This document shows, piece after piece, positions 1 to 64,000 of a stretch of DNA of 64,000 bases. Origin of the DNA: Synechococcus sp. PCC 7502 (GTDB taxonomy: Bacteria; Cyanobacteriota; Cyanobacteriia; Pseudanabaenales; Pseudanabaenaceae); NCBI RefSeq assembly GCF_000317085.1, contig NC_019702.1, positions 3,068,394 through 3,132,393 of the forward strand, read 5' to 3'. Positions within the stretch are counted from its first letter, which is position 1, and every line of letters begins with the position of its first letter. The notes under the pieces are model-generated. The model was given only the letters and a program-made list of their open reading frames with translations, did no database searches and was not told the DNA's origin. The position numbers and the translations under genes are program-made.

Positions 1-1
1 G

Positions 2-382
2 GGCAAATTAGAAACAGAAATTGAAGCCGAGTTTCCCGGAGAGTTACAAAGATGGCAAAGTACACCTGAATCTGTGCAAATGCCTGAAGGTGAAAACTTA
101 AATGATGTATGGGCAAGGGTAAAAATAGCTTGGCAACAAATTATTGATGCTGTACCCCAGGGAGAAACGGCAATGGTGGTCGCCCATGATGCGGTCAATA
201 AGGCAATTCTTTGTCAGTTATTTAATCTAAGTCCTGCTAGTTTTTGGGCATTTAAGCAGGGTAATGGGGCAGTATCAGTGATTGATTACCCCCATGGAGA
301 TGTGCCAGTCCTGCAATCTATGAATATTACTACCCATTTATCTAATAGTGTCTTGGATAGTACAGCCGCAGGAGCTTTATAG
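2..382 (+). CDS. Histidine phosphatase (phosphoglycerate mutase-like), C-terminal part
   Basis: The reading frame is open from the first bases of the window, so this is the 3' end of a gene that begins upstream. The visible ~126 residues carry the second half of the histidine phosphatase (dPGM) fold: the motif VAHDAVNKA holds the second catalytic histidine, and the acidic stretch PEGENLNDVW resembles the family's PxGES-like region. Cyanobacterial members of this family act as phosphoglycerate mutase-like or phosphoserine phosphatases; the substrate cannot be decided from this fragment. The first (RHG) catalytic histidine lies outside the window. Confidence 0.8.
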   Translation, partial: GKLETEIEAEFPGELQRWQSTPESVQMPEGENLNDVWARVKIAWQQIIDAVPQGETAMVVAHDAVNKAILCQLFNLSPASFWAFKQGNGAVSVIDYPHGDVPVLQSMNITTHLSNSVLDSTAAGAL

Positions 383-519
383 GTTATTGACATGGCAACT
401 CTAGGCTGATAATGCGAGACTACGCACACTCAGAACTTGATTGAGGATATTAAGTATGTTTTCATCGGTAATAATGGCACTACCAAATACCGATAGATTG
501 AATTATAGAGACAGTATAT

Positions 520-2019
520 TTATCTGGCTTGTAAAGCAATTTTGGCTTCCTCTCGATCATCAAAATGGATTTTCTCAGTACCAATAATTTGATAATCTTC
601 ATGTCCTTTACCTGCTATTAAAACTGTATCTCCAGCCTCTGCTTTGGCGATCGCTTCTTTAATACAAATTCTCCGATCTATTTCTACCTTCGCATTTACC
701 TGTTCAGGAACTCCCTTAAGAATATCTTGAAGAATCAATTCGGCATTTTCAGTGCGAGGATTATCGGAAGTGATATAAACCCGATCCGCTAACCGTGCGG
801 CAATTTCTCCCATAATTGGTCTTTTTGTCCGATCACGATCGCCGCCACAACCGAACACACAAATCAATTCTCTTTTTGTAAATGGACGCATTGCCTTCAG
901 TAAATTCTCTAGGCTATCGGGAGTATGGGCATAGTCCACAACCACCGTAATATCTTGATCTTCACTAATTTGCACTTGCTCGACTCGACCTGGCACACTC
1001 TTAAATTTGGGTAATCTCTCCACTATTTCTCTTAAGCTAATACCTAATTCTACAGCCGTAGCGATCGCTGCTAGGACATTAGCTAAATTAAAACTACCCA
1101 CTAAAGGCGAACTAAACGCTATGGCACCAAGGGGTGTATGTAAAGTCGCAGTTACACCATTAGAACTATAGGTAAGATTATCAGTGAAAAAATCCGCCTC
1201 AGAATTAGTTAAGCTGTATGTCCATACGGGTTGTTTACGAGATCGACAATCTGCTATTAACCGCACACCATAGGCATCATCGAGGTTAATAACTGCTTTC
1301 CCTTTCAGATAATCGGGAGTGAATAATAAAGCCTTCGCTTGAAAATAATCTTCTAAATTCAGATGATAATCTAAATGATCTTGAGTGAGATTAGTAAAAA
1401 CCGATACGCCAAAGGGACAAGTCCATACCCGCCGTTGAGCCAAAGCATGGGAACTAACTTCCATTACCATCACTTCTTGATTTTGATCCACAGCCTGCTT
1501 AAATTGTGCCTGTAAATCTACAGCAAAGGGCGTAGTGTGAGTAGAAATATGTTCGTAGCCTTGCCAACGGGTATAGAGAGTTCCCATTAAACCAGTGGCA
1601 TATTTATCTTTTAGTAAAAATTCAATGAGGTGAGTAGTCGTAGTTTTCCCGTTTGTTCCAGTTACACCTACTAATTTCAGTTTTTGGACTGGATGATCAT
1701 AAAAACTAGCAGCAATCTCAGCACAGGCAGTAATAACATCGGGAACGGCGATAACTTGAGGATGGGGTTCTAAGTTACTAGAGCGATCGATAATGGCAGC
1801 GATCGCTCCGTTTGCTAATGCTTGGGATACATATTGACTACCATCTGCCTTACTTCCGATCATGGCAATAAATAAATCCCCTGCTTGAACAATGCGCGAA
1901 TCAGTAACTATTCTCAGGATCAGGTCGTTATCATAACTGGAATTTTGAACTTGATTTTTATATCCTGCTCCACTTAAAAGTTCTGATAATGGAACTCCAT
2001 CAATAAACTGTATAGACAT
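520..2019 (-). CDS. murE: UDP-N-acetylmuramoyl-L-alanyl-D-glutamate--2,6-diaminopimelate ligase MurE
   Basis: Cytoplasmic Mur ligase that adds meso-diaminopimelate to UDP-MurNAc-L-Ala-D-Glu in peptidoglycan synthesis. The product is about 499 residues. The ATP-binding P-loop GTNGKT lies near residue 121, and a DNPR motif, the family signature for meso-DAP selection, is in the C-terminal domain. I place the start at 2019 (MSIQFIDG) because an AGGGG ribosome-binding sequence sits just upstream. An in-frame ATG at 2067 would add 16 residues and overlap fabH. It lies 22 bp behind fabH in a leftward run fabH-murE, with plsX just upstream of fabH. Confidence 0.95.
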   Translation of the reverse strand: MSIQFIDGVPLSELLSGAGYKNQVQNSSYDNDLILRIVTDSRIVQAGDLFIAMIGSKADGSQYVSQALANGAIAAIIDRSSNLEPHPQVIAVPDVITACAEIAASFYDHPVQKLKLVGVTGTNGKTTTTHLIEFLLKDKYATGLMGTLYTRWQGYEHISTHTTPFAVDLQAQFKQAVDQNQEVMVMEVSSHALAQRRVWTCPFGVSVFTNLTQDHLDYHLNLEDYFQAKALLFTPDYLKGKAVINLDDAYGVRLIADCRSRKQPVWTYSLTNSEADFFTDNLTYSSNGVTATLHTPLGAIAFSSPLVGSFNLANVLAAIATAVELGISLREIVERLPKFKSVPGRVEQVQISEDQDITVVVDYAHTPDSLENLLKAMRPFTKRELICVFGCGGDRDRTKRPIMGEIAARLADRVYITSDNPRTENAELILQDILKGVPEQVNAKVEIDRRICIKEAIAKAEAGDTVLIAGKGHEDYQIIGTEKIHFDDREEAKIALQAR

Positions 2020-2041
2020 TTTTATTTCCCCTGATGTATTC

Positions 2042-2989
2042 TTAGCCCCACTTAAATACCGCTGCACCCCAACTTAATCCCGCCCCAAATCCTGATATGG
2101 CAATGGTATCGGAGGTTTTGATTTTATACGATCGTACCGACTCGTCTAAGGCTAAAGGAATTGAAGCGGCAGAGGTGTTGCCATAGTTACTTAAATTAGT
2201 AATTACTTTTTCAGGCGCAAAGCCCATGCGTGATTGGACAGCGTCTAAAATTCGTTGGTTAGCCTGATGCAGAATCAGCCAATCTATATCACCAACAGTT
2301 AAATTTGCCCGAAATAAAGCCTTATCTAATACTTCTGGTACAGACTTTACGGCAAACCGATAAACTTCACCGCCATTCATCGTAATATGCTCATAACCTG
2401 TAGAACCATGACTCAGATTTAGTAAGGGATTCCCTTTGCCATCGCTGCGGAGTTCAAACCCCAAAAGATATTTTTGTTCCGATGCTTGTAAAACCACTGC
2501 CCCTGCTCCATCACCAAATAGGATACAAGTACGGCGATCGCTCCAATCTACCCAACGAGATAAAACATCGGCACCAATTAGTAAAATATTGCGGTACGTA
2601 CCAGTCTGAATAAATTGTGAAGCAGTAACTAAACCAAATACAAACCCTGAACAAGCGGCACTCAAGTCAAAGGCTACGGCTTTTTCTGCCCCTAAAAGAT
2701 ACTGCACCTGAGCGGCAGAACCGAATAGATCATCTGGACTAGAAGTTGCCAGAATAATTAAATCTAAATCCTCTGCTTCTATACCTGCCATAGCGATCGC
2801 TTGTTTTCCCGCCACAGTTGCCAAGCTGGCTAAGGATTCTTGATCAGAAGTTATCACTCGCCGTTGACGGATGCCCGTGCGTGAGGCAATCCACTCATCT
2901 GATGTTTCAATGGTTTGACTTAATTCATCATTAGTAATAATGCGCTGGGGTAAAGCCGAACCGCTACCAATTATTCTGACTCCATTCAT
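2042..2989 (-). CDS. fabH: Beta-ketoacyl-ACP synthase III (FabH)
   Basis: Starts fatty-acid elongation by condensing acetyl-CoA with malonyl-ACP. The 315-residue length is normal for the family. The catalytic triad is visible: Cys near residue 113 in AACSGF, His in HQANQ and Asn in NYGNTS. It follows plsX by 4 bp, the common bacterial plsX-fabH arrangement, which couples phospholipid and fatty-acid synthesis. murE follows closely, so the three genes are probably one leftward transcript. Confidence 0.96.
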   Translation of the reverse strand: MNGVRIIGSGSALPQRIITNDELSQTIETSDEWIASRTGIRQRRVITSDQESLASLATVAGKQAIAMAGIEAEDLDLIILATSSPDDLFGSAAQVQYLLGAEKAVAFDLSAACSGFVFGLVTASQFIQTGTYRNILLIGADVLSRWVDWSDRRTCILFGDGAGAVVLQASEQKYLLGFELRSDGKGNPLLNLSHGSTGYEHITMNGGEVYRFAVKSVPEVLDKALFRANLTVGDIDWLILHQANQRILDAVQSRMGFAPEKVITNLSNYGNTSAASIPLALDESVRSYKIKTSDTIAISGFGAGLSWGAAVFKWG

Positions 2990-2993
2990 ATAA

Positions 2994-4022
2994 TTATTCT
3001 GTAACAGCGTTGAGTTCCTTAATTTGGGTACGAATGCGCTCTAAAACTTGATTTTCTACGGCATCTTTTGCTACTCGAATGGCATTGCAAATACTGGAAG
3101 CTTTAGAACTACCGTGGGCGATTATACAAACTCCATCCACACCCAATAGTAACGCTCCGCCATACTCGTTATAGTCCATTCTTTGTTTAACCTGTGAAAG
3201 ATTAGGACGTAAAAATAATAACCCTAGCTTACCCCACCAACCCCTTGGAAGTTCTTCTTTAAGGATTTGCATTGCTACTTTGCCCACACCTTCAGCAAAC
3301 TTAAGTAATACATTACCCATAAAACCATCACAGACCACCACATCAAAGTCACCTGACATCACATCTCGACCTTCAGCATTACCTGAAAAGGGAATTTGGG
3401 GATTATCTTGCAAATTTTGATGCACTTTAACCGCTAAATCATTACCCTTAGATGGTTCTTCCCCAATATTTAAAAGTCCGAGCTTAGGATTTTCCACACC
3501 CAGGGCATAGCGACTGTAAAGCAATCCCATCATGGCAAATTGTTCCAAAAACTTGGGACGACAATCCACATTGGCACCTACATCTAATAATAAAACTGGT
3601 TTACGGGGAATTAAAGTTGGTAATAATGCCCCGATCGCAGGTCGATCAATTCCTTTTAATCTGCCTAACCTTAATAATGCTGCTGCCATTGCTGCTCCCG
3701 TATGTCCTGCGGCAACTACCCCGTCGGCTTTATGTTTCTTGACCAGTTCCATCGAGATGGCGATCGAAGATTTAGGTTTACGCCGTAACGCTTCTAGGGG
3801 TTCTTCGTGCATATCGATCTGCCCTTCGGCGGGGACAATTTCAATGCGATCGCTTAATTTATGATGATGTTGTTTTAAGTAAGCAGAAATCTTGGCTTCA
3901 TCACCCACTAAGAGAATATCGATATCAAATTTTGCTTGAGCCATCAAAGCTCCCGCAATTATTTCACTTGGGGCATAATCCCCACCCATAGCATCAACTG
4001 CAATCCGCACGTTAAGTTCCAT
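2994..4022 (-). CDS. plsX: Phosphate acyltransferase PlsX
   Basis: Converts acyl-ACP and phosphate into acyl-phosphate, the donor for the PlsY step of phosphatidic acid synthesis. The 342-residue product has the family N-terminal signature DAMGGDYAP shortly after the start. It is the first gene of the plsX-fabH-murE run. The start at 4022 (MELNVRIAVDAMGG) gives a family-typical N-terminus. Nothing unusual is seen. Confidence 0.96.
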   Translation of the reverse strand: MELNVRIAVDAMGGDYAPSEIIAGALMAQAKFDIDILLVGDEAKISAYLKQHHHKLSDRIEIVPAEGQIDMHEEPLEALRRKPKSSIAISMELVKKHKADGVVAAGHTGAAMAAALLRLGRLKGIDRPAIGALLPTLIPRKPVLLLDVGANVDCRPKFLEQFAMMGLLYSRYALGVENPKLGLLNIGEEPSKGNDLAVKVHQNLQDNPQIPFSGNAEGRDVMSGDFDVVVCDGFMGNVLLKFAEGVGKVAMQILKEELPRGWWGKLGLLFLRPNLSQVKQRMDYNEYGGALLLGVDGVCIIAHGSSKASSICNAIRVAKDAVENQVLERIRTQIKELNAVTE

Positions 4023-4126
4023 TACTAGCTAATCTGCCCAAGATTTTAGCAGTTTAGGTTACACTGCCCCAAACATAATTCCCAAACATAATTCAGTGTT
4101 AGCTGGGATTGCACAATACTGGGTAT

Positions 4127-6112
4127 TTATCTCCGTTCTAAGCCACCTGTTACGGGAGTTACATCAGAGCTAGAGTCATTGCTGGAATCATTCCAATTAA
4201 AGTCACTGATCCGAAAAACAAGTTCGCCAATTTCACGGGTGGGGTTATAGCGAATCACAATGGCATAGGTGCGGCGATCATACTGCAAGCTATAGTTTGA
4301 ATCTACAATCCTTCCTGAAACTGGATTCCATGATTGTTCAATGCCCACGCGAAATGGACCATAGACTTGCTGCACAATCCCAAAGGTAAAGACCTGTGGA
4401 TCAGCGATACGATCAAACAGAAATGGAGACCTGCCACCGACGATACCTTGGGTATAGCTAATATTAATCTTGGTATAGTCGAAATAGGGCTGAGCAAAAT
4501 TGCCAAATACACCTACAACTCCTACTGTGGCTGAGAGATAACTTTGATAGTCTCCACTGGAGTAAAAGGCGTAGTTACCTGCAACACCTAAAAAGGCATC
4601 AAAGCTTGGTGTAACTGGTTCGGGTAGATATTTTAAACCCGTTTCACGCTCTGCAGGTAGGGCTGTACCTCGCCATAGGGGAAATGATCGACTTAGGGCT
4701 GTGGCTCCTTGTAGTCTGGCTAAACTGGCGACAACTATGGGTTGGGAATCACTGCGATCGCTATCAGCACCTATATATTGCGCGCCGACTTGGTAACTAA
4801 AATTAATGCCACTATCACCTAAGACATAATTGGGTGAAAATAAATTAACACCCAAGGAGTTGCTTACATCTTGAAAACCTAATGAACCATTAAATAGGCG
4901 ATCGCGATAGGCATATTGAGCTACTAAGATATGATCCCCCAGCACAGGACGACTGTACTGAATATTTGCTCTTAATTGATTTTCAGCATTAGCTAAATTT
5001 AATCCCGATAGGGTAGCACGACCCGTGAAAAATTGGGAATCGGGTAAAATCGCATCTAGTTTGGCAACTACTCCGAGGATATTGGCATCTAGTAGATTTC
5101 CTTCTAAACCTCTTTGTAAAAAGATTTGTGGTGAGACCTGAAAGCTAATATTAGGTTCAGTATAGGCATTAAAGTTTTGCTGATAAAAAAATCCACCGCC
5201 GTCCCGCCGATCAAACCCAATCCGTACGGGAAAAGATCTCTCAAACCGATCTAAAACTATGCTGTTAAAGGGAACTGGTAGGGTTAAGCCCTGATCAAAA
5301 ACAAGGGTGGGAGACTCGGAATCAAGGCGATCTTGGGTAGGGGTAATCTTAGTTAGGGTGGCTTTGTTAGCACGAATTTCCAGTTCAGGAGGATCATAGG
5401 GATCGTTAGTAACCTTAAGATTTTCGGCTGTCCAAGTGTCTCCATCTAGGAATATCTTGTCAGCTTTAAACCGCACCCGACTAATAGCTTTACTTACAGT
5501 TGCAGAACTACTATCCCCAAACACATTAATAATCGAAGACCTAGACCCTAAATCTGAAGGGAGGCGATTCACTCTGCTGCTTAAATTATTTAAGTCGAGA
5601 AAACCAGAGGCATTACTGAAAGAGCCTTTGCTGCTACCATAGTTATAGGACAGAGTGCTACCTCTAAGGCGTTGATCGCCCCTTTGCAAAAATACATTAC
5701 CCTCCGCCGTAGCTTCCTTAGTAATTAAATTGAGCTTAACTACATCGGCTTTAAGTTCAGTATTGAGATATTTAACCGTAACGTTACCTGTAGCTGTGAA
5801 TATTTGCTCTTTGGCATTATATTCTTGGCGATCGGCAATAACGTTAACTATCTCTCCCGTTGGTGTTGATGCAACTGGATTTGTTGATTGTGGAAGCGAC
5901 TGTGGATCGAGCTTAACTGCTCCCGCTTGGGCGGTCAAGTTATACCTTGAAAATTTTAAGCTGGGAATGTTACCCATGAATGAACGCAGCGCATTCTCTA
6001 CTTCAGGAATTTTGGAGACATTGGTCTGATTTCTTGGAACCGCAGCAGCAACAAGATGATAGTTGGTAGGGATGGTAACTTGATAAAAATTAGTAGGGGC
6101 GGTATAGAGCAT
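4127..6112 (-). CDS. DUF3769 / OstA (LptA/LptD)-like outer-envelope protein
   Basis: A 661-residue protein of a type found in cyanobacteria. Residues ~85-165 form an LptA/OstA-like repeat region (alternating strands around TATGNV and TAEGNVFL), and the long C-terminal half is rich in alternating polar and aromatic strands ending in an aromatic-rich segment, as expected for an outer-membrane beta-barrel. A role as the LptD-like component of envelope lipid export is an inference from that architecture. No convincing cleavable signal peptide is seen at the chosen start. The gene is 9 bp downstream of the flavin reductase-like gene on the same strand, so co-transcription is likely. Confidence 0.75.
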   Translation of the reverse strand: MLYTAPTNFYQVTIPTNYHLVAAAVPRNQTNVSKIPEVENALRSFMGNIPSLKFSRYNLTAQAGAVKLDPQSLPQSTNPVASTPTGEIVNVIADRQEYNAKEQIFTATGNVTVKYLNTELKADVVKLNLITKEATAEGNVFLQRGDQRLRGSTLSYNYGSSKGSFSNASGFLDLNNLSSRVNRLPSDLGSRSSIINVFGDSSSATVSKAISRVRFKADKIFLDGDTWTAENLKVTNDPYDPPELEIRANKATLTKITPTQDRLDSESPTLVFDQGLTLPVPFNSIVLDRFERSFPVRIGFDRRDGGGFFYQQNFNAYTEPNISFQVSPQIFLQRGLEGNLLDANILGVVAKLDAILPDSQFFTGRATLSGLNLANAENQLRANIQYSRPVLGDHILVAQYAYRDRLFNGSLGFQDVSNSLGVNLFSPNYVLGDSGINFSYQVGAQYIGADSDRSDSQPIVVASLARLQGATALSRSFPLWRGTALPAERETGLKYLPEPVTPSFDAFLGVAGNYAFYSSGDYQSYLSATVGVVGVFGNFAQPYFDYTKINISYTQGIVGGRSPFLFDRIADPQVFTFGIVQQVYGPFRVGIEQSWNPVSGRIVDSNYSLQYDRRTYAIVIRYNPTREIGELVFRISDFNWNDSSNDSSSDVTPVTGGLERR

Positions 6113-6121
6113 GTACTGATG

Positions 6122-6601
6122 CTAGTACTTGAATCCGTTTTTACGGGTATGGATTGCAGGTTCACTATCGCTTAATCTTTCACCCCCAATAATTTGGGCT
6201 AAAACTAAGTTATGGTCGCCAGTATCCACTACCTGAGTAACTTTAGCATCTAAATAAGCAATCGCTTCTTGTAAATAGGGTTGTCCACTGGGGGCGATCG
6301 CTGTGGGAACCTCAGCTAAAGGATTGATTTCTGGATCAAAACCCTTAGCAAAATATCCAACTAGTTTCCCCTGACCTTTGCCTAAAATATTAATTACCAC
6401 TGGACTTCCAACTGTAAGTAGGGCAGATATGGGTCTTTCCTTGGAGACGACAATACTGACAGATGGTGGCGTAAACCCCGCTTGCTGTACCCAAGATGCC
6501 AGCATGACATGATTTTTTTGATCTTGACTTGTGGTTACAACAAATAGTCCACTGGAGACAGAGCCAAGTGCTGATCCCACAGTCTCTAAGTTTTCAGACA
6601 T
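6122..6601 (-). CDS. Flavin reductase-like domain protein
   Basis: A 159-residue single-domain protein of the FMN-binding split-barrel flavin reductase family. The segment from about residue 13 to 55, including SSGLFVVTT and MLASWVQQAGFTPPSV, matches the FMN-binding N-terminal half of the family. It resembles the C-terminal module of cyanobacterial flavodiiron proteins but stands alone here. It probably reduces flavin with NAD(P)H or is part of a short electron-transfer step; the partner is unknown. It is tightly spaced with the DUF3769 gene. Confidence 0.8.
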   Translation of the reverse strand: MSENLETVGSALGSVSSGLFVVTTSQDQKNHVMLASWVQQAGFTPPSVSIVVSKERPISALLTVGSPVVINILGKGQGKLVGYFAKGFDPEINPLAEVPTAIAPSGQPYLQEAIAYLDAKVTQVVDTGDHNLVLAQIIGGERLSDSEPAIHTRKNGFKY

Positions 6602-6639
6602 TATTTAATATTTAATTTATATAAGTTTAGTTAAGTTAT

Positions 6640-6774
6640 TTATCGGTAGGCAGTATTTAAACCCCACCAAATTAAGAAAGCAATACCACTGAGAATAACT
6701 ATTGCAGAAAGGAACAAAATGATGGGCTTATCCGCTCCATCGAACTTCATAATGCCACGGTTAAAGTCTGACAT
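6640..6774 (-). CDS. Small single-span membrane protein, possibly Psb35-like
   Basis: A 44-residue gene. It starts MSDFNRGIMKFDGADKP, followed by one hydrophobic helix of about 20 residues that ends in a WWGLN motif and a short basic tail. The charged N-terminus, single span and tryptophan-rich end are typical of tiny thylakoid or photosystem II accessory subunits. The length and pattern recall the Psb35 (Ssl2148-type) protein of cyanobacteria, but I cannot confirm this by alignment. It lies 38 bp upstream of the flavin reductase-like gene on the same strand. Confidence 0.65.
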   Translation of the reverse strand: MSDFNRGIMKFDGADKPIILFLSAIVILSGIAFLIWWGLNTAYR

Positions 6775-7305
6775 AACTAAAAATTAACTCCGTAATTACA
6801 TCTTATTTATATCTAAACATCTCATCGACAATATACTAACCCAATTAAACCAAATCCCTGTGAAATATCCACTAGAAAATTATTTACTTTTATGGCGGGT
6901 TTGATCGGAGTTTCACGACTGTGATACTTCATACATGCAGTCAATAGTAAATACGAGTCTCTCTAAATTATAAAAAGACTCGTATTGAGTCTCGAAAATT
7001 AATAATTAAGAATAGGCTGGGACATCCAATCTTTCTTATGTGTACAATACGAGTCTCTTTATAAGTCTTATATTGAGTATCGTATTTCTATTCGTAATAT
7101 TGTAATTGATTAATTCAGGACTTACGCAGTGTAAAAGAAAAACCTAGATTGTTGGTATTACACAAATAAAAGATGAGCGAGTAAATATTAGACCTCTTGC
7201 GTAAACCGCAAACTATCTCAAAATTTCAATGTATTGTTTCATAATAATTAGGACTTATATTATAAGCTAAAGAATACTATTTATATTGGACTTAATTCGT
7301 ATAGT
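6775..7305. other. AT-rich intergenic stretch with repeat fragments
   Basis: No gene is seen in this 530-bp stretch. It holds two copies of an AATACGAGTCT hairpin (annotated separately), a piece reading CAGGACTTACGCA near 7116-7128 of the sort found at ends of cyanobacterial insertion elements, and a solo end TAGACCTCTTGC at 7189-7200 that matches the ends of the element at 20600-20731. Confidence 0.5.
6950..7086. repeat. Tandem pair of AATACGAGTCT hairpins
   Basis: The first copy is a perfect inverted repeat: AATACGAGTCT (6950-6960), a 15-nt loop, then AGACTCGTATT (6976-6986), followed by GAGTCTCG. The second copy starts with the same 11-mer at 7046-7056 and ends in a decayed partner TATCGTATT near 7078-7086. 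The core TACGAGTCT also occurs at about 25891-25899, so this is a dispersed family. Confidence 0.7.
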
Positions 7306-7941
7306 ATGTCGAAAACACCTAAATTTAATCAAAGTTTTTGGTATTCTGGCTTCGATGGACAGCTATTTGCAGAACTTTTACCTGCTCAACCTAACTATTG
7401 GTTCATTAATATTTTGGGTGGTAAATACTTAGTTGCCTCTGATGTCTCTACTATTGAACTTCAAGTTCTTCCTTTTTTACAAAGTTATAAATTTAAGTTT
7501 CAACAAGCTACATGGCTGTATGAAATTACTAGCCCTTTTTCTAAAAATCCATTTTTAACTCTAGCCCCACCTCAGCAGGCGATCGCACTGTGTCAATCTG
7601 GAAATCAGCCTTTAGTTCAAAGCTTACAGTCTACATCAATCAAGATTTTTGATCACAAGCCTACACAAAAACTTGAATCCACCAAAGCTTATATCTACTT
7701 CATAGTTACCGAGGATTATCAATATCTAAAAATTGGGTTTTCTAAAAATCCTAGTAGTCGTCTAGCCGAATTACAATCTTCTCGTCCTCAGACTTTAATT
7801 TACATTGGTAGTCTTACTTCAACCCATGACGCTTTCAGAGCAATATGTCAAAGATTTGAGCATTTGTTGGTTCGTAATGGTTGGTACAACTATCACCACG
7901 AACTCCAAAATGCTGTAACAGATTTACTCTCTCATAAATAA
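7306..7941 (+). CDS. GIY-YIG / T5orf172-type nuclease-domain protein
   Basis: A 211-residue protein. Its C-terminal ~85 residues match the T5orf172/Mug113 branch of the GIY-YIG fold: AYIYFIV gives the first strand, YLKIGFSKNPSSRLAELQ holds the conserved Gly and Arg, and FEHLLV holds the usual glutamate. The N-terminal ~120 residues are rich in aromatics and have no family I recognise. It is flanked by repeats and IS remnants. Whether it cuts DNA is not known. Confidence 0.75.
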   Translation: MSKTPKFNQSFWYSGFDGQLFAELLPAQPNYWFINILGGKYLVASDVSTIELQVLPFLQSYKFKFQQATWLYEITSPFSKNPFLTLAPPQQAIALCQSGNQPLVQSLQSTSIKIFDHKPTQKLESTKAYIYFIVTEDYQYLKIGFSKNPSSRLAELQSSRPQTLIYIGSLTSTHDAFRAICQRFEHLLVRNGWYNYHHELQNAVTDLLSHK

Positions 7942-8050
7942 ACTCTTGATACGCAAAACAAGACTTACCCTAAGACTTATATATTAATAATAAGAGTTAT
8001 TTTGGATGCCCTTAAATAAATTACTATTAATTTAGTAATTGCTCAGCCTG

Positions 8051-8580
8051 TCAAATAGTTATTGGAATAGAAGGATTTATGAGTTGAGATTTTAAATAAT
8101 TAGACAAAAGTCCAAACATAAGTGGATGGATAGTTTTACCAACATGAAAAGCTAAACGTTTGAGGTGATTGCACATCAGCATGGCACAAGCGATATAATT
8201 AGGTTACTTACAGCATTGCCAAGCTTCAATACCAGTGAGTTGTTTGAGTTCACGATGAAATTCCAAAATATTCCACAGCCGATAGCTTGTACTTCAGGGA
8301 TGTAGTCTTGAGTTAAGTCGTTAGTAACGACATATTTCGTCCTAGTTGGAGAAATAGTGATCCAGAATAGTCTCACCTTTTTGTTTTTGGGGAATTTATT
8401 GATTTTGATCAATTTTCCCTGCAATAATTCTTCCTCAGACCAAGTTAGCTGGTCAATTGATTTACATTTTTCTACTCCACCATTATCATCGACTAAAAGA
8501 TTGGATTTGAGTGGAAAGTAATAAATCTTGCCGAGATTATCAAGGCATACCAACTATCCATCAATACTACCTTAGAAGCT
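8051..8580 (-). pseudogene. IS701-type transposase, C-terminal remnant, frameshifted
   Basis: Read leftwards, the pieces are LMDSWYA, GKIYYFPLKSN, TNDLTQDY, EFHRELKQLTGIEAWQC and AMLMCNHLKRLAF, in the order of IS701-family transposases (first piece close to a catalytic Asp, HRE containing the catalytic Glu). The frame changes at least twice: between the SWYA piece and MVCLDNLG, and again around 8265. The N-terminal half is missing, and the IS5 copy begins 40 bp away. Dead remnant. Confidence 0.7.
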
Positions 8581-8619
8581 ATTTAAGAATTCACGGGAGA
8601 CAAATTTCTGAGCATTATA

Positions 8620-9525
8620 GAGCCTGTTTCATATCTATTATGAGCAAGATGTATGATACTTAGAAAATGCTAAATCCATACTCAAGTAGCCTAACAGATA
8701 AAGAATGGGAAATTATAGAACCATTGCTCCCAAAGAAAAAGCAAACTAGACCGCCAACTTGGACAAAAAGACAAATTTTAGACGGCATACTCTACCAACT
8801 CAAAAACGGTTGTAATTGGCGAGATATGCCCCGAGACTTACCACCATTCTCTACAGTCTATCGATACTACAAGGAGTGGAAAGATACAGGTACATTTACT
8901 GCGATTATGGAAACCTTGCATTCAACAGCCCGTGAACAGTCAAAAAAAATCAAAATGGACAACTTTAATCATCATTGACTCACAAGCAGTGAAAAATACT
9001 TGTAATGCAAGTATAGAATCCAAGGGCTTCTGCTCCTACAAAGCAACTAACGGGATCAAAAGACATTTAGCCGTTGACACTCTGGGATTTCCTTTCTTTA
9101 CCTATTTAACAAGAGCAAATGTATCAGATGACCAAGGACTGATTGAGATGTTAACGATTAACATTGATTACTTCAAATCGAAACCAGATGACATTACGCT
9201 AACTACGATATTGCTGGATAGTGGTTATCATATCGAGAAACTGATCCAAGAACTAGAGAAGATATATCCTGAGATTATGACTAAGATTAGGTTTGAAATT
9301 TCTCCTAAGGTATCAAAGCAACAGAAGGCAGAAAAAGGTCTGTCTGGGTTTGTAGTTGTGCCGACAAGGTGGGTAATTGAAAGGTCAAATGCTTGGGTTG
9401 AAAGATGCAAAATCTTAGTTAAGAACTTTGAGAGAACTCTCGTTAATGCTACAGCTAAACTCAATCTTTGCTTTATTCGTTTGATGCTAAAAAGAATTGC
9501 TACTCATGAGATATGAAACAGGCTC
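8620..9525 (+). mobile_element. IS5-family element, copy 1 (complete, 906 bp)
   Basis: The element runs from GAGCCTGTTTCATAT to the inverted ATATGAAACAGGCTC, with TATA on both sides (8616-8619 and 9526-9529) as a 4-bp target duplication. Copies of the same length and ends occur at 54168 and 56951, a 16-bp deletion version at 24965, a partial one at 63801, and a diverged relative at 9735. Two overlapping transposase frames make this an IS427-like arrangement within the IS5 family. Confidence 0.92.
8667..9516 (+). CDS. IS5-family transposase in two overlapping frames (orfA 8667-8978, orfB 8932-9516)
   Basis: OrfA (103 residues) is the N-terminal DUF4096-like DNA-binding part. OrfB holds the DDE catalytic core: IIIDSQAVK (first Asp), LLDSGYH (second Asp) and WVIERSNAWVER (Glu). 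The full transposase needs a +1 shift, or loss of one A, at the run of eight A near 8940-8948, giving REQSKKSKWTT. The same run and frames are kept in the other copies, so expression by programmed shift or slippage is likely. The TGA stop of orfB overlaps an outward ATG in the IS end (ATGA). Confidence 0.88.
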
Positions 9526-9592
9526 TATACGAATTAAAGACAAGTATATAAAGGACTCAGACATTTTTTCGCGATATTCATAGAAGACTCAC

Positions 9593-9740
9593 TTAACTTG
9601 CTGTTGCTTCTCTCCCTTTCTCTATCCTTACTCGTTCACTTAATTTCTGATTGATCTCTACCAGTAACCCGATGATTTCGTAGGTCTCACGGGAACCCAT
9701 GCGCTCCTGTACTCTTTGAACAGTGGGGGTAAAGGCATCC
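9593..9740 (-). pseudogene. Unidentified C-terminal gene remnant
   Basis: An open frame of ~49 codons ends with TAA at 9593-9595 and has no start. It reads PTVQRVQERMG, then ETYEIIGLLVEINQKLSE and a basic tail. It looks coding but I do not recognise the family. It sits between two IS5-type copies and merges into the start of the second one, so it is probably the tail of a gene cut by transposition. Confidence 0.35.
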
Positions 9741-10460
9741 TTTACCAACTGAAAAACGGTTGTAATTGGCGAGATATGTCCCGAGACTTACCACCATTTT
9801 CTACAGTGTATCGATACTACAAAGAATGGAAAGATAATCATGGATGCTCTTCATTCAACGGTACGTGAGCAGTCAAAAAAAAAGCCAAAATGGACAACAT
9901 TAATCATCATAGACTCTCAGCCAACGAAAACCACTTGTAATGCAGGTGTAGAATCCAGAGGTTTCTGCTCCTACAAAGCCACCAACGGCATCAAAAGACA
10001 TCTAGCAGTCGACAGTCTAGGATTTCCTTTTTTTACTCACTTAACTAAAGCTAATGTATCAGATGACCAAGGACTGATTGAAATGTTAACGATCAATATT
10101 GAATATTTTAAGACTAAACCAAATGACATTCCCATCACGACAATATTGCTAGATAGTGGTTATCACATTGAAAAACTGACAGCAGATTTAGAAAAGGTAT
10201 ATCCTGAGATTATGACAAAGATTAGGGTTGAAATTGCTCCAAAAATGTCAAAACAAGAGAAACAAGAAAAGGGCTTATCTGGATTTGTGACTGTGCCGAC
10301 CAGATGGGTGATTGAGAGATCAAATGCCTGGGTTGAAAGATGTAAAATCTTAGTCAAAAACTTTGAGAGAACTCTGTTTAATGTCACAGCTAAGTTGAAT
10401 CTTTGCTTTATTCGCTTAATGCTAAAGAGAATTGCTACTCATGAGATATGAAACAGGCTC
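9735..10460 (+). mobile_element. Diverged, truncated IS5-family copy 2
   Basis: This copy lacks the first ~135 bp of the element and has an internal deletion near 9837 that removes the TGTFTAI region. It keeps the right end GAAACAGGCTC followed by TATA. Its protein is clearly diverged from copy 1 (for example SQPTKTTCNAGVESRG against SQAVKNTCNASIESKG), so it is a related but different element. Its right end abuts the CRISPR leader-like segment. Confidence 0.85.
9840..10451 (+). pseudogene. IS5-family transposase, truncated (copy 2)
   Basis: The 203-residue frame keeps the DDE residues (IIIDSQPTK, LLDSGYH, VIERSNAW) but has lost the N-terminal DNA-binding part. The A tract here is nine A followed by GCC, and the frame reads straight through as REQSKKKPKWTT. 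In this relative no frameshift is needed at the position where copy 1 needs one. Confidence 0.8.
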
Positions 10461-10712
10461 TATATTATATTTGATTTTCAAGGTACATTTCCGCGAATGA
10501 TCGCGATTGTAGCAGATTTGGACAGCTTGGAGCGAATTTAGATCACATAGTAAACATTGAAAACATAGATATATCAATGCATTCAGGCTTTGCGCGAACC
10601 AAAAAATTCGCCTGATCGTATCTAAAGCCATACTAGCTAACACCTTTAAAACCACTAATTGGATACCATCCTCAAAAACACCCAACGACTCGCGCAAAAG
10701 ACGAACTAAAAA
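10461..10712 (-). other. CRISPR leader-like segment downstream of cas2, array lost
   Basis: This 250-bp non-coding stretch lies directly after cas2, where a type I-D array leader is expected. Read leftwards it is AT-rich and ends in TACCTTGAAAATCAAATATA, which resembles the ACCTTGAAAAC-like end of many cyanobacterial leaders just before the first repeat. The IS5 copy 2 end begins right there and no repeat-spacer unit follows. The leader call is an inference from position and the end motif. Confidence 0.5.
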
Positions 10713-10985
10713 TTAAGCGAAAAATATTGTATCGTCTCGCACCTGTTCGCCACCAATACGCTCTATTTTAGTCTGACAGCAAGCGCAAAGGAAGTAAAAG
10801 CGAATACTATCTTCACTGGGTTTAATTAACTTACTCAAGCGCGATCGCAACTTCGCATATTGAGCATCAGTAAGTTCGCACTCAAACACACTAAACTGCA
10901 TCCATTGACCGTAAGATTTGAGAATCTTATGGATTTTAGTACGGCGTTTGTCTTCAGGGATATCGTAGGAGATAACTATGAACAT
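10713..10985 (-). CDS. cas2: CRISPR-associated endonuclease Cas2
   Basis: A 90-residue ferredoxin-fold Cas2. The N-terminus MFIVISYDIPEDKRRTKI carries the conserved Asp and the DDKRR-like motif, and QFSVFECEL is the second typical strand. Cas2 joins Cas1 in the spacer-integration complex, but no cas1 or cas4 is present here. It starts 3 bp after the stop of the truncated cas10d, an abnormal junction because csc2, csc1, cas6, cas4 and cas1 normally lie between them in type I-D. Confidence 0.93.
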   Translation of the reverse strand: MFIVISYDIPEDKRRTKIHKILKSYGQWMQFSVFECELTDAQYAKLRSRLSKLIKPSEDSIRFYFLCACCQTKIERIGGEQVRDDTIFFA

Positions 10986-10988
10986 AAC

Positions 10989-12785
10989 TTACTTCAAAAC
11001 CAACGGTGGATACTTATCCGTTTCATCCATTAGATACTTTGACTTATACTCCATTGCATTTTCTAAATACAGTTTAAGTTCATTAACGCTAACCGTTCCA
11101 CCATCTGCATTAGTATCAGCTTTATCCTTGAGCCAGTCTCGCCACATTCTGAGCAAATCAGGACTTGACCCCTTAGGCAAAGCCAAATGTAAATAGAATG
11201 GTGGATCTTTTTTGACCGCAGGAAAGAATGCGCCAACAGTCATTAATTGATAGCCTAGAGAAGTCATCGGATCAGCTTGTCTTCTCGGATCGCCATTCAT
11301 CCCACCTGGCAAACGATTAGAAAAAACTTGAACCTTAGTACCAATAGGCATAGAAGCCACATCATCAGTTTCACCATAAGTCGAACCTAAAGAACATCTT
11401 TGTCGTGGATTAGCATTTACATAAGCGTCTAGTTCTTCATCTCCCTTGAGAACACTTGCGACTTGCCAATTCAGAGTTCGATTGACAGCATCAATAATTT
11501 CTTGGGAAACATCAGATCCTTTCTGCTCCTGACGGCTATTTTTTCGCAGTTCTAAAGAATCTCGAAGTGCTGAGATCGCCCCATCTATCCCAGTTGTAAC
11601 CGCTTTAGCTGCAAATAGCGATCGGGCATATTGAGCATCAAACGGCTCTAACGCAAATCTTTGAGCTTCAGATAAACCTGTATGCTTGGCGATCGCATCC
11701 CATACTTGCGATGGAGAAAGTTCTGGTTCAACTTGTCGATAGCTCAAATAAGCAGACTTTAAAGCTTCTGACAATCCAAACTCTTCGGCATTACTTACAG
11801 GTAATAAACCAACATTAGCCGCTTCGGTAAGAGCTTCTTCTCCAGCTTTCTCACCACCCCATTTTTTGACATCAGTTTGAACTTTATCTAACTTAAATCC
11901 TGCTTTTTTCTTCTCTAGCTGTGCCACTACAACGCCCAAAACCTCATCAAGATTATGTTGCACCGCATGACCAGAAATTTTAATGCCGTCCTTAGTAGCT
12001 TTGACTAATTGATCGATATTTCCACCAAAAACGCTATCTATTTTAAATTGCCAACGAGCCGCAATTTCTATCGTTAAATCACCACTTGGAAAAGTTCTAC
12101 CTTCAAAAATAATATGATCGGGAAATATCGATAAGGTTGTTAACCCTTTCTCTGCAGGCACTTCTTCACAAGCACCTAAAAGCAAAGCCGTAATATAGCC
12201 CCTATCTTGAGAAACACTTACCTTAAAAAGTTTGCTAGGTCTACCAAAAGCAACCGTCAATTCATTCTCAATTTTCCGAAAGCGCTCTTTTTCAGCAATA
12301 CCCAAATCAAACAAATCTGCGGCGATCAGAATAGCGGCGACTCTCCTAATCATGGGATCTTCAGGCAAAAATAGCGCCCCATCACTAGCATTATGTCCAG
12401 AGTGACGTTCAATCAACTTTCTAGCTAATTCTAAATCGTAATCATTTTTAATCAGACTAGAAACACCCACCCTGTAAAGTTCTTGCTCCAAAAACTCACG
12501 ATTTCTATCTAAAGTTTTGACATTGCGCCCTTGATTATCAAGTTTGTTTAAATCATGAACAGCCGTAGCCGCAAGTAAAACAGCCCGTTTATCGTCAGGT
12601 ATTTCTGCAATGCGACTAACTGTAAGTACAAATTGACAAGCAGAATCAAAATGCTGTGCAAGTGTCGTTCCTTTCCTTACACCATGCTGATGATGGCTTC
12701 CATGAATTTTATAAAACTTAGGACGAATCTCGCTAAAGTATCGCTCCTCTAAAGTTTTTGGCGGTCTGCCCAATAATCTTGTCAT
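10989..12785 (-). CDS. cas10d: Type I-D Cas10d (Csc3), C-terminally truncated
   Basis: The 598-residue product has an N-terminal HD nuclease-like region (AVHDLNKL, His-Asp near residues 77-78) and further histidines around residue 130, then a middle region ending in FSNRLPGG as in Cas10d. The family is usually 900-1100 residues, so the polymerase-like palm and the Cas11-like end are missing. The zinc-finger positions also look worn: RCSLGS and SLGYQ appear where paired cysteines are usual. The start overlaps the DUF5615 stop as ATGA, so translation is coupled to the toxin gene. It is probably inactive in interference. Confidence 0.82.
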   Translation of the reverse strand: MTRLLGRPPKTLEERYFSEIRPKFYKIHGSHHQHGVRKGTTLAQHFDSACQFVLTVSRIAEIPDDKRAVLLAATAVHDLNKLDNQGRNVKTLDRNREFLEQELYRVGVSSLIKNDYDLELARKLIERHSGHNASDGALFLPEDPMIRRVAAILIAADLFDLGIAEKERFRKIENELTVAFGRPSKLFKVSVSQDRGYITALLLGACEEVPAEKGLTTLSIFPDHIIFEGRTFPSGDLTIEIAARWQFKIDSVFGGNIDQLVKATKDGIKISGHAVQHNLDEVLGVVVAQLEKKKAGFKLDKVQTDVKKWGGEKAGEEALTEAANVGLLPVSNAEEFGLSEALKSAYLSYRQVEPELSPSQVWDAIAKHTGLSEAQRFALEPFDAQYARSLFAAKAVTTGIDGAISALRDSLELRKNSRQEQKGSDVSQEIIDAVNRTLNWQVASVLKGDEELDAYVNANPRQRCSLGSTYGETDDVASMPIGTKVQVFSNRLPGGMNGDPRRQADPMTSLGYQLMTVGAFFPAVKKDPPFYLHLALPKGSSPDLLRMWRDWLKDKADTNADGGTVSVNELKLYLENAMEYKSKYLMDETDKYPPLVLK

Positions 12786-13165
12786 AAATCCTCCTCTGAC
12801 TCAATCGACTTGTACTCTTGGACAGATCCATCCTTACCAATCCATAGCTTCCCATTAACCTCCTCCTGCTCCAAAGCAAGAATTAGAGCATCAATCGCCT
12901 TAACCCGATCATCGAAAGAAGCATTTGGTGACAACCGAATCAAGACTATACCTGCATAATTTTTCGGTCTGTACTGAATTCGATTTCCAAATCCGCGATC
13001 CAAAGTAACGAGACATCTTCCTTCTTGGTGACATACCTCTATCAGTTTTGTATCTGGGGCGGAAGTTAATCCTTGCTGACTCACGGTTGCCACATCATGC
13101 CCCGCCAGCTTAAGCCTTGATGAGATCCGAATATCTCCTAGATTTTCGTCAAGTTTGATATTCAT
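12782..13165 (-). CDS. DUF5615 PIN-like toxin
   Basis: A 127-residue PIN-like protein. The N-terminal DENLGDIRISSRL and the central CLVTLDRGFGNR are the acidic motifs typical of DUF5615. Such proteins are VapC-like RNase toxins usually paired with DUF433 antitoxins. It overlaps the DUF433 gene by 4 bp on one side and cas10d by 4 bp on the other, so three genes are linked by ATGA overlaps. Confidence 0.85.
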   Translation of the reverse strand: MNIKLDENLGDIRISSRLKLAGHDVATVSQQGLTSAPDTKLIEVCHQEGRCLVTLDRGFGNRIQYRPKNYAGIVLIRLSPNASFDDRVKAIDALILALEQEEVNGKLWIGKDGSVQEYKSIESEEDL

Positions 13166-13419
13166 ACAGCCTCTTGATTTTGAGTCAATGGAATTTCTCT
13201 AAAATATCCCCTTGACATTTCAGCGCCATAGGCAATACAAGCCAAAATATCTAATCTTTCAATACCTGAATATTCTTCAAGAATTTCTTCAAAAGTTGCG
13301 CCACTAGCAAGTAAATCGAGAATTACCGAAACCCATATCCGATGTCCTCGAATACAAGGATTACCAAAGCAAATAGCGGGATCGATAGAAATTCGTGACA
13401 GTAAATTATTGTTAGACAT
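13162..13419 (-). CDS. DUF433 antitoxin
   Basis: An 85-residue protein with the DUF433 signature: RISIDPAICFGNPCIRGHRI followed by a winged-helix-like region containing GATFEEILEEY. It is the expected antitoxin and DNA-binding partner of the DUF5615 protein encoded next, and the genes overlap by 4 bp. It is the first gene of the leftward DUF433-DUF5615-cas10d-cas2 run. Confidence 0.9.
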   Translation of the reverse strand: MSNNNLLSRISIDPAICFGNPCIRGHRIWVSVILDLLASGATFEEILEEYSGIERLDILACIAYGAEMSRGYFREIPLTQNQEAV

Positions 13420-13521
13420 AGCTTTTTCTCATGGTTTACAAATTTAAAGATAATAGTTTTAGTCTATAGTTCAGTCGTCATAACCTCCTCATAAATATCT
13501 AAAAGGGCAATCGCGATGTAA

Positions 13522-13965
13522 CTAAGCGTCATTATTTTTCTCCAAAGCATCTAAATAATTGAGGATTTGGCGCTGATATTGGGCATAGTCAGTAATTGTC
13601 TTCGAGATCGCCCCATGCACGATCTCAGGATTGAGCTCGTCATACAAATGCACAATCACATTGCGTAACCCAATTGAAGCTGACATCTTCTGAGCAAGAC
13701 CAATCTCAATAACTCCTAAACTATTAATCACAATCGCAGTCTCAGCATTCTCTCTAGGTTGAACACCGCCCAAACCTTTAATCAAATGTCGATTCACATC
13801 AGTCTGCACATCCGCAATTAGTTGTAGCAACCGCTCAACCACATAATGATTGTCCGAGTTAAGATAATCCTCCAAAGAAATATCTTTAAACCTGATGAGA
13901 TCCAATAGATATTGCTTCATATAGGCAAGCTTTGCCATCACGATCGCAGGATTAACTCGACTCAT
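13522..13965 (-). CDS. hepT: HepT-like HEPN toxin
   Basis: A 147-residue helical HEPN-domain RNase toxin. The RX4HXY motif is intact: Arg101, His106 and Tyr108 in RNVIVHLY. In characterised MntA-HepT pairs the antitoxin AMPylates the tyrosine of this motif. The gene overlaps the nucleotidyltransferase gene by 4 bp. Confidence 0.9.
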   Translation of the reverse strand: MSRVNPAIVMAKLAYMKQYLLDLIRFKDISLEDYLNSDNHYVVERLLQLIADVQTDVNRHLIKGLGGVQPRENAETAIVINSLGVIEIGLAQKMSASIGLRNVIVHLYDELNPEIVHGAISKTITDYAQYQRQILNYLDALEKNNDA

Positions 13966-14411
13966 ACACCCTGCTCCTGCAAAAAAGCCTCAACTTGCTG
14001 ACGCAAACTAGCACTCAACTCAGCGATCGCCTGTTGAGTCATCATGACTTTCTGCTGAAAATCTCTAAACACACCAATTTCAGACTCATACAACACCACA
14101 CCCTCCTTCGCAATGTAATGAGCAATCAACGTTGAGCATCGCGTCACATCCACCACATCCATACACTCACCACCAATCTCAAAACAATCCTTGATTGCAT
14201 TATGTACCGCCAAAAATCCATAGGGCTGATCCTCGATCGCCTTTTGTCTCGCCTCTTCATCGCAAAGAATCGCAAAATCCCAATCACTTCTTTCATAGGC
14301 ATCACCCCTCGCCCTAGAGCCAAATAACACTAAAAACTTCAGATAAGGCAGGCGATCGCCAATCGTCAGCGCCCGTTGTTGTAAATCTGCTAAAGATAGT
14401 TCCGTCTTCAT
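13962..14411 (-). CDS. mntA: MntA-like nucleotidyltransferase antitoxin
   Basis: A 149-residue minimal nucleotidyltransferase. The GS motif (residues 31-32 in LFGSRARGD) and the DxD pair (SDWDFA, residues 43 and 45) are intact. It precedes hepT with a 4-bp overlap, the usual order of the module. It is expected to neutralise the toxin by AMPylation. Confidence 0.9.
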   Translation of the reverse strand: MKTELSLADLQQRALTIGDRLPYLKFLVLFGSRARGDAYERSDWDFAILCDEEARQKAIEDQPYGFLAVHNAIKDCFEIGGECMDVVDVTRCSTLIAHYIAKEGVVLYESEIGVFRDFQQKVMMTQQAIAELSASLRQQVEAFLQEQGV

Positions 14412-14640
14412 AACCTCACATCCTCGTAAATATCTAAAAGCGCGATCGCCAAATCAATAATCAAATAGACTGCAAATCCAAACTTGCCTTCAGGATTACA
14501 CAAACAAAGCAGCTTCGATAATTTTCATAAAATTGAATCGTTACATTTTTAGTGTACTTAACTTATTGCAATATTTATACTTTCACATCTATAATTTACA
14601 AAGTCAAGCGTTTAGATTGCAAAGTGTACGTACAAATAAA

Positions 14641-15492
14641 ATGGGACGAAGAGGGCAATCAATCACACTTTCAATATCAGATCACGACAAAGCGCAGTTG
14701 GAAGAACTAGCACTAGAACTTGGCATGATGTGGGGTGATCGCCCAAATATAACTAAATTAGTCGAGGAGATCGCAAGAAAAAAACTCATAGTTGCCCCCA
14801 AACAAGAGTGGGGATTAGAACAAACCCAAGCTTTAGAGCGGGGTCGTAGTGCCCTTATAGATATAGGTAAAATAACTGAGGCTTTAGCCATCGCCCAGCT
14901 ACTCATAGAACATGGCACCCTGACTATTCCTTTAAAAAATGAGCTAGAACGATTCATTATAAAACCTACCCAAACATGGCGGCTCGAAGTGGAAAAGTAT
15001 ATTCGCCGTGGACAGCCATTTAGGTTAACCTACCAAGATGCAGCCGAACAAATTCATCATTTTCATATTCAATTTGCAGAAATCGGTATCCATGAAGACC
15101 GCCAGTATCTTGATTGTTGGTGTAAAGAAACAATCGGAAATCTCGATATACCTGAGCTTTGCCACAATTGGAGTCTGAGACTAGATCGCATTGCTGAAGC
15201 CTCCACTACACCTATCTCAGAACCGTGGCGATCAGGTTTAGATAATATCAATATAGAAATGCACTTATTTCACCGTCTTGCATTTGCCTATAAAACTAAG
15301 ATAAATCTTGATATTGAAAATGAATGGTTAGTTGATATCCCTCAAACAAAGCGGATAGTAAGAAAAATTACCAACACCTTTTGGTTTATACGCGAAATCT
15401 TACGGTATGGACAAGATTGCAAGGTCTTATCCCCAGATAATGTACAAAATCTTATTAAAATGGAAATCGAAAAGATGAGAACCCTGTATTAG
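14641..15492 (+). CDS. WYL-domain transcriptional regulator
   Basis: About 283 residues. The N-terminal ~45 residues (GRRGQSITLSISDHDKAQL) look like a ribbon-helix-helix-type DNA-binding region, and residues ~125-215 form a WYL domain (RRGQPFRLTYQD, ending SLRLDRI). I use the ATG at 14641; a TTG at 14533 would add an unlikely hydrophobic 36 residues. A WYL protein, Sll7009, is known as a repressor of the type I-D locus of Synechocystis 6803, so a similar role toward the neighbouring relic locus is plausible. It is divergent from the toxin-antitoxin/cas10d genes. Confidence 0.8.
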   Translation: MGRRGQSITLSISDHDKAQLEELALELGMMWGDRPNITKLVEEIARKKLIVAPKQEWGLEQTQALERGRSALIDIGKITEALAIAQLLIEHGTLTIPLKNELERFIIKPTQTWRLEVEKYIRRGQPFRLTYQDAAEQIHHFHIQFAEIGIHEDRQYLDCWCKETIGNLDIPELCHNWSLRLDRIAEASTTPISEPWRSGLDNINIEMHLFHRLAFAYKTKINLDIENEWLVDIPQTKRIVRKITNTFWFIREILRYGQDCKVLSPDNVQNLIKMEIEKMRTLY

Positions 15493-15883
15493 TTTAGCCC
15501 CTTCCAACTTTATTTACTCATGTTACGTAGATGTCTGGAGTCCTTACTCAAAGCTAGCCTTATACAAGCTAATTGGCACTAAGTCTAAAGATTAATTGCC
15601 AGTAACCCTACTTAAGCCGTTGCTCGAATCAAATTGTTCTGCGTAACATTGGTTATAAAAACTATATCAGCTAAATATGTAGGTTGTAGTGACAGTCGCT
15701 GCCAGAACATGAAACTTGGTTAGATACTCCTTGCAATCGCCACGGACGCTGATATGTATCGATCGCTTAATACTCGCTATGACAGAAACTAAAGAGAAAG
15801 CACAATTGCTTACGATAAGTCTGATCGGATCGGCGGGATAATTGCTATCAAGGTTCTGATAAAAAATCGCTTTTAAAAGGAAA
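15493..15883. other. Intergenic region, nothing recognised
   Basis: About 390 bp between the WYL regulator and the methyltransferase. I see no open frame with coding character, no strong hairpin and no known repeat. Confidence 0.4.
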
Positions 15884-16492
15884 ATGAAAAGATTTTACGA
15901 ATCGACCTACAAAAATGCCAAAGCTCCTGAAAGCCTACCTTGGCATACAGAAGAAATCCCGCCGATATTGCTGGCAGCCACGGAACGGATTAAAATTGGT
16001 AAAGTTCTCGACCTTGGCTGTGGTGCTGGAGTCTATGCAACTTATCTAGCTTCTAAAGGATATGCAGTGACAGCAATTGACTATGTGCCGAAAGCATTGG
16101 ACATGGCAAGGCAGAGGGCGGAAAGACAGCAGGTTACTGTTAACTTTGTGGAGGCTGATATTTTACAATGGCAGACAGAGGTAAAGTTTGATATAGTTTT
16201 TGACCGCGGATGTTTTCACGGCATTGCAGATAACGAACAACGTCTCAAGTTTAAGAACAATCTCCTGGAGTGGCTTTCACCAACTGGGGTTTTTGCTTTA
16301 ACACATTTTTGCCGCCGTAACTTTTTTGATTGGCGACCTATGGGACCGAGAAGAAAAACTCGGGATGAGATTGATAGCTTCTTACTGCCAGAATTGAGAG
16401 AAATAAATTACAGTGATGAAGTCTTTCCAACCCCATTGCCCATCGGTCCGACAGTTAAGCTCGGACACTATTTATTTGAGAGGGTTGCTTAA
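15884..16492 (+). CDS. Class I SAM-dependent methyltransferase
   Basis: A 202-residue Rossmann-fold methyltransferase. The SAM-binding motif VLDLGCGAGVYA is near residue 46, the acidic residue after strand 2 is in VTAIDY, and the DRGCFHG stretch recalls TehB/thiopurine-methyltransferase-like small-molecule enzymes. The substrate is unknown. It stands alone upstream of the SRAP fragment. The start at 15884 has an AAAAGGAAA purine stretch before it. Confidence 0.8.
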   Translation: MKRFYESTYKNAKAPESLPWHTEEIPPILLAATERIKIGKVLDLGCGAGVYATYLASKGYAVTAIDYVPKALDMARQRAERQQVTVNFVEADILQWQTEVKFDIVFDRGCFHGIADNEQRLKFKNNLLEWLSPTGVFALTHFCRRNFFDWRPMGPRRKTRDEIDSFLLPELREINYSDEVFPTPLPIGPTVKLGHYLFERVA

Positions 16493-16590
16493 AGCAAAGT
16501 TTAAAGCTGTGCAAAATTTGATAGCAAAAAGTTTTGGAAGATTCCCCCTCTTTCCCCCCTTTTGGCATGAATTGTTATCAGTAAATTAAT

Positions 16591-16878
16591 ATGTGCGGAC
16601 GCTTTACACTATTTAACTCGGCAGAGGCGATCGCTCAAATGTTCAAGGTTGATGTGCCAGAAAATTTAATTCCAAGTTATAACATCGCCCCTTCTCAGAC
16701 TGTAAATGCCGTCGCCCAAATGCCCGATCTGTCAAAGCGCATACTTCATGGTTTCCAATGGGGACTCATACCCTCGTGGGCAAAAGACCCAGCCATAGGA
16801 TTTAAGCTCATAAATGCCAGATCGGAAACAGTTTCTGAAAAGCCTTCATTTCGCTATGCGTTCAAGCACAGGCGATGG
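16591..16878 (+). pseudogene. SRAP (YedK/HMCES-type) protein, N-terminal fragment
   Basis: The fragment begins MCGRFTLF, in which Cys2 is the catalytic residue that crosslinks abasic sites in single-stranded DNA. It continues through PSYNIAPSQ and GLIPSWAKDP to FKHRR, then stops matching at 16878, where it runs in frame into an IS1-type insA start. The rest of the SRAP domain, including the conserved Glu and His residues, is missing. A second SRAP fragment at 20780 carries the missing part. Confidence 0.85.
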
Positions 16879-17594
16879 ATGAAGTGTCCAAAATGTGGAT
16901 CAGAACACATAAAGAAAAATGGAATTAAGCAAGGGAAGCAAAATCATATTTGTGCTGAATGTGGTCGTCAGTTTATAGATCAAGAGCGAACAAACAAAAG
17001 CATACCCAGAAACTACAAAACAGACTTGCCTGAAGATGTATCTGAATGGCATGGGATTTAGAGGTATTGAAAGAGTTATGGGGGTACATCACACCACGGT
17101 TATTAATTGGGTTAGACAAAAAGGTGAAAAATTACCCGATTCTATTGTTCCTGAGAACGTTCCAGATGTTGGTGAGTTAGATGAACTTGAAACTTTTGTG
17201 GGTTCAAAAAAAACAAAATCTGGTTGTGGACAGCAGTAGACCACTTTCGTAAGGGTATCCTCGCATGGACTTTAGGCGATCGCAGTGCTGAGACTTTTGA
17301 ACCATTATGGGCAATTGTGGCAGTATGGCAATGCTATTTCTATGTCACTGACGGTTGGACTGTATATCCAAGTTTTATCCCTGATGGTGATCTGATTATT
17401 AGCAAGACTTACATGACCAGAGTTGAGGGTGAAAACTCTCGGTTACGTCACTATCTTGCGCGATTACACCGTAAAACTTTCTGGTATTCCAAATCTTTGG
17501 ATATGTTGCGATACTCTATACGATTGCTGGTTCACTATCTTCATGACCCTTCTGTCCTTTCTTCTATCTGATTCATACTTCTATCTGCAACGCC
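16879..17594 (+). mobile_element. IS1-type element remnant, left end missing
   Basis: Begins exactly at the insA start (MKCPKCGSEHIKKNG, a zinc-ribbon DNA-binding domain) joined to the SRAP gene, so the left inverted repeat is lost. The transposase is spread over three frames: 16879-17061, 17036-17239 (GMGFRGIERVMGVHHTT) and 17224-17571 (WTAVDHF, VTDGWTVYP, MTRVEGENSRLRHY). The second change lies in a run of eight A at 17205-17212, one short of the family frame. The right end appears to be TCTGCAACGCC at 17584-17594. Confidence 0.78.
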
Positions 17595-17795
17595 TACGGC
17601 AGAATAGAAACAGCCATTTAGTTTATCGGTTGTGGATTCATACCGTCTCACCATTAACTGGAATAACTATATCTTTAACCTGAGCGACTCAGAGTTGATT
17701 GACTTATTCATGACCCAGTAGCTATTGCATTACCACTACCCATTGAGGCTTGGATCAAAGCCAATCAGAAACTAATGGACGAACAAGTTTCACGT
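17595..17795. other. Short intergenic region after IS1 remnant
   Basis: About 200 bp without a convincing gene. It separates the IS1-type right end from the three-gene secreted-protein cluster and contains no strong repeat that I can identify. Confidence 0.35.
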
Positions 17796-18638
17796 TTACT
17801 TGGCTACAGTTGCACTCTCAACAGCGTACTTTGTGATTAATTCCTGAACACAACCGCTTGTCTTTAGCTCTCTGATAAAAGTCTGGAGGTAATCTAGTCC
17901 TTCCGGCCGACCCTGCCCGGTAGCTATGGACTGGTTAATCGTCATAAACGGCTCTGGTAGAATCCGTAATCCCCCCAAGCGTTTACTATCAGCCTCAAGT
18001 TGATTTCGGATCCCCGCCCCCACCAGATAGTTATGAGCCAGCATATAACTCGTGACTTCCGGGGAAGTTGGGGCCTGGATCAGACCGGCTTGGCGAATAT
18101 TCCGCTCCAAGAAAAGGTTATAAACACTATTTTTGCCAACCACAATTTCCACTCCAGGCCGGTCCACATCCGCCAGACTTTTGAAAGGGGAATCTGCCCG
18201 GACAATATAGGAACCTTCAATCTGAATGTACGGCTGCGTATAGGACACATGCTTCCCACGCCAAGGATCAACGCCAAAAAAGCCAATATCTGACTGATTT
18301 TGACTGACCCGCTCAAAGGATTCAGCAGCAGATTTCACCACCACAAAGTCCGCGGTCACCTTTAGTTGTTTCTCTAAGAAATGGGCAATATCCACGGAGA
18401 TACCGTAAGGGACAAAGTCCCCCCTTTCGTTTGCCAGCACATAGTTTCCCGTGTTAATCGCCACACGCAGTTTACCGGTGGGAGACAATTCCCGAATAGC
18501 GGCGGCGGAGGGGGTGGAAAAACGAGCAGATTGACAAATCATCGGATCAAATGAGGGAATAACGTCAGCAACCGCAGCATTAGCCCAGAGATTGATGGCT
18601 AAGAGACTTCCCAGTCCGGGGAACAATATAAAACCCAT
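17796..18638 (-). CDS. Family 3 extracellular solute-binding protein
   Basis: A 280-residue periplasmic-type binding protein. An N-terminal hydrophobic segment (FILFPGLGSLLAINLWANAA) is the likely signal peptide. The mature part has the SBP_bac_3 pattern: GKLRVAI, then VPYGISVDIAHFL, then DIGFFGVDPWRGKHVSYTQPY. It usually delivers amino acids or similar small acids to an ABC importer, but no permease or ATPase is near. It is the third gene of the leftward secreted-protein cluster. The base composition is visibly GC-richer than its surroundings and it lacks HIP1 sites. Confidence 0.8.
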   Translation of the reverse strand: MGFILFPGLGSLLAINLWANAAVADVIPSFDPMICQSARFSTPSAAAIRELSPTGKLRVAINTGNYVLANERGDFVPYGISVDIAHFLEKQLKVTADFVVVKSAAESFERVSQNQSDIGFFGVDPWRGKHVSYTQPYIQIEGSYIVRADSPFKSLADVDRPGVEIVVGKNSVYNLFLERNIRQAGLIQAPTSPEVTSYMLAHNYLVGAGIRNQLEADSKRLGGLRILPEPFMTINQSIATGQGRPEGLDYLQTFIRELKTSGCVQELITKYAVESATVAK

Positions 18639-18697
18639 AGAAAGATTCTCCCAGAATCAGAAAAATTTTTGACAATTTACTAACAACTGACCCAGAA

Positions 18698-19759
18698 TCA
18701 GGGAATCCGCTCAAACAGAATCACCTGATCTGCACCTTGCTGCCCACCCCAAATCCGGTTGCCAATCCCATTCATTTGCAGCGTTTGGACATTTTGCTTA
18801 TTGCCGGGAAACACTGTAAACGACTCACTCACCGGATCAAACAGGTGAATGGAATTAGTGCCAAAATCCGAACTCCAGACCCGATCTTGATTGTCCACAT
18901 AGGTAGAATAACCCCGCGGCCCCAGTCCTGGGAGTTTGAAGGAATCCCAAATTTTGGTTTGTGGGTTCAGCCGCATTAAAACCCCATTGCCCCAAGTCGT
19001 AATCCAAATGCTTCCTTTAGAATCGGACCAAATCCGGCGAGAGCCGTTGGCTCGGTCATCAGGGATCGGGAAGACTTCTGGCAAATAGGTTTTCTGATCA
19101 ATTCGCGCGATATAGTTACCCGCCAAACTGGTGTACCAAACCTCTCCCGCAGGCGTTGCCGTCATGCCGTAGGGTCCAAAGCCTTGGGGAGCTGAAAAAA
19201 TTTTCATATCCCCAGTGCGAGGGTCTAAGCGTCCGTAGTAGCCATTTTGGGCGGTAAACCAGAGAATTCCTTTGCCATCAAACACCGGTGTATTCAAATT
19301 GCCATAGCCCATGGTGTGGGGAAAGGGAGGCAGTTGAAAGGTTTTGACTTCATAGGTTTTTCGGTCAAAGCGGCGGATGGCATTGGCTTCATCACAGATC
19401 CACAAGCCCCCATCCGGCCCCATAACAACCCCATGAGGATGAGAACCACGACCTAAGGGAAACAGCCGCACCTCACCAGTTGCCGGATTGAGATGGCCAA
19501 TCACCCCGGACCATTGCCCATTAAACCAAACCGTTCCATCGGGATCCGGTACGACATCGCGAGTCCCAATCCCAGCTACGGTGGGGTAAATTGTCACCTT
19601 ATACTGGCTGGCATCATTACCAATAGCTTTGGGGGCAGGAATGGCGGTAGTGGGGTAACGGAAAGCTGGGGCCGGGGCGGCAAGGGCAGTACTGAGGCTG
19701 GTGGGCACAGCCAGCAAAACAGACAGTAGCATGGGGGAGAAAGATAAGGCTCGCATCAT
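18698..19759 (-). CDS. Secreted Vgb/SMP-30-like beta-propeller (streptogramin lyase-like) protein
   Basis: A 353-residue protein with an N-terminal signal peptide (cleavage probably after TALAAPA). It has six or seven repeats of the type GxxWFTxxxxxxIxRxDPxT, including GTVWFNGQW, GGLWICDEA, GILWFTAQN and GEVWYTSLA. This is the virginiamycin B lyase/NHL-like propeller. Whether it is a lyase or a binding scaffold cannot be told. It is the middle gene of the GC-rich cluster, 58 bp downstream of the small secreted protein gene and 59 bp upstream of the binding-protein gene. Confidence 0.75.
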   Translation of the reverse strand: MMRALSFSPMLLSVLLAVPTSLSTALAAPAPAFRYPTTAIPAPKAIGNDASQYKVTIYPTVAGIGTRDVVPDPDGTVWFNGQWSGVIGHLNPATGEVRLFPLGRGSHPHGVVMGPDGGLWICDEANAIRRFDRKTYEVKTFQLPPFPHTMGYGNLNTPVFDGKGILWFTAQNGYYGRLDPRTGDMKIFSAPQGFGPYGMTATPAGEVWYTSLAGNYIARIDQKTYLPEVFPIPDDRANGSRRIWSDSKGSIWITTWGNGVLMRLNPQTKIWDSFKLPGLGPRGYSTYVDNQDRVWSSDFGTNSIHLFDPVSESFTVFPGNKQNVQTLQMNGIGNRIWGGQQGADQVILFERIP

Positions 19760-19817
19760 GGTGATCTAATTTCAAATGTAACGGTGGCAAATAGGGTTTA
19801 AATCCAGACCTGGGGAA

Positions 19818-20291
19818 TCAGCGACAGCCCGTCACTTCAAGATCATAGGTAAAGCCCTGGGATTGGGGATAGAGGCGATAATTTTCCAGAATTTTGACAT
19901 TGAAGACATCCAACACTTTGCCCGGTTGATTTACTTCCAATGGACCCCAAATAATCGGCTTAGTGGAATCAGGGACAAAAATTGGAGCCCCGGACTCAAA
20001 AATGGTGTCATCGGAATAGCGGGCAATCAGTTGGGTCGGATATGCGCCCTTGTCGATGGTGATTGGGGTGAGCTTGACAGTGACAGTTGAGATTGGACGG
20101 GGAATCAGAAAATAGGTATTCCCATGGGAGCCAAATCCGAGGGTCGGACCAATGGTTAAGCGTACTGTCTTGCCTTGGGTGGGGGAGACTTGGGGGGATA
20201 ATGGCTCACAGATTTCTGCGGCGGCAACTCCGGCGCAGAATATAGAAGTGAGGGCAATTCCCAAAGAAAATTTTATTTTGGTGAGGATCAT
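19818..20291 (-). CDS. Small secreted protein of unknown function
   Basis: A 157-residue protein with a clear signal peptide (basic MILTKIKF, hydrophobic ALTSIFCAGVAAA, likely cut before EICEP). The mature part is rich in beta-strand residues and has two cysteines, one near the mature N-terminus (EICEP) and one three residues from the end (TGCR), which could form a disulfide. I do not recognise the family. It is the promoter-proximal gene of the three-gene secreted cluster. Confidence 0.6.
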   Translation of the reverse strand: MILTKIKFSLGIALTSIFCAGVAAAEICEPLSPQVSPTQGKTVRLTIGPTLGFGSHGNTYFLIPRPISTVTVKLTPITIDKGAYPTQLIARYSDDTIFESGAPIFVPDSTKPIIWGPLEVNQPGKVLDVFNVKILENYRLYPQSQGFTYDLEVTGCR

Positions 20292-20599
20292 GGATCTATA
20301 GGATCTGATGAAATCAAGCTCATCCTATAGCCTGGGGGAAACAGAATGAATTTTTAAGACACAAAACTTAAAATGGTGATAGAACCGTAACATCCCCCCA
20401 ACAAGAGTTAATTTAATTTTGGGGACAGTATTCGCCCGAACATTGATGGGGCGTACTGTTCTCCTGAGGTGAAAGCGAGCATTTAAGGTTGTGGTGCAGC
20501 TAAATTGATCTGTTGCTCCTTGTTTCGTTAAGCTTGAGAGCGGAAGTTCCCCACAACTTGGTTGGAACCGTTCAAAATCTCAGAAAAAGCATTCTATAG
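20292..20599. other. Intergenic region upstream of secreted-protein cluster
   Basis: About 300 bp that should contain the promoter of the leftward cluster. I see no gene and no confident promoter match. Confidence 0.35.
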
Positions 20600-20731
20600 T
20601 AGGCCTCTTGCGGAATTAGCTAAATAATCGCCCAAACTGCCGATCTGGTATAAATTTCAAAAAGTAATACCTTGTAATCTCTAAAATACAGTGCTGACAA
20701 AGGTTAGGGCGATCAATATGCAAGAGGTCTA
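20600..20731. repeat. 132-bp inverted-repeat element (MITE-like)
   Basis: Bounded by TAGGCCTCTTGC (20600-20611) and the inverted GCAAGAGGTCTA (20720-20731), 11 of 12 positions matching. There is no coding capacity. A solo end, TAGACCTCTTGC, is at 7189-7200. The flanking TA on both sides would fit TA-target elements such as the IS630 group, but this is an inference. Confidence 0.65.
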
Positions 20732-20779
20732 GTATTTACGGGACACACGATTGTCGGTGCAATTCTCCGGTTGGGGTTG

Positions 20780-21289
20780 GGGCTAATACCTTCGTGAACA
20801 AAAGACCCAGCCATAGGATTTAAGCTCATAAATGCTAGATCGGAAACAGTGTCTGAAAAACCTTCATTTCGCTATGCGTTCAAGCACAGGCGATGTTTGA
20901 TTCCCACCGATGGGTTCTACGAATGGCAGCGAGTCGAAGGCAGCAAAACTAAAAAACAACCTTACTTTTTTGGACTAAAGGACGCAAATATCTTTGCCTT
21001 TGCGGGACTTTGGGAAAGGTGGGAAAGCCCCGAAGGAGACATCATTGAAACCTGTACGATCCTCACCACCGAGGCAAACGATGTCGTCAGACCGATACAC
21101 GACCGAATGCCAGTTATCCTCGATCCCAAGGATTACGAAATTTGGCTCGATCCAAACTTGACCAGCATAGATCGCTTAACCCCACTCTTGAAACCCTACC
21201 CACCAGAGGCAATGACCGCATATCCAGTATCAAGCAACGTCAACAGTCCGAAAAATAACACTCCAGAATGCAAACAACCAGTAGCTTAG
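20780..21289 (+). pseudogene. SRAP (YedK/HMCES-type) protein, C-terminal fragment
   Basis: This fragment overlaps the end of the 16591 fragment over ~115 bp with a few differences, then carries the rest of the SRAP domain: CLIPTDGFYEWQR with the conserved Glu, and VRPIHDRMPVIL with the conserved His. It has no MCGR start. The tryptophan of the PSWAKD motif is a TGA stop here (around 20803-20805). A GTG at 20849 could start a 146-residue protein, but the catalytic Cys2 would be absent. It is the remnant of a second, slightly diverged SRAP gene or allele. Confidence 0.8.
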
Positions 21290-21309
21290 ACTCAGAAAAA
21301 TCCTCAAGA

Positions 21310-22071
21310 CTATGAACCACCTACTTGAGTGGCACCTTCTTCTATTGGTGGATGATAGGTCATCGACTGCAATCCCAGACGACCAGGACCAATAAAACGA
21401 TTTAGAGTAAAGGAAATTCCGCCCAGCATCACCCCGATCGCCCCGAAAAAGCCTCCACTAGATTGCAAAGCTGTTACCGTTTCCATCTTTACCGATGAAT
21501 CTTTCCACAACCATGCTCCTGGTTCCACATCAAGCATTTCTCCGAGGGCAAGCACTTTTTCAAATACATTGCCATATCCATGAATTAATAGTAAACCTCC
21601 TTCTTTCTTGCCTTCAAAGCGATCGATAAATAATCCGCCACTCCGACTAAATAGAATATTTACCAATCCACGCTGAAAAAAGAAACTGTATTCGATATTA
21701 CTCGTTGCCAGTAAAAACTGATGCTCTCTGACATCGACCGTTTGACCTCGTTCTAATTGCAAAACTACAATCTGTCCTGGGGCTTCTCTAGAAAAGGCAA
21801 TATTGCCAGGTCCATGAGCTTCAGTGATGAAAATTTCTAGACCTGCAAAGAATCGTTTTGTTGCTCCCTTTAATCCTTTCAATCCCAGTCGCACATTAGG
21901 GGTTTTCCATAGTAGGATATGGTGTTCAAAATAGACTGATTGTTGTTGCCCTAACTCTAAATCTACTACTGGAGCAACTTCTCCTTCAATTCTCAAACTC
22001 AAATCCCCAGACTGAAATACCCCTTGAGGATTTCTTAACTCAGGTATTGGTTCGTTGTCAAAGTCAGGCAT
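21310..22071 (-). CDS. AIM24 family protein
   Basis: A 253-residue protein of the AIM24/TRAP-like double-stranded beta-helix family. Glycine-rich strand repeats such as GGLFIDRFEG, GLLLIHGYG and the late GPGRLGLQSM are typical, and there is a membrane-like segment near FFGAIGVMLGGISF. Yeast Aim24 is a mitochondrial cristae protein; the bacterial role is unknown. It is convergent with the SRAP fragment. Confidence 0.8.
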   Translation of the reverse strand: MPDFDNEPIPELRNPQGVFQSGDLSLRIEGEVAPVVDLELGQQQSVYFEHHILLWKTPNVRLGLKGLKGATKRFFAGLEIFITEAHGPGNIAFSREAPGQIVVLQLERGQTVDVREHQFLLATSNIEYSFFFQRGLVNILFSRSGGLFIDRFEGKKEGGLLLIHGYGNVFEKVLALGEMLDVEPGAWLWKDSSVKMETVTALQSSGGFFGAIGVMLGGISFTLNRFIGPGRLGLQSMTYHPPIEEGATQVGGS

Positions 22072-22135
22072 ATTAAATATTGTGAAAGGGGATTAAATCA
22101 TACGTCCACTCATATAGTAAATGATTGAGATCGCT

Positions 22136-22447
22136 CTAATTCGTAAAAGGTGTCCCCCAGTATTGCCATATCTCTTTATTGAATGGCGATCGCCAATGAT
22201 AGATTAAATCCAACTCTAGTTTCTGTCTGGGTTTAGTTTCTATGGGCGCATAATTCCAAAATGCAGCATTAATAGCGGTTTTGATGCCATGAGAGTAATG
22301 CAGATTTTGATAGTTTTCAATGTATCTTTTACAATCATGTTGCCCTTTCCAGCGTAGGTTTGACCGACAAGTTTCGCCTATGTACAGAACGGTTTGAGAT
22401 GTGCAGTCAAGAATAAAATAAATACTTGCTTCGCCGCGATCGCAATT
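22136..22447 (-). pseudogene. GIY-YIG family protein, C-terminal remnant
   Basis: An open frame of 104 codons with no start codon, bounded upstream by a stop at 22448-22450. It reads RGEASIYFILDC, VLYIGETCRSNLRWKGQH, AAFWNYAPIET and WQYWGTPF, matching cyanobacterial GIY-YIG proteins in which the R and the spacing after YIGET are conserved. The N-terminal half is lost. It is unrelated to the GIY-YIG protein at 7306 beyond the fold. Confidence 0.65.
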
Positions 22448-22479
22448 CTATAAAACTACAACTGCCAGAAGTTCGATCA

Positions 22480-22986
22480 TCAGGTTATAGCTCTAAAGCG
22501 TTCAATAAAATCCTTTAAATCACGTTTGGGTAGCCTTACTCTATTATCCATCTGCCAAAGCAAAAGTACTGATAATACTTGATTTGCAGTAATAATTTTT
22601 TCATCATACATCCGATCAACAACCCAAAGAACACCATGAACTTCCACTTTGGAGCCAATAGCTAAATCACGGAGTCCCCCATCACCAGTTAAAAGAATAC
22701 TATTAGGTATACTCTCAGCCAGTACAAAAGCAAAGCAATCATTAATACTCAATCTGCTATTGGCTCTTTGAATCGATTGAACCTTACGGACTCCTTCTCC
22801 TGAGGTAGGTAAAATTTTTAAGCCCTGTTGTAAAAGAGATCGCTCTAAATCGGTAAACTTTATTAGTTCCTCTGCAAATAAAATATCCAGAATGCTAATT
22901 TCGTAGGGTAGTAGTAAAAAAGCCTCAATTAACAAAGCTTTTCGCAGATCAATAAGACAAGATGTATCACTAATTATGACCTGCAT
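22480..22986 (-). CDS. PIN-domain protein (putative toxin of XRE-ImmA/IrrE pair)
   Basis: A 168-residue PIN-fold protein. Asp7 in ISDTSCLID, the acidic NDCFAF stretch and LLTGDGGLR are the metal-site segments. It overlaps the 3' end of the XRE-ImmA/IrrE gene by 17 bp, so the two are co-expressed. Known pairs of COG2856-type proteins with PIN proteins behave like toxin-antitoxin modules; that this PIN protein is an RNase toxin is inferred. Confidence 0.82.
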   Translation of the reverse strand: MQVIISDTSCLIDLRKALLIEAFLLLPYEISILDILFAEELIKFTDLERSLLQQGLKILPTSGEGVRKVQSIQRANSRLSINDCFAFVLAESIPNSILLTGDGGLRDLAIGSKVEVHGVLWVVDRMYDEKIITANQVLSVLLLWQMDNRVRLPKRDLKDFIERFRAIT

Positions 22987-24073
22987 CTTTTATCTGAGGG
23001 ATATGAGGTTCTCCTTTTAATTCAGCTTCCACTTTATCTATTGAATAGCGCAGTAATTCCGCAGCTTTAGAGGTTGAAATCAAGTCTTCTGCTAAAGCTC
23101 GATAACATAACCTCTCAAATCGACAAGGTTTTTCTTTCTGCCCACGCTCATCTTCATTTTCTAGTGGCTCAGGTTCACTAGACCGCCAAGTTCGAGCAAT
23201 GCTCTGAAATGAGTAAGTGAGAATAGCATCGATTATTACACCAATATTTCTCAGACGCACAAGTAATGCCGCACCACTAACTCGATAGATTTGTTTCAGA
23301 TAAATTAACTCTCTATAGCCAAAAGAGTGTCGTAAATGACCAACTTCATTTTCAAGGTGAGATTTGGGTACTAAAAAAGCACCTGCAAAACGGTTACAAG
23401 CTTGTTCTTCTTCTTTTTCTGATAGATGTTCAGGATCGATAAGTCTGTGTCCTAACTCGTGAGCAAGTGTTAGTCTTCGCCGTTCTAAGGAAACCTGACT
23501 ATTTATGACAATTATAGGCAAATTAATAATTCTGGCACCTTGGACAAGGCAAGTAAATCCCGATACACTACCAGGTAACTCACTAACTAAAACTTTTAAT
23601 CCCTTCTCTTCCAATAATTCGGTCATATTCGGGATTGGATCAGTCCCAAGATTCCACACATCTCTCAATTTGATTGCTACTGCTTCAGCCTCTGCTACAG
23701 AATTAATAGCAACTTTGTCGAATGGTTTCTTCCATTCAGCACTTTTCATTTCTAAAATATGTTCAATTTCTAGGTATCGCTCAACCCATTCAATAACCTC
23801 AGTTTCTACACGAGCGCGATCTTTTGCAGTTGTATTAGCTTTAGTCCGAAAATCAACATTAGTAAGTTCGACTTGTTGAGAATCAAGCAAATAATGTATG
23901 GATACTTCTAAGGTTTTACTAAGTGCAATCAAAACATCTGAACTTGGAGTCATTTCATCACGTTCATACTTGCCAATAGCTTGAGCACTAACTTTGCCAT
24001 TCAGAGCATCAGCTAATCCTCGTAATGAATAGCCAGCTTTCTTCCGAGCTAGCTTAATACGGGAGCCAACCAT
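22970..24073 (-). CDS. XRE-family regulator fused to ImmA/IrrE metallopeptidase
   Basis: A 367-residue fusion. Residues ~4-62 are an HTH_3 domain (RIKLARKKAGYSLRGLADAL) and residues ~140-260 an ImmA/IrrE (COG2856) zinc peptidase with HELGH at 205-209. The C-terminal ~100 residues include a hydrophobic helix and a predicted DNA-binding-like tail (SKAAELLRYSIDKVEAEL). The architecture suggests an autoregulated repressor that may also be cut or act as a protease under stress. It starts with no leader overlap, and an inverted repeat sits upstream. Confidence 0.85.
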   Translation of the reverse strand: MVGSRIKLARKKAGYSLRGLADALNGKVSAQAIGKYERDEMTPSSDVLIALSKTLEVSIHYLLDSQQVELTNVDFRTKANTTAKDRARVETEVIEWVERYLEIEHILEMKSAEWKKPFDKVAINSVAEAEAVAIKLRDVWNLGTDPIPNMTELLEEKGLKVLVSELPGSVSGFTCLVQGARIINLPIIVINSQVSLERRRLTLAHELGHRLIDPEHLSEKEEEQACNRFAGAFLVPKSHLENEVGHLRHSFGYRELIYLKQIYRVSGAALLVRLRNIGVIIDAILTYSFQSIARTWRSSEPEPLENEDERGQKEKPCRFERLCYRALAEDLISTSKAAELLRYSIDKVEAELKGEPHIPQIKDAGHN

Positions 24074-24135
24074 AGTTTTAGGTTTACAAAAAGAATAATT
24101 ATTTTTATAATATAATATGTATTGTAAACCATAAG
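24070..24135 (-). promoter_or_regulatory. Putative operator/promoter of the XRE-ImmA/IrrE gene
   Basis: The short start region contains GGTTTAC (near 24082) and the inverted GTAAACC (near 24124), separated by about 35 bp of very AT-rich sequence that could hold the promoter. The symmetry would fit autoregulation by the XRE domain. No experimental consensus is available, so this is tentative. Confidence 0.4.
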
Positions 24136-24152
24136 GCTGGAAAAATCAAATT

Positions 24153-24951
24153 GGTAGTGATCAAGAGGGCATGATAGATAAAAAAAGGGGTAAAACAAAA
24201 TAGAAGTAACTATGGAAGTAAAATGTCCTTACTGTGAAAGTGACCAGATAGTTAAGAATGGTATAACCCGTCACAAAAAACAAAACTACAAATGTAAAAA
24301 GTGTAATCGTCAATTTGTGATTAATCCCAAAAACCAGCCAATAGCTGAATCCACAATTAAATTAGTCGATAATCTGCTGCTAGAACGTATATCCATGCGA
24401 GGGATTAAGCGTGTTGCCAAGGTGTCATTACAGTGGTTACAGTTATGTAAATGGTAAGTCTGTCAGTGTAGAGCCGCAAGTTAAGGTAATCCCTAGAAAA
24501 AAGCACGCCTGACCATTGAGTGCGATGAACTATGGTCATTTGTAGGGGATAAAAAATGTAAGGTATGGATTTGGTTAGCAATTGACCAAAATACTAGAGA
24601 GATTGTTGGAGTGTTTGTTGGTAGTCGAGACCAAGAAGCAGCCTTGGGTTTATGGCAATCTTTACCAACCGTTTATCGACAATGGGCTGTTTGTTATACT
24701 GACTTCTGGCAAGCTTATAGCTGTATTTTGCCTAAAAAACGCCATAAGGCTGTGGGCAAAGAGTCTGGACAGACTAATCATATTGAAAGGTTCAATTGTA
24801 CTTTAAGGCAAAGAATTTCTCGCCTTGTTAGAAAAACTCTTTCTTTTTCTAAGAAATTAGAAAATCATATCGGTGCTATTTGGATATTTATCCATCACTA
24901 CAATTCTGAAATTCACTCTAAGTTCTGCATCATGCCCTCTTGATCACTACC
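24153..24951 (+). mobile_element. IS1-family element, 799 bp, inactivated
   Basis: Both ends carry GGTAGTGATCAAGAGGGC with at least 23 bp of perfect inverted repeat (24153 onward and ending 24951). The transposase frame is broken at least twice (see the transposase entry). It is a different IS1 lineage from the remnant at 16879. It ends 13 bp from the IS5 copy 3. Confidence 0.88.
24212..24943 (+). pseudogene. IS1-family transposase, frameshifted
   Basis: The frame starts MEVKCPYCESDQIVKNG (zinc-ribbon) and runs to SLQWLQLCKW, where a shift near 24444 breaks it. The middle continues in another frame (VNGKSVSVEPQVK) and shifts again near 24505 before ECDELWSFVGDKK. The last part (WLAIDQN, CYTDFWQAY, NHIERFNCTLRQR, FSKKLENHIGAIW) holds the conserved catalytic half. 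At least two frameshifts, so inactive. Confidence 0.85.
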
Positions 24952-24964
24952 CAGAATTGTTATA

Positions 24965-25854
24965 GAGCCTGTTTCATATCTCATGAGTAGCAATTCTTTT
25001 TAGCATCAAGCGAATAAAGCAAAGATTAAGTTTAGCTGTAGCATTAACGAGAGTTCTCTCAAAGTTCTTAACTAAGATTTTGCATCTTTCAACCCAATTA
25101 CCCACCTTGTCGGCACAACTACAAACCCAGACAGACCTTTTTCTGCCTTCTGTTGCTTTGATACCTTAGGAGAAATTTCAAACCTAATCTTAGTCATAAT
25201 CTCAGGATAAACCTTCTGTAAATCAGTCGTCAATTTTTCGATATCATAACCACTATCCAGCAATATCGTAGTTAGGGTAATGTCATCTGGCTTCGATTTG
25301 AAGTAATCAATGTTAATCGTTAACATTTCAATCAGTCCTTGGTCATCTGATACATTTGCTCTTGTTAAATAGGTAAAGAAAGGAAATCCCAGTATGTCAA
25401 CGGCTAAATGTCTTTTGATCCCGTTAGTTGCTTTGTAGGAGCAGAAGCCCTTGGATTCTATACTTGCATTACAGGTATTTTTCACTGCTTGTGAGTCAAT
25501 GATGATTAAAGTTGTCCATTTTGATTTTTTTTGACTGTTCACGGGCTGTTGAATGCAAGGCTTCCATAATCGCAGTAAATGTACCTGTATCTTTCCACTC
25601 CTTGTAGTATCGATACACTGTAGAGAATGGTGGTAAGTCTCGGGGCATATCTCGCCAATTACAACCGTTTTTAAGTTGGTAGAGTATGCCGTCTAAAATT
25701 TGTCTTTTTGTCCAAGTTGGCGGTCTAGTTTGCTTTTTCTTTGGGAGCAATGGTTCTATAATTTCCCATTCTTTATCTGTTAGGCTACTTGAGTATGGAT
25801 TTAGCATTTTCTAAGCATCATAAATCTTGCTCATAATAAATATGAAACAGGCTC
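24965..25854 (-). mobile_element. IS5-family copy 3 with 16-bp deletion
   Basis: Same ends as copy 1 and TATA on both flanks (24961-24964, 25855-25858). It is 890 bp because 16 bp are missing between ATTG and GGTTG in the catalytic region. The frames run leftwards. Confidence 0.9.
25072..25807 (-). pseudogene. IS5-family transposase, inactivated (copy 3)
   Basis: OrfA (25496-25807) is intact. OrfB (25072-25542) is cut short: after TRWVIG the frame shifts to LKDAKS and stops, so the catalytic Glu of the DDE triad (IERSNAW) is lost. The cause is the 16-bp deletion between short TTG repeats. The run of eight A between orfA and orfB is kept. Confidence 0.88.
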
Positions 25855-25948
25855 TATAAGGAAAGTTTCGATATAATCGTTAGATAAAAATACGAGTCTC
25901 AACTCGTGATAGTGACGCTACCACGGATGAAAATGAGGAACTAAGGTG

Positions 25949-26677
25949 ATGGAAACTAAAGTTGATGAAATTGCCCCGAATATCTTTCGACTTTCGACGT
26001 TCATACCAGACATGCCACCGTATGGGTTCACTTTTAATCAATATCTGATCAATGCGGACGAACCGCTTCTATTTCATTGCGGTGGACGTAATCTTTTTGA
26101 ATCGGTCTCAAAAGCCGCATCCAATATTCTACCTCTCGATAAGATTCGATGGATTTCGTTTGGGCATGTCGAGTCCGACGAATGTGGCTCTATGAATCAA
26201 TGGTTAGCTGCTGCTCCAAAAGCACAGGTAGTACATGGGGTAATTGCGTGCATGGTCTCACTGAATGATCTAGCTGATCGTCCACCACGCGTGTTGGAAA
26301 ATAATGAAGTCCTAGATTTAGGCGGCAAGCGCGTGAGATATATTGATACACCACATGTTCCACATGCGTGGGAATCTGGGCTTGTGTTTGAGGAAACGAC
26401 AAAAACACTATTCACTGGTGATTTATTTACTCAGTTAGGTAACGGACCCGCAGTTACTACTGAAAGTATCGTATCAAGCGCAATTCTTGCCGAAGAGGGA
26501 TTTCATGCTACGGCACTTACACCCTGGACAGCATCAACTATACGCTCACTTAAATCACTAAACCCTGAGTGTTTGGCAGTGATGCACGGTTCATGTTTTA
26601 AAGGAGACTGCGGGGCAGAATTGGAAGCTCTCGCTACATACTCCGCAGACGCACTGACGAAAGCCCAAACTAGTTGA
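25949..26677 (+). CDS. MBL-fold protein with oxygen-binding diiron-type (ODP) motifs
   Basis: A 242-residue beta-lactamase-fold protein. GHVESDECGS fits the HxExD metal motif of the flavodiiron/ODP branch rather than the HxHxDH of hydrolases, and later TGDLF and MHGSC supply ligands. It could sense or reduce an oxidant such as oxygen or NO, but lacks any flavodoxin domain. I use the ATG at 25949; a GTG directly precedes it. A strong hairpin lies at its end. Confidence 0.8.
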   Translation: METKVDEIAPNIFRLSTFIPDMPPYGFTFNQYLINADEPLLFHCGGRNLFESVSKAASNILPLDKIRWISFGHVESDECGSMNQWLAAAPKAQVVHGVIACMVSLNDLADRPPRVLENNEVLDLGGKRVRYIDTPHVPHAWESGLVFEETTKTLFTGDLFTQLGNGPAVTTESIVSSAILAEEGFHATALTPWTASTIRSLKSLNPECLAVMHGSCFKGDCGAELEALATYSADALTKAQTS

Positions 26678-26700
26678 TGGCAGTTCTAACTGTTTGGGCT
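26662..26700 (+). terminator. Hairpin at end of MBL-fold gene
   Basis: AGCCCAAAC (26662-26670) pairs with GTTTGGGCT (26692-26700), and AGTT/AACT extends the stem inward. The left arm overlaps the last codons of the MBL-fold gene. No U-tract follows, so it may act as an mRNA 3'-end hairpin or weak terminator. Confidence 0.55.
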
Positions 26701-26746
26701 AGATTGGAGTCACAGCTATTAAACTTTCCATCTAACAAGTCCCTAC

Positions 26747-27037
26747 ATGGAATACAAGATTCTTACCCTAGACGAGAGCATTCCCCTCTGGAAGCGGATA
26801 CAGATGATCTTCCCTGACGAGCCTGACTGGGAATCCTTGGAAGAGGAGGTATTGGTCAAGCTTGTTGAGGATTTCGATAACGAGCAATCCTGCGCTACGA
26901 CGGCGATCATCTACATGAGTACAAAGAATCCGTCTCAGTGCCAGCGACTTGCCAAGTGGCTCTTGGAACACGAAGACTCGGATCAATGGCTCAAGAGTGC
27001 GGCGAAGAGAGCTATCGAATACTGCGAGGAACAATAA
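26747..27037 (+). CDS. Small acidic protein of unknown function
   Basis: A 96-residue, mostly helical acidic protein beginning MEYKILTLDES. It has WESLEEEVLVKLVEDF in the middle and WLKSAAKRAIEY near the end. No signal peptide or membrane segment is seen. I do not recognise a family. It sits alone, 69 bp after the MBL-fold gene, among short genes without obvious neighbours. Confidence 0.5.
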   Translation: MEYKILTLDESIPLWKRIQMIFPDEPDWESLEEEVLVKLVEDFDNEQSCATTAIIYMSTKNPSQCQRLAKWLLEHEDSDQWLKSAAKRAIEYCEEQ

Positions 27038-27066
27038 ACTAAGGCACTGATTTTGAAACTGTTGAA

Positions 27067-27137
27067 GCGATTCCCTTCGGTATGCGTTCCGCCGCATAAG
27101 GTAATACTAACCAGAAATAAACCTGAGAATGTTTAAT
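27067..27137. repeat. Dispersed repeat copy 1
   Basis: Starts GCGATTCCCTTCGG, includes TGCGTTCCGCCGC, and ends AACCTGAGAATGTTTAAT. Matching units are at 27819-27871 and, in the 5' part only, 46879-46910. The family is intergenic. Confidence 0.55.
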
Positions 27138-27151
27138 ATTATTTAGAAAGT

Positions 27152-27174
27152 TTCAGTATAATACCTAGTTATGC
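27152..27174. repeat. TTCAGTATAATACCTAGTTATGC motif (22-bp repeat)
   Basis: Matches 33531-33553 at 20 of 23 positions. The second copy sits at the left boundary of the reverse-transcriptase cassette, so this copy may mark another recombination boundary. The GTTATGC end resembles a simple integrase site. Confidence 0.4.
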
Positions 27175-27401
27175 TCAATCGCGAAGCCCGTTGAAGTGAC
27201 TGACTTCTAGCCAAGATTAAGCAAGCAAAAATCTTCGACTTCGATGTTTAGTTCCGAGAAATTATTGGCGATCGCAAAGATAAAAAATTAATATGCGATC
27301 ATGCTATAAAACATCATTGGAGCGGTCTAGCTTCTAATACTTTGTTAGTAGTAAAAGTTCTTAGCTGCTCAATTTTGCCGTTATCACTCACAGGAATAGA
27401 G

Positions 27402-27719
27402 ATGAATTCGCCAAATAAAGAAATGCCACTTGCAGCTAAAATCATTGCCTTATCAATTTCAATTATATTTATTGGTCTTGGTGGACTTCACATAGCTCAA
27501 GAATATGTTCCAGCTTCATGGAACCGATATGGGTATATTGCCCCTATTGATGGCAATGATGCAAAAATATTCGGTGTTCTAGAAATTTTAATTGGTTTAT
27601 TACCACTAATGTTCTTTGCAAAAAATGCACGACAAGCTGGTATATTCGGAACAATTGTCGGCTCTATATTGGTGTCGTCTATTTTTCTTATATGGGCTTT
27701 TCATAAGATTGGAAGATAA
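27402..27719 (+). CDS. Small multi-span membrane protein
   Basis: About 105 residues with three or four predicted membrane segments (ALSISIIFIGLGGLHIA, IFGVLEILIGLLPLMFF, GTIVGSILVSSIFLIWA). It begins at ATG 27402, preceded by an AGGA site; an upstream in-frame start would add 20 unlikely residues. I do not recognise a family. It is a stand-alone gene in an accessory region. Confidence 0.6.
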   Translation: MNSPNKEMPLAAKIIALSISIIFIGLGGLHIAQEYVPASWNRYGYIAPIDGNDAKIFGVLEILIGLLPLMFFAKNARQAGIFGTIVGSILVSSIFLIWAFHKIGR

Positions 27720-27818
27720 GCAGGCATTAAAATCAGTCCTAACAAATTACTCAAGATTCGCACCTGAGAATAGTGAATGATTAAAGGTTAATGGTAAATA
27801 TCGATTTTGAGTGTTAAA

Positions 27819-27871
27819 GCGATTACCTGCAGTCTGCGTTCCGCCACAAAATAAATCTGAGAATGTTTAAT
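27819..27871. repeat. Dispersed repeat copy 2
   Basis: Reads GCGATTACC, TGCGTTCCGCC and ends AAATCTGAGAATGTTTAAT. It shares the right half most closely with 27067-27137. Confidence 0.55.
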
Positions 27872-27913
27872 TAAATTTTGCCAAGTCATTAGTGTACAAG
27901 TAGGGAAAGCGAA

Positions 27914-28078
27914 ATGTCTATAATTCTGAGTGAAAGAGACTATATCGATCTAAAAAACTTGGTTGAAGAAACTCTGGATAATGTTCAGTCTATGTGTGGC
28001 TTTGACGAGTCGATTAGTAATCTTGAGCAGATACAGGAAATTTTAGAAAGGGTTAATAATTTTTATCAAAATCCTTGA
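27914..28078 (+). CDS. Small acidic protein, 54 residues, unknown
   Basis: It starts MSIILSERDYIDLKNLVEE, with a GGGAAAG ribosome-binding stretch 3-9 bp upstream, and is nearly all helical with a high acidic content (NLEQIQEILERV). It is followed 53 bp later by a small membrane protein gene on the same strand, so they may be expressed together. Not recognised. Confidence 0.5.
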   Translation: MSIILSERDYIDLKNLVEETLDNVQSMCGFDESISNLEQIQEILERVNNFYQNP

Positions 28079-28130
28079 GATACTCTAGTTGGTACCAAGT
28101 TTAAATCCATTGCTTTGGAAAGTTATAAAT

Positions 28131-28307
28131 GTGAATAAATTACTGATTAGCATCGGGATGTTGGTAGGTTCTACTCTTGGAAGCTATATACCAGCACTCT
28201 GGGGTGGGAGCTTGTTGTCACTTTCATCGATTTTCTTCGGAGTTATCGGTGGATTTATTGGAATTTGGTTAGGTTATCATCTATCAAAGTATTTAGGATT
28301 TAGTTAA
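28131..28307 (+). CDS. Small glycine-rich membrane protein
   Basis: About 58 residues from the GTG at 28131, with GGAAAG upstream. Two hydrophobic segments (LLISIGMLVGSTLGSYI and SIFFGVIGGFIGIWLGY) contain small-residue zippers of the Gly-xxx-Gly kind. The product may be a helical hairpin in the membrane. Family unknown. Confidence 0.5.
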   Translation: MNKLLISIGMLVGSTLGSYIPALWGGSLLSLSSIFFGVIGGFIGIWLGYHLSKYLGFS

Positions 28308-28676
28308 AATTTCGTAATTGCTCAACTGGGTGTGGTATGCTGAAATCTTTACCCAGAAAGGTGTCCAGAAAATCAAAAACTGCTATTTAAAATGAAGTAA
28401 ACGAAAGAATGAGGCTTTCAGTCATTTTAATAGTTAAAAACTCTGCTTGTAAAGATTTATCAGGCTTTTATACAATCTAGTCAACTTGTACTCTGGTCAA
28501 CCATGAACTTAAACAGAGACATATCAATCTAACTTGTAATTGCAGCGTAAATATCAATTGTCTATGGCTAAACTGTTTTATACATAGAGATGTTGTAGGT
28601 GGATTTCGTCGGTAAGCCAGAACATATATGACAAGCTATTTGCTTTTAAAGTAAAACATCTTGAGATCGATTAAAT
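28308..28676. other. Intergenic region, nothing recognised
   Basis: About 370 bp upstream of the aldo-keto reductase gene. It presumably contains the promoter of that gene. I see no coding frame or clear repeat. Confidence 0.35.
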
Positions 28677-28696
28677 TTTTTACAGGAGAACCGAGC

Positions 28697-29662
28697 ATGA
28701 AATATCGAAGACTGGGACGTTCTGGCTTACAAGTAAGTGAGTTATCCTTGGGGTCTTGGGTGACCTATGGAAATCAAGTGGATGAAAATGCGGCGATGGA
28801 AACGCTTTCTGCTGCCAGAGATGTCGGAGTAAATTTCTTTGACAATGCAGAAGTTTATGCTGGCGGTAAATCAGAAATACTTATGGGCAATGCCATCAAG
28901 CGACTTTGTTGGGATCGGGAATCCTACGTTATTTCTACCAAGTTCTACTGGGGAATTGCGGAAGGTCCGAACCGAAAGAACACTCTTAATCGTAAATATT
29001 TGCACCATGCGATCGATGGTTCTCTACAACGCTTACAACTGGACTATATTGACTTGGTCTTTTGCCATCGTCCCGATCCAAATACGCCAATTGAAGAGAC
29101 AGTCTGGGCAATGCACGACATGATCCATCAACGTAAAGCCCTATACTGGGGTACTTCGGAATGGTCAGCTGCGGAGATTGTAGAGGCTTAGCAGGTTGCC
29201 GATCGCCATCATCTTCATAAGCCAGTGATGGAGCAAGCCCAGTACAACTTGTTTCACCGTCATCGGGTAGAGAATGAGTACGCAAGACTATACGAGGATC
29301 TGGGCTTAGGGCTGACTACATGGAGTCCGCTTGCTTCTGGTGTGCTTACAGGCAAATATAGCAATGGGATACCTGCTGGGAGCCGTTCTACCTTGCCCGG
29401 CTATGCTTGGTTGCAGGAATCAGTCAGCAACCCCGACTGGATTGCAGCTACTGAGCGGTTACGACCAATTAGCGAAGAACTCGGCTGCACCTTATCACAA
29501 TTAGCGATCGCTTGGTGTGCCATTAATCCTAGGGTCAGTACAGTGATCACTGGTGCCAGTCGAACGGCTCAAGTAGTTGAGAATATGGGAGCGATCGACC
29601 TAATCCCTCGGCTTAACGCAGAACTACTGCAAAGAATTGAGAAGGCTGTGGGTAAAGTCTAA
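28697..29662 (+). pseudogene. Aldo-keto reductase with in-frame TAG
   Basis: The frame is continuous except for one in-frame TAG at 29189-29191 (after SAAEIVEA). The N-terminal part has [11 protein letters not shown] (Tyr), STKFYW (Lys) and FCHRPD (His) of the AKR catalytic tetrad. The part after the stop has the C-terminal cofactor region (TGASRTAQV). Intact, it would be ~321 residues of the YghZ/KCNAB-like branch, an NADPH-dependent carbonyl reductase. The stop probably replaces Trp (TGG), but readthrough or a sequence error cannot be excluded. Confidence 0.85.
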
Positions 29663-29676
29663 CTTCGACTTTACCC
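29650..29676 (+). terminator. Hairpin at the end of the aldo-keto reductase gene
   Basis: GGGTAAAGTC and GACTTTACCC form a perfect 10-bp stem with a 7-nt loop, covering the stop codon region. There is no T-run after it, so it may stabilise the transcript end rather than act as a strong intrinsic terminator. Confidence 0.6.
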
Positions 29677-29861
29677 ATGAAACTAAGCTACAGATAATCT
29701 GACACAAGATTTTGCAGTCTATTTATCTTTGAAAGATGTGTAGCCAAATCTTAAAGAATTGGTATTAGTCACAAATAAATTAGGCAATGAAATTACCAAT
29801 TAAGAGAAATAAAAAATGGGTAGTAACCTAGGAGTAGTGAGATGCAGAATGATTGGATTTC

Positions 29862-31565
29862 TCAGGTACACTCTGAATAAAAAGCCGCTAACGCATCTTC
29901 TAAATGGTAAAAAAAGCGATCGGCACCAATTAAATTCGTTAGTCCATCTTGATCGAACTGTCTTTTTGTCTCTGGAGATAGACCAGAAATGACTAAAGTT
30001 ACGTTCTGTATGGATAATTCCTTAACCACATCTCGTAATGTTTGAGAAGCAGAGTAGTCGATTTCAGTAATTGCTCTGGCTTCCAAAATGAACCACCGCA
30101 CTGGTGGATCGGCACTTTTTACTAAGTTTTGCACCTCTTCGGAAAAGAAAGTAGCGTTTGCATAAAAGAGGTCTCTACTAAATCGATAAATAATTAGACC
30201 TGGTGCCGAGATACTACCCATTTGTACGGGAATCGGCTGCCAAAATTGATTTTCATTGGGAATAATGATGGCAGTATGGGGTCGGTAACTATGGCGTACA
30301 TGCAGGATTAGTGACAATATAATTGCTTGGACAATCCCCTCCTTAACGCCAATCAAAACGACCGTAGCCGCAGTGATGATCGCCAAATAGAACTCTTCCC
30401 GATGGGTATTAAAGATCGCCTGCATTCCTTTAATGTCGATTAACCTCAGCCCGATTGAGAATACAATTGCTGCTAAAACTGCATTGGGTAGGTAGCTAAT
30501 CGGCTGAGTGAGGAAGAGGATAACGATTAGTACGACGGCTACTGTAGACAGTTGAGCAACTTGGCTGCGCCCTCCCGCCGTGTCCACAATTTCCGTTTTA
30601 GTCGGGCTGCCATTGACCACAAATGTGCCAGTTAATCCCGCCGCGAGATTAGCCGCCGCCAAACCTTCCAAATCGACATTTTCGTTAAAGCTCTCGCTGT
30701 AGCGAAAGGCGTAAGCGCGGGAGGTGGCGGCACTTTGGGCGACAATGACAATAATGCAGGACAAGGCAATGCCCAATATTTGGGGAAGTTCGCTCAGATT
30801 GATTGCGGGTAACCCAAAGGAGGGTAACCCACTGGGCACAGCCCCGATAACTGTTACGCCAAGGCTGGCAAAGTTAAATATCCAACTGGCAAGAATCGCG
30901 CCAACTACAGCCAGCAATGCTCCTGGGAATTTTGGCAAGAATCTCTCGAATAGATGAATGGTAATCAGAACGCTGACAGAAATGCCGATCGCTAAGGGGT
31001 TAGCCTGGGGTAGCCCTGCGATCGCTGTCATAATTTGTTGCACGGGCTGATGCCCACCATCCTTGATATCGAGTAATCCTGGTAATTGTCTGATCGCTAC
31101 CTGAATTCCTACCCCAGTCAAGAAGCCGATTAAGACTGTCCGCGACAAAAAATCGGCGAGGAATCCGAGCCGAAACAGGCGGGCAAATAGCAATAATCCA
31201 GCAACAAGGATGGCAACTGATTCCGCTAAGGCTAAATATTGGGCACTGCCTAACGGTGCTAAACCTGATAGCCCAGCCGCCAAAATTGCCGCTGTAGCAG
31301 AGTCGGCAGCAACGACCAGATGGCGGGAAGAACCCAAAAATGCAAATGCCACGACGGGCAGAATGAGAGTATACAGACCTGTCGCGATCGGCGTTCCCGC
31401 AATCTTGGTGTATCCCATCACTTCAGGAATACCCAGAGCCGCCAGTACAATACCCGCGATGATATCACTCCCGATCGCATCTCGTTGCAAAGGTAAAATC
31501 CCTTGAAACAGTCGTGAATGGGACTTTATTGCTGGCTGAGCTTTATTCGCGATCGCTTTTTTCAT
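29862..31565 (-). CDS. SulP-family inorganic anion transporter with STAS domain
   Basis: About 567 residues, starting MKKAIANK. An in-frame upstream start at 31637 would overlap the DUF2252 gene. About 10-12 hydrophobic segments run to ~residue 410, with the SulP signature DIIAGIVLAALGIPEVMGY near the start and SRHLVVAADSATAA after it. A C-terminal STAS domain follows (EARAITEIDYSASQTLRDV). SulP proteins carry sulfate, bicarbonate or other anions; the substrate here is not known. It follows the DUF2252 gene in the same direction with 28 bp between. Confidence 0.9.
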   Translation of the reverse strand: MKKAIANKAQPAIKSHSRLFQGILPLQRDAIGSDIIAGIVLAALGIPEVMGYTKIAGTPIATGLYTLILPVVAFAFLGSSRHLVVAADSATAAILAAGLSGLAPLGSAQYLALAESVAILVAGLLLFARLFRLGFLADFLSRTVLIGFLTGVGIQVAIRQLPGLLDIKDGGHQPVQQIMTAIAGLPQANPLAIGISVSVLITIHLFERFLPKFPGALLAVVGAILASWIFNFASLGVTVIGAVPSGLPSFGLPAINLSELPQILGIALSCIIVIVAQSAATSRAYAFRYSESFNENVDLEGLAAANLAAGLTGTFVVNGSPTKTEIVDTAGGRSQVAQLSTVAVVLIVILFLTQPISYLPNAVLAAIVFSIGLRLIDIKGMQAIFNTHREEFYLAIITAATVVLIGVKEGIVQAIILSLILHVRHSYRPHTAIIIPNENQFWQPIPVQMGSISAPGLIIYRFSRDLFYANATFFSEEVQNLVKSADPPVRWFILEARAITEIDYSASQTLRDVVKELSIQNVTLVISGLSPETKRQFDQDGLTNLIGADRFFYHLEDALAAFYSECT

Positions 31566-31593
31566 GTATTTCTTTTCAGGTTTTCTATCCAAT

Positions 31594-32955
31594 TTAGCCC
31601 TTGATCGTCTTAATCTTTCCTGCCGCAACTGCCGCAACTAACTGTTGATAATCTCTATCGTTTTGGTCGGCATAGGCAACCGCAAAATTAGCAATAGCGA
31701 GATCAAATGTGTCGCTTTGCCCCAGATAACCACTAATCACAAAGCGATCACCTGACCGAGCGTGACTTCGTGCCAAAGCCCAGCCACATAACTGAGAGTA
31801 GCCCCTCAAATCCGTATCATTCATGCTTTCAATCTCGACAGAAATTTTCATATCTCTAAGTTGCCGCAGATAAAAATCGTGTCCAAGATCGCCCCTTGCC
31901 CATCCGAGGAAAATATCGGTTGAGGCTTGCATCAGCCGTTGACCTGCAACCACCCTTTGACCGTGGTTATCGTAACTACTTTTGCCTGCATAAGGTTCCA
32001 GTACAGAACTGCGTGCTTCTTTAATCTGTAGAAATAAAGGGTAATTATCCCCCGTCACCAGTAGAGCAATTCCACAGCGAGTACCAACACTCCCAACTCC
32101 TACTACCTTCATCGCTACATCAACAATCCTATAACGGTCTAGTAAAATGCGGATATCTTCTCGTAAAGTTTGTCGATATTTATAAAACACGGATAACATC
32201 TCTGCTACTAGTGGGTCTTCAGGTATTGGTTGGGATACTAAGGGTGGATTACTGATGAAACGCCTCTGTCCATCCACTATTTCGGTTAATTTGTGCAGTT
32301 CCATTACAGGTGTTAACGCTCTTGCTTTTTCTACTTCACTTTTCAGTTTTTTGAGTTGTTTAGCACGATCGGTATATGCAAGTAGCGATTCAACTCCAAT
32401 TTGATCGTACCAAACCTCCATTGGGGTCATTTGGGTATATTCGTTCATATGTTCGCGGTAGGATTGAACCGCAGCGATCGCCGCCGTGCGCCCGATTTTG
32501 TCGGAGAATTTGAGCGATCGCCCTGCTACCACAATGCTAGTAGCTAACCGCTTTACATCCCATTCCCAAGGAGCTAACAGGCTCTCGTCAAAGTCATTGA
32601 CATCGAAGACAAGATTTCGTTCTGGTGTGCCATACCCACCAAAGTTAGACAAATGGCAATCCCCACCAGCTTGAACTTTTATACCAGTTTTAGGCGTTTT
32701 GCTCAGATCGAATGCCATAATGCAGGCTGCTCCTCGCAGAAAGGCAAAGGGAGATGCCAACATTCGCCCGTATCTCAGAGGTATCAACTCTGGCAATCTG
32801 CCTTGGTTAGATGTTTCCAACATTGCCGTAGGTTCGGCTCGATCTGGTGAGGGTTTCCACTCCTCATGACTCGCTCTTGGTACTTGTTCCCGCAGTGCTT
32901 TTCCTTTTGCGATACCTTCAGCCCGTGACAGGAGTTGTGGAGTAAAACCATTCAT
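31594..32955 (-). CDS. DUF2252 family protein
   Basis: A 453-residue protein typical of DUF2252. Motifs seen are GDCHLSNFGGYG and FDVNDFDESLLAPWEWDVKRLATS in the N-terminal half and YAGKSSYDNHGQRVVAGQRLMQ in the C-terminal half; these recall a kinase-like fold. Biochemical function is unknown for the family. Next to a SulP transporter gene, it may be co-transcribed with it. Confidence 0.88.
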   Translation of the reverse strand: MNGFTPQLLSRAEGIAKGKALREQVPRASHEEWKPSPDRAEPTAMLETSNQGRLPELIPLRYGRMLASPFAFLRGAACIMAFDLSKTPKTGIKVQAGGDCHLSNFGGYGTPERNLVFDVNDFDESLLAPWEWDVKRLATSIVVAGRSLKFSDKIGRTAAIAAVQSYREHMNEYTQMTPMEVWYDQIGVESLLAYTDRAKQLKKLKSEVEKARALTPVMELHKLTEIVDGQRRFISNPPLVSQPIPEDPLVAEMLSVFYKYRQTLREDIRILLDRYRIVDVAMKVVGVGSVGTRCGIALLVTGDNYPLFLQIKEARSSVLEPYAGKSSYDNHGQRVVAGQRLMQASTDIFLGWARGDLGHDFYLRQLRDMKISVEIESMNDTDLRGYSQLCGWALARSHARSGDRFVISGYLGQSDTFDLAIANFAVAYADQNDRDYQQLVAAVAAGKIKTIKG

Positions 32956-33019
32956 ACATTAACCGTCCTATTAATCGCCAAGGGTTGAGTTGCTACTACA
33001 AATATCGATCTTCAAATGA

Positions 33020-33427
33020 TTACGGTCTGGTTTCACTATTTTCTAACCTCTTAAAGTCAACATCAATAACCTCAAACCATACTTTGCAGTTGCGGACGGA
33101 TACGACCTCGCCATCAATAACCTGACGACCAAGAAAGCGTTGAAAAGTTAATACATCGCCACCTACATTAATTTCTATAAGATTTTTAGATGGTTTTCCC
33201 ACCACTGTACCGATCGCACTCGATCCGTCAACTCGACATACTTTTACTTGTGTTGATTTTCTGATATGCAAATTTTTTGAAGCATTTAGTCTATATGGAA
33301 GAGTTATTTTAGGTTGCGGGTAATAAACAAAGCCATCAAACAGGGTAATTGAAACTATAGAACTATCTCTGACCAAAATTTGTTTTATTAATGATCGATA
33401 AATTTTCTGTAATGTCTGCGTATCCAT
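33020..33427 (-). CDS. Unknown protein with OB/SH3-like strand pattern
   Basis: A 135-residue protein with many beta-strand stretches (SIVSITLFDGFVYY, KVCRVDGSSAIGTVVG, GGDVLTFQRFLG). It has no signal or membrane segment. I do not recognise a family. It faces the DUF2252 gene direction and lies 65 bp from its start. Confidence 0.5.
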   Translation of the reverse strand: MDTQTLQKIYRSLIKQILVRDSSIVSITLFDGFVYYPQPKITLPYRLNASKNLHIRKSTQVKVCRVDGSSAIGTVVGKPSKNLIEINVGGDVLTFQRFLGRQVIDGEVVSVRNCKVWFEVIDVDFKRLENSETRP

Positions 33428-33530
33428 ATATGGGTGGCAGACAGAAATATTCTGGATATTTCACTAATTTGTTGCGTTAGCCAGAAAGCTTCAGTATATT
33501 TACACTGAACAAGGTAGTTATGCGGAGACT

Positions 33531-33553
33531 TTCAGCATAACACCTAGTTATAC
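33531..33553. repeat. Cassette-boundary-like 23-bp repeat
   Basis: Contains GCATAAC, a 5-bp ACCTA spacer and GTTATAC (33547-33553). GTTATAC is the exact inverse complement of GTATAAC at 35394, the outer arm of the attC-like site after the reverse-transcriptase gene. Upstream, GTTATGC (33517-33523) pairs with GCATAAC (33535-33541). Confidence 0.55.
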
Positions 33554-33624
33554 AGCCTTGGTTCCATACGAAGTAATTTTAGAATTACTCAGTTGTTGCT
33601 TGTGACCGTATGTAGGGATTGTAT

Positions 33625-35360
33625 ATGGCTCTAAAAATTAACACACCAAGATCTCGAGAACGAAGCATAACATTAGAAACCTGCTTTGAGATATCTCTAA
33701 TGAATAATGTTTGGCAAAAAATTGTTAAAGATGGAATGAGAAACCAATATCTACTTTGCCTCCATGATTATTATGATTTTCATAGAAATTATAAGGCTCT
33801 TAATCTAGTAATCAGAGAACAAATAATTCACCATCAATATAAACCTAAGCCCCCCAGCATAATTAGACTTGAAAAAAAGTATGGTGTATGTAGGCATATC
33901 CAAATTCCAGACCCAAGTGACGCAGTAGTTTTACAAACAATCGTCGAAAGTTTGAAAATTCATGTCATGGCAAATGCACCGGCGCCTACTAGAGCCTTTT
34001 ATAGTAGAAGCCATAGTAAGCCGAGGTCAGAAGCAGACATAGATGATACCTTTCCTTATGCATGGTGGGAATTATGGGGACAATTTCAAAAAAGGATTTA
34101 TGAATTTTCTAATATTTTTGATTATGTAGTTGTTACAGACATTGCCAATTACTTTGATACGGTTTCATTTGAACGTCATGGAAGCCCGATTACTTACCTT
34201 TGTCGGGCTTAGGCTTACCTCAAATTAACTTTGATGCACCTCGTCTTCTTGCCCATGCTTTTCTCTTTGAAATTGATACTTATTTGAACCATGAAACAAA
34301 AGGCAACTTTGTAAGATGGATGGATGATATTGATTTTGCAGTTCAAGACATTGGATCTGCAAAAAAAATCTTAAGGGGTTTAGATGAACTTCTCCTAACT
34401 AGGGGACTTAGGTTGAATTTGGGTAAAACAAAAATTTTATCCTCTGAGGAGGCAAAAAATTATTTTCTGCCAAATGAGAATAGATATTTAACTATTATGA
34501 CAAAAAGGGTTGATAGGCTCATTGATAGTGGTTTAGATATATCGGATGAAAAACAGAAAATACGAAGACGATTTAAGAAGTTTTTAAATCTTCCCCATAT
34601 AGGAAGATGGGAAAAAGTTTACAAAAGATACTTTACTCTTTCCACAAAAACCAAAGATACATTCTTGGAGTTTTATGTTCCCGAATTATTAGACAATAAC
34701 CCAGACCTTAGAGAAAATATTTTTCGATATTATGGAGGGCTAGGAATAAATAAAAAAAGATTTGAACATATACGTAATTTCATGAAAGAGCAAAACTGCC
34801 TCGATGATGTTGCTATATTTTCAGCAGCTAAGTTGCTCACCGATTGGACAGTTAGTTTTAAATCAAAGATCAAACGAGAAATGGTTGATTTAGCCGTTTC
34901 TATCGCAGGAATTTCTCCAGCACATTTAATATCAAGTATCTGGCTTTTATCTAAATATGGTACTTCTTCAGAATTGGTTTCAATTCTAGATACAACAAGT
35001 TATTTATGGAAGTATTCAAGTTTTTTGTCCAGACAAGTAGCTGCAACAATTCCTAAGATTCGAGACTTAAGAGGTGATATATTTGAGAAAATCTTTGCAG
35101 AAACCGGGCAATTAGATGCACTAAGAATTTTGTACAATCTAGATCAACTAAGATCAAAGCCTCTTTCAAAAGCAGAAATTTTGTACATAATGCATGGCTC
35201 TAAAAATGACTACTATCCTTTAAGCAAATTTATAATTACCCTTGATTTGTTAAGTTCTCCTCACATTGATCCCTCAATACGAAATAAGTTAAGAACAGAT
35301 CTCATTGTTAGAATCAAAGACCCAATTTATATTCAACAGATAAACCGAATACGCATCTAA
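33625..35360 (+). pseudogene. Reverse transcriptase of the defence (UG/Abi) type, broken in the core
   Basis: The N-terminal frame (33625-34212) reaches RT motif A as TDIANYFDTVS. A deletion with frameshift at ~34180 removes the segment before KPDYLPLSG, GLPQINFDA (motif B-like) and WMDDIDFAV (catalytic motif C). The second frame runs to 35360 with a ~260-residue helical C-terminal region without a maturase domain. That helical tail, the missing X/zinc domains and the cassette setting point to the unknown-group/abortive-infection RTs rather than a group II intron. The deletion makes it inactive as is. Confidence 0.7.
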
Positions 35361-35393
35361 TATAAATTAAAGTAAGTCTTGCTAAAACTGACT

Positions 35394-35480
35394 GTATAAC
35401 AATTCGGGTGCAGCGGATTGATCAAAGCTACTTGGGTTGAATGCAAAGATTTTAGCAACCGCTGACCCGAGCCGTTAGTC
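35394..35480 (+). other. attC-like integron recombination site
   Basis: Outer arm GTATAAC (35394-35400), then AATTCGGGTGCAGCGG, a ~42-nt variable loop, then CCGCTGACCCGAG and outer arm GTTAGTC (35474-35480), 87 bp in all. The inner arms are complementary with one unpaired G (GGGTGCAGCGG against GGGT-CAGCGG), the extrahelical base pattern typical of attC. The GTATAAC arm is the inverse complement of GTTATAC at 33547, as expected for the two ends of one cassette enclosing the reverse-transcriptase gene. Confidence 0.7.
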
Positions 35481-35507
35481 CGCATAGTAACTACGTCTCG
35501 AAACAAA

Positions 35508-35676
35508 ATGGAGTACGCCATTGGAGTCGCTGCTGCGATCGCAGTTTGACAGCGTGATTGGTTTTGACAAGGAGCGCAGCTTCTACCCAGTCGTGTTGAT
35601 AGTCATTGCTACCTTATACCTCCTATTTGCGGCGATCGCTGCGTTTGGGTTCCGGAAGAATGTACCAAAAAAGTAA
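35508..35676 (+). pseudogene. Small membrane-protein gene, frameshifted
   Basis: Starts MEYAIGVAAAIAV then shifts frame near 35549 and continues FDSVIGFDKERSFYPVVLIV, with two hydrophobic stretches. Together they resemble a short two-span cyanobacterial/proteobacterial membrane protein family of ~60 residues. It lies directly after the attC-like site, so it may be the first gene of the next cassette. Confidence 0.45.
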
Positions 35677-35912
35677 TTCTGAAAATCTGAGGCATTGTTA
35701 ATTTAGTGGTACTTTATTTTTTTGCCTGTCCCTTAGTGAAATGACAGGTAAATTCCCGCAAGCTAACAACCGCAATGCACTAGGATTTTGAAATATGCGT
35801 TTTTGTGAAGGGGTACTAGGCTACAACTTTAAGCTTATCAATTTGCAGCCAATAGCACTCAGCACAATTCATTCGATGGAATAATAGGTGAATGAGATCC
35901 CCCATCGACACC
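35677..35912. other. Intergenic region between attC-like site neighbourhood and TetR gene
   Basis: No gene recognised in this ~235 bp. It ends at the 3' end of the convergent TetR-type gene. Confidence 0.3.
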
Positions 35913-36461
35913 TCACTCAGGTCGCAGCAAAGCTTCTGGCATTTGATGCAGAATGCGCTTAAAGGCTTCTGTGTTATTCAGCCCCCGTGTCAATACCAAT
36001 GCCCCTTGAATCAGTGCGATCGCTTCTTCAGCCCGTTGACGAGCAGTTATGGCTGAAATGCCGGTATCCACCAGAACATTTGCCAAGCTAGTAATCCAAA
36101 GATTAAGAGCTTCCTGCACCCTTTGGTGAAATAACTGATGGGCATCGCCGACACTGAGGAGTGACAACAAACAATCTTGCTGACCATGCTGGTAAAAGGC
36201 ATCGACATTTTGATTCATACCACGGATGCGCTCGATCGGTGGGAGATCGCTGCGTAAAGGTGCTAGTAATTGCTCCTTTAAAGCCAGCGTAATATATTCC
36301 AAAACGGCATCAGCCATTTCTTGCTTACCATTGGGGAAATAGTGATAGAGGCTAGCACGCTTCAACCCAGTTACTTCAGAAAATCGGGTAATGCTAGCCC
36401 CTTCGTAGCCATACTTCTGAAATACCCCCATCAACTTTGGAATAACCTCTACTTTAGACAT
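35913..36461 (-). CDS. TetR/AcrR family transcriptional regulator
   Basis: About 182 residues from ATG 36461, chosen because GAGGTAG lies ~6 bp upstream; an upstream start would add 16 residues reaching into the operator. The N-terminal HTH is typical (GVFQKYGYEGASITRFSEVTG). The C-terminal ligand domain belongs to the LmrA/YxaF-like group (LLSLLSVGDAHQLFH). It is divergent from the SDR gene with a paired operator between them, so it probably represses both itself and the SDR-hydrolase genes. Confidence 0.88.
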   Translation of the reverse strand: MSKVEVIPKLMGVFQKYGYEGASITRFSEVTGLKRASLYHYFPNGKQEMADAVLEYITLALKEQLLAPLRSDLPPIERIRGMNQNVDAFYQHGQQDCLLSLLSVGDAHQLFHQRVQEALNLWITSLANVLVDTGISAITARQRAEEAIALIQGALVLTRGLNNTEAFKRILHQMPEALLRPE

Positions 36462-36500
36462 TAAATCTACCTCAAAAAAGTTTTGTTCAACTACTTGACA

Positions 36501-36549
36501 GTTTACCAAACATTCGGTAATTTAGATACATACCGAACGTTTAGTAAAC
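36501..36549. promoter_or_regulatory. Paired inverted TetR-type operator
   Basis: GTTTACCAAACATTCGGTA (36501-36519) and the inverse TACCGAACGTTTAGTAAAC (36531-36549) match at 17 of 19 positions around an 11-bp centre. Their place between the divergent TetR and SDR genes fits an autoregulatory operator that also controls the rightward genes. Confidence 0.75.
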
Positions 36550-36574
36550 AAAATGACATTACAGGAGTAAATTA

Positions 36575-37414
36575 ATGAATTCCCCATTTAAAGAACGCTT
36601 AGCGGTAATTACAGGAGCATCAGGCGGTATTGGCTATGCCTTCGCCAAATTGCTGGCAAAACAAGGTTCAAGATTGGTTTTGGTTTCTAGAGACATTAAA
36701 AAACTGGAAATCGTGAGGCAAGAGCTTGCTCATTTGACGGACTACATTCAGGTGATTGAAGCGGATTTATCTACCGCCGCCGCCTGTGATGATCTAATTC
36801 ATCAACTAGAGCAGCTACCATATTCTGTTGATATTTTGATCAACAATGCTGGAGCTGGTGCATCTGGATATACGGTCGATCAACCATGGTCCCAGCTGAA
36901 TGACATGTGTCAATTGAACATGGTGAGTCTGACTCATTTGAGTCACTGGGCGGCTGGCTACATGAAAAATCGTCGCAAGGGTTACATCCTCAACGTGTCT
37001 GCTGTATTGGCTTGTGAACCTGTTCCCTTCTTTGGGGTTTACAGTGCAACTAAGGCGTTTGTCACCAGTTTCTCGATCGCTCTCTATCAAGAAATGAAAC
37101 GCTTCAACGTGGTCGTTTCTTGTCTACACCCACCTGCAACGGCAACGGCGTTTGGACAAGAAGCTGACATTCTCAATTCTCGCGCACTTCAGCTTTTCAA
37201 TTTACTGCATTCCACGTTGAGCGCGGAACAAGTGGCTAGGGTTGGGCTGCGAGGTTTAGCTGCCCGCCGACCCAGTGTGGTGGCTGGTCTTCTTGGGAAG
37301 GCGATCTATGCGTCTGCGGCGTTCACTCCCAGATTCTTTGGTCTATGGCTGATGGAGTTTCTGTTCAAAACCCAGCAAACTGCACCTCGCTCAATAGGTC
37401 TAAGAAGCATCTGA
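36575..37414 (+). CDS. SDR-family short-chain dehydrogenase
   Basis: A 279-residue classical SDR. TGASGGIG (residues 13-20) binds NAD(P), NNAGAG is the structural motif, and YSATK provides the catalytic Tyr and Lys. AGGAG lies 9 bp before the start. The substrate is unknown. It is probably the first gene of the rightward run controlled by the neighbouring TetR regulator. Confidence 0.9.
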   Translation: MNSPFKERLAVITGASGGIGYAFAKLLAKQGSRLVLVSRDIKKLEIVRQELAHLTDYIQVIEADLSTAAACDDLIHQLEQLPYSVDILINNAGAGASGYTVDQPWSQLNDMCQLNMVSLTHLSHWAAGYMKNRRKGYILNVSAVLACEPVPFFGVYSATKAFVTSFSIALYQEMKRFNVVVSCLHPPATATAFGQEADILNSRALQLFNLLHSTLSAEQVARVGLRGLAARRPSVVAGLLGKAIYASAAFTPRFFGLWLMEFLFKTQQTAPRSIGLRSI

Positions 37415-37493
37415 GACTGGGCATTTCCCAACCAAGACTATCAATGGCAAATTCTGAACAAACACAATTTATTTAAATTCAAGGAGAAATATT

Positions 37494-38351
37494 ATGACGA
37501 CCTATAACACGATTTCAATTGACGGCTTAAACATCTTCTACCGTGAAGCAGGCTCAAGAGCTAATCCGACAATCGTTCTACTTCATGGCTATCCAGCATC
37601 CTCGCACATGTATCGAGACCTGATGGCTAAATTGTCCGATCGGTTCCACTTGATTGCCCCTGATTACCCCGGATTTGGCAACAGTGATACGCCTCCAATC
37701 GATCAATTTGAATATAGCTTCGATCACCTTTCCGAAGTCACTGAGCATTTCCTTCAAGCTTTGGGATTGAATCGATTCAGCTTGTATGTGCAAGATTACG
37801 GCTCACCTGTGGGCTTTCGGATTGCTACCCGCCATCCTGAATGGATTCAAGCCTTAATTGTGCAGAATGGTAATGCCTATGAGGAAGGGTTTACACCTGC
37901 TTGGAAGGCGTTTCGAGATTTGTGGGGCGAAAGGAATGAGGCGACTGAAGGACCCGTTCGAGATTTTCTGAAACGGGATACAACCATCTTCTTTTACACG
38001 GGAGGCGTGCGCGATCGCCAAAATATCAATCCCGACAACTGGAATTTGGATCAGTACTTCCTCGATCGTCCAGAGAATGCTGCCGCTCAATTGGAACTGT
38101 TCTACAACTATCGGACAAACCCAGGTCAGTATCCAAAATGGCATGAGTATCTCCGTACCCACCAACCCCCAACTCTGGTGGTTTGGGGTAAGAACGATCC
38201 GTTCTTTGGACCAGAGGGAGCAAACGCATTTCAGCGAGATCTCAAGAATGTTGAAATTCATCTCCTTGACACTGGACATTTCGCCCTCGATGAAGAAGGG
38301 GATGCTATCGCCGATCATATTCGCCGCTTCATTCCAGCTTATCTGGACTAA
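37494..38351 (+). CDS. Alpha/beta hydrolase (haloalkane dehalogenase/epoxide hydrolase-like)
   Basis: A 285-residue alpha/beta hydrolase. The oxyanion region is HGYPASSH. The nucleophile is Asp in VQDYGSP rather than Ser, as in haloalkane dehalogenases and epoxide hydrolases. DPFFGPEG and GHFALDEEG give the acid and His. It likely attacks an electrophilic substrate by a covalent Asp ester. It follows the SDR gene by 79 bp. Confidence 0.85.
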   Translation: MTTYNTISIDGLNIFYREAGSRANPTIVLLHGYPASSHMYRDLMAKLSDRFHLIAPDYPGFGNSDTPPIDQFEYSFDHLSEVTEHFLQALGLNRFSLYVQDYGSPVGFRIATRHPEWIQALIVQNGNAYEEGFTPAWKAFRDLWGERNEATEGPVRDFLKRDTTIFFYTGGVRDRQNINPDNWNLDQYFLDRPENAAAQLELFYNYRTNPGQYPKWHEYLRTHQPPTLVVWGKNDPFFGPEGANAFQRDLKNVEIHLLDTGHFALDEEGDAIADHIRRFIPAYLD

Positions 38352-38406
38352 CAGATAAATGCTTAGCAACTGGCTGAGTCAGTCCAGATTATACAAAAGT
38401 TTAGCG

Positions 38407-38428
38407 ACTGGGCATCTTGCCCAGTTTT
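38407..38428 (+). terminator. Intrinsic terminator-like hairpin
   Basis: ACTGGGCA and TGCCCAGT form an 8-bp stem with a 3-nt loop (38407-38425), followed by TTTT. It lies between the hydrolase and DUF1330 genes and may end the SDR-hydrolase transcript. Confidence 0.65.
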
Positions 38429-38470
38429 AAGCGAGACGCTCACACATTCAAATATTATGAGGATACAAAG

Positions 38471-38761
38471 ATGGTAGTTTATTTTGTCGTTTCGCTCAAG
38501 ATTACTGATGCTGATCGGTTCATGGAATACTTTCATACGGTTATGCCATTGATCGAACTGCGTGGTGGACGATTAATGGCTCAGGGAATTCCCGAAGTGA
38601 TCGAAGGTAGTAATACAGGATCGATGTCGGCTGTGTTTGAATGGCCTTCACGTCAAGCCTTTATCGATTACTGGCATTCAAAAGAGTACGCCGAAATCAG
38701 AAAACTACGTGAAGGTGCGGTAGACTTTCAAGGAGTAATTGTCGAAGGGATTGCTGCATGA
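38471..38761 (+). CDS. DUF1330 family protein
   Basis: A 96-residue ferredoxin-like dimeric alpha/beta-barrel protein. FEWPSRQAFIDYWHSKEY and the N-terminal VVSLKITDADRF are typical of DUF1330. I use the ATG at 38471, with a GAGGA site upstream. It overlaps the MOSC gene by 4 bp. Function unknown. Confidence 0.8.
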   Translation: MVVYFVVSLKITDADRFMEYFHTVMPLIELRGGRLMAQGIPEVIEGSNTGSMSAVFEWPSRQAFIDYWHSKEYAEIRKLREGAVDFQGVIVEGIAA

Positions 38762-39399
38762 AATTAATTTCTGTGTGTGTTGGACTGCCGCGTCAAGTGA
38801 GTTGGAAGGGAAACTCAGTCACAACTGGTATTTTTAAACAGCCAGTGGCAGGGCGGGTGACCATGCGATCGCTCAATTTAGATGGCGATCGACAAGCGGA
38901 TTTGACCGTCCACGGAGGTGCTGAGAAAGCCATTTACGCCTATCCAATGGAGCATTACGCTTACTGGCGGCAAGAGTTACCAAATGAGGAGTTACCTTGG
39001 GGTGCATTTGGGGAGAACCTGACAGTTGAGGGTTTGTCTGAAACAACTGTGAATATTGGAGATCGCTTTCGTATTGGCACTGCTGAAGTCATGGTAACAC
39101 AGCCCCGATTTCCTTGCTTTAAGCTTAATCTCAAGTTTGGGCGCGATGATATGGTTAAACGTTTTCTCAACAGCCGTTTAAGTGGCATCTATTTCTCGGT
39201 TGTGCAAGAAGGTGAGGTTGGGACAGGCGATGAGATCGAACTGGTGAAGCGTGACGAAAACAACATCACAGTTGCTGAAATCGTACAAATATACGTGCGT
39301 GAAGCTGATTACGATTTGGTGCGTCGTGCCATTCAGGTGCCGGCTTTAGCAGTCAGTTTAAGGACTTATTTTCAGCAGCAAATTGAACAACGTTATTAA
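38758..39399 (+). CDS. MOSC-domain protein (YiiM-like)
   Basis: A 213-residue protein with a MOSC domain: GDRQADLTVHGGAEKAIYAY, WGAFGENLTVEGL and PRFPCFKLNLKFG, whose Cys is the conserved residue. YiiM-type proteins reduce N-hydroxylated compounds with molybdenum cofactor; that role is inferred here. Its start overlaps the DUF1330 gene as ATGA. Confidence 0.85.
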   Translation: MKLISVCVGLPRQVSWKGNSVTTGIFKQPVAGRVTMRSLNLDGDRQADLTVHGGAEKAIYAYPMEHYAYWRQELPNEELPWGAFGENLTVEGLSETTVNIGDRFRIGTAEVMVTQPRFPCFKLNLKFGRDDMVKRFLNSRLSGIYFSVVQEGEVGTGDEIELVKRDENNITVAEIVQIYVREADYDLVRRAIQVPALAVSLRTYFQQQIEQRY

Positions 39400-39429
39400 G
39401 CTAGACTTTGTGGATGAGTACTGATGCTC

Positions 39430-39540
39430 GGCGTTGCAGATCTAGGTATGAAATATACAAACACTAGAAATTAAAGTTTATGCTGGATATTATTCCTAGC
39501 CTTTAAGCAATATTTGGTTCGTACTAAACTCTGCAACGCC
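39430..39540. repeat. 111-bp inverted-repeat element, copy A
   Basis: Ends GGCGTTGCAGA and TCTGCAACGCC, an 11-bp perfect inverted repeat. It is the same length as the copy at 63193-63303 and differs at three positions. No coding capacity and no target duplication are seen. The subterminal sequence TTCGTACTAAACTCTGCAACGCC resembles the apparent right end of the IS1-type remnant at 17570-17594. Confidence 0.8.
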
Positions 39541-39608
39541 TGATTTTGCTTCTCTTGCTTAATTCCATTTTTCCTTATGTGTTCTGACCCACATTTTGGA
39601 CACTTCAT
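39541..39608 (-). pseudogene. IS1-type insA fragment
   Basis: Read leftwards: MKCPKCGSEHIRKNG and a few more codons (IKQEKQNQ), matching the start of the IS1-type remnant at 16879. The fragment is 22 codons long and ends abruptly at the 111-bp repeat. It shows that the two repeats were near each other at one time. Confidence 0.7.
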
Positions 39609-39623
39609 CTCTCTTGTTTGAAC

Positions 39624-39974
39624 TCATACTTCATTATGCAATGCCCTAAAGTCAAATTGATGTTCTTTAGCATTTGCTTTTCCCCATTCGCACATCAGTT
39701 CCATAATCGGTTTTAAGGTTGCACCATGAGCCGACAACGAATATTCCACAAGCGGCGGCGATTCTGCAAAAACATGACGTTCGATCAGTTCGTCTTCTTC
39801 TAATTCTCGCAATTGCGAAGTTAATACCTTTTGGCTGATGTCTGGCATCAATTGCATTAGCTCACCAAATCGCTTGTTCCCACCCTTAAGCCACCAGAGG
39901 ATTACCGCCTTCCATTTACCGCCAATGCGATCGAGCGTTAACTCAACGGGACAGCTATATTTTTTTGCAGTCAT
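39624..39974 (-). CDS. HxlR-family transcriptional regulator
   Basis: A 116-residue winged-helix HxlR protein. CPVELTLDRIGGKWKAVIL is the signature N-terminus with the reactive Cys, followed by FGELMQLMPDISQKVLTSQLREL. Such regulators often sense quinones or aldehydes and control divergent detoxification genes. It is divergent from the SnoaL-like gene at 40073. Confidence 0.9.
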   Translation of the reverse strand: MTAKKYSCPVELTLDRIGGKWKAVILWWLKGGNKRFGELMQLMPDISQKVLTSQLRELEEDELIERHVFAESPPLVEYSLSAHGATLKPIMELMCEWGKANAKEHQFDFRALHNEV

Positions 39975-40072
39975 AATTTGTAGCCATATTATTCATTAGT
40001 ATCTATTTGGTAACTATTAACTCGCAATGATGTTGATTATTCATCATAGAATTTCATCCTTAAAAATGAGTT

Positions 40073-40513
40073 ATGAAAACAAACGAACAAATCGTTACCC
40101 GCTTTATTGTAGACTTTCTTGGCAAAGCCGACCTTGTTGCTGCGGATGAAACTGCTTACCCTAATATTCAAGGGTATACAGGGCTAAAGCCAATGGGGGC
40201 GATCGCTGGCTTAGATGAATATAAGCAGATCGTTACCGGTTTTGTGGATGCTTTTCCTGCCGAATCTCCCGTGCATATTTCCGATCAATTTAGCTCTGCT
40301 GATGGTAAGCGAGTTGTGACAAGGTTTCAATCTGTCCAACGCCATGCTAAGGATTATTATGGAATTGCCGCTACAAATCGGATTATCCTCTTTGATGAAA
40401 CCCATGTCACCAGAGTTGAAGATGGCAAAATTATCGAAAACATTGTCAGTGCTACTAATTTAGAGTTTGAAATGCTGATGGCTCCTGTACTTACACCATT
40501 GATTTTGAAATAG
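40073..40513 (+). CDS. SnoaL-like (NTF2-fold) ester cyclase-type protein
   Basis: A 146-residue NTF2-fold protein. It begins MKTNEQIVTRFI, and the pattern GLDEYKQIVTGFVDAFP, with later DETHVTRVEDGKI, is typical of the SnoaL-like polyketide cyclase/ester cyclase group. Most members have no known substrate. It is the first rightward gene after the HxlR regulator. Confidence 0.75.
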   Translation: MKTNEQIVTRFIVDFLGKADLVAADETAYPNIQGYTGLKPMGAIAGLDEYKQIVTGFVDAFPAESPVHISDQFSSADGKRVVTRFQSVQRHAKDYYGIAATNRIILFDETHVTRVEDGKIIENIVSATNLEFEMLMAPVLTPLILK

Positions 40514-40522
40514 GAGAAAAAA

Positions 40523-40786
40523 ATGAGTCAACCTATATGCGCGATCGCTGGATTTGGAGCAGGTGTCAGCATGGGCGTAGCCAGAGCTTTTGCGAAGAAG
40601 GGCTACAGCTTAGCATTTTGTCTAGCTCCGAAACTAAAAGATTTTGGCATTCATGTGGGAACTGTGACAATTTCTGACACAGTGGAAGTTGGTACGCATT
40701 TCGATCCCGATGCGATCGCGCAATCCAATCTTAAACTTCATCAGCAAGCGGCTGAAGCCTTTCAAGTTGAAGTGATCTATAAATAA
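40523..40786 (+). pseudogene. SDR-family protein with internal deletion
   Basis: An 87-residue frame joins the N-terminal Rossmann part (AIAGFGAGVSMGVARAFAKKGYSLAF) directly to the last ~55 residues of the family (GIHVGTVTISDTVEVGTHFDPDAIA). The middle with the catalytic Tyr and Lys is gone. The frame is kept, but the product cannot be an active dehydrogenase. Confidence 0.75.
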
Positions 40787-40839
40787 GTTTTTCTATAATT
40801 AGATGCGTCGAAATTAATCAAACATAAAAGTAGAAAAAC

Positions 40840-41456
40840 ATGAATATTGGAATTATCGGTACGGGCAACATGGGCACAGGCATGGGTAAATTCTGGGCAA
40901 AAAATGGACATAACCTCATGTTTAGTTATTCCCGCAGCGAAGAAAAACTCAAATCTGCCGCCGCTTCTATTATTTCTGAACTCCCTCGGAGGCAGTGGCA
41001 TTTGCAGAGGTGGTTGTGCTTTCTGTGGCTTGGGCAGCCGTTGAAGACGCGCTCAAACAGGCTGATTCTCTTGATGGCAAGATTTTATTTACGATTGTCA
41101 ATCCTCTATTACCTGATATGAGCGGTTTAGCCGTAGGAACTACCAATTCTGCTGCCGAAGAAATCGCTAAACTTGCTCCAAAGGCAAGGATTGTGGAATC
41201 TATGCCAATTTTTGCGGAGGTATTACATTCACCATCGACTAAATTTGGCAATGAAGTTGCAAGTGTCTTCTATTGTGGTGACGATGTAGAAGCAAAGGGA
41301 ATTGTCGCAGGGCTGTTACGCGAACTTGGCACGGAGCCTATTGATGCAGGAGGCCTAAAAAACGCACGCTTTGTGGAGCCATCGGGAATGCTTTTAGTCC
41401 AGCTTGCCTATATGCAGCAAATGGGACAGATTGGGATTAAACTGTTGCGCCGTTAG
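40840..41456 (+). pseudogene. NADP oxidoreductase (F420-dependent reductase-like), frameshifted
   Basis: The first part (MNIGIIGTGNMGTGMGKFW) is a Rossmann nucleotide-binding start in one frame. After ~40980 the frame changes and continues SEAVAFAEVVVLSVAW to GGLKNARFVEPSGMLL. Both parts match one NADPH-dependent F420 reductase-type gene, so one frameshift between 40975 and 40992 splits it. A GTG at 40995 could start the C-terminal part, but the cofactor-binding part would be lost. Confidence 0.82.
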
Positions 41457-41496
41457 CGATCGCAGGGTAAAGATTCAATATTAAAGGAGAAAGAGT

Positions 41497-41790
41497 ATGC
41501 AAATTTTAGTCATTGCCCGTGTCAAGTTAGGGATTCCGATAGAGCAGGTTTTACCATTAATTACTCCAGAATCTGTTCAAGTTTGGGAGTTTTATGCATC
41601 AGAGCAAGTTCGGCAGGTATATTATATTGCGGACATGAGTGGTGCAGTGATGCTGTGGGAGTCAGAAAGTGTTGAATCTGTTACTCAGGAACTGCAAAAG
41701 TTGCCGATGGTGAAAGCAGGCATTCTCACCTGCGAGATTTTGCCCCTTAAGTCTTATACAGGATATGCTTCACTATTTACGCAATCATAA
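41497..41790 (+). CDS. Muconolactone isomerase-like small protein
   Basis: A 97-residue dimeric alpha/beta-barrel-like protein. ILVIARVKLG begins the first strand, and VRQVYYIADMSGAVMLWESESVE is the pattern of the muconolactone delta-isomerase-like/YciI fold. It has a good AGGAG-type site upstream. Its enzymatic role is not known. Confidence 0.6.
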   Translation: MQILVIARVKLGIPIEQVLPLITPESVQVWEFYASEQVRQVYYIADMSGAVMLWESESVESVTQELQKLPMVKAGILTCEILPLKSYTGYASLFTQS

Positions 41791-41832
41791 TCGGCTTGTG
41801 TCAAACCCAAATATTCCTAAAAAGGAAAAATC

Positions 41833-42792
41833 ATGAAAGCAATAAGGATTCACGAATTTGGCGCACCAGAAGTAATGCAACTGGAAGAGATTCCCGATCC
41901 CTTAGTGGGCGCAGAACAAGTCTTAATTCGAGTTAAAGCGGCTGGGGTAAATCCACTTGACACCTACCTCAGAGCAGGCGTTAAAATTGGAGATTATTCA
42001 CCAACATTGCCTTGGATTCCTGGTAATGACGCTGCTGGTATTGTGGAGCAGGTTGGAACTAGCGTAACCAAAGTAAAAGTCAGTGATCGCGTCTATTCGC
42101 AACCTATAGCTGGTTCCTATGCCGAACTTGTAATCAGCCATGAATCGCAAGTTTATCCTTTGCATCCCAGCCTTTCCTTTACCCAAGGAACCTGCATCAA
42201 TATTGCCTGCCGCACTGCTTATTACTCTTTATTTACCCTTGCTAAAGCCACTGCTAGGGATGTGGTATTGGTACATGGCGCAAGCGGAAGTGTTGGCGGT
42301 GCGGCTGTCCAACTCGCACTGGAAGCAGGGTTGACCGTAATTGGGACTGCTGGATCGGTTGAAGGAATGGAGTTGATTAAAAGATTGGGCGCACAGCAAG
42401 TTTTTAATCATCGCGATCCCGATTATCTCAAGCAAATCCAAGACACCTTCAAAGGTATCGATATCGTTCTGGAAATGGCGGCAAGTAGCAATCTCACCAA
42501 AGATATTAGTTTGATGAATCCTGCTGGGCGCATCATTGTCATCGGCGGTGGCAAAAGCGTTGAAGTCGATCCAGTGGCGATAATTGGACTTGGCATCAGT
42601 ATCATTGGTGTCAGACTTTCTCTACTCGAATCACAGGAAAATGAAGCGATTCATGCTTCTCTCTATCGAAGTGTGGAAAATGGAGCATTGCGTCCGATTG
42701 TTGATCGCGAATTTCCGCTTGCAGAAGCAGCAAAGGCTCATCATGCCGTTGAGAAGTCTGGTTCGCTTGGCAAAATTTGCCTAATTCCCTAA
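41833..42792 (+). CDS. NADPH:quinone oxidoreductase-like MDR protein
   Basis: A 319-residue medium-chain dehydrogenase without the catalytic zinc ligands: no cysteine follows PGNDAAGIVEQVG in the usual place. AAGVNPLDTYLRAG starts the GroES-like domain and VLVHGASGSVGGAAVQLA binds NADPH. It is of the QOR (quinone reductase) type and fits detoxification of quinones or enones. Confidence 0.88.
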   Translation: MKAIRIHEFGAPEVMQLEEIPDPLVGAEQVLIRVKAAGVNPLDTYLRAGVKIGDYSPTLPWIPGNDAAGIVEQVGTSVTKVKVSDRVYSQPIAGSYAELVISHESQVYPLHPSLSFTQGTCINIACRTAYYSLFTLAKATARDVVLVHGASGSVGGAAVQLALEAGLTVIGTAGSVEGMELIKRLGAQQVFNHRDPDYLKQIQDTFKGIDIVLEMAASSNLTKDISLMNPAGRIIVIGGGKSVEVDPVAIIGLGISIIGVRLSLLESQENEAIHASLYRSVENGALRPIVDREFPLAEAAKAHHAVEKSGSLGKICLIP

Positions 42793-42863
42793 TACATCAA
42801 ACTCGATTTCAATTTCAAACAAATTGTCGAACTATCTACTCCCTATCTTAAAGGTGAAAAATC

Positions 42864-43751
42864 ATGATAGAAACGCTAACTGACTTAGTACCTGCCCAAG
42901 CGATCGCCGAATTTCCCGTTAATACATTTTTAGAGAGCATTGTGGTAGATTCGGACAATACTTTATTCATCACCAGTCATTACGAAGGCAAAGTCTTTCG
43001 CATCGGTGCTGATGGAGTTGTCGTAACCCATGCAACGATCGCAGGCAAAGCAACTGGATTAGTATTAACACCAGATGGAGAACTGCTGCTGTCAGGTTGG
43101 GACGAGAAAAACACTTCTGTAGTATGGCGTATTGGTAGCAATGGAACGGTCGAGCTTTTGGCAGAATTGCCCGAAGCAATATTTTTGAATGGATTGACTG
43201 GATTGGATAGCAGCCGTTACTTAATTGCCGATTCCTATCGTGGTGCGATCTGGGAATTAAATGTACCAACGAAAACGGTTAGGATTTGGTTAGAACACCC
43301 TGATCTTGCACGTACTTCGTCGGAAGAAGTTACTCCTGCGGTGAATGGTTTGAAAATTTATAATGATTTTCTCTATGCTTCCAATACGCAAAAGAGGCAA
43401 ATTGTGAAGATTCCTATTCTCGCTAATGGCTTGGCAGGAGAACCAGAAATCTTTATTACTGGAGTTAATATTGACGACTTTGCCTTTGATATCGAAGGAA
43501 ATCTCTACGGTACAACTCACATTTTTAACAGCGTGGTGAAAATCTCTCAAGATGGCACGGTCACTACTATTGCTCAACTAGAACAGGGCATGGCAGGCAG
43601 CACGGCTTTGGCTTTCGGTAAATCTGAAGGTGATTGCTCTAGCATCTACGTCACAACCAATGGCGGCATGTCTTTCCCTCCTGCTACTGGGATTGAATCG
43701 GGAAAGGTGGTAAGACTTGAAGTTGGTATTGCTGGACTGTCATTGGTTTAA
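42864..43751 (+). CDS. SMP-30/gluconolactonase-like beta-propeller
   Basis: A 295-residue six-bladed propeller of the SMP-30/Gluconolactonase/LRE-like group. Repeats such as LESIVVDSDNTLFITSHYEGKV, then LTGLDSSRYLIADS and FAFDIEGNLYGTTH, show the pattern. No signal peptide is seen, so it is cytoplasmic. A lactonase or related hydrolase role is likely but unproven. Confidence 0.78.
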   Translation: MIETLTDLVPAQAIAEFPVNTFLESIVVDSDNTLFITSHYEGKVFRIGADGVVVTHATIAGKATGLVLTPDGELLLSGWDEKNTSVVWRIGSNGTVELLAELPEAIFLNGLTGLDSSRYLIADSYRGAIWELNVPTKTVRIWLEHPDLARTSSEEVTPAVNGLKIYNDFLYASNTQKRQIVKIPILANGLAGEPEIFITGVNIDDFAFDIEGNLYGTTHIFNSVVKISQDGTVTTIAQLEQGMAGSTALAFGKSEGDCSSIYVTTNGGMSFPPATGIESGKVVRLEVGIAGLSLV

Positions 43752-43767
43752 ATCTCGCTAATCACTA

Positions 43768-44355
43768 ATGGTGAAACAAATGAATCAAAGCGATCGCATG
43801 GAACCAGATGATACTCCCGTAACCATTGACATAATCCTCAATGTGAAGCCATCTTGTCGGAAAGAATTTGAAAGAGTTGGTGCTGAAACGATCGCTGCCG
43901 CCGAAATGTTTGAGGGGCATCTGGGAGTGAATGTTTTTCGTCCCGATGACACATCGAATCTTCAGTATCGGATTGTATTCAAATTTGATCGCCTTAGTAA
44001 TTATCGGCTGTGGGAAAGTTCAGAAATCCGCAAAGGTTATCTGGCTCATCTTGAGAGATTGCTTGTAGATGAAGGCAAGTTTCAGGTTCTCACTGGCTTG
44101 GAAACTTGGTTTACCCTATCTACGAATAAAGTGATATTACCACCGCCACGTTATAAGATGTTCTTTCTTACTTGGGGAACTATCTTTATCTTAATAAATT
44201 TCACGAATAGATTGGTAATTCCAAACCTCTCTTTTTTGCCACCACCTCTAGCGACTTTGCTGGTTTCAGGGCTGATGGTGTTTGCGATGACTTATATCAT
44301 CATGCCACGAATAACCAAGCTTTTTGCTAAATGGCTCTATCCAAAAACTTATTAA
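43768..44355 (+). CDS. Antibiotic biosynthesis monooxygenase-like protein with membrane tail
   Basis: A 195-residue protein. Residues ~15-115 form an ABM-type ferredoxin-like domain (TIDIILNVKPSCRKEFE, WESSEIRKGYLAHLERLL), and the C-terminal half has two membrane segments (MFFLTWGTIFILINF and LATLLVSGLMVFAMTYIIM). Membrane-anchored ABM proteins are known in cyanobacteria without defined function. It is the last gene of the cluster. Confidence 0.8.
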   Translation: MVKQMNQSDRMEPDDTPVTIDIILNVKPSCRKEFERVGAETIAAAEMFEGHLGVNVFRPDDTSNLQYRIVFKFDRLSNYRLWESSEIRKGYLAHLERLLVDEGKFQVLTGLETWFTLSTNKVILPPPRYKMFFLTWGTIFILINFTNRLVIPNLSFLPPPLATLLVSGLMVFAMTYIIMPRITKLFAKWLYPKTY

Positions 44356-44589
44356 CAAATTCGATTTTCTATCACAAAGCTAAGAAATTGATAGGTGATC
44401 GGGGAATAACAAATCTACTTGGTTGTTGAGTTTTGATCGGTTAATCGCTGGTATAGGAAGGTTTGACTCAGAAATTTAGTAATAAAGCTGAAGGTAAACT
44501 ATATTATATTATGGGGATTATTATTTGCTTAAAATCCTAAAAGGTTTTGTTACAATAATTTTACTAAATCTCTAAACTCTCCCCAATCT
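44356..44589. other. AT-rich intergenic region
   Basis: Upstream of the unknown 394-residue protein gene. Nothing but AT-rich sequence, probably the promoter area. Confidence 0.3.
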
Positions 44590-45774
44590 ATGTTTAAGGT
44601 ACTTGCAGGTAATCTATCTGCAATTTTCAATTTAGACGGTAAGCATTTAGATCGATATCTCCAGAAAAAGGAGATGATAAAAAATTCAATTTGTGAGGAA
44701 TTAATTCTACATGATCAGATTTTCATTCCAACACAAGATTATCTAACAGCCTGTGGATTAATTTTGGTATTAGGCGAGGAAAATTTCATTTCTTTGCTTG
44801 AAGATAAAAGAATTCATTTTTTAAGATTACGTGGTGTTTTTGGATATGTAAAAGGAACAGGTGTAGATGGGACTTTACTAACTTTTATAGATCCTGATTC
44901 AAAAAGACCACAAGACTCAAGTATTGAGAAGTCTATAGAAATTGGTTTAAGTGTCATTAGTACTCAGGTAACAGAGAAAAATAAAATCACAGATCTGCTT
45001 ATTAAAGAATCCACGCCTCTCGAAATGTCGACAGTCTTAGATGCTATTAAATGCGATTCGTTTAGAGATCTAAGAGCAACTTCACTTTGGAAAGATAAGT
45101 ATAATTTCTCAAACAAGGATTTGCTTGCACTTCCTGGAATGGAGGATATGCAAGTTAGAGTAATAGGACCTGGAACAAATCCTAAAATCGATCCTGTTGA
45201 TGCACTTCTAGCATTAGCACTCTTTAATATTGAGCTTTATCTTTCAATAAAATTTGAGTGCGCTAGTAGTTCAAGTGGATCACCTTTAGGTGATTTGATC
45301 GATATTAAGCTTGATCGATTAGTAGAGCAATCTGTGAGATCAAAAAATATATGGTCTCTACTAGAGATAAATAATATTCCTGATCTTGGAAACCTTGATT
45401 TAACGGATGAATGTAACTTCAAAGATCTATTAAAAGTTATAAGAAGTCAGAATGCAAATGAATTTCGGAAATGGTTTCATGACAGAAAGACTCTTGATGA
45501 AAGAGAGATATTTAAAGAATATGTAGGTTTGCTTAGTGAAGTACCAGCAATACAAACGCTCCCATCTAAAGCTATTCGTTTTTGTGTTGGTAACGGATTA
45601 GGGTTTGTTCCTGTTATTGGGCAGGTGTTTAGTTTTATAGATACTTTTTTACTAGAGAAGTTTTTGCAAGGAAACTCACCTAGATATTTTATTGAAGACC
45701 TGAAAAAATTTAGAGGAAAGATAAAACAATATCCACAAGGTTTTGGTAAAACTCGTCCGCCGAAATATAGATAA
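44590..45774 (+). CDS. Unknown 394-residue protein with hydrophobic C-terminal segment
   Basis: I recognise no family. The N-terminal ~150 residues contain LILVLGEENFISLLEDKRIHFLRLRG and FIDPDSKR. The middle is polar and helical. Near residue 325-355 is a glycine-containing hydrophobic helix (FCVGNGLGFVPVIGQVFSFID) followed by a basic tail. It is single-copy in the window, AT-rich, stands alone, and is bounded by nucleotidyltransferase genes. The architecture could be an effector with a membrane-inserting helix, but that is speculation. Confidence 0.6.
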   Translation: MFKVLAGNLSAIFNLDGKHLDRYLQKKEMIKNSICEELILHDQIFIPTQDYLTACGLILVLGEENFISLLEDKRIHFLRLRGVFGYVKGTGVDGTLLTFIDPDSKRPQDSSIEKSIEIGLSVISTQVTEKNKITDLLIKESTPLEMSTVLDAIKCDSFRDLRATSLWKDKYNFSNKDLLALPGMEDMQVRVIGPGTNPKIDPVDALLALALFNIELYLSIKFECASSSSGSPLGDLIDIKLDRLVEQSVRSKNIWSLLEINNIPDLGNLDLTDECNFKDLLKVIRSQNANEFRKWFHDRKTLDEREIFKEYVGLLSEVPAIQTLPSKAIRFCVGNGLGFVPVIGQVFSFIDTFLLEKFLQGNSPRYFIEDLKKFRGKIKQYPQGFGKTRPPKYR

Positions 45775-45951
45775 GCATAAAGATAAAGAATAATAGTGCG
45801 ATCACCTAGAACTCACGACTCACAGTACTAGCGATTGCAAAGTTGAGAAATTGATAGGCAATTCGGCTTCAATACATTAGGGCGATCGCATTAGATTTTC
45901 AAAAGTGCGATCTGCTAAATTAGAGAAAATTACTTGAACTGATGACGAATT

Positions 45952-46500
45952 ATGCGCTCAAATGTCGATCCTCAGAAAATCGAACAACTCATGAAAGCAT
46001 TAGGTAGAGAAGCACGTGGCTCTGGCTGTATCTACTTTACAGGTGGCGCTAGTGCTTTACTCATTGGTTGGCGTAGTTCCACAGTGGATATCGATATTCG
46101 TCTAGATCCTGAACCACTAGGAATTTTTCAAGCGATCGCCAAAATCAAACAAGAACTGGACATCAATATTGAGCTAGCTTCTCCACAGGATTTCTTACCA
46201 CCACTTCCAGGATGGCGTGACAGAAGCATCTTTATTGGAAGATACGGTGAAATCTCATTTTATCATTATGACTTCACAGCCCAAGCCCTTGCTAAAATAT
46301 CTAGGGGATATAACCGCGATATTGACGATGTTCAAGCCATGTATGAACAGAAGTTATTTTCTTTAGAAAAATTACGAGATTGCTTTGAAGCGATCGCATC
46401 TGAATTGATCCGATTTCCTTCTCTTAATCCTGAAATTCTGAGAAATAGGGTTGAAAAATTCATTGAGCATTGTGAAAGTGCATCAGAGAGAGAGAAATAA
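45952..46500 (+). CDS. DUF6036-type nucleotidyltransferase-fold protein
   Basis: A 182-residue protein. GGASALLIGWRSSTVDIDI has the GG/GS-x-DxD layout of the nucleotidyltransferase (AbiEii/MNT-like) superfamily, as in DUF6036. AQALAKISRGYNRDIDDVQAM is the typical following region. Many members are toxin-antitoxin components. Its stop overlaps the next start as TAATG. Confidence 0.75.
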   Translation: MRSNVDPQKIEQLMKALGREARGSGCIYFTGGASALLIGWRSSTVDIDIRLDPEPLGIFQAIAKIKQELDINIELASPQDFLPPLPGWRDRSIFIGRYGEISFYHYDFTAQALAKISRGYNRDIDDVQAMYEQKLFSLEKLRDCFEAIASELIRFPSLNPEILRNRVEKFIEHCESASEREK

Positions 46501-46784
46501 TGGAGCTAAACGAATTACCAGGATCGGATTTAATCTTACTTGGACTGGAAGATCTTTACCAAGGCAAAAATAATACCATTGGGTCACTATTAATCGCGAT
46601 CGCATCCATACGCTTAACCGCAGCAGGCTTAGACATTCCAAAAGCTCCTCTAGTATCAGAGCCAGAGCTAGCATTGTATGCCCACCTTCAGAACGAAAGT
46701 GATGATGCTTATGCTTACTACAATGCCTTGCTAAATAGTCTCAACAGCTTTTGTGCAGCACTTGAACTAAAATCCAAATATTAA
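46500..46784 (+). CDS. Small partner protein of the DUF6036 gene
   Basis: A 94-residue mostly helical protein starting MELNELPGSDLILLGLEDLYQG, with no recognised family. The 1-bp overlap with the nucleotidyltransferase gene implies coupled translation, and the size fits a toxin or antitoxin partner. No HEPN-type RX4-6H motif is visible. Confidence 0.55.
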   Translation: MELNELPGSDLILLGLEDLYQGKNNTIGSLLIAIASIRLTAAGLDIPKAPLVSEPELALYAHLQNESDDAYAYYNALLNSLNSFCAALELKSKY

Positions 46785-46804
46785 TGAACTAAAGTTTGAA
46801 CAAC

Positions 46805-46941
46805 GCTTTATATTTTTAGTCAAGATTGGGCAAGCAAAAATGGGGTTAAATTTGTTATTAAATTTCGGGAAGTTATTGGCGATTCCTTTCAGGATGCGTC
46901 CCGCCGCAAAGTTAGGAAATTGATAGGCGATCGCCTTTTTA
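46805..46941. repeat. Repeat-derived intergenic stretch
   Basis: Contains the GCGATTCCTTTCAGGATGCG unit (46879-46910) of the family at 27067, and AAGATTGGGCAAGCAAAAAT-type sequence also found in degraded form near 27211-27232. It is not coding. Confidence 0.4.
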
Positions 46942-48621
46942 TTAAGACCCGACTTTGGCGAGATATTGATGCACAAACTGCACACAAATCGAGCCCTCGC
47001 CGACTCCTGACGCAACTCGCTTAACAGAGCCATGCCGCACATCGCCAACAGCAAACACTCCAGGAATATTAGTTTCCAGTAAGTAGGGATCGCGATCGAG
47101 CCGCCAACCTTTTGGACGATGTACGCCAGATACCGGCGCTCCACTTTTCAGATCAGTTCCCGTGAATACAAAGCCACGATCATCTCGCTCCACCAACCCA
47201 TCCAGCCATTCAGTACGCGGCACCGCCCCAATAAAGATAAACAATGACACAGAAGGAACGGTTTCAGTTTCACCGGTGATGGTGTTCTGAATTATGATCT
47301 CTTCTAGACTTGTTTCACCTTTTACCTCTATTACAATGGAGTGAGTTTGCACCCTGATATTGGGTGTTTCAGCAATCTGCTCAATCAAATATTGCGACAT
47401 ACTCTTGGTCAACGACTCACCGCGAACAAGCATCGTCACCTGCCGGGCATACTTCGAGAAATACATTGCTGCCTGACCAGCAGAGTTAGCTCCGCCAATG
47501 ATGTAAACATCTTCATCCTGACAAGTCAGCGCCTCGGTTTGAGCTGCGCCGTAATAAACCCCTGCTCCGGTGAGGCGATCGAGTCCCAGTACATCCAGCC
47601 GTCGCCACGACACTCCCATTGCCAAAATTAGCGCATGACAGCTAATTTCACTGCCGTCGGATAAGGTGATGAAGCGGTAGGTATCTTCCACGCGGATGCC
47701 CGTTACCTCTTGTGGACTGAGAATCTCCACCCCAAACCGTCTAGCTTGGGTCACAGCACGACGGGCTAAATCGTTACCGCTTAGACCCGATGGAAAGCCA
47801 AGATAGTTTTCAATCCGCGAACTTGTACCCGCTTGTCCGCCCGGAGCTTCTCGTTCGATCAGCACCGTATGTAATCCCTCGGATGCGCCATACACCGCTG
47901 CCGCTAGTCCCGCAGGACCACCGCCGACGATAATTAAGTCATAGAAAGGCTTTTCCGCTTGTGTGCGCAGACCAATTTTCTCGGCGACCTGAGCGATTGA
48001 GGGGTGTAAAAAACAACTGCCATCGGTAAAGAGTACCAGTGGCAGCGAAGGGCGATCGCAGTTAGCAAGTGCCGCTAACTTTTGCGCTTCTTCGGACAAT
48101 TCGATGTCCAGCCATTGATAAGGAATCTGGTTTCGCGTTAGAAAGTCTTTCATATCATGGGACTGAGGCGACCAACGGTTACCGATGACGCGAATGCCTT
48201 CAAAAGGGGGACGAAAGTTGGCGAACCAATCATCTAAAAGATCGTTTAAAACTGGATATAACTTCTCCTCCGGCGGATCCCAAGGCTTGAGTAAATAGTA
48301 ATCAATTTGAGTAAGGTTGATCGCGCTAATGGCGGCATCGGTATCTGCATAAGCGGTGAGTAGGACACGTTTGGCGCTTGGGAAAATCTCTAGTGCCTGC
48401 TCCAGAAACTCGACCCCATTCATTTTGGGCATGCGCTGATCCACCAGAAACAGGGCAATTGGTTCGTTGCGGAGTTTAAGCTTTTGGATCGTACCGATCG
48501 CCATTGCCCCAGAATCAGCTCGGACAATCCGAAAGCGATCGCCATACTGCTGCCGCAAATCACGAGCTAAGGCTTGCAAAACTTCGGGATCGTCATCAAC
48601 GGTCAGAATAACAGGTTTAAG
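46942..48621 (-). CDS. Fused response regulator/thioredoxin-reductase-like FAD protein
   Basis: About 559 residues from ATG 48621. Residues 1-130 are a receiver domain (TVDDDPE; phospho-Asp ~62 in LVDQRMP). Residues ~150-230 look glutaredoxin/GST-like (VIGNRWSPQSHDMKDFL). From ~235 a thioredoxin-reductase-type FAD domain follows (DLIIVGGGPAGLAAA, IGGANSAGQAA, FAVGDVR), but the CxxC is replaced in GGQAGTSSRIENY. It is probably the output of the adjacent cNMP-domain kinase. The start overlaps the preceding gene's stop region. Confidence 0.9.
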   Translation of the reverse strand, partial: LKPVILTVDDDPEVLQALARDLRQQYGDRFRIVRADSGAMAIGTIQKLKLRNEPIALFLVDQRMPKMNGVEFLEQALEIFPSAKRVLLTAYADTDAAISAINLTQIDYYLLKPWDPPEEKLYPVLNDLLDDWFANFRPPFEGIRVIGNRWSPQSHDMKDFLTRNQIPYQWLDIELSEEAQKLAALANCDRPSLPLVLFTDGSCFLHPSIAQVAEKIGLRTQAEKPFYDLIIVGGGPAGLAAAVYGASEGLHTVLIEREAPGGQAGTSSRIENYLGFPSGLSGNDLARRAVTQARRFGVEILSPQEVTGIRVEDTYRFITLSDGSEISCHALILAMGVSWRRLDVLGLDRLTGAGVYYGAAQTEALTCQDEDVYIIGGANSAGQAAMYFSKYARQVTMLVRGESLTKSMSQYLIEQIAETPNIRVQTHSIVIEVKGETSLEEIIIQNTITGETETVPSVSLFIFIGAVPRTEWLDGLVERDDRGFVFTGTDLKSGAPVSGVHRPKGWRLDRDPYLLETNIPGVFAVGDVRHGSVKRVASGVGEGSICVQFVHQYLAKVGS

Positions 48622-48877
48622 CATGAGACTTATCAGCGATCGTGGGTTTACCGATCTGGGCGATGACAAACATTAGAAATGCATAGGTCTTTTCGGGGAG
48701 GTAGCGTAACATTTCACCCTGGTATTCAATCTCATATTCGCCACTTTTTGATTGAGCACAGGCGGTGCATGTGAATACGCCTACATAGAGAGTGTCTACA
48801 CTCAGTTTGAGTATTTGCGCTGTCAGCCAAGCATCAAAGGCGGTGCTAGAAAATTGATCGTTACTCAACTGACTCAT
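48617..48877 (-). CDS. Small protein linking redox two-component genes
   Basis: An 86-residue protein with a CTAC motif (TCTACAQ) and no recognised family (I see no UBP zinc finger, which is sometimes found at this place). The middle position in the kinase, small protein, regulator operon and the overlap with the regulator gene suggest a role in signalling. It overlaps the regulator start by 5 bp. Confidence 0.55.
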   Translation of the reverse strand: MSQLSNDQFSSTAFDAWLTAQILKLSVDTLYVGVFTCTACAQSKSGEYEIEYQGEMLRYLPEKTYAFLMFVIAQIGKPTIADKSHA

Positions 48878-48961
48878 GATATTCTCTCCAGAAGAAAACT
48901 ATAATTAAAAAAACTTAACTAACCCCAAATAATCAACATATTGTAGATATTGTAGGTGAAA

Positions 48962-50374
48962 TTATAACTCTGCTGGCTTCAAGTTTGTTAAGGGTAAGCG
49001 AATCGAGAAGCACGTTTCACCGGGCTGTGACTCTACGGCGATCGTACCATGGTGACGATTTTCCACAATCCGGCGGACATTATCCAGCCCCAGCCCCGTG
49101 CCTTTGCCCACCGGCTTGGTGGTAAAGAAAGGCTCAAAGATGCGCGATTGAATTTCCGATGGAATGCCTGTGCCAGAATCAATGATGGCGACACAAACAG
49201 AGTTCCCAGTCCTTGTCGTGACGATTTTGAGAGTACCTTTACCATCCATGGCATAGATCGCGTTATCAATTAAATTCGTCCACACTTGATTCAGCTCGCT
49301 GCCGTAGGCGTTGATTTGAGGCAAGTCGCGGTCATAACAGCGGTGTACTTCAATGCCAAACTTAAGCCGATGGGCAAAAATTTGGAGCGTGTCCTCAATG
49401 CCCTGATGTACATCTACTAATTGTCGCACTCCTTGATCGAGGTGGGAGTAAGATTTCATTGATTGCACTAAAGTTGCGATCCGTTCCGCTCCTCGCAATC
49501 CGCTTTTGATCATCGCCATTACATCAAACGACAGCGCCAGCCACCGCACGCCCATGTCTCTTAGTTCCGTGGGGTCATCCCGCCAGCGTGCAGTAAGCAT
49601 ATCTAACGTTTCTACTCTTACACCGCCGATCGCCAGGGGTTCTGCCAGATTCCAGGCATTGGCAACTCCGTAAGATTCCAGCCACTCTAACAACTGCTCC
49701 TCGCGATCGCTCAACGTCGCCAAGTTCGGGCGATCGTGCAAAATGGTCTCATATCCCTGATTGCGGGCTTGCTCCCACTGACGAGTATGGGCTACATCAA
49801 TATTGCGCTGTCCGTAGATCAGATTCATCCGCTGAAGCTCCATCATAGCTGGAATCACATCTCTCAAGGCATGGACGACGGCAGCGGCTGGATTATTAAG
49901 CTCGTGGGCTAATCCGGCTGCCAGGGTTCCCAAGGCTGCCATTTTCTCGCGACCGCGGACAAACGATTCAACTCCACGCAGCCGCTGTGCCATGACTTGG
50001 AACACTGCCCGCTCAAAATCTCGGCACTCGTGAAGCAGGGTACGAAAATCATTGCCCGCAATTTCGTAAGTCAAACAGTCTGAGAGGGCATATATGGTCA
50101 CGAGCATGGGTTCATCAGTCAGGATCGGTACTTCCCCAAAGAATGCCGGTGCATTATGTTGTCCAATTGGGATGTCAAGACCGTCGCTGTGCCGGGTAAT
50201 GCCCACTTGACCCGCAATCAAAACAAAGACTCCTCTTGCGATCGCACCTTCCCGCACTAATATCTCACCAGCAGCAAGTTCGACTCTTTGAGCGCGATCA
50301 CAAACCCAATGCAGTCGTTCTTGAGGTAGGTGTTGAAACGATTCAAGCTTGGCGATGTCTTCGACGCACAGCAT
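48962..50374 (-). CDS. Histidine kinase with N-terminal cyclic-nucleotide-binding-like domain
   Basis: A 470-residue cytoplasmic kinase. Residues ~15-130 are a cNMP-binding-like beta-barrel (LVREGAIARGVFVLIAGQVG, PAFFGEVPILTDEPM). The H-box LAAGLAHELNNPAAA has the phospho-His near 157, the N-box is NQVWTNLIDNAIYAM and the G boxes are IIDSGTGIP and GKGTGLGLDNV. It is the first gene of the three-gene redox two-component operon. No membrane segments are seen. Confidence 0.9.
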   Translation of the reverse strand: MLCVEDIAKLESFQHLPQERLHWVCDRAQRVELAAGEILVREGAIARGVFVLIAGQVGITRHSDGLDIPIGQHNAPAFFGEVPILTDEPMLVTIYALSDCLTYEIAGNDFRTLLHECRDFERAVFQVMAQRLRGVESFVRGREKMAALGTLAAGLAHELNNPAAAVVHALRDVIPAMMELQRMNLIYGQRNIDVAHTRQWEQARNQGYETILHDRPNLATLSDREEQLLEWLESYGVANAWNLAEPLAIGGVRVETLDMLTARWRDDPTELRDMGVRWLALSFDVMAMIKSGLRGAERIATLVQSMKSYSHLDQGVRQLVDVHQGIEDTLQIFAHRLKFGIEVHRCYDRDLPQINAYGSELNQVWTNLIDNAIYAMDGKGTLKIVTTRTGNSVCVAIIDSGTGIPSEIQSRIFEPFFTTKPVGKGTGLGLDNVRRIVENRHHGTIAVESQPGETCFSIRLPLTNLKPAEL

Positions 50375-50844
50375 GGATAAATATTCTGGAGACTGGTTCA
50401 GTTAAGATTTATTCTATTGTGAAATGGCACAATCTACTAGCCTTCTAGAGGCATATAATCTGATGAAAAAGGGAAAAATTGTAACGATTTTAATCATTGA
50501 GAAATCTAATAATATCTGCTAGTTGATAATTCAGGACTTTTTCGACCCGATTGGGATTCTTCGTAATGCAACCCACCTAAACCAACGCCTTAATGTAACC
50601 GCCCTCCTCCATCTACATCTAATATCCCGCCTCTTCTCAAATTACCTGTTACTGCCTCGCTCCTTTCAAGCGAAGGACGTGAGTCATTCCGTTCGTATTT
50701 CCACATCCTGAGATCAACTTTCTAGTAGTACACATCTACCAATGAACAATTTCTACTATCTGTATTCAAATCATTAGAAAAAGTTGTTAGAACAAGCCAG
50801 TTCTAGTATTGTAGAGCATAAGTATCAATGATTAATTAAGACCT
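50375..50844. other. Intergenic region, no gene recognised
   Basis: 470 bp that should contain the promoter of the leftward kinase operon. A 62-codon open frame at 50523-50711 has no coding look, and I reject it. No hairpin-rich RNA is obvious. Confidence 0.35.
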
Positions 50845-51063
50845 ATGGTTACTGCACTAATCCTAATTGGACTGGGGATAATCACCCAGATCGTAGTACT
50901 AACAACATCTAAGCCTGGGATGCCTCGGTTCACAAAAGCTTGTGCAAGCTGTGGTAGTCAGACACCACCGATGGATTATCCACCAGCCACTTACAACTGT
51001 CCAGAGTGCGAGCGGCTGATCGGTTTGGGAGTCGATCTCAAAGAGTTAATCTCCCGCTCATAG
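50845..51063 (+). CDS. Small membrane-anchored zinc-ribbon protein
   Basis: A 72-residue protein with an N-terminal hydrophobic helix (ALILIGLGIITQIVVL) and a C-terminal zinc ribbon of two CxxC pairs (ACASCGS and NCPECER). It ends only 2 bp from the end of the convergent efflux gene. Function unknown. Confidence 0.65.
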   Translation: MVTALILIGLGIITQIVVLTTSKPGMPRFTKACASCGSQTPPMDYPPATYNCPECERLIGLGVDLKELISRS

Positions 51064-51065
51064 CT

Positions 51066-52652
51066 TTAATGCCCAACAGCTCCTGCTGAGGGTTTCACCT
51101 CCTTAAAACAGATTGCTAATAAAGCCGCAGCAATCAATGCGCAGCCCATAAAGAAGAAGCAGTCGTTATAGCTCATCACATTGGCTTCTCGGCGTACAAG
51201 ACGATCGAGCATTGTATAGGCTTGGTTCTGAACCACAACAGGATCGCTGCTATGGATGTTAAAGAATTGGGTAAGTTGGTTCAATCGATCGCGGGTAATC
51301 AGATTATCCAAAGAAACCGCATCTACTAATCGGTTAGAGTGAAAACGCTCCCGTGCCGATAATAAAGTACCTAAGATCGCAATGCCTATCGACCCCCCCA
51401 AATTCCGAGAAACGTTGAAGAGAGCTGAGGCAGAGCCAATTTGCTTCGGTACTATGCCAGCAGTAGCCACACTGGAAAGGGGAGTAACGACTAACGGTTG
51501 CCCAAGGGCTCTTACGATTTGGGACCAGCGCAATTGATCTAGTCCTGTCTCGTGGGTCAAGGTGGAATTCATAAAACAACTGATCCCAAACAAAATCAGT
51601 CCTATAAAAATTAGTAAGCGGAGGTCAAATCTCTGCATCAATCGAGGAACAAAGGGAATAAGAAATAACTGGGGAATTCCTGCCCACATAATGGTTTCAC
51701 CAATGGTCATTGCGTTGTAACCTTGGATTTGTGCCAAAAAAAGAGGAAGAATAAACACAGAACCGTAAAGTCCCAGTCCCGTGGCTAGATTTACTAAGAT
51801 CGATAAGCCAAAATTCCGTTGCCCCAGCAAGCGCAGGTTAAGCAAGGGTTGTTTGCGGGTAAACTGAATCCACACAAAGAGGGGCAGCGTCAGCGCTGCT
51901 AGGAGTGCAGCTTGTTGGATCTCTTCAGAACCAAGCCAATCTTTGCGATTGCCCTCTTCTAAAAAAAACTCTAGGGAAGCTAGACCGATCGCCATCGTAG
52001 CAATACCCCACCAATCGCCCTGCTTAAATAACTCTAGCTGCAAAGGCTTGGTCGGGATTGCATACCAAACACCAGCAATCAAAACCAATCCAGGAATCAC
52101 GTTTAGGTAAAAAATATACTGCCAGCTATAGTTATCCGTGAGCCAGCCTCCGATGGTCGGTCCGATTGAAGGGGCAAAGGTGGCAGTAATGGCAAACAAG
52201 GCTAACCCAATCGGCTGTTTTGGTGGTGGCAAAGTGGTCAAAATCACCGTAAAAGCCATCGGGATCAGCACCCCTCCTGTAAATCCCTGTCCAGCCCGGA
52301 ACAGAATCATCATCGGCAAGCTAGTAGCCCAAGCGCAAGCGATGGAAAACAACAGAAACAGAATGGCATTAACCAGCAAGTATCGCCGCACGGAAAATAC
52401 CTGAGCCAGCCAGCCAGTCAGAGGGATGACAACAATCTCGGACACCAGATAGCCCGTAGAAATCCAAGAGCCTTCATCGATGGTAGCACCCAAGGCTCCA
52501 GTAATGTCATTCAAGGAAGCGTTTGTAATCTGGATATCCAGTACTGCCATGAACGCCCCTAAAAGGGTTGACAATACCCCAATCCAGTCTTTGATGCTTA
52601 GCTCCGGTGCCGGCTTTATGGGAGCTTGATGATTTAAATTTAGTGTGGTCAC
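51066..52652 (-). CDS. DHA2-family MFS multidrug transporter (EmrB-like)
   Basis: About 528 residues from GTG 52652; a TTG at 52730 would add an extra hydrophobic stretch not expected before the first span. TLLGAFMAVLDIQITNASL is the DHA2 signature of the first span and GSWISTGYLVSEIVVIPLTGWLA the second; 14 spans are likely. It pairs with the HlyD/EmrA-like gene upstream to export hydrophobic compounds across the envelope. Confidence 0.9.
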   Translation of the reverse strand: MTTLNLNHQAPIKPAPELSIKDWIGVLSTLLGAFMAVLDIQITNASLNDITGALGATIDEGSWISTGYLVSEIVVIPLTGWLAQVFSVRRYLLVNAILFLLFSIACAWATSLPMMILFRAGQGFTGGVLIPMAFTVILTTLPPPKQPIGLALFAITATFAPSIGPTIGGWLTDNYSWQYIFYLNVIPGLVLIAGVWYAIPTKPLQLELFKQGDWWGIATMAIGLASLEFFLEEGNRKDWLGSEEIQQAALLAALTLPLFVWIQFTRKQPLLNLRLLGQRNFGLSILVNLATGLGLYGSVFILPLFLAQIQGYNAMTIGETIMWAGIPQLFLIPFVPRLMQRFDLRLLIFIGLILFGISCFMNSTLTHETGLDQLRWSQIVRALGQPLVVTPLSSVATAGIVPKQIGSASALFNVSRNLGGSIGIAILGTLLSARERFHSNRLVDAVSLDNLITRDRLNQLTQFFNIHSSDPVVVQNQAYTMLDRLVRREANVMSYNDCFFFMGCALIAAALLAICFKEVKPSAGAVGH

Positions 52653-52747
52653 GATAATTGGGAAGAATAAGAGGAATAGCCAAAATCGATCCGAGTCTTT
52701 GACAGAGGTAAAGAGAGTTTGAACGAACAAGCCGACATGGATGTTTC

Positions 52748-54100
52748 TTACGGCGTTTCAACTGCCACAACTACCGACATCCCAGGGGTAATGCGAGCCT
52801 CATACCCCCGAATACTCTCTAGCTCAAACACAATTTTGATCGGAATACGCTGGACAATTTTAGTGAAATTTCCTGTAGCATTATCTGGGGGTAGTAGAGC
52901 AAAGTCTGCTCCTGAAGCGGGAGCCAGTCCATCAACCTTACCCTTAAAGGCATGGTTTGGGAAGGCATCGATCTTAATCTCAACTTCTTCTCCAGGATGC
53001 ATCTTCCCCAATTGGGTTTCCGTGAAATTTGCAATGATCCATGGTTGCTCCTGAACCACAGATAGGAGGGTTTGACCTGGTTGCACCCGTTGTCCAATTT
53101 CCACAGTTTTATTACCAATTTTGCCAGCTACCGGTGCGGCTATGGTGGTATAACTCAATTGCAACTGAGCGTTTTTTACTTGGGCTTGGGCTTGGGAAAT
53201 CGCTGCGAGAGCGGCTTGATACTGCTGCTGGTTAACGACAATCTGCTGACTTGTTGCATTTGCTTGCTGTAACCCTCCCTGAGAAGATTCCAGCTTTGCT
53301 TGAGCATTAGAAAGATTTTTTTGGGCTTGAATGACCAATGCCTTGGACTGCTGAATTTGTTCCCTCACCATACTTCGTTGAGCTACCAAAACCTCATAAC
53401 TAGCTTTAGCTGTATCAAGCTGTTGCTTTGGTGTTGCTCCCGCCTCAAAAAGCTGGGCATATCGTTGATAATCCAACTGCGCCTTAACAAGATTAGTTTC
53501 CACCTCAGTTAACTGGGCTTGCACCGCACGCACCCCAGATTCAGCTTGTGCTAAGGCAGCCTCACTTGTCGCCACAGTTGCTGCTGCTGCATCAATATTT
53601 CCCTGAGATGTAGTGGTTTGTCCCTGAGCGTTGGTTGTCCCAACTCCAATATTAGTTTTCGCCACTTCTGCCTGCAGGCGCGAAGCCTCTAAAGCCGACT
53701 GGGACTGCTGCAAAATCACCCGATAATCATTGGGATCAAGTTTCACCAAAAGCGCCCCTTTAGCAACAGACTGATTATCATCCACTAGAACTTCGAGCAC
53801 AGTCCCAGAAATCCGAGCCGTCACTGGATTTATATGCCCCCTGACATAGGCATTGTCAGTCTCTTGGTGGGTTTGGGCGTAATGCCACCAGCGAAGCAAA
53901 AAAATTGCTAAGATTGTGGCACCGAATCCCAAAAGGCTAAAAACGATCAACTTGCGGGGGGAAGCTTGGGGTAATTTTGGCCTGGGGAAGGAGGTTTCTA
54001 TTGGAGTAGTAGGCTCCTTCAGTTTAGAAGTAATCTGAGGATGATGTCCATCTTGCTGGAGATTTTCTTCTGTCTCGTTGGTTGTATTGAATGATTCCAT
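52748..54100 (-). CDS. HlyD/EmrA-family membrane-fusion protein
   Basis: A 450-residue periplasmic adaptor. A single N-terminal span (KLIVFSLLGFGATILAIFLL) is followed by TDNAYVRGHINPVTARISGTVLEVLVDDNQ, then a long coiled coil (residues ~120-300) rich in Gln and Ala, then a barrel (IAAPVAGKIGNKTVEIGQRVQPGQ). It precedes the EmrB-like gene and forms the expected two-part pump. An IS5 copy is inserted ~60 bp upstream. Confidence 0.92.
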   Translation of the reverse strand: MESFNTTNETEENLQQDGHHPQITSKLKEPTTPIETSFPRPKLPQASPRKLIVFSLLGFGATILAIFLLRWWHYAQTHQETDNAYVRGHINPVTARISGTVLEVLVDDNQSVAKGALLVKLDPNDYRVILQQSQSALEASRLQAEVAKTNIGVGTTNAQGQTTTSQGNIDAAAATVATSEAALAQAESGVRAVQAQLTEVETNLVKAQLDYQRYAQLFEAGATPKQQLDTAKASYEVLVAQRSMVREQIQQSKALVIQAQKNLSNAQAKLESSQGGLQQANATSQQIVVNQQQYQAALAAISQAQAQVKNAQLQLSYTTIAAPVAGKIGNKTVEIGQRVQPGQTLLSVVQEQPWIIANFTETQLGKMHPGEEVEIKIDAFPNHAFKGKVDGLAPASGADFALLPPDNATGNFTKIVQRIPIKIVFELESIRGYEARITPGMSVVVAVETP

Positions 54101-54167
54101 AGGTCAACCCTGTAGAGGAAATATAGGTATATAGATTCCTGAATACTTAGTATGTGATAGTACTATA

Positions 54168-55073
54168 GAGCCTGTTTCATATCTCATGAGTAGCAATTCT
54201 TTTTAGCATCAAACGAATAAAGCAAAGATTGAGTTTAGCTGTAGCATTAACGAGAGTTCTCTCAAAGTTCTTAACTAAGATTTTGCATCTTTCAACCCAA
54301 GCATTTGACCTTTCAATTACCCACCTTGTCGGCACAACTACAAACCCAGACAGACCTTTTTCTGCCTTCTGTTGCTTTGATACCTTAGGAGAAATTTCAA
54401 ACCTAATCTTAGTCATAATCTCAGGATAAACCTTCTGTAAATCAGTCGTCAATTTTTCGATATGATAACCACTATCCAGCAATATCGTAGTTAGCGTAAT
54501 GTCATCTGGCTTCGATTTGAAGTAATCAATGTTAAACGTTAACATCTCAATCAGTCCTTGGTCATCTGATACATTTGCTCTTGTTAAATAGGTGAAAAAA
54601 GGAAATCCCAGTATGTCAACGGCTAAATGTCTTTTGATCCCGTTAGTTGCTTTGTAGGAGCAGAAGCCCTTGGATTCTATACTTGCATTACAGGTATTTT
54701 TCACTGCTTGTGAGTCAATGATGATTAAAGTTGTCCATTTTGATTTTTTTTGACTGTTCACGGGCTGTTGAATGCAAAGCTTCCATAATCGCAGTAAATG
54801 TACCTGTATCTTTCCACTCCTTGTAGTATCGATACACTGTAGAGAATGGTGGTAAGTCTCGGGGCATATCTCGCCAATTACAACCGTTTTTGAGTTGGTA
54901 GAGTATGCCGTCTAAAATTTGTCTTTTTGTCCATGTTGGCGGTCTAGTTTGCTTTTTCTTTGGGAGCAATGGTTCTATAATTTCCCATTCTTTATCTGTT
55001 AGGCTACTTGAGTATGGATTTAGCATTTTCTAAGTATCATACATCTTGCTCATAATAGATATGAAACAGGCTC
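54168..55073 (-). mobile_element. IS5-family copy 4 (complete, 906 bp)
   Basis: Same ends and length as copy 1, with TATA on each side (54164-54167, 55074-55077). It lies between the start of the hlyD-like gene and the end of the pirin gene. The outward ATG at its transposase-stop end meets a stop at once here (CTA TAG), so it does not form a fusion as copy 5 does. Confidence 0.92.
54177..55026 (-). CDS. IS5-family transposase, two overlapping frames (copy 4)
   Basis: OrfA is 54715-55026 (103 residues) and orfB 54177-54761 (194 residues), with the A8 shift site between them. The DDE motifs are intact (IIIDSQAVK, LLDSGYH, VIERSNAW). This copy appears functional. Confidence 0.88.
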
Positions 55074-55083
55074 TATAAAAGCT

Positions 55084-55932
55084 TTATAAGCGGCCCATAC
55101 GTCCACTCTCATAAGCGATAATTGCCTTTTGAATATCTGCATCATTGGTCATCACAAAAGGACCATGGGTAAATATTGGTTCGTTTATAGGTTCACCTGC
55201 ACCTAGGATGTAATGTAAGCCAGCAGCAGCAGCCTGTACAGTCACAATTTCACCCCCAGAATTTAGCAAAGCAGCATCTAAGGATTTTAGGCGCGATCGC
55301 TTTGCCCCAAACTCACCACTGCCCTCGATCACATGTACAAAGGCGTTATGGGTGGAGGGGAGGCTATGCGATATCTCTCCATGGGATGATAGAGTTACGT
55401 CTAGTAGGGTCACAGAAGTTAAAGGTTGGATCGGGGATTTTAATCCAAAGGCAGAACCAACGACTACCCGTACTTTACCTACATCTGGAATCATTGATTC
55501 TGGAACGCGATCCGAGTTTAAATGCAGGGCAACGGGCTGACTCCATTTATATTTTGCTGCTAAGTTAACGAAAATTTGGACACCATGACAGAGTACGTTT
55601 GGCATAATAGGAACTTCTTCATGGATGATGCCCCTGCCAGCCTGAGTCCAATGCAAATCGCCCGGATGGATTAAGGTACAATCGCCCAAACTATCACGAT
55701 TTTGAAATGATCCCACCGAATCCTCAAATAGATAAGTTACTGCCGAAAAACCAGCATGGGGATGAGGGGCAAAGATGGGTGCCCGCATATAGAAATGATC
55801 TAGCTGCAAAAAAGGATCGACCCCTGCCCCTAAATTGTGCCGCCCTAGACTGTAAGCTCGAAACTCTGGGCGATCGCTCATTGTCTCAGCTTGAGTGCTT
55901 TGAGTTACCCAACGCTCCACTTGTCCATGCAT
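55084..55932 (-). CDS. Pirin-family bicupin protein
   Basis: A 282-residue pirin. FYMRAPIFAPHPHAGFSAVTYLF is the N-terminal cupin with metal-binding His residues, and QAGRGIIHEEVP the second cluster. Pirins are iron-binding proteins with quercetinase activity in some cases or regulatory roles. It lies in the detoxification block. A second copy of its first ~22 codons is found near 57945-58010. Confidence 0.9.
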   Translation of the reverse strand: MHGQVERWVTQSTQAETMSDRPEFRAYSLGRHNLGAGVDPFLQLDHFYMRAPIFAPHPHAGFSAVTYLFEDSVGSFQNRDSLGDCTLIHPGDLHWTQAGRGIIHEEVPIMPNVLCHGVQIFVNLAAKYKWSQPVALHLNSDRVPESMIPDVGKVRVVVGSAFGLKSPIQPLTSVTLLDVTLSSHGEISHSLPSTHNAFVHVIEGSGEFGAKRSRLKSLDAALLNSGGEIVTVQAAAAGLHYILGAGEPINEPIFTHGPFVMTNDADIQKAIIAYESGRMGRL

Positions 55933-56057
55933 GAGTGTTTTCTCCTATTCAATTACACCAGATTCTCACCAATTTTTCAGAGATTACCGAGTACTATGAC
56001 TTACCGACAGAAATGACCGAGATCAATGATTAGGACTGACTTCAAATCATTGTGTCA

Positions 56058-56963
56058 CTATCCGTCAAAAGCTCTCAAAACTAACTTGCCGCGCCGATGC
56101 TGCTGTTGGATGGCAGTGTGTGCGAGGGCAGCATCGGATAGAGCAAAAGTCTCCACCGATGGAGCTTGAATCTGCCCGTTCTCAATTAGATCACCAATTT
56201 GGCGCAGTTGGGCGTTATCTTTTAGTTCCACAAAAACTGGAATACCACGGATATTTGGGGATGGAGAAACTACTGGCTCACCTGCGCCTTCAGTGGAAAT
56301 TAAAATTCCGCCCGACTTCAATACTTGCCACGATCGCGCTCTGGTTCCGCCACCAATGGTATCTAGCACCACATCCACATCTATCACCTTATCTTCAAAG
56401 TGATCGCTTATGTAATCAATTGCCAAATCTACTCCCAACTGTTGGATAGCTGTGAGATTCTGGGTAGAAGCAGTTCCGAATACGATTGCTCCTTTCCATT
56501 TGGCAAACTGGACGGCAAACCGACCGACACTACCTGAAGCACCATGAATCAAAATCTTTTGTCCTGATTCTAACCCTGCTAAATCAAACAATGCCTGCCA
56601 AGCGGTGAGTGCAATACTGGGAACAGCTGCTGCAGTGAAAAAGTCAAGATTAGAGGGTTTAGGCGCAACCAAAGCAGCATCAGCCACCACATATTCGGCA
56701 TATGCTCCTAATTGGTGTAAGGGTAGCATTGCCATTACGGCATCGCCTAGATTGAAATTATGAACGCGATCGCCCAAAGATTCGATTACGCCTGCGAGGT
56801 CATAGCCTAAAATCAAAGGCATGGGAAAAGGAAACTTACTAGCAAGGTAGCCCTGTCGGATTTTCCAGTCTGCGGGATTAACCCCTACACCGTGAACGCG
56901 AATCAATACTTCATTCTCTTTTGGTTCAGGTTTTGGTGCTTCCGCATATAGAGCCTGTTTCAT
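56058..56963 (-). CDS. Zinc-free MDR dehydrogenase, N-terminus replaced by IS5 end
   Basis: The 301-residue product begins MKQALY, encoded by the IS5 end, then continues EAPKPEPKENEVLIRVHG of the normal gene. ILIHGASGSVGRFAVQFA binds NADPH. It is a quinone reductase-like protein. The native start (MKVAQINSYGDPEVLVY) lies on the far side of the IS at 57861-57915. Without the 906-bp IS and one TATA, the gene is 948 bp and in frame. The new ATG overlaps the transposase stop as ATGA, so coupled translation may still make a protein. Confidence 0.85.
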   Translation of the reverse strand: MKQALYAEAPKPEPKENEVLIRVHGVGVNPADWKIRQGYLASKFPFPMPLILGYDLAGVIESLGDRVHNFNLGDAVMAMLPLHQLGAYAEYVVADAALVAPKPSNLDFFTAAAVPSIALTAWQALFDLAGLESGQKILIHGASGSVGRFAVQFAKWKGAIVFGTASTQNLTAIQQLGVDLAIDYISDHFEDKVIDVDVVLDTIGGGTRARSWQVLKSGGILISTEGAGEPVVSPSPNIRGIPVFVELKDNAQLRQIGDLIENGQIQAPSVETFALSDAALAHTAIQQQHRRGKLVLRAFDG

Positions 56964-57856
56964 ATCTCATGAGTAGCAATTCTTTTTAGCATCAAACGAA
57001 TAAAGCAAAGATTGAGTTTAGCTGTAGCATTAACGAGAGTTCTCTCAAAGTTCTTAACTAAGATTTTGCATCTTTCAACCCAAGCATTTGACCTTTCAAT
57101 TACCCACCTTGTCGGCACAACTACAAACCCAGACAGACCTTTTTCTGCCTTCTGTTGCTTTGATACCTTAGGAGAAATTTCAAACCTAATCTTAGTCATA
57201 ATCTCAGGATATATCTTCTCTAGTTCTTGGATCAGTTTCTCGATATGATAACCACTATCCAGCAATATCGTAGTTAGCGTAATGTCATCTGGTTTCGATT
57301 TGAAGTAATCAATGTTAATCGTTAACATCTCAATCAGTCCTTGGTCATCTGATACATTTGCTCTTGTTAAATAGGTAAAGAAAGGAAATCCCAGAGTATC
57401 AACGGCTAAATGTCTTTTGATCCCGTTAGTTGCTTTGTAGGAGCAGAAGCCCTTGGATTCTATACTTGCATTACAAGTATTTTTCACTGCTTGTGAGTCA
57501 ATGATGATTAAAGTTGTCCATTTTGATTTTTTTTGACTGTTCACGGGCTGTTGAATGCAAGGTTTCCATAATCGCAGTAAATGTACCTGTATCTTTCCAC
57601 TCCTTGTAGTATCGATAGACTGTAGAGAATGGTGGTAAGTCTCGGGGCATATCTCGCCAATTACAACCGTTTTTGAGTTGGTAGAGTATGCCGTCTAAAA
57701 TTTGTCTTTTTGTCCAAGTTGGCGGTCTAGTTTGCTTTTTCTTTGGGAGCAATGGTTCTATAATTTCCCATTCTTTATCTGTTAGGCTACTTGAGTATGG
57801 ATTTAGCATTTTCTAAGCATCATACATCTTGCTCATAATAGATATGAAACAGGCTC
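56951..57856 (-). mobile_element. IS5-family copy 5 (complete, 906 bp), inserted in an oxidoreductase gene
   Basis: Same ends as the other copies, TATA on both sides (56947-56950, 57857-57860). The frame of the disrupted gene is restored only if the target duplication is 4 bp, which fixes its size. The transposase reads in the same direction as the split gene. Confidence 0.93.
56960..57809 (-). CDS. IS5-family transposase, two overlapping frames (copy 5)
   Basis: OrfA is 57498-57809 and orfB 56960-57544, with the A8 shift site between them. DDE motifs are intact. Its stop TGA (56960-56962) overlaps the ATG (56961-56963) of the downstream oxidoreductase part. Confidence 0.88.
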
Positions 57857-57860
57857 TATA

Positions 57861-57915
57861 CCAAAACTTCAGGATCGCCGTAACTGTTAATTTGCGCTAC
57901 TTTCATGATAGTCAT
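57861..57915 (-). pseudogene. Separated native N-terminus of the MDR dehydrogenase
   Basis: Reads MTIMKVAQINSYGDPEVLV and then TAT/TAG at the IS junction. It is the native beginning of the gene at 56058 and is now cut off by the IS5 copy 5. The two halves join in frame (EVLV-Y-AEAPKPEP) when the IS and one target copy are removed. Confidence 0.85.
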
Positions 57916-57944
57916 AATCTGCTCTTTTAGTTATTAGTTGAAAT

Positions 57945-58010
57945 GTAAGGCGATCGCTCATGATCTCAGTTTGAGTGCCTTGCGTTACCCAACGCTCTAC
58001 TTGTCCCGAT
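57945..58010 (-). pseudogene. Pirin N-terminal remnant
   Basis: Reads SGQVERWVTQGTQTEIMSDR, close to the start of the pirin at 55084 (HGQVERWVTQSTQAETMSDR). Only ~22 codons remain, without a start codon. It indicates that a second pirin gene once lay next to the azoreductase gene. Confidence 0.6.
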
Positions 58011-58027
58011 TCAGTTACATCGGATTT

Positions 58028-58642
58028 CTACCAAGTTACCAGAGATTGTTGAAGGCTGTGACTTGCCGCTGCCAATGACTTCTGTCTTGCTTTATCCCTC
58101 ATGTTCAGGTTATCTGCATAGATGAAAGAGATATCAGTTACACCCATAAAACTAAATCCTGTCCTAATATAAGATTCTTGCAGGTCAAACTGCGCCATGG
58201 GCGTGTCTTTGGGATAGCTGCCCCCCCGAGCCGCGCTCACCAGCATCTTTTTATTTTTTGCCAAGCCCTCATAGGTACCCGTTTGGGGATCCACCAAAAA
58301 AGTACGTCCAACCCGCACAATTTGATCGATATAGGCTTTGAGATTTGCGGGAATACCAAAGTTATACATAGGCACACCGATGACATAGCGATTGCAACTT
58401 AAAAACGCATCTATGAGCCGATCGGAAAATGCCAATGTCGCTTTAGCTTCATCGGAGTGTGTTGCTGCAGTCGTAAAAGTTCCCGCCACCCAAGCTTCTG
58501 TCACAAATGGCACAGGATGATGCCCTAAGTCCCGATAAATAATCTGATCGTCTAGCCATCCAGTTATAAATTCTTTGGTTAAATGGCGAGAATGCGATCG
58601 CTCACCCCCCGGACTGCAATCTATATGTGGAACCCCAGACAT
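58028..58642 (-). CDS. azoR: FMN-dependent NADH-azoreductase
   Basis: A 204-residue flavodoxin-like azoreductase. The FMN-binding stretch VPMYNFGIPANLKAYID and SAARGGSYP are typical of AzoR. These enzymes reduce azo compounds and quinones. It sits within the quinone/electrophile block. Confidence 0.9.
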   Translation of the reverse strand: MSGVPHIDCSPGGERSHSRHLTKEFITGWLDDQIIYRDLGHHPVPFVTEAWVAGTFTTAATHSDEAKATLAFSDRLIDAFLSCNRYVIGVPMYNFGIPANLKAYIDQIVRVGRTFLVDPQTGTYEGLAKNKKMLVSAARGGSYPKDTPMAQFDLQESYIRTGFSFMGVTDISFIYADNLNMRDKARQKSLAAASHSLQQSLVTW

Positions 58643-58698
58643 TGAGTATATCCTTTGAGAAAAATAGTTTTAAATGCTTTCGGACAGATTCCCACCGA

Positions 58699-59292
58699 TT
58701 ACTGAAGGAATTTGACCAGCACTTCTTCATACATAATTGCTTGAATCTTCTGTCCAAAATCTTCCGACCATGAGACCGCTAGCTCCGCCATGACTTGATT
58801 GGTTGAAGTGAGGGTTACCCCATGTTTTTCCATGCGTCGCAGAGAAGTTTCATCCGCTAGTGTGGTAGGAGAACCACCGGCATCAACCACGACCTGTACC
58901 TCATATCCATCTTCTACGGCACTAATTGCTGGATAGACGATACAAACATCATTAGTTAGTCCTGCCATAATTAGTTTTTTCTTACCAGTGGACTCAACTG
59001 CTTTTTTAAAATCTTCATACTCCCAAGCATCTACAACTCCCGGACGCTTTATGCGTTTTTCATAGGCATCGGGGGCAATTTTTTGGATGTCGTCTAGCAA
59101 TAAACCTTGAAAATTTGTTTCCATACTACTAGTCAAAATCAAAGGCATTTCAGTTTCAACGGCGGTACGAGCCAGAGCGCGTGTGTTTTGAACTATTTCG
59201 GCATAGGGCAGATTGCGAGCGAGTTTGATTGTGCCTTGCTGGTGATCAATTAGGAGCATTGCGGCATTTTCAACTGTAAATTTATTTTTCAT
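58699..59292 (-). CDS. Isochorismatase-fold cysteine hydrolase
   Basis: A 197-residue protein with the fold's triad: Asp in LLIDHQQG, Lys in KRPGVVDAW or near it, and Cys in TNDVCIVYPA. The layout matches YcaC-like hydrolases; the substrate is unknown. It is 56 bp from the azoreductase start and 10 bp downstream of the dps remnant. Confidence 0.88.
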   Translation of the reverse strand: MKNKFTVENAAMLLIDHQQGTIKLARNLPYAEIVQNTRALARTAVETEMPLILTSSMETNFQGLLLDDIQKIAPDAYEKRIKRPGVVDAWEYEDFKKAVESTGKKKLIMAGLTNDVCIVYPAISAVEDGYEVQVVVDAGGSPTTLADETSLRRMEKHGVTLTSTNQVMAELAVSWSEDFGQKIQAIMYEEVLVKFLQ

Positions 59293-59302
59293 GGTTTAAG
59301 AA

Positions 59303-59551
59303 TCAGGTTTGAATGAATATGAATGAGTTAATACAGTACAGATCAATATACTCATCAAATTGCTCGGCGATGGAATCAAATAATTGATGGAGTTCTAAAA
59401 AACTCATCCCTTTGACATTCCAATGCGCTTGCTTAACTTGACTTTTAAGATCAAGTGTGAGGGCAAGGGTTAGATTGAGTAAGTCAATCAGTTGAGTGCG
59501 ATATTCATTCTTAAGATCGATGCGACTAGCATAGAGTTTGGTTAAAGACAT
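59303..59551 (-). pseudogene. Dps-like ferritin, N-terminal fragment
   Basis: An 82-residue frame holds the first half of a Dps subunit, including QAHWNVKGMSFLELHQLFD with ferroxidase His and Asp and the following AEQFDEYID. After DEYIDL it runs into an unrelated tail (YCINSFIF). The C-terminal helices are missing, so a dodecamer cannot form. Confidence 0.78.
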
Positions 59552-59557
59552 AATGTT

Positions 59558-59827
59558 CTAAGCTGACTTGGCTGCTACGTTATCTGTCAATTTCAAATGA
59601 GAACCATCGCATCTGGGCGCATCAGCAGTATGTTTACATAGGCATAAAGCTATCTTCTTCGGTTCAGATAGCTCAAAAACTACTGGTCGAAAATTGCTTC
59701 CCTTATGTGCGCCATTACAAAAAGGCTGATTTTCAGATAAGCCACAGCTACACCATTAGTAAGTCCCAGATTCTAGGGTTATCACAACTGGCTTCTTATC
59801 GACAATTTTAGGGCTAAGTTCGGTCAT
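59558..59827 (-). pseudogene. CDGSH iron-sulfur domain protein with in-frame TAA
   Basis: Read leftwards, MTELSPKIVDKKP is followed by TLESGTY, then a TAA at 59756-59758, then WCSCGLSENQPFCNGAH and CLCKHTADAPRCDGSH. Both are CDGSH-type 2Fe-2S sites, so the intact protein would be a ~89-residue dual-site member. The stop falls where the family usually has Trp. It is not translated as a full product unless read through. Confidence 0.75.
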
Positions 59828-60078
59828 GAAATGCTCTCCTAAACAATAGCTATCACAGTAATGAAAAGATCATGAGGAGTCACTAGCAAAATAGTTCAAA
59901 TTTTTTGTCTAAATAGCTCAACTTAAACTGTACTTAAGTATGGGGACTATTTAGGCTGTATGACAAGTCAACAAGGATGGATAATGCTTAAAGTTAAGAT
60001 TAAGATATCTTAAAGTAGCTCTGAATTAATACAAATCATAGTGCCAAAGTCATTTTGGGCATTCTTGGGTAACTAACG
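59828..60078. other. Divergent promoter region
   Basis: About 250 bp between the CDGSH/dps side and the rightward histidine-kinase gene. It should carry promoters for both directions. I see no clear operator. Confidence 0.3.
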
Positions 60079-62541
60079 ATGGCGATCTCTGATACAGCTA
60101 AACTCCTAGAACATATTGCCAAATTAGAGCAAGAAAACATTGCCCTAAGAACTGAGTTGGGTAAATTTCAGGAGCGAACGAAGAGAGAAAAACTAACAGA
60201 ATTTGAACTAGTGAAGGCTAATGATGCACTAGCCCGTAGTTCAGCGCGTCTAGCTGAGAATCGGAATCTATCATCATTTTTGGGCTATATTACACAGGAA
60301 GTAATGTCTCAACTAAATGCCAATGTAGCACATCTAATCCTTTTTGATGAAAAGAGAAAGGTACTAAGTACCGCCGTTCTCGTGGAAAATGATGGAATTA
60401 TAGAAGAAACACTAATTGCCTCCGAAATGCCTGCGGAAGAAGCAGGGTTTCATAAAACTTTGTTGGAGATACAGAAACCACGTTTCTTTGATATAGAAAC
60501 TGAAAAACATCTATTTGGGGTAGAATCTATTGCTTATCTACGAGAAAGTAACTGTAGGCAGGTACTCGCTTTGCCTCTGATTGCTGGAGGTAAGTTATTT
60601 GGTCACCTAGCAATAGCTTTTAGTAACAACGATCTGATTAGTAAACAAAAAGTTGAATTACTGCAAGCACTAGGGCATCAAGCCGCATTGTCAATTCAAC
60701 TAACTAATTTAGCAGAAGAAGCAAAACAAGGGGCGATCGCCCATGAGCAAGAACGTGCTGCCGAGACTCATTTCGCCGAACTTACCCAAGCCAACCAAGC
60801 TATACAGAGAGTTTTGGCTTTGATGGCAAAAAATACAAGTTTAGATTTACTCCTAGGCAACGTCTTGCAAGCGATCGCCGAGCAATTTGATGCACCACTG
60901 GTGGAATGGTGGGAATCTCTGGATGAGAAAACTGTTGCCAAACGGCTCAGCTATCTCAATGGACAGATGTTTTCTGGAGAGGAGTTAGAAGGACATCACG
61001 GTGTTCCTTCATTAACGATTGTCCCCGATACCCTCCATATGGAACCGATGACAAATCGATAGAAATATGTGTTGGTAGAAGATGTGGAGCAATTACCATA
61101 TGCCCCAGAAGAGATTGCTAAGATTAGGGGTTGGTACGTCAAAAATGGTACGCAAAAATTCTTGAACGTCCCCGTAATTATAGATGATCGCTCGATTGGG
61201 GGGCTAGTCATCTTTTTCCCTGCTCATCGTCAATTTTCTGAGTCTCAAATTGAATTTGGCTTGGCAATAGCACGGCTAGTGGGCTTAGCGATTGTTGTTT
61301 CTAGGCAAGCCGAAATAGAGAAACAAACAGCGATCGCCCGTGAGCAAGAGAAAGCCGCTCAAGTGCGTGTTGTTCAGATAGCTAGAGCCAATGCTACTCT
61401 GAAACAGACTTTAGATGTCTTGGCAACGGAACCCAAACTAGAACTTTCTTTAGGTCATGTACTAAAAGTTACCTCCGCTCAACTCAATTCTTCTTCTTCT
61501 GCACTTTGGTTTTACGACCCACTCGCTGATACTTTTGTCATCCATACTGTTTATTTAGATGGCAATATCGTCCCTGCGACGCCCGAAAATGCCCCACTCT
61601 TATCAGGGAAATGGATACGTGGACAAAATCTATCTGCCGATCTGTTGTTAAAGAAACACATTCGTGATCGCATTCCCGTGATATATCAGGTAGATGATTA
61701 TCCCGAAATACCTGCCCCTATGCGGAGACACATGCAACGATTGGGCATAAAAACCCTACTAGGCATCCCTCTCTTGCTGGGGTCAGAAATAATTGGCAGC
61801 TTCACCATTCGCTTCGATCAAAAACGCCTGCTAGAACCAGATGAACTAGAGCTAACTCAAGCTTTGGCTCACCAAGCAACTTTGGCAATCCAACTTCTAA
61901 AAAGGGCTGAACAAGCAAAGCAAGCTGCACTCTATGTCGAACGAAACCGATTAGCTGGCGAGATTCACGATACCTTAGCACAGTCATTTACAAGTATTTC
62001 AATTCAAACTGGGGTAGCCAGGTGGATGCTGCAGCAAGATCCAACTGCGATCGAATCAATACTCAATCGTATTAACGACATAGCTCAATCAGGACTTAGT
62101 GAGGCAAGGCGATCAGTATGGGAAATCTATCCAACTGCCCAAGAATATTCAAACCTCATAGATAAGCTCTCTCAATCGGTCGATAGGCTCACCTGCGATG
62201 CCTGTATTCAAGTTTCTGTGCAAATCATAGGTACGCCCTTTGAGGTTTCCCCAATAGTCGGGTACAACCTCCTCAAGCTAACCCAAGAGGCAATTACCAA
62301 TTCTCTAAAACATGCCGATGCTAATACTCTCTCCATTATCCTCACATACAGCGATCGCACGGTCTCCTTGAGTATCATTGATGACGGTCGGGGCTTCCAA
62401 CTGGAAGGAGAAAGTGGCGGTTTCGGGCTTTTAAGCATGTCTGAGCGCACCGATCGTCTTGGAGGAAAATTCGCAATAAATAGTTCTCTGGGATTGGGCA
62501 CAGAAATTAGAGTCGAAGTCCCCATAAAACTAAAAGTATGA
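60079..62541 (+). pseudogene. GAF-domain NarL-type histidine kinase with in-frame TAG
   Basis: The frame is continuous from 60079 to 62541 except for one TAG at 61060-61062, which cuts an ~820-codon gene. The N-terminal part begins with a short coiled coil and a GAF domain. After the stop come further GAF-like repeats, then a HisKA_3 domain (ERNRLAGEIHDTLAQSF) and an ATPase with DDGRGF and GGFGLLSM. A CAG-to-TAG change would explain it. An alternative start at 61069 could still give a 490-residue kinase lacking the first GAF. Confidence 0.85.
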
Positions 62542-63164
62542 CAGAAAAATCAATCCGAATTATGCTTGTTGACGATCATCCGATTGTAAGGAGTGGACTA
62601 GTACTAATGATTGACTACACGCCCAATATGGAAGTTGTCGCAGAAGCGAATAACGGTCTAGAAGCTATTGAATTGTTCCGTCAGCATTCTCCAGACGTGA
62701 CTTTAATGGATTTACGAATGCCAGAAATAAGCGGGGTAGAAGCAATCGCTGCTATTCATCAAGAGTTTCCCGAATCACGTATAATCGTTCTAACCACCTA
62801 TGATGGCGATGAAGATATTTACCGAGGATTAAAGGCTGGAGCTAGAGGATATATCTTTAAAAACGCTCCTGTCGATGAAATTGTGAGTGCGATCAGAAAA
62901 GTTCACGGCGGCATGAAATATATTCCCCCTGAAGTGGGAGAAAAGTTGTCAGAACGACTCAATCGCCCTCAGCTAAGCAATCGCGAAGTGGAGGTGTTGC
63001 AACTAATCGCTAAAGGAATGAGCAATCAGGAAATCGCTAGTGCGTTGTATTTATCGGAAAGCACGATTAAATATCATGTCAATAGTATTTTGAGTAAGTT
63101 GGCAGTCAGCGATCGTACTCAAGCTGCCTTGATCGCTGTTAAACGAGGCATTATCAATCATTGA
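62538..63164 (+). CDS. NarL/FixJ-family response regulator
   Basis: A 208-residue regulator. The receiver domain has VDDHPIVRSGL and the phospho-Asp ~58 in TLMDLRMPE. A LuxR-type HTH ends it (LSNREVEVLQLIAKGMSNQEIA). It overlaps the kinase gene by 4 bp and is its cognate partner. Target genes are unknown. Confidence 0.93.
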   Translation: MTEKSIRIMLVDDHPIVRSGLVLMIDYTPNMEVVAEANNGLEAIELFRQHSPDVTLMDLRMPEISGVEAIAAIHQEFPESRIIVLTTYDGDEDIYRGLKAGARGYIFKNAPVDEIVSAIRKVHGGMKYIPPEVGEKLSERLNRPQLSNREVEVLQLIAKGMSNQEIASALYLSESTIKYHVNSILSKLAVSDRTQAALIAVKRGIINH

Positions 63165-63192
63165 TAAAGGGAATTAAGTAGAAATCAAAGTC

Positions 63193-63303
63193 GGCGTTGC
63201 AGATCTAGGTATGAAATATACAAACCCTAGGAATTAAAGTTTATGCTGGATATTATTCCTAGCCTTTAAGCAATATTTGGTTCATACTAAACTCTGCAAC
63301 GCC
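63193..63303. repeat. 111-bp inverted-repeat element, copy B
   Basis: Same ends and length as 39430-39540 with three differences. It lies 28 bp behind the response-regulator gene, as copy A lies 30 bp behind the MOSC gene. A T-run follows the right end, so it could act as a terminator hairpin. Confidence 0.8.
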
Positions 63304-63338
63304 TTTTTTTCGTAGCCACAATTAGTCGAGTCGCTAAA

Positions 63339-63796
63339 ATGTACGAACCATTACATTTATTTATTCAAAAGATTTTGCCTCAGTTCGCGATTGACTGGGT
63401 GTTGGTTGAGCCTCTCTTAGAGGCAAGGAACTTGCGTAAAGGAGAATTCTTATTTCGAGAGGGTGAGACTTGCGACTTTGTTGGCTTAGTCCTAAAAGGC
63501 TGCCTCAGAATGTTTTTTTTGAAAGATGGTAAAGAACTTACATTGTTTTTCCACCCTGAGAATCATACGGTTGGAGATTATCAGAATTTTCGACTACAAC
63601 AGCCAGCCTATTTTTCCTGTCAAGCCATTGAAGATGCGGAGGTTCTAATTTTGAATAAACAGGTTATTCAAGTTTTGGAATCAGCACCAAATGGACAAAA
63701 ATTATTAAGGCTGATTGTTGAATATCTGGCTTTTCGGTTATGAGATCGCCTCCTATCTTTGTATCGAGATCCACCTGAACATCGGTATCTTCATCT
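63339..63796 (+). pseudogene. Crp/Fnr-like cNMP-domain regulator, nonsense mutation and IS cut
   Basis: The frame from MYEPLHLFIQ holds a cNMP-binding barrel (EFLFREGETCDFVGLVLKGCLRMFF). It meets TGA at 63741-63743 after YLAFRL, and the frame then continues DRLLSLYRDPPEHRYLHL, as in this family, until the IS5 copy 6 starts at 63801. The TGA is probably CGA to TGA. Both the stop and the IS disable it. Confidence 0.8.
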
Positions 63797-63800
63797 TATA

Positions 63801-64000
63801 GAGCCTGTTTCATATCTCATGAGTAGCAATTCTTTTTAGCATCAAACGAATAAAGCAAAGATTGAGTTTAGCTGTAGCATTAACGAGAGTTCTCTCAAAG
63901 TTCTTAACTAAGATTTTGCATCTTTCAACCCAAGCATTTGACCTTTCAATTACCCACCTTGTCGGCACAACTACAAACCCAGACAGACCTTTTTCTGCCT
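63801..64000 (-). mobile_element. IS5-family copy 6, cut by window end
   Basis: Begins GAGCCTGTTTCATAT after TATA (63797-63800) and shows the end of orfB, leftward, with the catalytic Glu region (IERSNAW). The rest lies outside the window. It interrupts the Crp-like gene. Confidence 0.92.

What the first reader, a model, noticed from the sequence alone, without database searches (positions are those of the whole stretch)
33547..35480. Reverse transcriptase gene in an integron-like cassette with a convincing attC site
The 87-bp site at 35394-35480 has outer 7-mers, complementary inner arms of ~12 bp and a single unpaired G, all as in attC. Its outer arm GTATAAC is the exact inverse complement of GTTATAC at 33547, upstream of the RT gene, as expected of the two ends of one cassette. 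Integrons are rarely described in cyanobacteria, and an RT-bearing cassette would link integron capture with reverse-transcriptase defence.
Basis: partly seen in the sequence, partly recalled or inferred. Interest (0 to 1): 0.82.

Follow-up and report, generated by a model that had tools for sequence, protein, structure and literature searches.

The report
Decayed integron carrying a reverse-transcriptase cassette
In this cyanobacterium a gene-capture system (an integron) once picked up a probable anti-phage reverse-transcriptase gene; the capture sites on both sides are still readable, but the gene is now broken and the integrase gene in this genome is only a fragment.

Summary
An attC covariance model built only from relatives' cassette arrays, without this site, scores window 35394-35480 at 59 bits (E 9e-12). 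The genome holds 8 attC-like sites (E<0.01) and an internally deleted, IS-truncated intI with about 95% identity to relatives' IntI over its last 62 residues. 24 of 58 genomes in the relatives set carry full IntI.

Both cassette borders are confirmed independently. On the right, homology to another family's genome starts exactly at G|TTAG (35475), where there too an attC precedes it. On the left, the flank is an attI-type site made of the same palindromic repeats that sit beside intact intI genes in relatives. So 33548-35474 is a first cassette, behind an attI without intI.

Corrections: the RT is PADLOC family UG13a but a pseudogene here (about 28 codons deleted, frame broken), and integrons are already known in cyanobacteria.

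Additions: a UG13a RT lies in a probable two-cassette array of a Bacteriovoracaceae MAG. attI-like sites without intI are dispersed in this family, including a second one in the window; two relatives share such a locus with different cassettes.

The parts
33430..33553 (+). attI-type recombination site (type B): three imperfect GTTAGNCAGAAANTTTCNGNATAAN palindromic repeats and the core GCATAAC-ACCTA-G|TTATAC, with no intI beside it
   Evidence: Aligns at about 72% to attI-type sites in relatives and shares its repeats with attI next to intact intI; core pattern found 6 times in the own genome, 0 for the reversed control
33548..35474 (+). gene cassette, 1927 bp (TTATAC ... G), first cassette after attI
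   Evidence: 7/7 complement of G+TTATAC with R'' GTATAAC; left border equals the attI crossover, right border equals the attC crossover, each seen with other neighbours in other genomes
33625..35360 (+). UG13a reverse-transcriptase pseudogene: N part 33625-34209 (motif VVTDIANYFD), about 28-codon deletion with frame loss near 34180, C part 34200-35360 (catalytic RWMDD)
   Evidence: PADLOC RT_UG13a E 5e-66 and 8e-120; alignment with the intact G052, G020 and L108 homologues
35394..35480 (+). attC site (R'' 35394-35400, R' 35474-35480, one extrahelical G)
   Evidence: R1 covariance model 59 bits, E 9.4e-12; window site not in the training set
35475..35802 (+). remnant of a second cassette: small membrane-protein pseudogene (35508-35673, at least two deletions) and a degenerate attC remnant (about 35733-35802)
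   Evidence: 85% identity to cassette DNA in G049 starting at the junction and 86% over 70 bp of the remnant
27151..27174 (+). second attI-type core in the window (TTTCAGTATAATACCTA|GTTATGC)
   Evidence: pattern match, reversed control 0
27169..27386 (+). ORF-less cassette of about 212 bp ending in a degraded attC (27304-27386, 31 bits); similar in kind to the repeated non-coding cassettes next to attI in G026
   Evidence: R1 hit E 4e-5; sequence compared by eye with the attI-proximal cassettes

Best explanation
The feature is a decayed integron unit. An integron integrase (IntI) once recombined the folded bottom-strand attC of a circular cassette with the attI-type site ending at 33547 (cut G|TT). 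This placed a UG13a reverse-transcriptase gene as first cassette, upstream of an older cassette for a small membrane protein. The cassette gene was presumably expressed from a promoter at the attI side and, like other UG/DRT-type RTs, probably served phage defence by DNA synthesis. Since then the RT gene lost about 28 codons and its reading frame, the downstream cassette was also broken, no intI remains next to this attI, and the only clear intI trace in the genome is a fragment about 2 Mb away. Shown here: attC, attI-type site, cassette borders, RT family, gene decay, IntI remnant. Inferred: the recombination history, expression, and the defence function.
For: attC model trained on relatives hits the site at E 9e-12, and the training set shows covariation (27 double-change cells, shuffle mean 10.5). 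8 attC-like sites in the own genome at E<0.01. The IntI remnant joins residues 20-44 and 252-313; its C-terminal 62 residues are 95% identical to G028 IntI. 24 of 58 genomes searched have IntI over the curated cut-off. Right border: G049 homology begins at 35475 and follows an attC there. Left border: attI-type repeats as beside intact intI in 8 relatives' loci. Two UG13a halves with missing middle.
Against: No IntI stands next to this attI, and no intact copy was found in the genome, so activity cannot be ongoing from this genome's own integrase. The attI assignment rests on sequence similarity and position, not on a recombination assay. Two other cyanobacterial UG13a genes (G052, G020) are not in recognisable cassettes, so the RT is not tied to integrons. 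UG13a itself has no tested defence activity that I could find.
Confidence: 0.92

Rival explanations
1. The hairpin is an ordinary terminator-like or repeat hairpin that resembles attC by chance.
For: Hairpins of similar length occur elsewhere in these genomes (for example the L059 hits), and the fold of the bottom strand alone is only z -2.85.
Against: Independent covariance hit E 9e-12; cassette-end match 7/7; both borders are confirmed by unrelated neighbours in other genomes.
Confidence: 0.02
2. The RT came as a retroelement (group IIC intron or retron), not as a passive cassette; group IIC introns are known to target attC sites.
For: An RT gene next to an attC; group IIC introns associate with integrons (PMC7923331); the RT core matches intron maturases weakly.
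Against: No group II intron or retron RNA in Rfam over the window; the RT is UG13a by a wide margin; the ends lie at the G|TT crossovers of attI and attC, not inside an attC arm.
Confidence: 0.02
3. The cassette was inserted by IntI at a secondary chromosomal G|TT site rather than at a true attI.
For: No intI next to the site; secondary-site insertions are known for integron integrases (background knowledge, not tested here).
Against: The flank carries three IntI-type repeats and aligns over about 120 bp to attI-type sites that precede cassettes; a second cassette follows the RT cassette in array order.
Confidence: 0.06

Closest known systems
Integron gene cassettes and CALINs (attC arrays without integrase)
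   Same: attC fold, G|TT crossover, tandem same-orientation cassettes, decay after loss of intI
   Different: Short array still headed by an attI-type site, and several such sites are dispersed in one genome
Phage-defence cassettes in Vibrio chromosomal and mobile integrons (reviewed in PMC12409362)
   Same: A candidate defence gene carried as an integron cassette
   Different: Here an RT of the UG/DRT kind in a cyanobacterium, in a cassette of about 1.9 kb, and the gene is broken
UG13a reverse transcriptases (PADLOC RT_UG13a)
   Same: About 66-72% protein identity to an intact cyanobacterial homologue (G052) and 60-62% to a Bacteriovoracaceae one (L108)
   Different: Those copies are intact; the cyanobacterial ones (G052, G020) are not in cassettes, the Bacteriovoracaceae one appears to be
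Group IIC introns at attC sites
   Same: RT gene beside an attC
   Different: Wrong RT family, no ribozyme, different insertion point

Membership tests
Integron attC site | R''/R' boxes, L''/L' arms with extrahelical base, model hit | tested here: met
   59 bits, E 9.4e-12 with a model not containing the site
Integron gene cassette | Both ends at G|TT crossovers, own 5' end complementary to own R'' | tested here: met
   7/7 complement; both borders seen with other neighbours in other genomes
Complete integron | Intact intI adjacent to attI | tested here: not met
   Only an internally deleted remnant at C3:1020230; no intI in the window
CALIN | At least two attC within 4 kb of each other without intI | tested here: inconclusive
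   One sound attC plus one degenerate remnant within 0.4 kb; the next modelled attC is 8 kb away
attI site | IntI-type repeats and GTTRRRY-like crossover heading an array | tested here: met
   Same repeats and junction as beside intact intI
attI site | Binding and recombination by IntI | not testable with these tools
   Needs a recombination assay
UG13a reverse transcriptase | Best profile match, catalytic (Y/W)xDD | tested here: met
   E 5e-66 and 8e-120, RWMDD present
UG13a reverse transcriptase | Intact open frame | tested here: not met
   Internal deletion and frameshift
Group II intron | Ribozyme RNA around the RT | tested here: not met
   No Rfam hit in the window
Phage defence system | Protection against phage | not testable with these tools
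   Experiment needed

The most novel reading that the evidence does not exclude
In this cyanobacterial family attI sites are separate from intI, occur in several copies per genome, and act as dispersed docking slots that a trans-acting IntI fills with one or a few cassettes, some of them defence-type genes (RT, CHAT, GmrSD-like), so that capture is distributed over the chromosome rather than confined to one array.
Probability: 0.3. Interest if true: 0.75.

Novelty: new variant of a known kind. Interest (0 to 1): 0.52.

Why it matters
It gives a firm example of a DRT-type reverse transcriptase moved as an integron cassette, with a probable second case in another phylum, which extends integron-borne candidate defence genes beyond Vibrio and mobile integrons. 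The dispersed attI-type sites without intI, one of which sits at the same chromosomal place in two species with different cassettes, make a simple question testable: can an integrase load cassettes at several attI sites in trans?

Tried and rejected
Rfam over the window: no hits. First idea that the flanks form a hairpin target for secondary-site insertion: dropped once the left flank proved to be attI-type repeats. UG13a genes of G052 and G020 as cassettes: rejected, no attC model hit in the loci fetched around them. Viral contigs gave no UG13a relative; plasmids gave only relatives of 31-35% identity. An attempt to centre a genome search on the Bacteriovoracaceae MAG failed. The MAG has no IntI over the cut-off, and its attC-like sites score only modestly in my scan (0.3 chance hits per shuffle at that score or better); they are supported mainly by lying after both ORFs and sharing sequence. 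No literature on UG13 was found in the held library, and the UG/Abi paper I tried by DOI (from memory) is not held.

Full report
Checking the site. The 87-bp element is exactly as described: R'' GTATAAC at 35394, arms TCGGGT-G-CAGCGG and CCGCTGACCCGA, R' GTTAGTC at 35474. It folds better than nearly all shuffles on either strand. To test it independently I collected attC sites from the arrays next to intact intI genes in relatives and built a covariance model from 18 of them, leaving the window's site out. The training alignment shows real covariation. The model finds the window site at 59 bits, E 9.4e-12, and a second, degraded one at 27304-27386. In the whole genome there are 8 sites at E<0.01, mostly single and scattered. 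Of the 58 genomes searched, 53 have hits, some of them dozens.

Integrase. The genome has no intact integron integrase. It has a remnant at C3:1020230 in which residues about 20-44 and 252-313 of IntI are joined, next to IS debris; the last 62 residues are 95% identical to G028 IntI. 24 of 58 genomes have IntI above the curated cut-off. The window is cyanobacterial by its HIP1 content (54 GCGATCGC, 0.5 expected). Integrons in Cyanobacteria are already in the literature (PMC8352920 made a Cyanobacteria-specific attC model; PMC8618304; PMC2426708).

Cassette borders. A query made of the two flanks joined at the presumed crossover shows that the borders are real. Right: G049, of another family, matches from the first base after the crossover, and in G049 that sequence follows an attC and begins a cassette for a small membrane protein. 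In the window this second cassette is broken by deletions, and a 70-bp attC remnant follows at 35733-35802. Left: G031 and G029 match the flank. This flank is made of palindromic repeats around GAAANTTTC, the same that lie between intI and the first cassette in eight relatives' loci and end in TACATA|GTTRRRY. The window's version ends GCATAAC-ACCTA-G|TTATAC. So the left border is an attI-type site and the cassette is 33548-35474.

The RT. Both halves match PADLOC RT_UG13a far above all other families. Alignment with intact homologues (G052 66-72%, L108 60-62%, G020 40-44% identity) shows that about 28 residues before the SGxGLPQ motif are missing and the frame is lost; the catalytic RWMDD remains. 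The gene is a pseudogene. UG13a is rare: 2 of 386 genomes sampled across the phylum, plus G020 among the relatives. G052 and G020 carry it as a single gene outside recognisable cassettes. In a Bacteriovoracaceae MAG (L108) it is the first of two ORFs, each followed by a long attC-like element of shared sequence; this is probable, not proven, as a cassette array.

Orphan attI sites. A pattern of the attI core occurs 6 times in this genome (0 for the reversed control) and in 26 of 58 genomes, many of the places away from intI; among the attI-type loci fetched for this, tblastn finds intI pieces at only one (L146), and none in the window. In these loci the attC sites lie on the same strand as the core and downstream of it. 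A subtype with core CAGNATAAYNNYTAGTT, to which both window sites belong, occurs 7 times in 5 genomes of the family and in none of the loci fetched around intact intI. In G029 and G032 one such locus has 95% identity over 1.28 kb on the left and different cassettes on the right, so cassettes have been exchanged at that place. Genes behind orphan sites include CHAT, GmrSD-like and ankyrin-repeat proteins, but also ordinary ones such as a SnoaL-like protein. Two readings remain: repeated loss of intI from old integrons, which I find more likely, or attI sites used in trans.

Mechanism and verdict. The most likely history is capture of a circular UG13a cassette at attI by IntI via the folded attC bottom strand, expression from the attI side, then loss of the integrase and of the RT reading frame. 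Capture mechanism and defence role follow from what is established for integrons and DRT-type RTs; neither was tested here. Defence cassettes in integrons are known from Vibrio and mobile integrons (PMC12409362). I found no report of a UG/DRT RT cassette in the library I could search; that library lacks most subscription journals, so absence is weak evidence.

Noticed in passing
window 27151-27386: A second attI-type core followed by an ORF-less cassette of about 212 bp and a degraded attC; the same kind of non-coding cassette is tandemly repeated next to attI in G026 (L061) and first in other integrons.
   Followed up: partly
G000:C3:1020230 (L001, L056): intI remnant with internal deletion and IS debris on its N-terminal side.
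   Followed up: yes
L102 and L155: Same chromosomal locus in two species with an attI-type site lacking intI and different cassettes (CHAT protein versus an uncharacterised 248-aa protein).
   Followed up: partly
L143:3738-5495: GmrSD-type restriction endonuclease directly behind an attI core in G042, with no attC found after it.
   Followed up: no
L108: Bacteriovoracaceae MAG contig with UG13a RT and a second 183-aa ORF, each followed by a long attC-like element of about 175 bp sharing an internal sequence.
   Followed up: partly
window 28661-29662: Aldo/keto reductase gene appears split into two frames (28661-29191 and 29225-29662).
   Followed up: no
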